Source: Actinomycetota bacterium
Lineage (GTDB): Bacteria > Actinomycetota > Humimicrobiia > Humimicrobiales > Humimicrobiaceae
Assembly: GCA_013202875.1 (NCBI GenBank)
Contig: JABMRD010000104.1
Span: 1-44,344, forward strand
Length of the DNA: 44,344 nt
Reading direction: 5' to 3'
Each line of letters starts with the position of its first letter. Positions within the stretch are counted from its first letter, which is position 1. Positions 1-44,344 of this stretch are shown here, piece after piece. The notes under the pieces are model-generated. The model worked only from the letters and a program-made list of their open reading frames with translations. It made no database searches and had not been told where the DNA came from. A program made the translations under genes and the position numbers.

Positions 1-1509
1 AGAACAGGCAGTATTATGGCCCTTATGACCAATGATCTTGAAGCAGTAAGGAATTTCCTGGGCCCGGGACTATTACATCTTTTTAATACTATTTTTGTTT
101 TTATAACCACCCTAACTGTAATGTTTCTTATAAATGTAAGGCTATCACTTTACTCGCTGATTGCTATTCCCTTGATTCCCGTGCTGGTAAGCAAGCTGAG
201 CGCTATGTTACATCGGAGATTTAAAAAGTCTCAGGAACAATATGCTGTCCTTTCAGCTAAAACCCAGGAGAGTATTGCCGGGATAAAAGTTATAAAATCA
301 TTTACCCAGGAGGAAAATGAAAAAAACATATTTTCTGAATTAAATCTTGAATATATGAAAAGAAACCTATCCCTTGCCAGAGCTAGAAACCTGTTCTGGC
401 CATCAATGATTTTTGTAGGAGGAATTGGAACTACGGTTGTCCTGCTGGTAGGTGGGAAACAGGTAATAGATGGAACTTTGACCATAGGTCAATTCGTTCA
501 ATTTTCTGCTTATATTGGCTCCATTACCTGGCCCCTTATCTCCCTGGGGTGGGTCATAAATTTAATCCAGCGTGGTTCCGTTTCAATGGGTAGAATTAAT
601 AATGTATTTAAAATAAAACCGGATATAACAAGTCCTCAAAAACCGGCAGCTCCGGAAACTTTACAGGGTAATATCAGTTTTGATCATGTATTTTTTAGAT
701 ATGAACTCAGTGAAAAAACAAAAAAGTTTATTAAGGCAACCTTTATTGACTTTAAAGATACATTCACCCGTGCCATTGAAAATAATTGGGTAATCAAAGA
801 CATGAGTTTCGATATTAAAGCAGGGATGAAGGTGGGCATAGTAGGATTTACCGGGTCTGCAAAATCAACTATAGCTAACCTCATTCCCCGTCTTTACAAC
901 CCACAAAAGGGTAAGATTCTGATAGATGGGTTTGATATAAGGTCCTACCCCCTGGAAGTTCTCCGGTCAAATATTGGATATGTTACCCAGGAACCTTTCC
1001 TCTTCTCAAAATCAATCAGGGAAAACATTTTATTTGGAAAAGAGGAGATCCTGTCACATCTAAGTGAGAGTGAGATTACAAATAAAATTATAGAAGTTTC
1101 AAAAACATCCCATCTCCATGAGGATATAAGACAGTTCCCCCAAAAATATGAAACTCTTATTGGTGAACGTGGAGTTACCTTATCGGGGGGACAGAAACAG
1201 AGACTGGCCATAGCCAGAGCTCTGCTTTCAGAGCCTGTAATTTTAGTCTTTGATGATTCGTTTTCAAACGTGGACACCAATACCGAGGAATTGATACTTT
1301 CTGATTTAAAACAAAAAACTTTTGGTATTACTACCATAATAATTTCCCACCGTATTTCCACCATAAAAGACTCTGATTTGATTATGGTTATTGATAATGG
1401 AGAAATAGAAGAAATGGGAAAACACAGTGAACTTATTAAAAAATGCAGTATATACCAGAGCTTATATTACAGACAGCAACTATCTGAAGAGTTAAGAGAG
1501 GAAGTTTAA
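1..1509 (+). CDS. ABC exporter half-transporter (TMD-NBD), degenerate-site subunit, 5' truncated by window edge
   Basis: Frame is open from base 1 (RTGSIMALMTNDLEAV...). NBD has LSGGQ, VFDDSFSNVD and ISHR; Walker A is GFTGSAKST. Confidence 0.93.
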   Translation, partial: RTGSIMALMTNDLEAVRNFLGPGLLHLFNTIFVFITTLTVMFLINVRLSLYSLIAIPLIPVLVSKLSAMLHRRFKKSQEQYAVLSAKTQESIAGIKVIKSFTQEENEKNIFSELNLEYMKRNLSLARARNLFWPSMIFVGGIGTTVVLLVGGKQVIDGTLTIGQFVQFSAYIGSITWPLISLGWVINLIQRGSVSMGRINNVFKIKPDITSPQKPAAPETLQGNISFDHVFFRYELSEKTKKFIKATFIDFKDTFTRAIENNWVIKDMSFDIKAGMKVGIVGFTGSAKSTIANLIPRLYNPQKGKILIDGFDIRSYPLEVLRSNIGYVTQEPFLFSKSIRENILFGKEEILSHLSESEITNKIIEVSKTSHLHEDIRQFPQKYETLIGERGVTLSGGQKQRLAIARALLSEPVILVFDDSFSNVDTNTEELILSDLKQKTFGITTIIISHRISTIKDSDLIMVIDNGEIEEMGKHSELIKKCSIYQSLYYRQQLSEELREEV

Positions 1510-1528
1510 AATAACCAAGGGGCAAAAG

Positions 1529-3307
1529 ATGTTAGAAGGTTTTTACGAAAAAGATCTAGTAGAAAAACAAATAGATAAAAAAATAATTTTAAAACTTTTC
1601 AGATATATAAAGCCGTACAGGCTCCTTTTGGCCTTTACTATCTTTCTGCTTCTGGTTACAGCAGGCCTGCAGATGGCAGGGCCGTTCTTGTTAAAAATAG
1701 CTATTGACAATTATATTATGCCCGGGGAATTTAAAGGACTTCTCTATGTAGCAGTCCTATATGGTCTGATAATATTATTTGAATTTGTAATCAGGTACTT
1801 TCAGGGATATTACACCGAATATATGGGACAGAAGATAATGTACGATATGAGGATGGACATCTTTTCCCATATAAACAAGATGCCTATGTCCTTCTTTGAT
1901 AAAAATCCAGTAGGAAGAATCATGACCAGGGTCACTACTGATGTTCAAACCCTAAATGAAATGCTATCCTCGGGAATTGTCACTATCTTTGGAGACATAT
2001 TTATGATACTGGGTATTATGATTGTGATGCTCTCTTTGAACTGGAAACTATCACTTATAGCCTTTTCAGTACTGATCCTGCTGGCTATCACCACCTTTAT
2101 ATTCAGATCCAAAGTTAGAATAACTTTCAGAATCGTCAGGACAAAAATATCCAATATTAACTCCTTTTTGCAGGAAGCAATTTCCGGAATAAACACTACC
2201 AAGCTGTTTAACCGGCAAAAGGAAAACAATAAGGATTTTAAGGATCTTAGCCGGAGTTACCTGGATATTTACCTTAAAACCATATTTTATTACGCTGTAT
2301 TTTACCCGGTGGTAATTATCATCAGTACCCTGGCAGTAGCTCTGATAATCTGGTACGGAGGGCAAAAAGTTATTGCCAATCTTCTTACTCTGGGAACCCT
2401 GGTGGCTTTTATACAGTACATAGAAAAATTCTTCCATCCCATAAGTGATTTGAGTGAAAAATTTGGAATCCTCCAGGAAGCCATAGCTGCTTCAGAAAGA
2501 ATATTTAAACTTCTGGACCAGAAACCCTCTATTGTATCTCCTGCAAAACCTGTGAAAGTCAAAGAGATTAAGGGCAATATTAAATTTAATAAAGTATGGT
2601 TTGCCTACAATGATAAAAACTACGTGCTTAAAGATATTTCTTTCAAACTTGAAACAGGCCAGAGCGTGGCTTTCGTAGGAGCAACCGGGTCAGGAAAAAC
2701 ATCTGTAATAAACTTGCTTAATAGATTTTATGACATACAGAAAGGAAAGATTTTTCTTGACGATATAGATATAAAAAGTTTTGACCTGCAGGATTTAAGG
2801 AAACATATCGGGGTGGTAATGCAGGATGTATTTCTTTTTTCCGGTACCGTACTGGATAATATCCGTCTGGGAAATAAAGACATTTCCCTGGAAAGGGTAA
2901 TTGAGGCTTCAAAATATGTAAATGCCAATAAATTTATAGAAAGACTTCCTGGCAAATACGACTATGAAGTGAAAGAGAGAGGACAGACATTATCAGTAGG
3001 CCAGCGCCAGCTAATTGCTTTTACCAGAGCTCTTGTATTCAATCCGGAAATCCTTCTGGTACTTGATGAAGCTACCTCAAGTATTGATTCTGAAATAGAA
3101 GCATTAATTCAGGACGCTCTGGGTAAAATAATGAAAAACAGGACCACCATAGTGATTGCCCACCGGCTCTCTACCATAAGGAATGTAGATAAAATAATAG
3201 TCCTGTCTCATGGCAGAATAGTAGAAAAGGGTACTCACAAGCAGCTTCTCAAACTAAGGGGAATTTACTACAAGCTATATAAATTTCAATACCAGCTGCA
3301 GGCTTAA
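1529..3307 (+). CDS. ABC exporter half-transporter (TMD-NBD), partner subunit
   Basis: GATGSGKTS Walker A, LVLDEATSSID Walker B, LSVGQ signature, AHR H-loop; 19 bp after the previous CDS. Confidence 0.94.
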   Translation: MLEGFYEKDLVEKQIDKKIILKLFRYIKPYRLLLAFTIFLLLVTAGLQMAGPFLLKIAIDNYIMPGEFKGLLYVAVLYGLIILFEFVIRYFQGYYTEYMGQKIMYDMRMDIFSHINKMPMSFFDKNPVGRIMTRVTTDVQTLNEMLSSGIVTIFGDIFMILGIMIVMLSLNWKLSLIAFSVLILLAITTFIFRSKVRITFRIVRTKISNINSFLQEAISGINTTKLFNRQKENNKDFKDLSRSYLDIYLKTIFYYAVFYPVVIIISTLAVALIIWYGGQKVIANLLTLGTLVAFIQYIEKFFHPISDLSEKFGILQEAIAASERIFKLLDQKPSIVSPAKPVKVKEIKGNIKFNKVWFAYNDKNYVLKDISFKLETGQSVAFVGATGSGKTSVINLLNRFYDIQKGKIFLDDIDIKSFDLQDLRKHIGVVMQDVFLFSGTVLDNIRLGNKDISLERVIEASKYVNANKFIERLPGKYDYEVKERGQTLSVGQRQLIAFTRALVFNPEILLVLDEATSSIDSEIEALIQDALGKIMKNRTTIVIAHRLSTIRNVDKIIVLSHGRIVEKGTHKQLLKLRGIYYKLYKFQYQLQA

Positions 3308-3604
3308 AATTAACGTCTTCCCTGCCGCATATTTAATCTTTCTAATACCTACTGCCAGTATTCCGGTTTTGTTATTTCATTTCCATTACTATCAATGATT
3401 TTTTCGGATAGCTGGCTTTTTTAAAAATAACTGGTAAAAATCCTGACACTGAATATACAAAACTAATATTAAATTTAGTCTGGTTAATACATTATCATTT
3501 TTTAATGAATTTTCTTTATGATATAATCACTTTATTATTAGTAGATAACTTTTAATTTTACTGTTCAGTCATAATTTATATTGTCGATAAACTATAGGAG
3601 GCAG

Positions 3605-4249
3605 ATGATTCTGCAAAATTTTTACTTAAATACTATAGTTATTCTACTTGCGTCATATCTCATTGGCTCCTTCCCGTCCGCACATATTGCCGGAAAAATA
3701 AAAGGTATTGATATAAGTAAAGAGGGAAGCAGAAATGTCGGTGGGATGAACACAATCACAAATGTAGGTAAATTCGCAGGAGTGACAGTAATAATTATTG
3801 ATATTGGGAAAGGGGCACTGGCAGCTTACCTTGCCAGTAGATTTTCAGATCATATTTTTATCCCCCTTCTTGCTGTTGTATTTGCAGTGATGGGACATAA
3901 TTGGATGGTATATATCGGTTTTAAAGGTGGAAAAGGAGTCTCAACATTTTTAGGGGGGTTGCTTTACCTGTCACCAATATCATTCCTTTTTCTTTACCTT
4001 CTATTTATACCTGTCGCTTTGTTCATTATCAAGGATTCATACCTTGCAACTGCTGTCGGATTCTTTTTCTTCTCTTTTTTTCTCGGGATTTACAAAGAAA
4101 GCCCCTGGTGGGTAATTTTTGGGCTCCTTGTAACCATAGTGTACAGTATAAAAAGCTACAGCTTTTTAAAATCATACTATACTGAAAAAAGAAAAGATGT
4201 AAGTCCGGCAGTTAAAAAAATATTTAAACCATTTTTCAAGGGAATGTAA
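3605..4249 (+). CDS. plsY: Glycerol-3-phosphate acyltransferase PlsY
   Basis: GSFPSAHIAGKIKGIDISKEGSRNVGGMNT, GHNWMVYIGFKGGKGVSTFLG; AGGAGGCAG immediately before ATG at 3605, so the upstream start at 3581 is less likely. Confidence 0.88.
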   Translation: MILQNFYLNTIVILLASYLIGSFPSAHIAGKIKGIDISKEGSRNVGGMNTITNVGKFAGVTVIIIDIGKGALAAYLASRFSDHIFIPLLAVVFAVMGHNWMVYIGFKGGKGVSTFLGGLLYLSPISFLFLYLLFIPVALFIIKDSYLATAVGFFFFSFFLGIYKESPWWVIFGLLVTIVYSIKSYSFLKSYYTEKRKDVSPAVKKIFKPFFKGM

Positions 4250-4252
4250 AAA

Positions 4253-4708
4253 ATGAAATGCCCCTACTGCTCAAACCCTGATACAAGGGTTATAGATTCC
4301 AGATTAACTGATTCTAATGATAATGTCAGAAGAAGAAGAATGTGCGAAAAATGCAGTAAAAGGTTTACAACCTATGAAAGGATGGAAAATCAGCCCATCG
4401 CAGTTATAAAGAAAGATGATACAAGACAGCCTTTTGACAGAAATAAGATACTCAGCGGATTAATCAGGGCATGTATAAAAAGAAACATAGGCACAGAAGT
4501 ACTAAATAAAATTGTAGACGATATAGAAAACGAAATTTCCAATATGCCTTCCAATGAAATCCAATCTAAAGAAATAGGAAATCTTGTTCTTAAAAGATTA
4601 AAGAACCTGGATAAAGTTGCATATATTAGATTTGCTTCTGTTTACAAGCAATTCGATAGCATCAAACAATTTACCAAAGAATTATCGGAATTACAAAAAT
4701 CAAAATAA
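4253..4708 (+). CDS. nrdR: Transcriptional repressor NrdR (Zn ribbon + ATP cone)
   Basis: MKCPYCSNPDTRVIDSR...RRRRMCEKCSKRFTTYERME plus ATP-cone region. Confidence 0.97.
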   Translation: MKCPYCSNPDTRVIDSRLTDSNDNVRRRRMCEKCSKRFTTYERMENQPIAVIKKDDTRQPFDRNKILSGLIRACIKRNIGTEVLNKIVDDIENEISNMPSNEIQSKEIGNLVLKRLKNLDKVAYIRFASVYKQFDSIKQFTKELSELQKSK

Positions 4709-4719
4709 AACCGGTTGTA

Positions 4720-5877
4720 TTATAACTTGTATCTTAACACAGCTCCAATACTTCCAGCTCTTATTAGTTTTTCATTCCCTTCTATATCCGCTATTTCACA
4801 TCCCTGGTTTAAAGCATCCTCAACAATCTCATCAACTATATCATTATAAAATACCGGCTTTCCTCCACAATACGGACACTTATCTTTATATTCTATAGTT
4901 AAGTAGCGGCATGAATCACAAATATAACCCTCATGTGTAAATTGTCTGTCATATATTAAAATCCTTATCTTCTCGATTAATAACGATTTTATGGTAGCAT
5001 CAATTCCAAGCACACCCATTCCATTTGGGTTATCTTCATCAATTAGCCTGTCGATCAGGTCATTTTTAGTTTTAGCCTCAAATTCATCAATAACTTTTTG
5101 AGCTTTATTTCTAATTAAAGAAATATTTGAATCCGGCTCAGCATCAATATTGCCAATATGTATTGACTGCAGGTAACTGTGCAGATAATTTAAAAAATCA
5201 GGAATTATTTTTTTTCTTCCTGCTAGAATCAGATAATCAAATTTTTCCCCTTTGAAAAGTTCCATTGTTCTGTCATTTACCAGTTTGAAGAAATGATGTA
5301 ACTTCTCTTCTAGCCTGCCATACAGTTTTCTTTCTCTCAAAACAGCTTGACTTTTAAAATTAACCTTTGAAGGGACATCACTTATAAAAGCTGCGAGATA
5401 CTCATTAATCTCACCAAGATATACAGAATAAATTTGCGCTTTTTCCCTGTCAATAAGCAGTACACCGTATTTTTTAGAATTATTAATAAGAGCCCTTATA
5501 TTCTGGGTATACGGCTTGGGATCGATAATTATTTTGGATCTCATTATTATGGGTATTCTAAATTCTTTCCACGGGCCATCTCCTGAAGAAAAAATTGCAA
5601 GTGTCTTTGTTGAATCAGCTCTGAACTTATCATTTACAAAAGCTTTCACTTTTTCAAAGACTTCAAATGCCTCCTTTTTATGGTTTTTATCAATATTAGT
5701 ATCAGCCTCCAGTTTCTCTTTACTGCTGACAATCATGGAATTCAATTTAGTCTGGTAATCTCTTTTCGTAATCCTGGACCTGTCTACCAAAAGATAAACA
5801 CTTACTACCGGTCTCCCTGTGGGAACGAAATTTAGTATTTCTTCCAGGCCCGAAACTTCATTGCTTGAATTTGCCAT
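4720..5877 (-). CDS. baeRF/Vms1-like protein (bacterial homologue of archaeo-eukaryotic release factor eRF1)
   Basis: FVPTGRPVVSVYL N-terminus, RERKLYGRLEEKLHHFF helix, CxxC..CPYCGG ribbon, C-terminal GSIGAVLRYKL; GAGAGGAG SD favours ATG at 5877 over 5898. Confidence 0.75.
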   Translation of the reverse strand: MANSSNEVSGLEEILNFVPTGRPVVSVYLLVDRSRITKRDYQTKLNSMIVSSKEKLEADTNIDKNHKKEAFEVFEKVKAFVNDKFRADSTKTLAIFSSGDGPWKEFRIPIIMRSKIIIDPKPYTQNIRALINNSKKYGVLLIDREKAQIYSVYLGEINEYLAAFISDVPSKVNFKSQAVLRERKLYGRLEEKLHHFFKLVNDRTMELFKGEKFDYLILAGRKKIIPDFLNYLHSYLQSIHIGNIDAEPDSNISLIRNKAQKVIDEFEAKTKNDLIDRLIDEDNPNGMGVLGIDATIKSLLIEKIRILIYDRQFTHEGYICDSCRYLTIEYKDKCPYCGGKPVFYNDIVDEIVEDALNQGCEIADIEGNEKLIRAGSIGAVLRYKL

Positions 5878-6030
5878 AAATAATACCGCTCCTCTCACTA
5901 CTGTATTAATATGATAAATACTGTGTTTATTATTCCAATGGACATTCTTGCTTTAAAAACTTTAATTTATAACTAAAATTTATTATTATTGTTATCATTA
6001 TACAATACCTATTCAAGAAAGAGAGTATTA

Positions 6031-6891
6031 ATGTTTGGATATATTGGATATAAAATCCTCGAATTTATTGCCATTTCAACTCCCTACCCTGTTATATACT
6101 TCATTGCAACATTTGGCGCCAGGCTATGGATGCTAACTGGCGTAGATGTTAAGACCATTAGAAATAATGTTTCAAAAGTACTCAACCTTAATATAAATAA
6201 TAAGGAAGTTCATAGAATAGCAAATAGGATTTTTATAAACTGGGCAAAAAATGTTGTTGACTTTTTAAAACACCCTATTATCTCAAAAGAGAAATTAAAA
6301 CAAAGGGTAGAAATAGAGGGTCTTGAGCATCTGGATAATGCATTAAAAAAAGGAAGGGGTGCAGTTATTATTTCAGCGCATATCGGGAACTTTGAATGGG
6401 CTGCCTGTAGAATAGCAGTAGAGGGATATAAGATATGGGTTATGAGCCTGGTTAGAAAAAATAAACTTGTGAGGAAATTTTTTGAGTCAAATAGACTTTC
6501 AAAAGGACTTAAAACTCTTTATATAAACAGGATGCTGAATGTTTTTAGAATGCTTAAGAACAATGAAATAGTGGCTATAGCAGCAGACTGGGCTCCTACA
6601 GGGCAAGCCACCAGGCCGTTTAAATTCTTTGGTAAAACAGCGTATCTGCCTACAGGTGCCCTCATGATAGCATTAAAATCTGGGGCACAATTAATACCAT
6701 GTTTTGTCTGTAAAAAGGATAAATATAACCATTTCCAAATAATCGAAAAACCCATTGATCTCATAAGAGAGGGGGATAAAGAAACATTGATTGCTAAAAA
6801 TATGGAAAAAGTGCTGGAGGTGATGGAAAAGTACATCAGGGTTAATATTTCCGAATGGGAAATGTTTCATAATATCTGGAGTGAAAAATAG
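6031..6891 (+). CDS. LpxL/HtrB-family lysophospholipid acyltransferase
   Basis: SAHIGNFEWA (HX4E), ADWAPTGQATRPFKFFGKTAYLPTGALMIALKSGAQLIPCF. Confidence 0.85.
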   Translation: MFGYIGYKILEFIAISTPYPVIYFIATFGARLWMLTGVDVKTIRNNVSKVLNLNINNKEVHRIANRIFINWAKNVVDFLKHPIISKEKLKQRVEIEGLEHLDNALKKGRGAVIISAHIGNFEWAACRIAVEGYKIWVMSLVRKNKLVRKFFESNRLSKGLKTLYINRMLNVFRMLKNNEIVAIAADWAPTGQATRPFKFFGKTAYLPTGALMIALKSGAQLIPCFVCKKDKYNHFQIIEKPIDLIREGDKETLIAKNMEKVLEVMEKYIRVNISEWEMFHNIWSEK

Positions 6892-7100
6892 TTTCATTTC
6901 ATTTATAATTTACTCACTTTTACATATATGCTTTAATATCTGGCAACCCGGAATTTTATCAGTTCTTCAATCATCAGATGAATAGAAAAAGGGGGAATAG
7001 TCTATAAAACTAATATTTTTTTATTTCGATTTATAAAAGTTCTATAAATTCCACTTTTTTTATATAATAATATTCAATTACCAATTGAAGAAAGAAAAAA

Positions 7101-7535
7101 TTGATCGAAATATTTGACCTGCCACGGATAATAATATCAAATATATATAAGGTAATTACTAGAATAAGGGTATTTAATACTGATAAAATACCCCAAGATA
7201 CTTCAGTAATTTTTACTTTTAATCATATTGCAGGAGCAGCTTATATAATTTATAAACTAAAGTGGCCAATTGTTCCAGTTTATATACATAATATGTTTAA
7301 AGGTCCAGGTGTGGAAAGTTTTATTGGGAGAAATGAATGGACTAAGGGAATGACTGCTATGATAATAAATATTGGTAGGAGAATAAATGTAGTAGTTGGC
7401 AATCCAATGTGGCCAACTTCTTTTATTAAAAGTAAAAAACCATATAAAAGGGTAGTAGAAGATATTAATAATTCACTATTTGAAGCATTTTTAAGATTGG
7501 AAAAAGATATAAATAATGTTATCAGAAAAACCTAA
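7101..7535 (+). CDS. PlsC-like acyltransferase homologue lacking the central catalytic blocks (TTG start)
   Basis: VIFTFNHI (block I start) runs directly into AGAAYIIYKLKWPIVPVYI (block IV-like), then INVVVGNPMWP; overlaps the next CDS. Confidence 0.55.
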   Translation: MIEIFDLPRIIISNIYKVITRIRVFNTDKIPQDTSVIFTFNHIAGAAYIIYKLKWPIVPVYIHNMFKGPGVESFIGRNEWTKGMTAMIINIGRRINVVVGNPMWPTSFIKSKKPYKRVVEDINNSLFEAFLRLEKDINNVIRKT

Positions 7536-8229
7536 AACAAAAACTAATTATTTAAATATATTGCCAGTATCACGAAGCAGAAAAGAAGCAAGGGAAGCTT
7601 ATGATAAAATTAGTAAATTTTATGACTTTACTGAAGGGATTTTTGAAAAAAAATATATAAATATGGCATTAGAACAACTTTATATAAAAGAAGGAGAGGT
7701 AGTTTTAGAAATAGGATTTGGAACCGGTAATGCTCTAATTAAGATGGCAGAATATGTTGGTAGAAGTGGATTTGTATATGGAATAGATATTTCCCCTAAA
7801 ATGGTTGAGATTACTATCAAGAAAATAAAAAACAGGGTACTTTCGGATAGGATAAAACTTACATGTGGAGATGCTGCAAGATTACCCTATCCCGATAAGA
7901 AATTCGATGTGGTTTTTTTAAGCTTTACTCTTGAACTTTTTGATACTCCTGAAATCCCAGAAATATTAAAAGAGGTAAGGAGAGTCTTAAAACCAGATGG
8001 AAGACTTAGTATTGTTAGCCTTTCCAAAGACAATGGAAAATCCCTATTCTTAAGATTATATGAATGGGCACATAAAAAATTCCCCAAATATATTGACTGC
8101 AGACCTATATTTGTAGCTTGTTCGCTTGAAAATGCAGGATTTGAAATCAGCTATAAAAATAAAGCAAAAATCTTTTTAGCACCTCTTGAGATTGTAATTG
8201 GTATTAATAAATCCGGCACCTCTTATTAA
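7516..8229 (+). CDS. Class I SAM-dependent methyltransferase (UbiE/MenG-like)
   Basis: VLEIGFGTGNALIKMAEYVG, DAARLPYPDKKFDVVFLSFTLELF, EVRRVLKPDGRLSIVS. Confidence 0.9.
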   Translation: MLSEKPKTKTNYLNILPVSRSRKEAREAYDKISKFYDFTEGIFEKKYINMALEQLYIKEGEVVLEIGFGTGNALIKMAEYVGRSGFVYGIDISPKMVEITIKKIKNRVLSDRIKLTCGDAARLPYPDKKFDVVFLSFTLELFDTPEIPEILKEVRRVLKPDGRLSIVSLSKDNGKSLFLRLYEWAHKKFPKYIDCRPIFVACSLENAGFEISYKNKAKIFLAPLEIVIGINKSGTSY

Positions 8230-8299
8230 ATCTATATAATCATTCTTAATTAGGTCCCCGGTAACACAGCTACCATAGGATACAAGAGTATTGTAAAAG

Positions 8300-8360
8300 A
8301 TGGCTGCCCCGGGTTGCGAAATTTCGAACCAATTTTTAAAAGAAATAATTAATTTAAAGA
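8300..8360. repeat. Dispersed direct repeat copy A
   Basis: ATGGCTGCCCCGGGTTGCGAAATTTCGAACCAATTTTTAAAAGAAATAATTAATTTAAAG, shared with copies B-E. Confidence 0.9.
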
Positions 8361-8586
8361 ATAATTTTTCTATACCTATAGATTTTTAATAGTCGTATCA
8401 TGTCCTCTAGTTGCAACTTATCAAAAATGAATTTTTGAAAAGTACAAAAAAATGGACACTAAAATACCTGTAGGCAGATTACAATCAGCAATTTACAAGT
8501 AGAACAGAATAAGGCAGCCTACTTCTTGGGGTGACTCATATAAAATACTATATCTTTTTCGGTATTTGCATTTATATAAATATCAA

Positions 8587-10095
8587 TTATTTCGCTGTGG
8601 TTTTTACAAGCTCTTCCTGAGACATTTCTGCTAACTTTTTGACCTTGTTCACATCAAGATCCAATCCCTTAGCAACGCGCGTGCCGTACTCGGGATCGGC
8701 CTTGTAGAAAATTGCTGACTGGCGCAGCTGTATTCGTTTTAGTGCATTACAGAGGTGTGTTGTGATATTCCCTATTAGATGGTCTCTATCTTCGTCAGTC
8801 ATCACTCGACGATAGAGTTCCCCGGCCTGAAAGAAATCATCGTTTGGATGAATATAAGGCTGTCTGGCAGCCTGACCTGATACCTCAAACGGTGGCTCAC
8901 CAGCATTCTGATTAGGTTCTGGACCACCAAAACTGTTGGGATAATAATTTGGTCCGTTGCCGCCGTTATCACCATAAGTCATGTAACCATCACGCTGGTA
9001 GTAATTAACAGCGTTCTTTGGACGGTTAATAGGTAATAAATGATAGTTGGGTCCCAGACGATGTAGGTGGGCATCATGGTAAGAAAATAGGCGACCTTGA
9101 AGTAACTTATCTGATGATGCTGCAATACCAGAGACAAAGTTTGCAGGGGAAAAGGCTGCCTGTTCAACTTCTGCAAAATAATTCTTCGGGTTACGGTTTA
9201 AAACCAATCGTCCGACAGTAAACGGCTTAACATCAGCATGAAACCAGACCTTGGTGACATCGAAGGGATCAAATCGGTACTTTTCAGCTTCCTTGGGAGT
9301 CATTATCTGCATTTCCAGCTTCCATGACGGATATTTACCGCCCTCGATGGCTTCAAACAGATCACGGGTAGCGTGATCGGGGTCTTTGCCCTTTATTTCA
9401 GTTGCTTCATCGCGGTTTAAGTTCTGGATACCTTGTTCCGTCTTAAAATGATATTTAACCCAAAAGTACTCTCCTTTTTCGTTATACCACTTGAATGTGT
9501 GACTGCTATAGCCATTCATGTGGCGAAAGTTCCTGGGTGTACCGCGGTCTGAGAACAGGATAGTGACCTGATGGAGTGACTCTGGTGTCAGGGATAGAAA
9601 GTCCCAGAACATACTGGTATCTTTAAGATTCGAGCCGGGGTGGCGTTTCTGAGTATGGATGAAGTCCGGAAACTTCAAAGGGTCTCGGATGAAAAAAACA
9701 GGGGTATTGTTTCCGGTCATATCGTAGTTGCCTTCTTCCGTATAAAACTTCAGAGCAAATCCACGTGGATCTCGCTCGGCATCAGCCGAGCCTCTCTCTC
9801 CTCCTACAGTGGAGAAACGGGCAAATACTTCTGTACGCTTGCCAATTTTAGAAAGGAATTTTGCTTTTGTGTATTTCGTTATGTCAGCTGTTACCTCAAA
9901 GTAACCGTGCGCTCCTGCGCCCTTAGCATGGACGACGCGCTCTGGAATACGCTCCCGGTCAAAGTGGCCTAATTTTTCCAGCAGATGTGTATCCTGCATG
10001 AGGATAGGGCCAGGATTGCCTGCTGTCTTAGAATTCTGATCATTATCAACCGGGGTACCAAAACCAGTAGTATAGATTTTCTTCTCTTCTGCCAT
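8587..10095 (-). CDS. katA: Monofunctional haem catalase
   Basis: [80 protein letters not shown]. Confidence 0.97.
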
Positions 10096-10298
10096 ATAGC
10101 ACCTCGTCTTAATCAATTTTTTATTTTTATTGTATTATATACATTATATAGAGTCTTATCAATTGTGTCCTAACCAGAACTTATAAGTTCCATTATTTTA
10201 AAAGTTTTGGGATAAATTTAAAATTATTTAAAGCTTATTAATTTTAGGAATTTATTTAAAAAATATTAAGAATAAAAGTATTAATACAGGTTTTTTGG

Positions 10299-10360
10299 GT
10301 GGCTGCCCCGAGTAGCGAAATTTCGAACCAATTTTTAAATGAATTGATCAATCTGAAAGA
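10299..10360. repeat. Dispersed direct repeat copy B; overlaps the 3' end of the DUF454 gene
   Basis: GTGGCTGCCCCGAGTAGCGAAATTTCGAACCAATTTTTAAATGAATTGATCAATCTGAAA. Confidence 0.9.
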
Positions 10361-10776
10361 CCTATTTTGCTTTTATCTAAAGGTTTTATTCTTATAATAT
10401 GAATTGTTACTCCAATTGCAATAATAACCAGCATAACTCTTACCCAAAATATATCTATAGCAAAAATAACCGAACATCCTATAGTTATCCATAAAAGGGC
10501 TATAGTAATGATTTTTAATTTTAATGGAATTCCTTTTCCCTCTCTATAATTTTTAATGTATCTCCCGAGAATTTTATTATTTACAAGCCAGTTATAAAAA
10601 CTCTTGGAGCTCTTTGCATAAAGTGCTGCTGAAATTAAAAGAAAAGGAGTGGTAGGAAGTACAGGTACGAATATTCCAACAATACCAAGTCCAATAAAAA
10701 AGGTTCCTGTAGCAATTAATAAAACCTTTATTGGTTTTCTTAAAAATTGCTCATTTTTATTTAAGTTATTACTCAT
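10348..10776 (-). CDS. DUF454 (YbaN-like) inner membrane protein
   Basis: GTFFIGLGIVGIFVPVLPTTPFLLISAALYAKSSKSFYNWLVNNKILGRYIKNYREGKGI. Confidence 0.9.
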   Translation of the reverse strand: MSNNLNKNEQFLRKPIKVLLIATGTFFIGLGIVGIFVPVLPTTPFLLISAALYAKSSKSFYNWLVNNKILGRYIKNYREGKGIPLKLKIITIALLWITIGCSVIFAIDIFWVRVMLVIIAIGVTIHIIRIKPLDKSKIGLSD

Positions 10777-10862
10777 ATTGGTGAGTGATCAGAAATACTA
10801 ATAATTTAATAAAGGATATCATTAGTTTCACATAAAGAAAATAAATCTATAAAATGGGTAAG

Positions 10863-10922
10863 TTGGCTGCCCCAAGTAGTGAAATTTCGAACCATATTAT
10901 AAAGGAATTAATTAATTTAAAG
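10863..10922. repeat. Dispersed direct repeat copy C
   Basis: TTGGCTGCCCCAAGTAGTGAAATTTCGAACCATATTATAAAGGAATTAATTAATTTAAAG. Confidence 0.88.
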
Positions 10923-10950
10923 GTTACTTTGAGTAATTAAAAAGTCTTGT

Positions 10951-11010
10951 ATGGCTGGCCCGGGTTGCGAAATTTCGAACCATTTTTTAAAGGAATTAAA
11001 CAGGATTAAA
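10951..11010. repeat. Dispersed direct repeat copy D
   Basis: ATGGCTGGCCCGGGTTGCGAAATTTCGAACCATTTTTTAAAGGAATTAAACAGGATTAAA. Confidence 0.88.
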
Positions 11011-11082
11011 GAGTTATTTACATTAAAAATATAAATAATGGTTATCTTTCAATATAACGACCTTTTAAGTAAGAGTTAATTT

Positions 11083-11580
11083 TCAGATTTTTGCAAAAAG
11101 AATCATATAGTGATGTCCATATTTCTTCTCGCATTTCGGACAATATGCATAATGAATGTAATACTCATCATTTTTGGGAACTTTCTCCCCTTTTTTTTCT
11201 AAATAGATATTCATATCCTTTACAAATTCGGGAATTGCATTATATGGACCGTCGTACACTTTAGCCATGAATTCGCCAGGAATTTTAACATTGTTCGCTC
11301 CGGGAACATTCCCAGCTACGGAAATGTAAATGTTTGATTTAAATGCACTCGGGTCTTGAAATAAAACTAAAACTTCATCTTTTTTTGAATCTATCTTATT
11401 TGAACTTGTTGCAAGGCCCATCATCTTAGTTATCTTTTTCCCAATCATTGGTGGAAAAGGCATATGGAATAGGGTGGGAATAGTTTCTTTGATAAATTGT
11501 TTGTTGTCCCAGTTGAATGTTTTTTTATCCCATTTTTCAGGATTAAATTCGGGGCAACATTCATTGTTTTTATTGTCCAT
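11083..11580 (-). CDS. Conserved protein, possibly GyrI-like small-molecule-binding family
   Basis: CCPEFNPEKWDKKTFNWDNKQFIKETIPTLFHMPFPPMIGKKI; C-terminal YCPKCEKKYGHHYMILFAKI; family assignment tentative. Confidence 0.6.
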   Translation of the reverse strand: MDNKNNECCPEFNPEKWDKKTFNWDNKQFIKETIPTLFHMPFPPMIGKKITKMMGLATSSNKIDSKKDEVLVLFQDPSAFKSNIYISVAGNVPGANNVKIPGEFMAKVYDGPYNAIPEFVKDMNIYLEKKGEKVPKNDEYYIHYAYCPKCEKKYGHHYMILFAKI

Positions 11581-11621
11581 ATTATTACTTTACCAAATTT
11601 TAAGGAATCCGTATAGTAGTG

Positions 11622-11687
11622 CTGCTCCTGGCCCGGGTTGCGAAATTTCGAACCAATTTTTAAAAGAAATAATCAATTTAAAAAAGA
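11622..11687. repeat. Dispersed direct repeat copy E
   Basis: GCTCCTGGCCCGGGTTGCGAAATTTCGAACCAATTTTTAAAAGAAATAATCAATTTAAAA. Confidence 0.88.
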
Positions 11688-11728
11688 TTGATATTGGTAA
11701 AAGTTTATTTAGAGCGGTTATGGTATAA

Positions 11729-12118
11729 CTATTTGTCGTTAAGGTAATAATCTAAAACATTCATTGCAAATCTTGCTGATGCGGTCCCTGGACCTCCAGT
11801 CATTTCTATACCGACTTCTATGGCTTCGAGTATTTCATCTTCTTTGGCACCATCATTAATAGCTTGTTTAATGTGCCATTCCATACAAGATTCACAATTT
11901 ATAACTATTGAAATCCCTATAGCAATCAGTTCCTTTTGTTTCTTAGATAATTTCCCATCTGAATAAGTATTTTTTTCCATCTCAACAAAAGATCGATATA
12001 CTTTTGACTTTTTTGAAAAATATGAATGAGATTTATTCCTATTTTCTATGATTTGTTTTATTTTTTCTTTTTCTAGATTATCCATCTTCGAGATTCTCCA
12101 TTTTACTTTGTTGAACAT
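11729..12118 (-). CDS. Carboxymuconolactone decarboxylase / AhpD-like family protein
   Basis: CESCMEWHIKQAINDGAKEDEILEAIEVGIEMTGGPGTASARFAMNVL; start may be the internal Met at 12085. Confidence 0.88.
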   Translation of the reverse strand: MFNKVKWRISKMDNLEKEKIKQIIENRNKSHSYFSKKSKVYRSFVEMEKNTYSDGKLSKKQKELIAIGISIVINCESCMEWHIKQAINDGAKEDEILEAIEVGIEMTGGPGTASARFAMNVLDYYLNDK

Positions 12119-12180
12119 TCAATTATTTTATCAATTTATATTAAAATAATCCAAGTATTTTATTAATTAGAAGAAAAAAC

Positions 12181-12206
12181 TGGCTAGGGAGGGGGGATTC
12201 GAACCA
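12181..12206 (-). pseudogene. tRNA 3'-end remnant (T-loop, acceptor strand and CCA only)
   Basis: Minus strand reads GGTTCGAATCCCCCCTCCCTAGCCA; no matching 5' acceptor TAGGGAG or anticodon arm follows. Confidence 0.5.
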
Positions 12207-12545
12207 TTAGCTAAAATAAATATCATACCCACAATTTGTTATAGATATGCTATAATTTTTGCAAGATAAATTAATTGCACCAAAACTTCTATCCCATAGA
12301 AATTAAGCAAATTAACCTCAAATAGGCTGAAATAGTTATCTCTTTTTAATTTTTTATTTTAAGTTTTTAAAAATAACATAATTTTCTGATGTTACAGTTT
12401 CTAAAGAAGACAAATTAGATTAAAAAATAAAAATAATAAATCCCAAATTTAGCCATTAAATTTAAATTAAACATTTCATTGATCGATGATAAATATATAG
12501 CTATAATTTATAAAATTATATTCAGAAGAACATTAATATAAATTT

Positions 12546-13463
12546 ATGAGTGAAGCTGTAGTTGAAGTAAAAAACTTATGTAAATCCTACGGGAAAATAA
12601 AGGCAGTAGATGATATTTCTTTTGAAGTATCCAGTGGAGAAATATTTGGACTGGTTGGCCCCAATGGTGCCGGAAAGACTACTGCCATAGAATGTATTGA
12701 GGGTATGAGAAAATCAGATTCTGGAAATTTAAAAGTATTAGGGCTAAATCCATTAAAAAATGGCCGCCGGCTAAGACATTATATAGGTATTCAGCTCCAG
12801 CAATCGGAGCTTCCGGCAAGATTAAAAGTATGGGAAGCAATAGATCTTTTTTCCTCTTTTTATCAAAAAAATATAGAAAGTAGCTCTCTTCTTAATGATC
12901 TTGGACTGGAAGATAAAAAAAGTTCATATTTTGATAAGCTTTCAGGAGGTCAAAAACAAAGACTTTTTATTGCCCTGGCATTGCTAAACAATCCCGACCT
13001 CATCTTCCTTGACGAACTAACTACGGGCCTTGATCCCCAGGCAAGAAGAACAACCTGGGACCTTATAACCGGCATTCGTGAAAAGGGGAAGACCATATTT
13101 CTTACCACCCACTATATGGAAGAAGCTGAAAGATTATGCGACAGGGTGGCAATCATGGATCACGGTAAAATAATGGCTTTAGATACACCTCAAAATTTAA
13201 TCAGGAATATAAAGATTGAAACCAGACTTATATTCAATGTAATCGGAGACTTCCCGTTAGATACTTTAAATGGCATTAAAAGTATAAGCAAATACGAAAA
13301 ATCAGGAGACAAAATAATTGTATACGGCCATGATAAAAAAATGGTAAAAGACACAGTTAACTTTTTAGTTAACAATAATATCGATTTTCATGATCTTAAA
13401 ACCGAGCAGGCAACACTTGAGGATGTATTCTTAACCCTAACCGGAAAGGAAATAAGAAACTAA
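12546..13463 (+). CDS. ABC-2 type transporter ATP-binding protein
   Basis: GLVGPNGAGKTTAIECIEG, LSGGQKQRLFIALALLNNPDLIFLDELTTGLDP, TTHYMEEAE. Confidence 0.95.
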   Translation: MSEAVVEVKNLCKSYGKIKAVDDISFEVSSGEIFGLVGPNGAGKTTAIECIEGMRKSDSGNLKVLGLNPLKNGRRLRHYIGIQLQQSELPARLKVWEAIDLFSSFYQKNIESSSLLNDLGLEDKKSSYFDKLSGGQKQRLFIALALLNNPDLIFLDELTTGLDPQARRTTWDLITGIREKGKTIFLTTHYMEEAERLCDRVAIMDHGKIMALDTPQNLIRNIKIETRLIFNVIGDFPLDTLNGIKSISKYEKSGDKIIVYGHDKKMVKDTVNFLVNNNIDFHDLKTEQATLEDVFLTLTGKEIRN

Positions 13464-13473
13464 GGAGGTTTTT

Positions 13474-14217
13474 TTGAAGTCTCTTTTTAAACTTACAGTA
13501 ATTGAAATGAAATTATACCTCAGGGAGCCGATGGCAACTTTCTTTACACTGATCTTTGCACCAATGCTATTGCTACTATTTGGATTTATCTACGGCAATG
13601 AACCCACTCCATTTTTTGGTGGCCGCGGTTTTGTTGATTCTCAACTTCCGGCATACATAGCATTGATTATAGTTACTGTTGGGCTGATGAGTGTACCTAT
13701 TGCTACTTCTGAGGACAGGGAAAAAGGTATTTTAAGGAGGTTTCATTCAACACCGGCATCTCCGGCAATTTATCTTTTTGCCAATATCTTTACCTATTTT
13801 ATTATGTCTCTTATGGGTGTGACTCTTCTTTTTTTAGTAGGCAGATTTGTCTTCCATGTCAAATTTGAAGGAAATATTTTTAGTATACTGGCCGGTTTTA
13901 CTATATGCGCTCTATCTTTTTTCTCCTTTGGATACCTGATAGCAAGCCTGGCGCCTACTGCCAGGACAGCACAGATAATCGGGATGGTTATAGCTTTTCC
14001 TATGATGTTTCTCTCCGGAGCTGGTATGCCTCTTGAAGTTCTTCCTGAGAGAGTAACCAATATAAGCAAATTCTTACCTCTTTACTATGTAGTTACTTTC
14101 ATGAAAGGTTTATGGGCCGGCAATAGCTGGGCAGAACACTGGTTGGAAATAATTGTCATTCTTGGCTTGCTGGTAGTTGGAGCAGCCATATCCACTAAAA
14201 CATTCAGATGGGAATAA
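13474..14217 (+). CDS. ABC-2 type transporter permease
   Basis: Hydrophobic; SVPIATSEDREKGILRRFHSTPASP and PMMFLSGAGMPLEVLPERV; 10 bp after the ATPase gene. Confidence 0.92.
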   Translation: MKSLFKLTVIEMKLYLREPMATFFTLIFAPMLLLLFGFIYGNEPTPFFGGRGFVDSQLPAYIALIIVTVGLMSVPIATSEDREKGILRRFHSTPASPAIYLFANIFTYFIMSLMGVTLLFLVGRFVFHVKFEGNIFSILAGFTICALSFFSFGYLIASLAPTARTAQIIGMVIAFPMMFLSGAGMPLEVLPERVTNISKFLPLYYVVTFMKGLWAGNSWAEHWLEIIVILGLLVVGAAISTKTFRWE

Positions 14218-14243
14218 TTAAATTTAAAAGAGAATAAATACAC

Positions 14244-14783
14244 ATGTCCGCTAAATACAAAATTGAAAATTCAATTCTGGAACTATTCAACGGAGATATA
14301 ACTGTTCAGGATACAGAAGCAATAGTAAACGCTGCAAACAAACAACTTTCTCCCGGGGGAGGCGTATCAGGCGCCATCCATAGGGCAGCTGGATCGCAGC
14401 TGTGGGAAGAGTGTAAAAAACTTGGAGGCTGCAATACCGGTAAAGCTAAATTAACAAGTGGATATAACCTTGGAGCCAAATATGTGCTCCATACTGTTGG
14501 ACCTGTTTACAGCGGCAGCATAAGTGATTCGGAATATCTTAAAGACTGCTATAAAAACTGCTTACTTCTAGCTTCCCAAAATAAAATTAAAAGTATTTCC
14601 TTTCCCTCAATAAGCACCGGAGTTTTTGGCTATCCTATAAAGGAAGCATCAATAGTTGCTCTTAAAACCATCATTAATTTCTTAAAAGAACATCAGGAAA
14701 TTGAGCTGGTACAAATGGTATTATTTACAGAAGATACCTATAACACATATAAATCATCCCTGGAAAAGATTTTAAAAGATTAG
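14244..14783 (+). CDS. Macrodomain protein (O-acetyl-ADP-ribose deacetylase-like)
   Basis: NGDITVQDTEAIVNAANKQLSPGGGVSGAIHRAAG, YVLHTVGPVY, SISFPSISTGVFGYP. Confidence 0.94.
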   Translation: MSAKYKIENSILELFNGDITVQDTEAIVNAANKQLSPGGGVSGAIHRAAGSQLWEECKKLGGCNTGKAKLTSGYNLGAKYVLHTVGPVYSGSISDSEYLKDCYKNCLLLASQNKIKSISFPSISTGVFGYPIKEASIVALKTIINFLKEHQEIELVQMVLFTEDTYNTYKSSLEKILKD

Positions 14784-14792
14784 AAAAAAAGA

Positions 14793-17700
14793 TTAAGAGC
14801 ACTTGGAGAAACCGCAGTTTCTACAAACATGGCAGCCCCCCTCAGGTTCCATTATGCCTCCGCACCCATCCTCAGGACATATCATAATAGATCTGGGGCC
14901 ATTGGTTATTCCAAAATCAAATTTATTGGATCCATTCAAATAAAAGTCTATGGCTTTCCCCATTGCATCCGGGCAGGAAAGAACATTGGTTTCTACATCA
15001 GCAATGCAGGTTATACATCTTATTCCTTCTACCTGTTTCTTTACTGATTCAATATCAATGCCAGATCTAATAGCAATACTTATAAGTCTGCCCACAGCTT
15101 CGGTTAAGGCAGTGCATCCCTCTTCCCCGGTATTTATAAATACTTCACAGATGCCGTTTTCATCCGAATTCACGGTCACATAAAGTTTCCCGCAACTCCC
15201 TATTTTATATTTTTTGGTCATCCCACGGGTAATTTCCGGTCTTGGCCTGGGTTTTAATTTAACCTCTTTTGCTTTTCCTTCCTTTTTTGATTCTTCCTCC
15301 GGATAACTTTTTACTCTTTTTTTTGTTTCTTTCCTGCCAGTATCCAATATTTCCATTTTTTCTTTGCCTTTTTTCTTTCCTTCTACCTGGAGTACCTGGG
15401 TACCTCTGCTCTTATCCCTGAATATAGTTATGCCTTTACAGTCTAACCTGTAAGCCAGCATATATACATCTTCTACATCCTGAACCGTAGCGCTACCGGG
15501 AAAATTAACAGTCTTGGATACTGCATTATCTACAAATTTTTGAAAAACCGCCTGAGTCCGCACATGCCATTTCGGAGACATCTCGTGCGCCGTAATAAAT
15601 ACCCTCTTATATCCCGAGGGGATTTCATCAATATCCTTAAGATTACCGCTTTCAGCTATCTTCTCCATTACCTCTTCGCTGTAAAAACCTTCATCCGTTG
15701 CAATTTTTTTAAAATATTTGTTAACTTCCACCAGTCTGTCATTATCCATAACATTTTTAACAAATGATATTGCGAACAGCGGTTCCACCCCGCTTGAACA
15801 GTCAGCAATAATACTTAAAGTCCCGGTAGGAGCAATTGTAGTAGTAGTTGCATTTCTAATTTCATAACCATCAGGGTTATCATATATGCTTCCTTTAAAG
15901 TTTGGGAATACTCCCTTTTCTTTAGCCAGTTCTTTTGATGCATTTTTGGATTCATCCTGAATGAAGCTCATAACCCTCTGGGCAAGTTCCAGAGCCTCCT
16001 CGCTATTATATGGGATACCAAGGATTATAAGCAGATCGGCGTATCCCATTACCCCCAGGCCTATTTTTCTATTCCCGTGTGCCATCTTCCTTATTTTTTC
16101 CAGCGGGTACTTGCTCATATCAATAACATCATCCAGGAACCTCACTGCTATGTGGACAATCTTTTTTAATTTATCATAATCTACTTTTTTTATGCCCTCT
16201 TCTTCTTTTACCATATGTGCCAGATTTATGGATCCCAGATTGCATGCTTCGTAGGGCAATAATGGCTGCTCGCCGCAGTTTCTAACTACGATTCCATTGG
16301 CAATATAGGAATTACTTATGGGTTCATTAAAGTCAAAAACTTCCTTCTTTCCCATATATTTTATTTCTTCTACTTTATCAATAAACTTATTATAGTAATT
16401 ATCAGAAGAAAGCTTTTCAAATTTAAAGGAACGCAGTAAGTTCTCTTTTCTTTCCAGAAGGAAACATACTTCTTTCTGAAATCTTTTTTTGGATATACCT
16501 CCCGATATGAATAATTCGTAGTAATTATCATTCTTGGCTCTATAGCTTTTATGTTCCCCACTCTTATTAACATAAGAAAAGTTCTTTGAGAACGAATATC
16601 TTCTGGTCAAAATATTGGATTTAATTCCCTGACCTATCAGCAGCATCTGAACACCCTTTAATAATTTTTTAGAAGATGAGCTAACCTTTATAGTTCCGTC
16701 CGTATCATCAATATTACCATCTGAGCTAAAAATTCCTCTTAAAAACCCGGCTGCAGCTTCTTTTGTAGCACTGAATAAACTCTGCGGAACTTCTTTATCG
16801 CAGGAAGTGCATACTTTAACTCCTAATTCTTTAAAAAACTCAATGAACCCCTTTGAATGATAAGAAAGGTGAATTACTCCATTTTCTCTTATCATCTCCC
16901 TTACATTATAGTTATACCAACTACTTATAATCTGGTTAAAATATGAAGCAAGTTTCCTATCTTCATGCCCAAAAGTAAATCCAACCCTGTCATTTCTAAG
17001 CCAACCATCACCAATTAACCATCCTAAAATCTCCCCAAGCTCACCAGACCAGCATTCAGGCAAGTTGAGAGTCTTTCTTTTTGTAAAATTGTTTAATTTC
17101 TTAACTTTTCCATTACTAAATATTTTTTTATTCACCGCAAATTTACCAAGTGGCTGAATTAAGACCTTATCATCTTTAACAAGTTCTATAAGCTTTTTAT
17201 ATCCATCAGTAGTTAACACTTTATGATCTGCGGTAGCTTCAAGTTCATAACCTGAATATGTGATCAATTTATATGTATCCTTTTTACCCCTGTTCCAGGA
17301 TTTTATATTTTCGCTTTCAAAAATATCTAAATTTTTATCTGCAAACTCCTTTGAAACCTTGTACTCTAGAGCTCTCCTATCAAAAAGTATTTTTACATGT
17401 TCGCCAGCTTTAACTCTCTCATATAAATCCCTGGCCTTAATAAAACCTCTGTCAGTAGAAATTAAAGTTTCGCCCGAAACACACGGATTGGTGCTTTCAA
17501 TCTGTCCTAAATTTGGGGTAGGGTTGTCTTTGTTTAACCTGTCCAGGAATATGATACCAGGATCACCATTCTTCCACGCATGTTCAACAACTTTACCGAA
17601 CACTTCCTTTGCTCTATACCTATCCACTACCTCTTTGGTTCTCGGGTTTATAATCTCATATTCGTTATCATTCTCAACTGCCCTCATAAATGTTTCAGTC

Positions 17701-18359
17701 ACTCCAACAGAGATATTAAAATTAGTCAATTTTTCATTATTATCTTTTGATGTAATAAAATCCAAAATATCAGGATGGTCCACTCTTAGTATCCCCATAT
17801 TTGCACCTCTCCTTGTTCCACCCTGCTTTATAGTATCGGTTGCAGCATTAAAAACAGTCATAAAAGATATGGGACCGCTTGAAACCCCTTTGGTAGAAAG
17901 AACTACATCATTTCTTGGTCTTATATTGGAAAATGAATACCCGACCCCGCCTCCAGATTTCTGGATTAGTGCAGTTTCCTTCAGTGCTTCAAAAATATCA
18001 TTCATGGAGTCACCTATTGGAAGAACGAAGCAGGCAGCCAATTGCTGAAGTCCTTTCCCGGCATTCATAAGCGTCGGAGAATTTGGAAGAAAATCAAGGT
18101 CTGTCATAATATTAAAAAACTGCTTTTCAATCCCTTTTACTTCTTCTTCTGTTTTACCATACTTCTTTTCTGCAGAGGCTATGTTTCTGGCAACTCTTGC
18201 AAACATATCTATGGGTTTTTCCAGCAGGACCCCTTCTTCATCTCTTTTTAAATATCTTCTTTCCAGAACTTTTATGGCATTTTCTGATAGATTGGTTTTT
18301 TTATTGAAGTAATAATTATCCTGAATTTTTTTATTATCGGATTTTTTAATGTTTTCCAT
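14793..18359 (-). CDS. nrdJ: Adenosylcobalamin-dependent (class II) ribonucleotide reductase, intein-containing precursor
   Basis: [80 protein letters not shown]-type C-terminal domain. Confidence 0.96.
16278..17483 (-). mobile_element. Intein with LAGLIDADG homing endonuclease (402 aa) inside NrdJ
   Basis: Starts [20 protein letters not shown], block [23 protein letters not shown] and [15 protein letters not shown], ends [13 protein letters not shown] before CGEQ. Confidence 0.95.
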
Positions 18360-18412
18360 TAATTAATACTCCCGGATTTATAATTAAGCAATTCAATAAA
18401 TTAAGCTAATCA

Positions 18413-18460
18413 GCTCATTATATTGTGTACTTCTATATACTAATACGCTATATATTGTAT
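18413..18460. promoter_or_regulatory. Tandem NrdR-box pair upstream of nrdJ
   Basis: 18413-18428 gctcattatattgtgt (13/16) and 18445-18460 acgctatatattgtat (14/16) against ACACWATATATWGTGT; start-to-start 32 bp. Confidence 0.7.
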
Positions 18461-18695
18461 GTCAATAGAAATTCATTTTTTAATTATATTTCTTATAAAT
18501 ATTAAAGGCCATTTTGGTAAATCAACCAGGGCATTGGCTAAAAATATTCCAGTTTTGCATTAAATTTTTTTAATTTATTAATGTAATAACAGAATTATTT
18601 CTGTTATAATAACTTACCTGTTATAAGAATAACATTTTTAAAAATCTATAAAAAAATTTTTATTTTATAAAGACACTAATCTTTAAGGAAGTACT

Positions 18696-18791
18696 ATGAG
18701 TTCAGTTATTAAAAAGAGAAGAAAAAAAATGAGAAAGAAAAAGCATAAAAAAATGCTTAAAAAAACAAGATGGCAAAGAAGAAATAAATGA
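18696..18791 (+). CDS. Small ribosomal subunit protein bS22 (AURKAIP1/COX24-type), 31 aa
   Basis: MSSVIKKRRKKMRKKKHKKMLKKTRWQRRNK; absent from supplied ORF track because <60 aa; AAGGAAGTACT upstream of ATG. Confidence 0.87.
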   Translation: MSSVIKKRRKKMRKKKHKKMLKKTRWQRRNK

Positions 18792-19729
18792 TAAAGGACA
18801 ACAATATCAACAAAATAAAACTGTTAGATATTATCGATAAAAAAATTCTTGTCTGTGACGGTGGTATGGGAGCAACCCTGCTTTCAGCCGGTATTTCTGC
18901 GTTGCCCGATTCACTGAATCTGGACAGCAGCCAGATAAAAAAAATAATAGATATCCATTTAGGCTATCTTGAAGCCGGTTCTGATATTATTATTACCAAT
19001 ACTTTAAATTCCACTCCAATTAAACTTGAATCTCATGGACTTCAACATGAAATAAAAAAGATAAATGAGAATGCAGTAAGTGCTGCAAAGGAAGCGATAA
19101 ACCTTTACAGAGTCAGATCCGTTGATAATAAACCTATTTTTATTGCCGGAGATATAGGGCCCCTGGGTAAACTGCTGGATCCATTTGGTCCCTTAAAATA
19201 TGAAGAAGTGCTGGACGCATTTTCAAAGCAGGCGGAAATACTGATAGGCGAAAAAGTAGATTTGATAATAATCGAAACCATTATGGACCTAAATGAAGCT
19301 TTAGCTGCAGTCAAAGCAGTAAGAAAAATATCAAAAGACATACCCATTGCCTGCAGCCTTACCTTTGGTGAAAATGGCGTAACCCTTATGGGCAACAAAG
19401 CAGAAGATGCGGTAGAAATTTTAATTAATGCCGGCAGTAATATTGTAGGAGCAAACTGCAGCGTTGGCTCAAGCGCAATGTTAAATGTGGTTAAAAAAAT
19501 GAGAGAAGCAAACCCGGAAGCCAGGCTTATCTTTCAGCCCAATGCCGGACTACCGGTTCTGGTAGAAGGTAAAACCATATACAACGAGACTCCGGAAACC
19601 ATGGCTTCCAATATCGCCAAATTTCTTCCTTATAAGCCATCAATAATCGGAGGATGCTGTGGCAGTACGCCCGAACACATAAGAGAAATTATAAAGGCAA
19701 TAAGAATTTACAACAATTCGCAACAATAA
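18788..19729 (+). CDS. Homocysteine S-methyltransferase family protein
   Basis: VCDGGMGATLL, VGANCSVGSSAML, IIGGCCGSTPEHIREI (Zn-binding cysteines). Confidence 0.92.
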   Translation: MIKDNNINKIKLLDIIDKKILVCDGGMGATLLSAGISALPDSLNLDSSQIKKIIDIHLGYLEAGSDIIITNTLNSTPIKLESHGLQHEIKKINENAVSAAKEAINLYRVRSVDNKPIFIAGDIGPLGKLLDPFGPLKYEEVLDAFSKQAEILIGEKVDLIIIETIMDLNEALAAVKAVRKISKDIPIACSLTFGENGVTLMGNKAEDAVEILINAGSNIVGANCSVGSSAMLNVVKKMREANPEARLIFQPNAGLPVLVEGKTIYNETPETMASNIAKFLPYKPSIIGGCCGSTPEHIREIIKAIRIYNNSQQ

Positions 19730-19776
19730 TTTGTACCCTTTTTTAGCAGTCTAAGCTATCAAAAACCAATGATCCT

Positions 19777-20697
19777 TTAAAATTTTGTGTCTGTCTCCTG
19801 TATTATTGGGGTTAACTCGCTTTCCAGAAATTCTTCATCCTCATTGAGTGTGGCTTTGAATAAAAACCAGTTTTCAACATGTTCAACAGACCCCCCGGGA
19901 GGCACTTTTTTTATACCTCCAAGTGTTTCAACCTCCAGTATTTCCGGATTGGTATAAATTTCCGTATTTACCCCAAAATCAGGATACCTGGCTTCCGGAT
20001 TGTAATTATACCTTTTTACAAAAAGTTGCCCTTTAAGGTAATATGCTGCCCATCCTAGTGTATTTAAAATACCAATTTTCTGGTAAGTTTTTGCATCAGG
20101 ATTCTGCTTTACCTGAATAAACTTTGTTCCCCAGATAAATCTGGGGTCCTTCATTTCCGTATAAGACCAGAGTACCAGGGGACGTACCGGAATAAGATTT
20201 TCTTCCCCGGACCTATAAGGCTCCTGGGGTATTATCGCCCTTCCCCCCTGTGCCATTACTGAAAGTGCCCACGGCGCTATTTCTATACCCCATAGATTTT
20301 TATTAATCAGTCTATGTAAAATCCTGACATTATTATTGCTTGACCCCAGATTTATTTCTATTTCTTTTTGAATACCGGTTTTCTCCTCAATGCTTTGAAC
20401 AAGCTTAAGAGTTTTCCCATTCCAGTTATAATCCACAGGATTATTATCGGGTAAATATGTGCGCGTCTTTTCTTCAGGCGCATGCCAGAGCCTGTGCCCC
20501 CCGTATATCAACCACTTATCTCCGCCTGTTTTTCCCTGCTGCTGCTTAAACTCCCTAAATAGATTCTGGTCTCCAACAAATCCGAAACGGACAATCCTGG
20601 GTCCCACGTCAGTGGTAACTACTATTTCTACTTCCCCATTGGTCATGCGGATACAGTTCTTCCAGCCCCCGAATTCATATTTTTCCTGAATTTCCAT
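19777..20697 (-). CDS. Conserved galactose-mutarotase-like / DUF4380-like protein
   Basis: VVTTDVGPRIVRFGFVGDQNLF, YGGHRLWHAPE, VPPGGSVEHVENWFLF. Confidence 0.65.
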   Translation of the reverse strand: MEIQEKYEFGGWKNCIRMTNGEVEIVVTTDVGPRIVRFGFVGDQNLFREFKQQQGKTGGDKWLIYGGHRLWHAPEEKTRTYLPDNNPVDYNWNGKTLKLVQSIEEKTGIQKEIEINLGSSNNNVRILHRLINKNLWGIEIAPWALSVMAQGGRAIIPQEPYRSGEENLIPVRPLVLWSYTEMKDPRFIWGTKFIQVKQNPDAKTYQKIGILNTLGWAAYYLKGQLFVKRYNYNPEARYPDFGVNTEIYTNPEILEVETLGGIKKVPPGGSVEHVENWFLFKATLNEDEEFLESELTPIIQETDTKF

Positions 20698-20911
20698 AAA
20701 ATCCCTCCTTGGACTTAAAAAGTAAACTTATAAAAATTAAGTCTCCTACCAAACGGCTCATGAAATCTAAGCCGTCTGTCCTGGTACATCTCCCAAATTT
20801 ATAAAAATTTTATTATCTACAATATAATATATTACAACTATAATATCTTAAATAAAATAAATATCATTCCTTTAAATAATATAGATAATTAAATTTCACC
20901 ACTTGCTAGAA

Positions 20912-21334
20912 TCAATCCTCATAATTCAAATACCTCTTTGAAAGCGGGTGATTGAATCTCTTCCACAGAATTGCTCCTATTATGGTGCCGACAGGGAAAA
21001 AGAATACCATAGTTACTACTAAAACTGCCCTGCCAAGTGGAACTGCAAAAGCCTTTCTCTGGTAAATACCGACCAGTTCCACCACATACAATGCCGGAAC
21101 AATTAAAGAATATACCATTTTGAGAGGAAAACTTATCAGGTTTCTAATAACACCTGTTGCAGCATGCAAAGAAAACGGATTATACAAATAATTACTGAGA
21201 ATCCCTAAATGACCCCGGCCAAATCCAGACAAGATGCCTATTCCTGTAATAATAGCCAATATCCAGCATAGTATTAATACTCCTTCCAATTGTTTCTTTC
21301 CTTCTTTTAATTCTTTTTTGACCAGTTCTGCCAT
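20912..21334 (-). CDS. Hypothetical membrane protein
   Basis: Several hydrophobic segments; downstream in the PadR-HAAS operon direction. Confidence 0.65.
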   Translation of the reverse strand: MAELVKKELKEGKKQLEGVLILCWILAIITGIGILSGFGRGHLGILSNYLYNPFSLHAATGVIRNLISFPLKMVYSLIVPALYVVELVGIYQRKAFAVPLGRAVLVVTMVFFFPVGTIIGAILWKRFNHPLSKRYLNYED

Positions 21335-21421
21335 TTTTTACTCCTTTTTTTAATTAATTTTAATATTATTTTTTATTATTCAGAGTCTCTCTAATGACCC
21401 TTTCTATTAAACTATCTGCCC

Positions 21422-22180
21422 TCAGTCAATACTTTTAACCCTGCCTAGTCCGGAAATATCCTTTTTTACATGTGGGCTTCCAGCATAATAAACATTCCCC
21501 ACTCCACTAATGCTAACGTCAAGTTCCTCGCTAGCATTTACTGTGACACTTCCTGCTCCTGAAAGGCTGATACTGCATTCTCTGCTTTCAAGTTCTTCAG
21601 CATCGTATTTTCCCACTCCGCTTATATCTATATCCTGGCTATCAACTTTTCCGGTTAAGGTGATATCTCCGGCCCCTGATGATGTGGTCTCAATCCTTTC
21701 AGCATTGATATTAAAATCTATATCGCCGACACCGCTGATATTAAATTCTAACTCATCGGTATTGAAGTCATCACAATTAATATCTCCGGCTCCGCTTATG
21801 GAAATTTCATCCAGATCTATTACTGTCAGATGAAATTTTATTTTTGCTGCTGGTATGAAACTATAACCTCTTTTAAAACCAATAGTCAGCCTACCTCCGG
21901 AAACATCTGCTCTGATAAGTGGAATTATATTATCGTCAGCTTCTATTACCAGCGATTCTTCATCTCCCTGAGTAATAATTAAATTCCCAATTCCTTCAAG
22001 ATATACCTTATCAAAACCTGATACATCTCTTTCTTCTGTCTCAATATCCCCGGATCCCCTGACCATTCCTATGGTCCATTTACAGGAAGCAGCAAAGACA
22101 GCCAAAACACTTATTACGGCAATTATTAGTGCCGCCTTGATTATTTTTTTAATCTTACTTTTTTTACTTACTCTGTTCAT
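21422..22180 (-). CDS. DUF2807 / head-GIN domain putative lipoprotein
   Basis: AASCKWTIGMVRGSGDIETEERDVSGFDKVYLEGIGNLIITQGDEESLVIEADDNI followed by SGAGDI/SGVG repeats. Confidence 0.88.
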   Translation of the reverse strand: MNRVSKKSKIKKIIKAALIIAVISVLAVFAASCKWTIGMVRGSGDIETEERDVSGFDKVYLEGIGNLIITQGDEESLVIEADDNIIPLIRADVSGGRLTIGFKRGYSFIPAAKIKFHLTVIDLDEISISGAGDINCDDFNTDELEFNISGVGDIDFNINAERIETTSSGAGDITLTGKVDSQDIDISGVGKYDAEELESRECSISLSGAGSVTVNASEELDVSISGVGNVYYAGSPHVKKDISGLGRVKSID

Positions 22181-22224
22181 CTTTTTCTCCTTATATTAAA
22201 TATTATTTTAACCATGCCGGCTGG

Positions 22225-23130
22225 TTAATAATCTACGTCAATATCCCCTGAAGTAGTTCTTATAGTAATTTCCTTCTCATCACTTCCAACTATACCTTCA
22301 AGATCCCTTCTGCCGGAAGAGATTATCTTAATTGGAAATCTATTTTCGATATCGCCTGATAAGGTACTTGCTTTAAGATAAAACCATGCGTCTTCGGAAA
22401 GATCGATCTCAACATCACCGGAGATAGAGCTGATATTCATATTACTGGAATCTTCCTGTTCTATGCAAACCTCACCAGAAACTGTAACCACTTTAATATT
22501 ATCATTTTGGCTTCCACCCCCCAGTACCGCATCTCCTGACACAGTATTGAAATCTATATTTCCTGTATAATCCTTAAGACTAATGTCTCCTGAGATTGTA
22601 TGAATTTTTAAATCACCGGCAAATAATGATTCGCCTTTAAAATCTCCGGATACAGCATTTAAATTAAACTTATCTACTTTTAAATCACTTATATTGGTAT
22701 CAGCCGATACTGTTTCTATTTTTAGGACTTCTATCGAATCTTCCGGAATATATACATCCAGTTTGGTTCTCCATATATTAATCACTCCAATACCAAAGAT
22801 CGTCTTCGGCCGGATAATTTCCACCCGCAGCTCATCACCGGATTCATAAGCAACAAGAGCCGGTATATCCTTTTTTATATTTGTAGAAACTTCACCATAA
22901 AAATGCACCCTGATCTCTTCTTTGTCTGTGGAGATTATATTGATGTCTGTGCTTACCATGTCCAGATAAATTTCATTGATTCCCCCGACATCAAAAGTTT
23001 TAGATTCATCAATCTTCTCCGTCGCTATGGAGAAATTTCCAGTTACTACCAGGATAATACCAGCAATAACAAAAGACGCGACCATAATAATAGCAAGACA
23101 TATAACAAATTTTTTTATTTTGGACTTCAT
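22225..23130 (-). CDS. DUF4097-family beta-strand repeat protein
   Basis: N-terminal TM; repeated VSGD/ISGDI motifs at a regular ~20 aa spacing. Confidence 0.87.
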   Translation of the reverse strand: MKSKIKKFVICLAIIMVASFVIAGIILVVTGNFSIATEKIDESKTFDVGGINEIYLDMVSTDINIISTDKEEIRVHFYGEVSTNIKKDIPALVAYESGDELRVEIIRPKTIFGIGVINIWRTKLDVYIPEDSIEVLKIETVSADTNISDLKVDKFNLNAVSGDFKGESLFAGDLKIHTISGDISLKDYTGNIDFNTVSGDAVLGGGSQNDNIKVVTVSGEVCIEQEDSSNMNISSISGDVEIDLSEDAWFYLKASTLSGDIENRFPIKIISSGRRDLEGIVGSDEKEITIRTTSGDIDVDY

Positions 23131-23134
23131 TTTT

Positions 23135-23710
23135 CTACTCCTTTCCTTTTATGATTCTTAAATTAAATTTTATATACCTCACGAACAACCTGTATAACAA
23201 TTTTGCCAGATATATATCACCTATAAAAAATAAAATACCAAAACAGGTTAGCCCGATAGAACTAAATATAGCTGCAGCCGGATTAATTAAGACTGCATAA
23301 TACTGGGGAAAAAACGGCCCAATAATTGAAGCTAAAAATACAGTAATCCCAGATGCTGTAACACTAATTGCTGCAGCAAATAAGGATATCAACACTGCGA
23401 CAATTGCAATAAAGGGTCCCAGTATAAATACAAGATTTAAAAACCCCAGTCCGAGCGTAGCAAAAACTGCCCTGGTTATATTTGCTGCAGATGTGGTCCT
23501 TTCTGCCTCACTTACCAGTATGCTTGCCCTTAGCTGCCTGGCTAAAGCTTTTGGGTCACCAAGAGAATCAGCAATATCCTCTTCAGTTCTCCCTTCTGCT
23601 AAACCTTCTTTAAAATGTTCTTCAAAATCACTAATCACATCTTCTCTGTCCTTCCAGGAAATTCCTCCAAGATGTGATGATAATCTGCCCATAAAATCTT
23701 TTTTATTCAT
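23135..23710 (-). CDS. HAAS/DUF1700-type membrane protein
   Basis: [62 protein letters not shown] plus TM segments. Confidence 0.92.
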
Positions 23711-24026
23711 CTTTTACACCACCTTTTAATAAACCATTTACTTTTTTTACAAATGTCAGCCACTCTTCTTTGAGCTCCTTTCCCATCTTTTTACCAGCTT
23801 CAGTTAACTGGTAGTACTTTCTGGGAGCTCCCTCATTTGATTCCTCAAGGTAAGTAGTAACATATCCATCATTTTTTAAGCGTCTCAGCAATGGATAAAT
23901 AGTCCCTTCAGAGATTGAAATGTTTTTAGAGATCTCATTTACAAGCTCGTAGCCATACCGGTTTTTTTTAGCCAGCAGTGCCAGGGTACATAATTCCAGG
24001 ACTCCCTTTTTAAACTGTATGTTCAT
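23703..24026 (-). CDS. PadR-family transcriptional regulator
   Basis: [73 protein letters not shown]. Confidence 0.95.
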
Positions 24027-24066
24027 AACATTACATCCTCTCTATGATTTTTATTGCTGTATCTTA

Positions 24067-24082
24067 ACACAAGGTACTGTGT
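24067..24082. promoter_or_regulatory. Candidate PadR operator
   Basis: ACACAAGGTACTGTGT, ACACA/TGTGT inverted arms, 41 bp upstream of padR start. Confidence 0.45.
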
Positions 24083-24407
24083 AATGCAAGGTATTAATTA
24101 AAAAATTTATATTTTTTATAAATTTGTATAAAATTATGCTTTATAAGCTGATCTTTTATTCCATTTTTTCCGGTAAATGTGTATTATGCTCTGTAATAAT
24201 GCTGGAATTGATATTTAACCCGATAAATTAGAAAGTCATGTTCCTAAATTATCGGTTAATAATCAACCTGTGGGCCGAGCCCTGTATTAACTTACGCATT
24301 ATTCTATGTTTTTACACTATGAAAAAGATGGAGAAGTAATAGCTACCAGGATTGCTGATTATGTAGGATTTATTCCCTTAACCAGAGAGATAAAATAAAG
24401 TCTTCTT

Positions 24408-24992
24408 TTAAAAGTAGTCAATATGAATTATATCATCCAATTTTCTTTTTGGTATATGCAACACCCCTGAAACATCTTTATAATATTTAATTGGTTTACC
24501 TTTTTTAATGTCGTAATATTCCGGATCTTCCAGTGGGTATCCAAGTGCTAAAACCAGATCAACACTATACCCTACAGGAATTTTTAAAATATTTTGAATT
24601 TTTTTTCTATTAAAAGACCCTATCCAGCAACAGCCAATTCCTTCTTCCAGAGCTGCCAGGGTAATATTTTCAGCGCTGGCTCCTACATCATACTTAAAAA
24701 ATGAACTAAAAGAAATTTCTTTATTGACCAGAATTATTATATACGCCGCCGGTCTTTCATTGTTCTTAGGATTTCCTTCAGGTGCAATATACCCTGCCCA
24801 CCTTGCGTTAGGAAAAATTTTTTCCCTTAAAGTATCGTCTACAGCAATAACGTATTCCAATGGCTGCAGGTTCCCTGTGGATGGTGCCAGTCTTCCGGCA
24901 TTAACTATTCTCTTTAAAATTGACAGTTTTATAGGTTTCTGCTGGAATTTCCTTATGGTCCTTCTTGATACTATGGTATTATAAACTTTCAT
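24408..24992 (-). CDS. Nitroreductase family protein
   Basis: YNTIVSRRTIRKFQQKPI, AGRLAPSTGNLQPLEYVI, ALEEGIGCCWIGSF, ALGYPLEDP. Confidence 0.93.
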   Translation of the reverse strand: MKVYNTIVSRRTIRKFQQKPIKLSILKRIVNAGRLAPSTGNLQPLEYVIAVDDTLREKIFPNARWAGYIAPEGNPKNNERPAAYIIILVNKEISFSSFFKYDVGASAENITLAALEEGIGCCWIGSFNRKKIQNILKIPVGYSVDLVLALGYPLEDPEYYDIKKGKPIKYYKDVSGVLHIPKRKLDDIIHIDYF

Positions 24993-25164
24993 AGTTCGAG
25001 TACCTGCCTTCAATCATATAACGTTTCTGTAAATTACAATATAACACATGTTAATATTCAATTTAACAATTATTTAAATATTTATTAACTTTTTTTTAAC
25101 AACAGCTACATTTTTATTTGGCAGTATTCCTATTAAACGTTTTTTTCATTTGAGCCTCTTCTCA

Positions 25165-25200
25165 TAAAAAAATCCTTCTAATTAAAAAGAGGGATTTTTT
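25165..25200. terminator. Likely Rho-independent (possibly bidirectional) terminator
   Basis: AAAAAATCCTTCTAATTAAAAAGAGGGATTTTTT imperfect hairpin with flanking A/T tracts. Confidence 0.55.
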
Positions 25201-25391
25201 ATCAGAAACACAATGCTTTATTAGACAAATATACACAGTTGCCTGGAAAACCAAATTTTTTATTGTAAAGGGGTATTGATAATGTATAATTGTCAGACAA
25301 TACTGTATGGATATATTATAAAAATCAATTATATTACGGTTTAAAAGACTACAACCTATAACTCCGGATATTAATAATTTTTAAGAGGAAC

Positions 25392-26321
25392 ATGTCTTTG
25401 TCACATATAATAAATGTCAGTAGCCTAAAAAAAAATTATGGAAATGTTAAAGCTGTAAAAGGTATAGACTTTCACGTTAATGAGGGTGAGCTATTTGCAT
25501 TTGTAGGTCCAAACGGTGCGGGTAAAACTACAACTATTGACATTATCTGTACCCTGCTTAAACCTGACAGCGGTGCTGTAATAGTCAACGGTTATACACT
25601 TGGCAAACAGGATGATAAAATCCGAAAAAACATTGGAATCGTATTTCAAGATAACCTTTTAGATAATCTGTTAACCATCAAAGAAAATCTCTATACGCGG
25701 GGCAGCTTTTACGGACTATCAAGTAAAGAGCTTTCAGCTGCAGTGGAAAAAGCAGCAAGGGCAGCAGATGTGGAAAGCTTTTATAATCGTCCCTACGGCA
25801 AGATTTCCGGCGGTCAGCGCCGCAGGGCCGATATAGCGAGAGCACTGGTAAATACACCAAAAATTCTTTTTTTAGATGAGCCCACTACAGGTCTTGACCC
25901 TCAGACACGAAAAAGTGTCTGGGATACAATCCGCAATCTGCAAAAGGGCACCGGGATGACAGTATTTCTAACCACACACTATATGGAGGAAGCTGCTAAA
26001 GCTGACTATATTGCGATTATTGACAACGGCAGGATTTCTGCCAAAGGCACTCCTTCTGAGCTTCGTGCAAAATACAGCACAGACACCCTGCGGCTTATCT
26101 CAAAAGATAATGAGAGACTCACCACATTCTTAAATGAGCAAAATATCAAGTTTATTATATCCAGCGGCGCTTTTATTATTAATATTTCTAATACTCTTGG
26201 TGCTCTTCCATTAGTAAATAAGGCGGAAAGCCTGATATCCGGTTTTGAGGTTATAAGCGGCAGTATGGATGACGCTTTTGTAAAAATTACCGGACACGTC
26301 ATGAGGGAGGATGCTGGTTAA
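25392..26321 (+). CDS. ABC-2 type (daunorubicin-like) transporter ATP-binding protein
   Basis: FVGPNGAGKTTTIDIICTLLKPDSG, ISGGQRRRADIARALVNTPKILFLDEPTTGLDPQTR. Confidence 0.95.
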   Translation: MSLSHIINVSSLKKNYGNVKAVKGIDFHVNEGELFAFVGPNGAGKTTTIDIICTLLKPDSGAVIVNGYTLGKQDDKIRKNIGIVFQDNLLDNLLTIKENLYTRGSFYGLSSKELSAAVEKAARAADVESFYNRPYGKISGGQRRRADIARALVNTPKILFLDEPTTGLDPQTRKSVWDTIRNLQKGTGMTVFLTTHYMEEAAKADYIAIIDNGRISAKGTPSELRAKYSTDTLRLISKDNERLTTFLNEQNIKFIISSGAFIINISNTLGALPLVNKAESLISGFEVISGSMDDAFVKITGHVMREDAG

Positions 26322-27194
26322 ATGACTGTAATGATCAATTTAATCAAACGCAACCTAAAGCTGTTTTTCCGTGACAGGACTTCGGTATTTTTTTCGCTTC
26401 TTGCCGTCTTTATAATAATCGGACTTTACGTGCTGTTCCTGGGAGACATGATGACTAATAACTTTAAGGAACTTCTGGGAAGTAATTCTCGTTTCATTGT
26501 TGACAGCTGGGTTATGGCAGGGATTCTATCTGTTATATCAATAACTTCAACAATGGGTGCTTTTCATATTATGATTGAGGACGCTACAAAGAAAATCTCA
26601 AAGGATTTTCTTTCAGCTCCGCTCAAACGCAGCCAGCTTGCAGGTGGATATATCATCAGTTCTTTTATAGTCGGTGTGATTATGAGCATTGCAGCACTGA
26701 TTATTTCTGAAATCTATATTCTGGCCGGAGGCGGAAGTTTGCTCGGGTTAATGTCACTGTTAAAGTTATTGGGAGTAATGCTGCTGTCTGTCTTTGCCAG
26801 CTCGGCGATGGTGTTTTTTATTGTGTCATTTTTTAAAAGTAGTAGCGCTTTTGCCAGCGCAAGCACAATAATCGGAACACTTATAGGTTTTTTAACCGGA
26901 ATATATATTCCAATCGGGTCACTGCCGTCTGGTGTACAAACTGCAATAAAAATATTCCCCATAAGCCACTCAGCAGCGTTGTTCCGGCAAATTATGATGG
27001 AAGCACCGATGTCTAAAGCCTTTGCAAATGCACCAGCGCAGGTAGTCACCGGCTTCAAACAGATGATGGGTATTGTTTTTTTCTTTGGCGACAGGGAGCT
27101 GTCTCCACTTATCAATATGCTTGTTTTGATTGTTACAGGTGTTGTGTTTCTTGCATTAGCTATTCTTAATATTTCTGTTAAGAAAAAGCAATAG
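26322..27194 (+). CDS. ABC-2 type transporter permease
   Basis: Hydrophobic; LIKRNLKLFFRDRTSVFFSLLAVFIIIGLYVLFLGD; begins directly after the ATPase stop. Confidence 0.92.
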   Translation: MTVMINLIKRNLKLFFRDRTSVFFSLLAVFIIIGLYVLFLGDMMTNNFKELLGSNSRFIVDSWVMAGILSVISITSTMGAFHIMIEDATKKISKDFLSAPLKRSQLAGGYIISSFIVGVIMSIAALIISEIYILAGGGSLLGLMSLLKLLGVMLLSVFASSAMVFFIVSFFKSSSAFASASTIIGTLIGFLTGIYIPIGSLPSGVQTAIKIFPISHSAALFRQIMMEAPMSKAFANAPAQVVTGFKQMMGIVFFFGDRELSPLINMLVLIVTGVVFLALAILNISVKKKQ

Positions 27195-28048
27195 TGTTAT
27201 TTTTAATCTTTAGATAAGCAATTAAACCGGGAATATCGTTTCCTATAGGCTGCTTGACTTTTTTTAAGGATTAATTATGAAATCATATTTAAGACGGGCT
27301 ATAATTTTTCTAATGGATTAACAATTATTTTAGTGTTTTTTAGAAAATATCTATAAAGGAGTGATTTCCGGATTTTCCCCAAATTAATTTTCTTGTTTTA
27401 TCTGTAATTCCCATTTTTTCTTTTTTATAAACTAGTGGTCTCTCATTAAAAGATTTGTTTAAGATTGTAACAAAAAATAAATTGAACAATTATTTTTTCT
27501 TGTATACTAAATATGCCCCTTTTATAATTCCAAAACAATAAGCATAATAGTTAAAATTATAAAACACTAAAACTATTCTTACTTGTTACAATGTTACTTA
27601 ATAGATAATTAGATAGAGAAGAGTTCAAACTCTCAGAAGTTATAAGTTTCCAGTATTTTTTTAGACTGTTTGAATAACCTAGCCACCTTCTTCCTCATCA
27701 AAAAACGACATTGTTAAAAGAAAAACAAAGGGATATGGCAGAAAGTATAAGTAGCAAAGACACTGAGGATTGCTTGAGAAAAATATTAAAAAAAGAAAGT
27801 TATAGTTTAAGTAAAAAGCTAGAACTTGGTGAATTACTGCTTCAAGCAATATAGATAAATAATATAGGTTTATATAGTGGTAAAAATACCATTAAATAAA
27901 GAAATTTATACAATAATTTCAAGAAATAATTTCAGTTTTTAAAATAATATGCAGAATTATGATTTTATGTGGGTTTTAACAATGAAATATCGGACAAGCT
28001 CCTAGTGACTTTTCATACAGTCAGGAAGCTGGTGGCTAAAATTAAAAT

Positions 28049-29332
28049 TTATATCAGCTGGCCCTCCGGGGTAAAACACATTTTTTCAAGCAAGGAAATT
28101 TGCTCAAAGATAGGATTGTCTTTCATATCTCGAAGCACTTGTTCCGAAACTTGGATCTCCTGTAGCTCCATAGTATTTTTAATTCTGACCACTCTGCATT
28201 CATTAGGATTAGATTGGTTACATGTTCTTATAGCTAACTGAATAGCTTCCTGATCGCTATTCGCCAAAATCGGGATTTTGGCTGGATCAAGAACTGACGC
28301 AGTTATCGCATTCGTGTACATAGAGGACAAGTTTATCTTATGATAACATCGTATTGTAGATATATCTGCCATACCAATTCCCACACCATTCCCGTGAGAT
28401 TCATCGGTAATGTCCAAGACAACAATCTTCTGAATAAGCGGAGCTTCAAAACCTTCCAGTAAACCTGACCCTGGACGCCCGGTTACGTTAGGATCCATTC
28501 CCTCGCCGCTAATATTTTTACCTATTTCCTCTACAATAAGAACATCTATCTTCGGCATTATAAGCCTGGGCATATACTTTTTCGCTAAGATCAATAACTC
28601 TCGATCACGCTGAATAATTGTGTTACTAGGAACTAGCTCAAGATCTAGGAGCTGTTTACAGGGGTTTTCCAAAATCCCTACACCAAAAAGGATCGGAGCT
28701 GCTTCTAAAATTAGTCCCGCCGCTTTCAGTAGGATAGTGGCCATTTGTTCAAAACCGCGAGAGTGGATGGCAGATGCACCATTATGATTACCCAATCCAA
28801 CAACCATCATTTTAAGCAGACCGCTCTCGTGATCTCCTTTAAAATCAGCATGAGGTTTGATCTTATTAATAACCACAATCCCATCTGACTCGAATGCGAT
28901 ACGATCACAATATATCGGCATACCATCTTCTAGACACCCAATCGTAACAGTATCCATTGAGGATCGAATAGGGCAACCTACGTTATCTGGTGTAATCCCA
29001 TAATCGACTATTACCTCTGTTTGTCCATTTGCAGTAGCGCCACCATGGCTCCCCATTGCCGGTACGATAAACGGAAGGGCACCGTAGTTTTTCAACACTT
29101 CTACGATGATTCGGGTGATCTCAACGATACGAACAATTCCCCGGCTTCCTGCTGTAAGGGCAATTTGCTTCCCTTCTAAATCTATTTGCGAAAGAAACTT
29201 GTTTAGTTGATCAGTGAACTTTCGTGTACTTTTTAGCTCAGGGGCATTAAAAAGTTGCCGAGCTTTAGCCATTTTAGGTATGTGTACATCCCTGTGTCCA
29301 TCTACTTGTATTTGAATATTTATTATATCCAT
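28049..29332 (-). CDS. LarA-like / DUF2088 protein (lactate-racemase-domain superfamily)
   Basis: FIVPAMGSHGGATANGQ, NKIKPHADFKGDHESGLLKMMVVGLGNHNGASAIHSRGF. Confidence 0.78.
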   Translation of the reverse strand: MDIINIQIQVDGHRDVHIPKMAKARQLFNAPELKSTRKFTDQLNKFLSQIDLEGKQIALTAGSRGIVRIVEITRIIVEVLKNYGALPFIVPAMGSHGGATANGQTEVIVDYGITPDNVGCPIRSSMDTVTIGCLEDGMPIYCDRIAFESDGIVVINKIKPHADFKGDHESGLLKMMVVGLGNHNGASAIHSRGFEQMATILLKAAGLILEAAPILFGVGILENPCKQLLDLELVPSNTIIQRDRELLILAKKYMPRLIMPKIDVLIVEEIGKNISGEGMDPNVTGRPGSGLLEGFEAPLIQKIVVLDITDESHGNGVGIGMADISTIRCYHKINLSSMYTNAITASVLDPAKIPILANSDQEAIQLAIRTCNQSNPNECRVVRIKNTMELQEIQVSEQVLRDMKDNPIFEQISLLEKMCFTPEGQLI

Positions 29333-29408
29333 AACTGCGTTCCTATCTATTTAATCTTCTTGCGTCATCTCCCTTAATATTCATTTAATCGTCCCGATGA
29401 ACATTATT

Positions 29409-30182
29409 TCACCACCGTTCAAGTTCACAAGTAAGCCCTCCATCTACAAAAAGTTGGGCTCCTGTAATAAAGGAAGCTTCATCACTTGCTAGAAAGGCAA
29501 CAGCATAACCAACATCCTCCGGTGCCCCAATTCGCTTCATTATCTGACGTTCCTCTACCGCTTTTCGTTGGGCAGCAGGGTCCGGATAGGCATCAAAAAT
29601 CCCCTGGACTAATTCTGATAAAACCCATCCTGGAGAGACGTCGTTTACACGCACAACAGGTCCATAGTCGATTGCCATCTGCCTAGTAAGAGCGGAAACA
29701 GCTCCTTTGGCTGCATCGTAAGCCGCACAACCGTTGACCGAAAGCTTTGCATGAACAGATGATATATTGATAATCACCCCTTTCCCTTTTTTCAGCATAT
29801 AGGGAATCACATATTTGGAACAAAGAAACACCCCTTTTAGATCTACATTCATACAGCGATCCCAATCTTCCAAGGTGGTTTCGGTAACAGTATGGTAACC
29901 ACCTATCCCGGCGTTGTTCACAAGGATATCCAAGCTACCGAATTGTTCATTGGTTTCTTTCATTAACTCTTTTACCTGGCTCTCTTCTGATACGTCACAT
30001 TTAATCCAAATTGCTTCTCCACCACTTTTTCTAATCTTCTGTACCACCCTGTTCCCTGCATCTTCATCCCGTCCAGAGACAACAATTCTTGCTCCTTCCT
30101 GTGCTAAGATCATAGAAATTCCTTGGCCTATACCTTTGTTACCACCTGTAACAATAGCAACTTCTTTGTTATTAAACCTCAT
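29409..30182 (-). CDS. SDR-family oxidoreductase
   Basis: VTGGNKGIGQGIS, LVNNAGIGG, ISSVHAKLSVNGCAAYDAAKGAVSALTR, FITGAQLFVDGGL. Confidence 0.95.
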   Translation of the reverse strand: MRFNNKEVAIVTGGNKGIGQGISMILAQEGARIVVSGRDEDAGNRVVQKIRKSGGEAIWIKCDVSEESQVKELMKETNEQFGSLDILVNNAGIGGYHTVTETTLEDWDRCMNVDLKGVFLCSKYVIPYMLKKGKGVIINISSVHAKLSVNGCAAYDAAKGAVSALTRQMAIDYGPVVRVNDVSPGWVLSELVQGIFDAYPDPAAQRKAVEERQIMKRIGAPEDVGYAVAFLASDEASFITGAQLFVDGGLTCELERW

Positions 30183-31392
30183 CCTTTTCTCCTTTCACCA
30201 TGGGCAAACTTTTCCCAAGAACCTTACCACTCCTTTTCGTGACCAGGACATTAACCTCTTGCCGTACCCCCCCTACCCCAGGTATGTAAACTCCCGGCTC
30301 ACAGGAATGAACCATTCCCGCTTTTAACACTAACTGCGCTCCTGGCATTAAATAAGGTTCACCGTCATGGTAAGCTAGACCTACTCCATGTCCAAGGATA
30401 TGAACAAAGTATTCACCATATCCATCATTTCGAATACTTTCACGCGCTACCTGGTCTATTTCACCAGCACTAACTCCTTCCTTGATCGCCGCCAAAGCCG
30501 TAGCTTGTGAACGTTCGATTACAGACATTATCTCTATCTGCTTATCCGAGGCAGTACCACTTACAATCGTTTTTGTCAAATCACACCAAAAACCGTCCGC
30601 GACTAACCCAAATTCGATCATTACGAAGTCTCCATTACGAATTATTCGGTCTGTAGTTACCATTCCGGCAAACCAGGCAGCTTCAGTTCTTTTCGGGCCA
30701 CTTGTAATCTGTGTAACAGCCCTCCCGAATTTAACTCTGCCTTTATAACCAGAAGCGGTTCGTAAAATGCAAGATTCTATTTCAGCAGCTATATCAATCT
30801 CTCGTATCCCTGGCTCTGATGCTAACTCTACAAATCTCTCAATACCAATCCAGCCCAGTTCATTCGCCATCTCAATCTTCTCTACTTCCTCTTTAGTTTT
30901 TACCCGTCGCATCTCGCCGATAATTCCCGTTACCTCTACTAAACGTTCGGTTCGGAAGACTTTTCTCAGCATCTTCCTGGTGTTAGCCCCGGGAGGCATT
31001 AGTTCTCCACAACACAGGTTAGGAGCCATAACATCAGCATCCAAGTCAGTTCCTATAACAGATCCGTCAGGGATCCGGTCTTTTTGCTTTAAATCTTCCA
31101 GAATACTCCCTATGGTACTGTACGGATCACCATCCTCTAGCTTGACCCAACCAAAACGTCTTACTTCTGAAATTATGCCTTTATCTGGGTCATCCTGGTC
31201 TCCATAAGGAGCTATTATGCATGAATTCCCTTCAGCAGGTACAAAAAGAAATGAAAATCCGTTTCTGGGCCAATACAAACTGAATAACACCAGGTTTTCA
31301 GGTAATTTCAATATCGTTGCAGCTATTCCCTTTGCATTCATTTTTTCCTGTAATTGGTTCACTCTTGATATTGTATCCTTCACTTTCAACAA
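30172..31392 (-). CDS. M24-family (creatinase/Xaa-Pro aminopeptidase-like) protein
   Basis: MIEFGLVADGFWCDLTKTIVSG, YFVHILGHGVGLAYHDGEPYLMPGAQLVLKAGMVHSCEPGVYIPGVGGVRQE. Confidence 0.92.
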   Translation of the reverse strand: MLKVKDTISRVNQLQEKMNAKGIAATILKLPENLVLFSLYWPRNGFSFLFVPAEGNSCIIAPYGDQDDPDKGIISEVRRFGWVKLEDGDPYSTIGSILEDLKQKDRIPDGSVIGTDLDADVMAPNLCCGELMPPGANTRKMLRKVFRTERLVEVTGIIGEMRRVKTKEEVEKIEMANELGWIGIERFVELASEPGIREIDIAAEIESCILRTASGYKGRVKFGRAVTQITSGPKRTEAAWFAGMVTTDRIIRNGDFVMIEFGLVADGFWCDLTKTIVSGTASDKQIEIMSVIERSQATALAAIKEGVSAGEIDQVARESIRNDGYGEYFVHILGHGVGLAYHDGEPYLMPGAQLVLKAGMVHSCEPGVYIPGVGGVRQEVNVLVTKRSGKVLGKSLPMVKGEKDEV

Positions 31393-31703
31393 ATCCCCTT
31401 ATTTCTGTATATGCTCTTGACTGATAATTTATTAGCAAAATTAGTATAAATCACTCATTTAAAAAAATCTTATATATTTTATAAAACTATTCTATCTCTC
31501 TGAAACCTATTTTAAGGTGCTACCACCACCAATTCCATTTCTTTATAGCATTCTATTTCATCCTTAACTACCTTTACAATCTTCTTAAAGTTATGATACA
31601 TAAATAAAAGACTTTCGCTACATTTCTTCTGTTATTTTATTATAATTGTTCAAATACCACGTTGTGTATCTAGGCTACTACACGTATAATTTAGTTGTTA
31701 TTC

Positions 31704-32672
31704 TCAGACAAGTTTACTCGTTTTTCTATGTTCACTTATGGCATCGAGTAAAATAGCCAGAATCAGGGTTACCCCTGTTACCAGGTTTTGCCAATAGATA
31801 CCGACCCCCAAGAGATTCAAAGAATTGGAAAGAACTCCCATAAACATTGCACCCAGAAAAGCTCCAAACACTGTTCCTTCTCCACCTTTTAAACTCGCAC
31901 CACCTATAATTGCTGCAGTGATAACCCTCAACTCCATCCCTTGGCCTACCGTAACCGAGGCTGAACCAAATCGAGCTGTGACTAAAATACCAGAAAACCC
32001 TGCTAGAAAAGATACCAGGATATAGTTCACGATTTTAACCAGAGCAACATTGATACCGTTGAGCTTGGCAGCTATTTCATTCCCGCCGACATAATATCCC
32101 TGACGCATAAAGCGGGAATTTCTGAGAATGGTATCGCCTACAAGGACTATAACAAAAAGCAGAATAATCGGGTACTGTACTCCCCATAGCTTCCCCTGGC
32201 CGATTATTTCAAACTCCATTGGTAGGTTCAACACTGCCTTTCCTTTGGCTATAACCAAGACCAGCCCTCTCACAGCCATTAACATACCTAAAGTCGTGAT
32301 GAATGGATTAAGCCCCACTTTAGCAATAAGCACTCCATTCACAAATCCTACCATTACGGCTGATAAAAGACCTATTAAAATGGAGAAAACTACTGGTATA
32401 CCGACATTAAGTGAAAGCCCCGTTGCGACACCTGCGAGAGCAAGTGTTGAACCGACTGAAAGATCCAGCCCACCTGAAATCAGGACAATTACCATTCCGG
32501 TGGTTATAAGCGCTTCTACAGAAAGACCCATGAAGATAGCTTCCATATTTCGCCAGCTCAAAAAATGAGGTGACATAATTGACATAAACAATCCTATCAA
32601 CAAAATTACTATAATCAAAATCGATTCTCGGAAAGAACTAATAGCTTTCCCTATTGATTTAATACTGTTCAC
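31704..32672 (-). CDS. Ribose/autoinducer-2-type sugar ABC transporter permease (RbsC-like)
   Basis: GMVIVLISGGLDLSVGSTLALAGV, FITTLGMLMAVRGL, IIGGASLKGGEGTVFGAFLGA. Confidence 0.95.
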   Translation of the reverse strand: MNSIKSIGKAISSFRESILIIVILLIGLFMSIMSPHFLSWRNMEAIFMGLSVEALITTGMVIVLISGGLDLSVGSTLALAGVATGLSLNVGIPVVFSILIGLLSAVMVGFVNGVLIAKVGLNPFITTLGMLMAVRGLVLVIAKGKAVLNLPMEFEIIGQGKLWGVQYPIILLFVIVLVGDTILRNSRFMRQGYYVGGNEIAAKLNGINVALVKIVNYILVSFLAGFSGILVTARFGSASVTVGQGMELRVITAAIIGGASLKGGEGTVFGAFLGAMFMGVLSNSLNLLGVGIYWQNLVTGVTLILAILLDAISEHRKTSKLV

Positions 32673-34194
32673 TTTTAACTACCCTCTTTGAATTTGGATC
32701 AATACCTGCCGCGTAAGATATGATTGTCTCTTCCGAAAAATCTTTCCGAGACACCTCTCCAGTGATTTTCCCCTGCCGCATCACTAAAACCCGATCGCAG
32801 AGACCAATAATTTCTGGAAGGTCGGAAGAAATTACTATTACCCCTTTCCCCTGTGCAGAATATTGCCGAATCTTTTCATAAATTTCCGAACGAGCACCTA
32901 CATCAATTCCGCGGGTAGGTTCGTCCAGGATAATGACGTGTGGTTTTATTCCCAACCACGTAGAGAGAAGGCATTTCTGTTGATTTCCTCCAGATAGATT
33001 CATTACCTTCTGATTAATAGATGGTGTCAGGATGCGGTACTCATTTTTAAGATGCTCGGCATAGCGATCGATCTTTTTTTTATCGATAATGTCAATTAGA
33101 CGACGGAAATTTTTTAACGAAGGAGCAATCACATTATCTTTTATTGTGGATCTCAGGTACAGGCCTAGCTTTATTCTGTCCTCTGTCAAATAGGAGATCC
33201 CGTTGTTAATCGCATCTGCAGGAGAGTGTATTTTGCTCTCTTTACCGTTTATAAATATTTTTCCTTTATCGCACTGATAATAACCAAAAATTGTCAAAGC
33301 CAGATCCGTTCGTCCAGCTCCGATAAGCCCATAAAACCCAAGAATCTCCCCCTTTTTCAAACTGAAGTTTATATCCTCAAAGCATCCCTTTTTCGAGAAT
33401 TTCTCCACCTTGAAGAAGGGTTTGTTTTCAACTATGTGTTTATCGGAACCTGATCCATACAAATCTTTTATCTCCCGCCCAACCATCATGGATATTAGAT
33501 CGTTCTCCGTCACATGCTTTTTGGCCTTGGTATCGATATGCCGACCATCACGCATCACCATTACACGGTCGGCAATTTCAAAAACTTCAGCAAGTTTATG
33601 CGTGATGTAGATAAAGGAAAGACCTTCTTTTTTCAGTTTGTAAATGTTTTCAAAAAGTAATTTGATCCCTTTTTCTGTAAGGGAGCTTGTGGGTTCATCA
33701 AGACAAAGCACTTTAGGATTGGCAGAAATTGCTTTAAGTATCTCTAACATCTGCTGATTCTCTATGGAGAGATTTTTCGCCAGCATTTTCGGATTAAATT
33801 CCAGATTGAATTTTTTCAAAAGCTGATCCGTTTCCAGATAAAGGTTTTTCCAGCGGATCTGGTTTAAAAGGCTTACCGGCTGCCTATTCATAAAAATATT
33901 TTCGGCTATAGAGATACTCCCCACTATCGAGAGTTCCTGATACACAACGCCCACACCCATGCACATGGCATCATAAGCTGAATGAAATTGGTACTCCTTA
34001 CCCCCGAGCACAATACGTCCACTGTCGGACTTAAGAACTCCCCCTATCATTTTTATCAGTGTTGATTTTCCTGCGCCGTTCTCACCCAAAAGCGCTAATA
34101 CTTCCCCTTCGTTAAGCCCAAAAGAAACTTTATCAACCGCAAGCACACCGGGAAACGTCTTTGTTAGGTCTTCTACTCGTATTATTTCATTCAT
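32659..34194 (-). CDS. Sugar ABC transporter ATPase (RbsA-like, two NBDs)
   Basis: LTKTFPGVLAVDKVSF, GENGAGKSTLIKMIGGV, LSGGNQQKCLLSTWLGIKPHVIILDEPTRGIDVGAR. Confidence 0.96.
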   Translation of the reverse strand: MNEIIRVEDLTKTFPGVLAVDKVSFGLNEGEVLALLGENGAGKSTLIKMIGGVLKSDSGRIVLGGKEYQFHSAYDAMCMGVGVVYQELSIVGSISIAENIFMNRQPVSLLNQIRWKNLYLETDQLLKKFNLEFNPKMLAKNLSIENQQMLEILKAISANPKVLCLDEPTSSLTEKGIKLLFENIYKLKKEGLSFIYITHKLAEVFEIADRVMVMRDGRHIDTKAKKHVTENDLISMMVGREIKDLYGSGSDKHIVENKPFFKVEKFSKKGCFEDINFSLKKGEILGFYGLIGAGRTDLALTIFGYYQCDKGKIFINGKESKIHSPADAINNGISYLTEDRIKLGLYLRSTIKDNVIAPSLKNFRRLIDIIDKKKIDRYAEHLKNEYRILTPSINQKVMNLSGGNQQKCLLSTWLGIKPHVIILDEPTRGIDVGARSEIYEKIRQYSAQGKGVIVISSDLPEIIGLCDRVLVMRQGKITGEVSRKDFSEETIISYAAGIDPNSKRVVKSEQY

Positions 34195-34211
34195 AGCGTA
34201 TTATCTCCAGA

Positions 34212-34246
34212 GACAAAAGCTCCCTATATAATGAGGGAGCCTTTGT
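34212..34246. other. Intercistronic stem-loop between binding-protein and ATPase genes
   Basis: GACAAAAGCTCCCTatataatgAGGGAGCCTTTGTC inverted repeat just after the binding-protein stop. Confidence 0.7.
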
Positions 34247-34256
34247 CAAACAGTAT

Positions 34257-35357
34257 CTATTTTGCATACATCTCATTTGCTTCTAAATAATAATCTACAT
34301 TGCTTTTGTCGATATAATTGGGGGGAAGATAGATTAGGTCTGGCTCAACCACAGCATTGGCAGCCTCATTGTCAGATGCTAAAGATGGCCTGTAGGTATT
34401 ACGTGAGATTAAGGTTAACATTGACCAGTACATCATGGAAACGTCATTTTGTGCGACTGTACCGGTTAAAACACCTTCTTTAATCTTCTCCAGTATATCA
34501 GAGTTCCTGTCCATACCAATAATCTTCACCTTGCCGACCATATCCATTTCTTCCACCGCCATGATACCTCCAATCGCGGCGGTTGAATCACATCCCACAA
34601 ACCCGCTCAGGTCAGGAAAGCGTACAAGAATATCCTTTGCGGTTTGAATTGCTTTTATAGTATCAGCTCCAGTATCCCCGACTGCAACAACGCTTATTCC
34701 AGGATATTCATCAAAAGCTTTACGATAACCCTCTTCGCGAATATCCCACTGATCGTACCCTGGAATAGTAAGAACCGCTACCTTACCACTTCCTCCTAGT
34801 GCTTCCGCTAACTTTGTCCCTCCGAGATAACCCAGATCTTGCCCATAAGAACCTATATAGGCTATCCGTTTTGACCCTGGTTGATCTCCTATGATGACAA
34901 CTACAGGAATCCCAGCGTCTATTGCTTTATCTATGGAAGGATCAAGACTAGGATCTACGCCGAAAAGACAGATTCCTTTTGGGTTTTTTGCGATCGCTTG
35001 GTCCATCGTAGCAACGGTTGCAGGAATATCAAATTCGGCAGGCCCCATAATGGTAGTTTTTACGCCGAACATCTCTCCGAGCTTTGTCCATTCATACTTG
35101 TGCGCGTTGAAATACTCAATGTTTGATATACATAGGACAAAGATATATTCATCCTCAGAGGAAACACCACTCACAAGGGGATTGCTGGTTTTTACTTCTT
35201 CTGCAGGTGCTGCTTCTTCTGCAGGTGCTGCTTCTTCTGCAGGTGCTGCTTCTTCTGCTACTGGCTCTGCAGTCTCTTTACAACCAGACAATATAGTAAA
35301 AACACCAACTATCATTATTACTAAAACAAACATTAACACAAATTTAACTTTTGACAT
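34257..35357 (-). CDS. Sugar ABC transporter substrate-binding lipoprotein (RbsB-like)
   Basis: LSGCKETAE lipobox; periplasmic binding protein sequence GICLFGVDPSLDPSIDKAIDAGIPVVVI, FVGCDSTAAIGGIMAVEE. Confidence 0.93.
   Translation of the reverse strand: MSKVKFVLMFVLVIMIVGVFTILSGCKETAEPVAEEAAPAEEAAPAEEAAPAEEVKTSNPLVSGVSSEDEYIFVLCISNIEYFNAHKYEWTKLGEMFGVKTTIMGPAEFDIPATVATMDQAIAKNPKGICLFGVDPSLDPSIDKAIDAGIPVVVIIGDQPGSKRIAYIGSYGQDLGYLGGTKLAEALGGSGKVAVLTIPGYDQWDIREEGYRKAFDEYPGISVVAVGDTGADTIKAIQTAKDILVRFPDLSGFVGCDSTAAIGGIMAVEEMDMVGKVKIIGMDRNSDILEKIKEGVLTGTVAQNDVSMMYWSMLTLISRNTYRPSLASDNEAANAVVEPDLIYLPPNYIDKSNVDYYLEANEMYAK
35197..35259. repeat. 18-bp in-frame tandem repeat (3 full copies plus partial) encoding AAPAEE linker
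   Basis: tcttctgcaggtgctgct x3 then tcttctgct. Confidence 0.92.
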
Positions 35358-35417
35358 CTCAAACTTACCTCCTTATAATATTTTTGTTTCTTTGACTTTT
35401 TTGTTAAAATTATTCTG

Positions 35418-35476
35418 TGAGATTTGTTCGTGATTAGGCTACCCTTCAAAACAGCAGCGTTCTCGAACAAATCTCA
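35418..35476. other. Long-loop inverted repeat in the leader of the substrate-binding protein gene
   Basis: TGAGATTTGTTCG (35418-35430) and exact reverse complement CGAACAAATCTCA (35464-35476), 33-nt loop. Confidence 0.75.
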
Positions 35477-35549
35477 TTTTTCCCACATTAAAATCACCCC
35501 CTTAGCAATTATAGATAATTTATCTTTCACCTCCTATCGATTTTTTTTA

Positions 35550-36317
35550 TTATTGTTTGCATAGTTCTACTGCTTTTTTGCATGATTCAAAAAAGATTCC
35601 AATATCGACTGAATAACAGAGGTAACGAACTCCAATCTCCCGCCATTTATCAGAATCAGTTTTATTTTCCACAAAGGTTCCCACATAGATTCCTTTGCTC
35701 ATGCTAAAATCAATTATGAAACGCATCTTTTCTATAACTTTAGGGTGATCCGTACGACCCGGTACCCCCAGTGCTTGAGACAGATCGTAGGGCCCGATAA
35801 ATATAATATCAATACCTGGCACATTTAAAATCGACTCCAAGTTATTTATCGCTTTCTCCCCTTCAAGCTGAAGGATTATAATTGTCTCGTTAGCCTCACT
35901 GAAGTATTGAAATCGATCCATGGAAGAGTAGTCCGCAGCTCGGACATAACGACAGACTCCTCTCATCCCGTCGGGAAAAAATTTCGCGGCTTCTATCGCC
36001 CTGTTTGCATCTTCAGCACAGGTAATTTGAGGGACCTCGATTCCTCCGGCGCCAATATCCAACACTTCTCCTATATAGTTCGTCAACGATTCCTTGACTC
36101 TAACAATAGGGAAAAGACCGCTGATCTGAGCCGCCCGAATTAAATTTTGGGTCGACCGAATTGAATTAGGCCCATGTTCCAGATCAATGATTACAAAATC
36201 AAACCCTGCATACCCGATAGCTTCAATCAGAGCAGGGTCTTCTGTTTTAGAAAAGGGACCCCAAACTGGTCCGTTCTTTAGCTTTTTACGAAATAATCGT
36301 ATTTCTTTGGTCAACAT
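35550..36317 (-). CDS. HpcH/HpaI-family class II aldolase (RhmA/GarL-like)
   Basis: GPVWGPFSKTEDPALIEAIGYAGFDFVIIDLEHGPNS, MRGVCRYVRAADY, IDIIFIGPYDLSQALGVPG. Confidence 0.93.
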   Translation of the reverse strand: MLTKEIRLFRKKLKNGPVWGPFSKTEDPALIEAIGYAGFDFVIIDLEHGPNSIRSTQNLIRAAQISGLFPIVRVKESLTNYIGEVLDIGAGGIEVPQITCAEDANRAIEAAKFFPDGMRGVCRYVRAADYSSMDRFQYFSEANETIIILQLEGEKAINNLESILNVPGIDIIFIGPYDLSQALGVPGRTDHPKVIEKMRFIIDFSMSKGIYVGTFVENKTDSDKWREIGVRYLCYSVDIGIFFESCKKAVELCKQ

Positions 36318-36333
36318 CTCAATATAACCTCCA

Positions 36334-37362
36334 TTAACGTTGTACACGGCCAGATCCGCCATTTTTTAAAAGATTCTGCACTTCTTTAAGAGAAGTAAGA
36401 GGGAGATCTCCCGGTATCGAGTGCTTAAGACAGGAAGTTGCCACCGCAAAATTGAGAGCCTCCTGTTCCGATTTCAGCATGTTCAATCCATAAATCAAGC
36501 CGGCAGCAAAAGCATCTCCACCACCGACACGATCCACGATATCAGTAATCTCGTATTTCTGGGAAATGTAAAACATGTCTCCCGTGTTAAGAACTGCAGA
36601 CCAGCCATTATAATCAGCACTGTGTGACTCTCGCATTGTTAAAGCGATTTTTTTCAAATTAGGATAATTCTCCACGACCTTTTCAGTTAGAATTCGGTAT
36701 TTTTCTGCATTGAGGTTGCCAGATTCCACATCCATATCCATCTGGATTCCCAGGGATTTCTGACAATCCTCCTCATTACCTATCGCTATATCGACTAGCT
36801 GTGCCATTTTACTCATTACCTCAGACGCACTTTTACCATACTTCCACAATTTTTTTCTGAAGTTTAGGTCGAGAGATACAGTAAGTCCTTTTTTTTTAGC
36901 TTGTTTTACTGCTTCCAAGCTTAAGTTAGCAGCTGACACAGAAATAGCCGGTGTAATGCCTGTTATATGAAACCATACTGCGTCTTCAAAGATTGTCTGC
37001 CAATCAAAGTCCTCAGCTTTTGACTGGCTTATTGCTGAATAAGAACGATCGTATATAACCAGGGAAGGCCTCTGATTGGCTCCTCCTTCTAGAAAGTACA
37101 CACCTATCCTATCTCCCTGCCGGAGTATATAAGATGTATCAACACCATGCCTTTGAAGCTCCATTACACAGGCATCTCCTATAGGATTGTCAGGGACTGC
37201 GGAAACAAAAGCCGCTTCAAGACCCAGCCTGGATAACCCGACCGCCACATTAGCTTCACCTCCTCCAAAGCTTGCCTCCAACAAGTTAGTCTGAAAAAAC
37301 CTTTCATGCCCCGGAGCCTTCAACCGCAACATAATCTCTCCTAATGTAATAAACTTTCCCAT
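36334..37362 (-). CDS. PfkB-family sugar kinase (2-keto-3-deoxygluconate kinase-like)
   Basis: [67 protein letters not shown]. Confidence 0.93.
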
Positions 37363-37376
37363 TTATACCTCACCTC

Positions 37377-38333
37377 TTATTTCTGAACTAAATGGATGGC
37401 AAAACCAGCTATTTCTTCTTCCAGGTAAACCGCGGCCAATTTGCCATTCTTTGTTTTTTTCGTCTCTTCCCGTATTTGAAATCCTCTTCGTCCTAGATAT
37501 GAAATAGCCAGGGAAATTCGATTGGTTCTCACTGCTATATGACCGTGTGAGCCTAAATACAGTTTCTTCATTATTTCGATGCTTGTTCCACTGAATATCG
37601 ATGAATTCCCGACTTTGCTTAAAAACCCGAAAAGATCCTTGAATCGATCCGCCCCTTCAGCAGCGTGTTTTTCACTTTTGCTATTAATTCCGATATGAGC
37701 AAATTCAAATCCCAATACTATTTTTACAGCTTCTTCCGTAAGTTCCGTAATTTTTTGAAATTCTCCTGAAGAAATTAATTCAGATTTGACCATCCAACTA
37801 CCGCCACAAGCTAAGACGTTACCGACTGAAAGATAATCACAAATATTAGTCTGGTTGATGCCACCTGTAGGTATAAAGAGAATATCTCCATATGCTGCTG
37901 CAACCGCTTTAATAGCCTTTATGCCTCCCGAAGCCTCTGCTGGGAAATATTTTAATACCTTTAACCCACGCTCCAAACCTTGTTCAATTTCAGAAGGGGA
38001 GTTAACGCCAGGAAAAATTGGTATGTCTTCCGCAATACAATAATCTACCACCTTCGGGTTAAATCCTGGCGTTACAATAAAGCTGGCTCCTGCATTGATA
38101 GCATTGCGAACATTTTTCACACAAAGAACCGTACCTGCCCCCACCAGCATATTGGGGAAATTACTCACTATCCGTTTTATTGATTCTTTAGCAGCGTTGG
38201 TTCGGAAGGTTATTTCCGCCACTGGCAACCCTCCTCTTATGAGAGCCTGCGCCAGTTTTATGGCTTTCTCAGCATCATCGATCTTAATAACCGGAATAAT
38301 TCCTAAACTACCTATCGTATCTTTTATTTCCAT
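37377..38333 (-). CDS. KDPG/KHG aldolase (Eda) fused to a C-terminal VOC-like domain
   Basis: GGLPVAEITFRTNAA, MLVGAGTVL, KYFPAEASGG, FIPTGGI; C-terminal GFEFAHIGINSKSE...GHIAVRTNRISLAISYLGRRGFQ...IAGFAIHLVQK. Confidence 0.88.
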   Translation of the reverse strand: MEIKDTIGSLGIIPVIKIDDAEKAIKLAQALIRGGLPVAEITFRTNAAKESIKRIVSNFPNMLVGAGTVLCVKNVRNAINAGASFIVTPGFNPKVVDYCIAEDIPIFPGVNSPSEIEQGLERGLKVLKYFPAEASGGIKAIKAVAAAYGDILFIPTGGINQTNICDYLSVGNVLACGGSWMVKSELISSGEFQKITELTEEAVKIVLGFEFAHIGINSKSEKHAAEGADRFKDLFGFLSKVGNSSIFSGTSIEIMKKLYLGSHGHIAVRTNRISLAISYLGRRGFQIREETKKTKNGKLAAVYLEEEIAGFAIHLVQK

Positions 38334-38388
38334 AAGTCTCCTTCCTAAATTGCATTAGCCACCTTGGTAAGTATTTTTAGTCACCAAA

Positions 38389-39072
38389 CTAAATCCTGCC
38401 GTACTTATTCAATAAATCATCCATTGTTGCACCTGCGAGGATGTCCTTCCTTATTTTTCTTTCCTTTTCAGCCTGTTCCTTAGCTACAGGGAAAACCTTC
38501 TCCAGTGCTTCATAAGGAACAACGACAACTCCTATCTCATCACCCACAATCAAGTCCCCAGGATTTACAACTACTCCGCCACACACTATGGTGGTATTTA
38601 CTTCAATAGGCTCCCTTCTTTTTGAATAAGCCGTATGTGAGGCCCTCGGAGTAACTACTTTCGAATAAATCGGAAAACCGAGCATTTTCGCCTCATCAGT
38701 ATCCCTGCAACTTCCATCTATAACTGCTCCAACTATCCCTGCGTTTCGTGCGAGTCCCGACATAAGCCCTCCCCATATTGAAGTTTCCGTTTCACCAAAC
38801 GCGTCAACAACAATAACATCACCCGGTTTTGCAACTTCAAAAATATCAAGAGGATCTACCAAGTCGCCCGGTGAAATCTTTACTGTAATAGCCGGACCTA
38901 CAATCTTCTTATCCGCAGCACGCGATTTAATATAGTGCTTCATAACGTTATCTCTTTCCATGGCGTCTCCAACTACACATGATAAAGAGATAACGTTCTC
39001 CAGTTTTCTAAAAGGCTTAATCTTACTTTCATCAATGTCTGGTCTCGATTTAATTATTTTTTTCAATCCCAA
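38389..39072 (-). CDS. RraA-like family protein
   Basis: DVIVVDAFGETETSIWGGLMSGLARNAGIVGAVIDGSCRDTDEAKMLGFPIYSKVVTPRAS. Confidence 0.92.
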   Translation of the reverse strand: MGLKKIIKSRPDIDESKIKPFRKLENVISLSCVVGDAMERDNVMKHYIKSRAADKKIVGPAITVKISPGDLVDPLDIFEVAKPGDVIVVDAFGETETSIWGGLMSGLARNAGIVGAVIDGSCRDTDEAKMLGFPIYSKVVTPRASHTAYSKRREPIEVNTTIVCGGVVVNPGDLIVGDEIGVVVVPYEALEKVFPVAKEQAEKERKIRKDILAGATMDDLLNKYGRI

Positions 39073-39092
39073 CTCCTCAAGTAATGAATGAT

Positions 39093-39109
39093 ATATTACA
39101 ATGTAATAT
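39093..39109. promoter_or_regulatory. Perfect 17-bp palindrome, candidate GntR-family operator
   Basis: ATATTACA-A-TGTAATAT, 20 bp upstream of the RraA-like start codon. Confidence 0.6.
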
Positions 39110-39156
39110 TAGTTTTGACACCAACCCATCTTTTTCCATTTCCTTTGTTACCTTAC

Positions 39157-40137
39157 TTACGGTTTCACTAAGTTAATCGGGGTCTGACCTAGAAGCACAG
39201 CTTTAACATTATTGGCAGCTGCATACCTACATTCCTTAAGTGATGCCTCCGAAACATAAGATGCATGTGGAGTAAAAAAGCAATTATCTAGTTTAAAAAG
39301 GGGATTCATATCCGGAGACCACTTTTCCATTTTCATTGGCTCTTCCTCAGGATCATCGAGAGCCGCCCCCATTATCCAACCTTCGGTTAGAGCTTTATAG
39401 AGCGCCTTATTATCAACGCACTTTCCCCGGGAAACACAAACTAGATAAGCATCATTCCTCATCATCTTAAGGGCATTCTCGTCTATTATATGATGTGTTG
39501 CTTCTGTGTATGGCGTGAGAACATTTATCACGTTGGAGCGATGTAAAAGGTCTATTAATTCTACTTTTTTCACTCCTTGGGTCGCCATAAAGCTCTCGGA
39601 AATATAAGGATCATACGCAATGACTCGAAATCCGAAATTCCATATTTTTCTCGCTATGTTCTGACCTACTCTACCGAAACCGATAAGCCCATAACTTGAA
39701 TCTCTCATTCTTAGAATGGGACCTCTCCAATCTTGCCATCTGTAACTGCCCTGTCTTATTTTGGCGTCATAAAACGGAATATTTCTAATAAGCATAAAAG
39801 AAAATGCAATAGCATGGTCCGACACTTCATCCAGACAATAATCAGGCACATTTGTAACTATAATGTTATGTTCATAGGCTGCTTTAATATCAACAATATC
39901 CATACCCATGCCATACCGTGCTATTATTTTACATTTCTCAAGCTTTTCTATGGTTGATCTTGTAATCTTCGCATATTGCTGAAGGATCGCGTCTGCATCT
40001 TTTACGAGCTCCCCCAAACCCTCTCCTGTATTGCATTTAAGACCAATAACTTCAGCACCTATAGGTTCCAGCACGCTTTTTTCAATCTCATTATCAGGAT
40101 AATCGTAGTCGCTTATATAAACTTTATACTTTGCCAT
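39157..40137 (-). CDS. D-isomer-specific 2-hydroxyacid dehydrogenase
   Basis: SSYGLIGFGRVGQNIARKIWNFGFRVIAYDPY, DAYLVCVSRGKCVDNKAL, FTPHASYVSEAS. Confidence 0.94.
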   Translation of the reverse strand: MAKYKVYISDYDYPDNEIEKSVLEPIGAEVIGLKCNTGEGLGELVKDADAILQQYAKITRSTIEKLEKCKIIARYGMGMDIVDIKAAYEHNIIVTNVPDYCLDEVSDHAIAFSFMLIRNIPFYDAKIRQGSYRWQDWRGPILRMRDSSYGLIGFGRVGQNIARKIWNFGFRVIAYDPYISESFMATQGVKKVELIDLLHRSNVINVLTPYTEATHHIIDENALKMMRNDAYLVCVSRGKCVDNKALYKALTEGWIMGAALDDPEEEPMKMEKWSPDMNPLFKLDNCFFTPHASYVSEASLKECRYAAANNVKAVLLGQTPINLVKP

Positions 40138-40172
40138 TTATTTAACTCCTTACAAAAAAACATCCCGCAGTC

Positions 40173-40865
40173 TCATTTATCTTCGTCAACTATTAACTTT
40201 TTATAAGCTTCGAGTGCATCCCCGATATGTCTCCTCATTAAAAGCTCGGCTAACTCAGAATCTTTTCTTTTTATAGCGCTCAACAAAGCAGCGTGATATT
40301 TAATCCCTATTTCTGGACCTATGCTTTTACTTAACAGGGCATGGTGCATTCTAAGTATCTCATTAAGAACTGAACTTATCTTTTTTACAAAGATATTTTT
40401 TGTCCCTTTCGCGATAACATCGTGAAAATTAAAATCTGCAATATAGAACTTCGAAATATCTCGAACGGATTTTTTCATTTCTTTATAGTAATATTGAAGC
40501 TTATCATATTCTTCCTCGGAATAATTTTGTACAAACAGAGCAACGTTACCTGATTCTAAATAAATTCTGACCTCAAGAAGTGAAATAAAATCTTTCTTAT
40601 CGAGAAGGATGAGTGGTGCAAGAGAACTCATATACCCGGCAGCATCGATGTTTGCAACAAACGTGCCGGCTCCCTGTCTTTTCGTAAGCAGTCCTTGAGC
40701 CACTAACTGATCCAAGGCTTGCCGTACAGATACACGGCTGACACCAAGCTCCCGACATAGCTCTTTTTCAGTCATTATTTTAGCGTTTGGCACCCACTGC
40801 TTTGTTTTGATTTTTTCTACAATATAATTGTAGACACTCTCTCCAACAGTTTGTCCACTTTTCAT
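40173..40865 (-). CDS. GntR-family (FadR/FCD) transcriptional regulator
   Basis: [40 protein letters not shown] plus helical FCD region. Confidence 0.94.
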
Positions 40866-40972
40866 TTTTAATCCTTTATATAAGTCTATTTATATTACAA
40901 TTATTGTTATTTGTATGATGCCTTTAAAGCATATAGCCATTTTACCTGCTTGTCAAGCTTTTTAAAAGCTTA

Positions 40973-41004
40973 TTTGTATTATATATTTAAAATTTTGTAT
41001 TATA
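40973..41004. promoter_or_regulatory. Two TTTGTATTATA direct repeats, 21 bp apart, upstream of the GntR gene
   Basis: 40973-40983 and 40994-41004 identical 11-mers. Confidence 0.45.
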
Positions 41005-41284
41005 AATTTTTTCACTAAGCAAGGGCTGTCTTCAATTTATCGCAACAGTTTAGCTTTAGAAAAAACCTGTTATTCTTGAAAAAATGGCAGTATGTTAAGC
41101 AGTAAATGCCAGGATTTGACCAAGTTACCTCTACATATCTCTTCTAAATTATTTAGCAGTTAATTTTATAGAACTTGCATAAATTGTGGAAAGTACATAA
41201 GGATTTGGCAAATATTTGTCAAAACCTATCAAGGGGAGCGAATTTTAGCAAGTAAATTATTCTTTTCCTCATCCTTTCCTACTA

Positions 41285-41518
41285 TCAACTCTTTAGTATC
41301 TTTAGGGGATCAGCTTCATTTAGCCTTGCTGTTTGGACAATGGAAAAAATTAAAGAGGCTACCTTTGGTGTTTTTCTATCCTTTTTTTTGCCATGATTTT
41401 CTACAAGCATCTTCCTGCAGGCTTTCCTTGCCATCTCCATTAGCTTTTTCTCTATCTGTACCATATCTTTTAAATCATTAGTATCCATACAAATTGTATG
41501 CGATATTGTATTATTCAA
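41285..41518 (-). pseudogene. Short ORF with IS66-like transposase C-terminal similarity, probable remnant
   Basis: VASLIFSIVQTARLNEADPLKIL resembles the IS66 C-terminal pattern; no upstream catalytic part. Confidence 0.35.
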
Positions 41519-42013
41519 ATTGGGCTCCTTCTAAGACTAATTATTAATGGTTTTTAGCTTAGAAGTGAGCCTGTATCTATTTAAGGTTTAATTCAAGTAC
41601 CAGGTACTAAAATTGGGACACATCCTGAATCAAGAGATGTCAGGAAAATAAATGTTCAAATTTCAAACTCTGAGCAGATGATTAAAAAAATATTGGAGTT
41701 AGTCTATAAGCCGAGTTATAAACTAAAAATACTTTTCATTTAATTCTTATACTATTTTATCGCTCCTAAACATCAAAAAGTATATTAAATATATTTAAAT
41801 TCTACTAAAATAAAAGTTCTACGCTAAAGTATTTGTGGACATTGATTTTACTTTAGTATATATGTATAATTATGTAAATACATAAATATAATTATTTTAC
41901 AAACAAAATGTTTATTTCATATTGGCAGCGGAAGATATTGTGATAAACTATGGAATAAAGCAAATATCCTTCCGTCTTAAGATTTAAAAATTGCTGAAAG
42001 GATGTGATGGGCT

Positions 42014-42485
42014 GTGGGTAATAAAATTCCAGGAAGAAAATCGAATGAGAAAGTAACTTCAGATTTATCGAGGCTTCTGGAGAATAAGGATTTTAAGTCC
42101 GAAGAGGACCTGAAAGACTTTTTAGGAAGTATAGACATAAATAAAAAAATCCCGGATATACCTCCAAAAAGTGCCACAGAGCTTGCGCAGGATATTATAT
42201 ATGATGCATGGGAAGCAAGCAGCCCTTGGATTTAATAAATATGTACCTGATTATTTAACCGGTAAAAAGGCTTTTCCAGATATATTGCCTGACAGGATTA
42301 CTATGGGTGGCGAAGACGAAGCTTATTGTTATGCCTGGAGATATAGAAAATCCTGGGGAAAGGTTCCTGGTGCCATTTCCTGATTAATGGAGCAAACAGG
42401 GATAAGGACCATTTCCAGAGTCGGCCGCAATGACCCCTGTCCCTGCGGGAGCGGCAAGAAATATAAGAAGTGTTGCGGAGCATAA
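42014..42485 (+). pseudogene. Decayed SEC-C motif protein gene (internal frameshift/deletion plus in-frame TGA)
   Basis: N-part ...ELAQDIIYDAWEASSP in one frame; FNKYVPDYLTGKKAF...KVPGAIS* then [33 protein letters not shown] in another. Confidence 0.8.
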
Positions 42486-42604
42486 TAAGTTCCTGAAGCT
42501 TTCATCTTTCTTTGATTATTAATATATTTTCAACATCACTCATTTGTTTCTTAAATAATCCTCTCAATATTTATTAGCCTTTTCAATTTCCTTAACTGGT
42601 GTTT

Positions 42605-43474
42605 TTATTTTCTCAATCCTGCCCAATAATCTTGCAAAAGAGAAAAAGCTTCCAGCATTGTCTTTTTCGTAATACCGCAATCTTGAGCCATTCTTGCGTA
42701 ACTATCCTCCAGAATGTCAGGCGGTATTTCCAATGCCTGAGGCATATCATGTGTATTGCGTAGTTTAAATGTTGCTTCAATTGCTGATATTACCAATTTC
42801 TTATCAGGGAGCTCCTGTTCAATAATTAAAACCAAATCAACTAAATCTCTTATACGTGAAAAAGGTCGTTTTTCACGGGGATATGAATATGCGTGTATTT
42901 TTTCCGCGAAATGCTGTTCAACCGGTAACATAGCCACACATATCGGCTTTATTCCAGCAAATCCTAAAATATCATCACCTTTTTTCCATTCAGCCTCAGA
43001 GATAACCGCATCACCAATCCCTATATCAATATGAAATTTTGTAAAAACTCGGTTAGCAACTCTTGCCTCAACCGGATAACGCCACCCACCATATATCGTC
43101 TGGTTAAATTCTCTTATAGGAAGTCCAATATAAAATTGAAACCAATCAGACATATCTTTCTTAGCTTCCGTCTGAAGCAACTCACGAATTGTATTTTCAT
43201 TGGGATTTTTCATATGGGGTATTGAAAAATCAATATCCTTAGTCGTTCTCGCCAAACCATGAAACCGCAATTCCAAAGCATACCCACCTTTTAGCAGCCA
43301 TTGTTGATTTGGGCTGCTTGATTCAAATAATCGTGCGAGAAACCTGTCAAATGTGACCCGCCTTCGTAAACGGTCTAATGGAATCGATTGTTCATAAGCG
43401 ATATTTTTGAGCCTCTCTTCAAGGGCCCGCCTGAAAGAAGCCGCATCATTATATTTTTTAAAATCAGTAGTCAT
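42605..43474 (-). CDS. AbiEii-type nucleotidyltransferase toxin
   Basis: RVTFDRFLARLFESSSPNQQWLLKGGYALELRFHGLARTTKDIDFSI; EKIHAYSYPREKRPFSRIRDLVDLVLI. Confidence 0.93.
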   Translation of the reverse strand: MTTDFKKYNDAASFRRALEERLKNIAYEQSIPLDRLRRRVTFDRFLARLFESSSPNQQWLLKGGYALELRFHGLARTTKDIDFSIPHMKNPNENTIRELLQTEAKKDMSDWFQFYIGLPIREFNQTIYGGWRYPVEARVANRVFTKFHIDIGIGDAVISEAEWKKGDDILGFAGIKPICVAMLPVEQHFAEKIHAYSYPREKRPFSRIRDLVDLVLIIEQELPDKKLVISAIEATFKLRNTHDMPQALEIPPDILEDSYARMAQDCGITKKTMLEAFSLLQDYWAGLRK

Positions 43475-44085
43475 TAGGTTTTCTCGCGATTATTTTTCAT
43501 CTTTTTAAAAACTATCATTATTTTTTCTTTTGCCTTTTCCGGCATTTCCGCGCTCACGATATCAATAATCTGGATCATTCCCTTATCACAGGCCTCTTGT
43601 ATGGCTTGTTCAAGATAATCTATACTGAAATTTGACCCGGCAGAATCAATTATTGTACGAAGAGGATTTGTAACAAAAAAACCTTCTCTTTGCTCTTTTT
43701 CATCATCCGAGATTCTCCCTCTGTAAATAACACATCCTTTAGGTGCTTTTTTTCTAAATCCCGGAGGAACCGTAAAATAGATTTTTGATGGCATAACATC
43801 GCTGAGATCATGAATGCTAAGCGCTGATTCATGGGAAATAACAGCTTGCGTCCGGCCATTGCGATCTCTGCTCCAGAGGGACCATCTAACGAAGTCCTCA
43901 TCAGGTGAATTTGGAAATTGTGCCAGCCTAAAAATACCCCTATCAATTTCAAGCCACTCACCATTTTGCTTGTAATGGGTATGCATTCTATAGGAAAATC
44001 CAGCACGAATAGCTTGTTTTGCTGTAAAATAGCCCTGCTGAAGCGAAGCAGTTTCAAATAGTTTTTGTTTTTTTGTTTTTTCCAT
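43474..44085 (-). CDS. AbiEi-type antitoxin / transcriptional repressor
   Basis: ASLQQGYFTAKQAIRAGFSYRMHTHYKQNGEWLEIDRGIFRLAQFP, HESALSIHDLSDVMPSKIYFTVP; TAATG stop-start overlap with the toxin. Confidence 0.93.
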   Translation of the reverse strand: MEKTKKQKLFETASLQQGYFTAKQAIRAGFSYRMHTHYKQNGEWLEIDRGIFRLAQFPNSPDEDFVRWSLWSRDRNGRTQAVISHESALSIHDLSDVMPSKIYFTVPPGFRKKAPKGCVIYRGRISDDEKEQREGFFVTNPLRTIIDSAGSNFSIDYLEQAIQEACDKGMIQIIDIVSAEMPEKAKEKIMIVFKKMKNNREKT

Positions 44086-44105
44086 AATATGCAATACCTA
44101 TATTT

Positions 44106-44156
44106 ATGTAATAAATATACACCCTTTTTAGATTTTGTAAAGCATATTTATTACAT
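44106..44156. promoter_or_regulatory. Candidate AbiEi operator
   Basis: ATGTAATAAATAT (44106-44118) and exact reverse complement ATATTTATTACAT (44144-44156). Confidence 0.6.
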
Positions 44157-44222
44157 TATATGTAATATTTGTGCAAAATCTAATAATTATTCGAAAGTAA
44201 TGTTCATACATGACATAACACA

Positions 44223-44344
44223 CGTCTTATACAAAAGATATATGAAGTTGATCCCCTCACCTGCCCAAAGTGTGGGGGAGATATGAGGATAATCGCCTTT
44301 ATTGAAGATTATAAGATTGTTAAGAAGATACTTGATTATGTGGG
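44223..44344 (+). pseudogene. 3' part of a transposase gene, cut by window edge
   Basis: RLIQKIYEVDPLTCPKCGGDMRIIAFIEDYKIVKKILDYVG, a recurrent IS-transposase C-terminal sequence; upstream in-frame stop, no start codon. Confidence 0.7.

Follow-up and report, generated by a model that had tools for sequence, protein, structure and literature searches.

The short repeats in the window, that is, the whole 44,344-nucleotide stretch of DNA under analysis, which represents one contig of a 1.9-Mb draft genome, delimit mobile cassettes arranged in tandem, and the tails of these repeats are constrained at the level of codons. The most satisfactory explanation, and one that we consider probable, is that the repeats are the attachment sites of tandem cassettes residing at tRNA ends and that the mini-ORF read from them is the C-terminal tail of a serine recombinase. 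The initial annotation had described the repeat as a codon-wise conserved mini-ORF. The codon conservation stands for the right half of the repeat, but an independent gene does not, as no initiation signal accompanies it; the cassette borders at tRNA genes and the likely parent, a large serine recombinase, had been missed.

Five copies of the repeat, referred to as A through E, are located on the forward strand of the window, precisely where they had been placed initially. Copy A (8300-8389) translates as MAAPGCEISNQFLKEIINLKNNFSIPIDF followed by a stop. Its 31-bp attachment-site core (8301-8331) is formed by the left arm TGGCTGCCCC, the 7-bp spacer GGGTTGC, and the right arm GAAATTTCGAACCA, and the codon-conserved tail (8332-8389) terminates in TAA. 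On the left side of copy A, 49 nt are identical to a junction in genome G006 that bears another right cassette. Cassette A-B extends from 8317 to 10309 with a catalase gene on the reverse strand (8587-10116) as its cargo. Copy B (10299-10397) contains a core at 10300-10330 with the spacer GAGTAGC, and its tail (10331-10397, to the stop) overlaps at its end the 3' end of a DUF454 gene. This gene (10348-10776, reverse strand) is the cargo of cassette B-C (10316-10873), which shares 93% identity over 511 nt with a cassette of G013, a genome of another genus, where the left neighbor differs. The core of copy C (given initially as 10854-10940) is positioned at 10864-10894 with the spacer AAGTAGT, and its tail runs from 10895 to the stop at 10940. 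Note that the ATG assigned to this copy sits three codons ahead of the repeat's TTG. Cassette C-D (10880-10961) is an 81-bp unit without a gene that matches the related MAG record L128 over its full length with 85% identity. In copy D (10951-11034) the core at 10952-10982 again contains the spacer GGGTTGC, and the tail to the stop occupies 10983-11034. Cassette D-E (10968-11634), with a Bact_hydrolase gene (11083-11580, reverse strand), is 91% identical over 660 nt to L135, another related MAG record. Copy E (∼11625-11728) lacks an NTG. Its core (11625-11655) has a degenerate left edge, CTCCTGGCCC, and the frame of its tail (11656-11728) remains open up to the stop at 11726-11728. The last recognizable cargo, a carboxymuconolactone decarboxylase-family gene (11729-12118, reverse strand), lies to the right of copy E. 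There is no tRNA in the window and no recombinase near its array. The methyltransferase gene to the left of copy A was considered as a fixed integration locus and rejected, given that it is nearly absent from relatives. Elsewhere in the window (4720-5898, 5989-6891), a release-factor-like gene of baeRF family 10 (bacterial archaeo-eukaryotic type) is found beside a lipid A acyltransferase-type gene (PF03279).

The arrangement observed in the window recurs among its relatives. In all, 180 copies were located on 110 contigs, 40 of which contain more than one copy. On every one of these 40 contigs the copies share a single orientation, and the 70 adjacent pairs display a median spacing of 1.09 kb. 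Most cassettes carry zero to two genes, the orientation of which is mixed. Of particular relevance are the neighbors: none of the 25 copy pairs with common DNA on the right (the tail and the gene) is also homologous on the left, and none of the 14 pairs with homologous left sides is homologous on the right. In the alignments inspected the change of neighbors maps to columns 10-17, and the 7-bp spacer corresponds to columns 10-16. The copies thus display site-specific cassette shuffling, and because the right neighbor is kept while the left one changes, the tail is carried along as the leftmost part of its cassette.

A column profile of 104 copies reveals a sharp left edge (TGG), the left arm TGGCTGCCCC, a variable 7-bp spacer of the form RRGKNNY, and a nearly invariant GAAATTTCGAACCA, followed by ∼40 AT-rich nucleotides with a three-base periodicity. 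T-tracts in the tail are ∼9 nt apart. The left 31 nt, formed by TGGCTGCCCC, the spacer, and GAAATTTCGAACCA, are devoid of a codon signal, and the conservation initially ascribed to the whole repeat accordingly does not include them; they are conserved as DNA and constitute a DNA site. The first codon (ATG, GTG, or TTG) had been read as a start. The first base of the NTG (base -1), however, is A in 20, C in 25, G in 18, and T in 41 of the 104 copies, such that C is as common as A. Sequences resembling a Shine-Dalgarno element occur in 1 of 123 copies, which is not above background and agrees with the initial remark that no strong element precedes the copies. Likewise, neither a conserved start codon nor a frame signal is found upstream of the copies. 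The NTG is a site boundary rather than a start codon. Given that there is no initiation signal, that only the right half displays a codon signal, and that the left half serves as a recombination site, the repeat does not harbor an independent small gene. The suggestion that a longer parent protein might be found led nowhere in Pfam, NCBIfam, PDB, or plasmids, none of which contains a match to the tail peptide. A tRNA origin of the tail itself was also rejected since, read by eye, it bears no likeness to the 5' part of a tRNA.

The arrays of the relatives are linked to tRNA genes. Copies lie upstream of, and antisense to, these genes, the 3' ends of which match the left edge of the site: TGGCTG corresponds to the antisense 3' end of tRNA-Gln, TGGTAG to that of tRNA-Glu, and others follow suit. 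Twenty-six of the 35 tRNAs on copy-bearing loci are situated to the right of the array in the antisense direction (Gln 10, Glu 5, Leu 4, Arg 3, and others). The nearest of these right-side tRNAs are 385-1984 nt from the copies, with many within 2 kb. All five arrays with a right-hand tRNA-Glu possess left arms of the GGTAG type, and those with tRNA-Gln mostly have GGCTG. In addition, several copies have left flanks whose translation reads LGREDSN or GEGGLEP, peptides characteristic of a tRNA 3' end in antisense. In some cases a second, plainly tRNA-Gln-like attachment site is found ∼50-80 nt upstream of a copy, resulting in tandem double sites (L062:340-428, L176:11854-11940, L058:4340-4428, L064, L172, L078, and L158); the first site of such a pair in L176 contains the end of a recombinase gene.

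The codon constraint was evaluated with 176 distinct copies from ∼35 genomes of the family, and the null model consisted of shuffled alignment columns in which composition and the relatedness of rows were kept. In frame 0, the frame named initially, columns 32-68 yield a mean pairwise BLOSUM score of 0.32 versus -1.33 after shuffling (z 3.6, p 0.0002), a signal reached by 0 of 5000 column shuffles, and they contain 35 stops where 246 are expected. The other five frames fail the same test. In a smaller set of 125 copies the coding signal (p 0.0005) is again limited to the reported frame and the right stretch. The pattern is also present in each left-arm class separately. The information at codon positions 1, 2, and 3 of the 176 copies is 0.78, 1.16, and 0.59, respectively. 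Columns 44-46 tolerate only leucine or isoleucine (TTA, TTG, CTA, CTG, ATA, ATT, and ATC). Although their component bases are common, ATG and TTT/TTC are nearly absent: ATG is seen 2 times versus 8.0 expected, and TTY 3 times versus 13.7 expected (Fisher p 1.7e-6). Because this coupling occurs within a codon, base composition cannot be its source. For intact tails the pooled NG86 dN/dS, a measure proposed initially for a larger set of copies, is 0.41. Pairs of copies from the same cassette, which are few and partly non-independent, differ at codon positions 1, 2, and 3 by 53, 22, and 65 substitutions, respectively, matching the pattern of 13, 3, and 17 obtained originally by hand, and their pN/pS is 0.59 as compared with 0.66 between lineages. 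These same-lineage comparisons of sequence favor ongoing selection. The initial reading, in which the pattern reflects peptide-level selection or a coding ancestry and not free drift, is thus borne out by the codon tests.

Recombinase genes do read through the sites. The large serine recombinases of the family contain Resolvase, Recombinase, and zinc-ribbon domains, as was confirmed. Their ORFs end inside the attachment cores of tRNA-Asn (L301) and tRNA-Gln (L306) and inside tRNA-type sites in L313, L305, L338, and L333, and with relics included, recombinase genes are encountered at tRNA-type sites in L301, L306, L313, L305, L333, L338, L176, and L071. The ends encoded there include CSNWLPE, RSNWLGRKDSNL, and QSIM-AWGERIRTTNKLLLNELI, each followed by a stop, and SKSNL-APRLGLEP. 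Relics of the C-terminus end exactly at the copies L058:1410, L060:1850, and L256:3075, and another ends at the tRNA-Gln of L071. Genes of the L305/L313 family read into the left arm in frame 0, the frame of the mini-ORF, as (M/L)-(A/V) in 7 of 7 readable cases, and the L313 gene terminates in RTTNKLLLNELI and a stop, which is similar in character to NQFLKELI. Such frame-0 recombinases are rare. The L301/L306 family, on the other hand, enters copies in frame 1 and meets a stop at columns 36-38 (WLPQVAKFRTNF and a stop). Among ∼180 copies in 47 genomes, no intact recombinase ORF was observed to run into the tail, the open frames there being 20-122 aa in length. The sole in-frame fusion with protein-like sequence, located in L061, is 53 codons long (...KISPIQEQNDLINDSESIM-AAPSSEISN...) and has no significant recombinase match. 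As a separate observation, in L333 (G020:C174) the C-terminus of a serine recombinase is read almost wholly from an antisense tRNA (LSGLEPETSSLSGMRSNLLSYRPL); peptides of this kind are often taken for spurious ORFs, and here the peptide is apparently a real gene end.

A recombinase of another class is also found near the copies. In G048, 24 nt separate the stop of a gene encoding an Xer-like tyrosine recombinase (P0001) from the first copy of the array that follows, and another copy is preceded, at a distance of 57 nt, by the stop of a C-terminal fragment of this gene. The P0001 loci are L141/L229:6063-6935 (reverse strand) and L063:3287-4162 (forward strand), with extra copies or fragments in G048; its homologue in the genome of the window (C163) is broken by a stop codon.

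According to the mechanism proposed here, each repeat is the predicted site at which small mobile cassettes attach and build up in tandem, mostly at tRNA 3' ends. Exchange between neighbors maps to the 7-bp spacer (columns 10-16), and the DNA from about column 17 rightwards, including the tail, travels with the right-hand cassette. The mover is presumably a large serine recombinase, the gene of which would overlap the attachment site such that its frame runs through the left arm into the site, as is the case for several of the genes observed. When positioned next to a cassette-type right arm, the recombinase would acquire from that arm its last ∼20 codons, AAPxxEISNQFLKELINLKDLFSN and a stop, which would form an amphipathic helix. 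With the last codons of the recombinase supplied in this manner, the mini-ORF would represent an exchangeable C-terminal end of its gene, specifically that of the frame-0 recombinase in its attP or cassette-fused state. The tail would be translated only with a recombinase gene immediately to its left and would be silent at most positions of an array, and purifying selection would operate whenever a cassette occupies, or is mobilized to, a recombinase-adjacent position. Such position-dependent selection could explain why a codon pattern exists without a start codon, why it persists within cassette lineages, and why some copies have decayed. Given that no intact recombinase-plus-tail gene was found, both the assignment of the tail to the frame-0 recombinase and the conditions of its translation are inferred. 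Also against the serine recombinase model are the second recombinase family, which employs frame 1, the rarity of frame-0 recombinases, the array of the window itself, which has neither a recombinase nor a tRNA close by, and the tyrosine recombinase that abuts one array. We raise as a tentative possibility, and a doubtful one, that integration swaps the tail: the free element would carry the helix of its own arm, whereas the integrated form would end in codons supplied by the antisense tRNA 3' end or by the arm of the resident cassette. If so, cassettes with intact tails would re-arm a recombinase landing beside them and would be preferentially mobilized, and the exchange would provide an inbuilt switch or compatibility code, with selection operating on the attachment site itself.

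One rival explanation retains the cassette arrays and assigns the tail differently. The tail could be the C-terminal end of another gene, for instance one that encodes a tyrosine integrase or an HTH protein, or a host gene that serves as the attachment target, and the proximity of P0001 and its fragment to the copies and the fused ORF in L061, with its weak HTH match (E 0.11), point in this direction. P0001, however, terminates at a stop of its own ahead of the site and is in another frame, and it was rejected as the parent on these grounds. No long ORF of any kind enters a copy in the 47 genomes, for which reason a long host ORF ending in the tail was rejected, and neither ORF136 of L057 nor the HTH-like ORF of L061 is supported by Pfam or PHROGs. 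The serine recombinase is the only gene repeatedly seen to read through the site, and another parent therefore appears unlikely. A further proposal is that the tail is a relic, which would owe all of its codon structure to a parental coding segment in an ancestral mobile element and would be translated nowhere at present. The lack of start codons and of a parent gene would be expected of a relic, as would the copies that have decayed through stops or frameshifts, even inside one cassette lineage; these same copies fit the occasional use of the tail. Second codon positions, however, are spared within lineages as well as between them. As the same-cassette pairs are few and partly non-independent, this observation only weakens the relic model, which we judge to be distinctly improbable.

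A free-standing micro-protein of ∼24-30 aa, for example a type I toxin or a signaling peptide produced from each copy, might be suspected from a frame that is open in about 87-89% of the copies, from the amphipathic helix pattern, and from stops that cluster after codons 22-25. With C enriched at the supposed start, no Shine-Dalgarno element or upstream frame signal, a left flank that changes at every cassette exchange, and no match in Pfam or NCBIfam, this explanation is very improbable. Finally, the core is clearly a DNA site and the tail, with its regularly spaced T-tracts, is AT-rich, such that a curved recombination-site arm, or some other DNA or RNA structure, might mimic a coding pattern by chance. 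The coupling within codons and the choice between purines and pyrimidines follow the genetic code, though, and only one of the six frames shows the effect; we assign this idea next to no weight. A small RNA or riboswitch was rejected for want of an Rfam match.

Related arrangements are known. The ssrA islands of Dehalococcoides are likewise tandem units of one orientation, lying downstream of an RNA gene and bounded by repeats of its 3' end (McMurdie et al. 2011, PMC3146451). According to the accessible portions of that report, many islands have no recombinase and some encode a Ccr-like large serine recombinase by the attachment site, insertion maps to the T-loop, and there is a conserved 15-bp motif. 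The likeness to the present arrays extends to the unit orientation, the RNA gene 3' end, and the proposed recombinase class. There, however, the target is a single-copy tmRNA and the islands are larger (vcrABC, ∼12 kb), whereas here several tRNAs are involved and most units contain zero to two genes; the same portions mention no coding constraint such as that of the tail beside the present repeat. The additive flexible genomic islands of the Methylophilaceae contain recurring 20-bp repeats of a tRNA-Lys 3' end, and these islands and the tycheposons resemble the present arrays in having cargo units parted by short direct repeats of tRNA 3' ends (PMC10872708). Unlike the case here, only the 20-bp repeat is present and no coding arm is described, and the tycheposons of that report employ the tyrosine recombinase xerD (PMC10872708). 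Integrons also come to mind, with their many small cassettes, each with one direct site, held in one orientation and exchanged at the site. The sites here, in contrast, are related to tRNA 3' ends, and the orientation of the cargo genes is mixed. The integrase IntI (TIGR02249) scored above the cutoff in 2 of 41 genomes, neither in the host family, and the attC boxes RYYYAAC and GTTRRRY were absent from both ends of the 104-copy consensus; an integron was rejected on both counts.

Attachment sites within coding genes have precedents. In archaeal suicidal integrases of the SSV type, the site lies within the recombinase gene, which is altered upon integration (reviewed in PMC8371274). These are tyrosine enzymes that are split into two inactive parts and are reported only in archaea (PMC8371274), whereas the serine enzyme considered here would keep its catalytic part and change only at its C-terminal end. 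In mycobacteriophage BPs, as described in the accessible part of PMC4557955, attP is inside a coding gene and integration changes the C-terminus of the product; the gene is that of the phage repressor, and the element is single and does not form arrays. A search of the accessible literature revealed no serine recombinase with an attachment-exchanged tail on point, a result that does not prove absence.

Bacteria are known to store accessory genes in tandem cassette arrays at tRNA genes, and the attachment arms of such arrays are usually taken to be plain DNA. An arm under protein-level selection would tie the evolution of the recombinase to every cassette in the array, and it makes testable the notion that a recombinase borrows its C-terminus from its landing place. 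It also calls for caution, in that a conserved mini-ORF within an intergenic repeat can turn out to be part of a gene that overlaps an attachment site rather than a new small protein.

The genome of the window harbors about 27-35 copies, the number varying with the search. By profile search, copies are present in 39 of 61 genomes, with strong matches confined to the same family, and the named records bearing the core are Actinomycetota MAGs, including Candidatus Hydromicrobium americanum. A phage origin was rejected, as IMG/VR contains neither the core (exact core pattern) nor the tail (peptide search). Two copies (L125:837-891 and 1691-1744) are located on a contig filed under Pelolinea sp. 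(Chloroflexota), where one cassette shares 98% identity over 505 nt with a cassette of L038, from a related genome; it reflects either transfer across phyla or a mis-binned contig. The repeat serves as a marker for the mobile gene pool (catalase, DUF454, hydrolase, and other cargo) of an uncultivated actinobacterial lineage, the relatives of Ca. Hydromicrobium. Recurrent among the cargo in several genomes are pairs of small genes (93/102 aa and 86/93 aa) that are toxin-antitoxin-like, as in L057:8529-9131, L095:2299-2880, L164:736-1368, L068:17481-17955, L093:1663-2137, L066, and L094.
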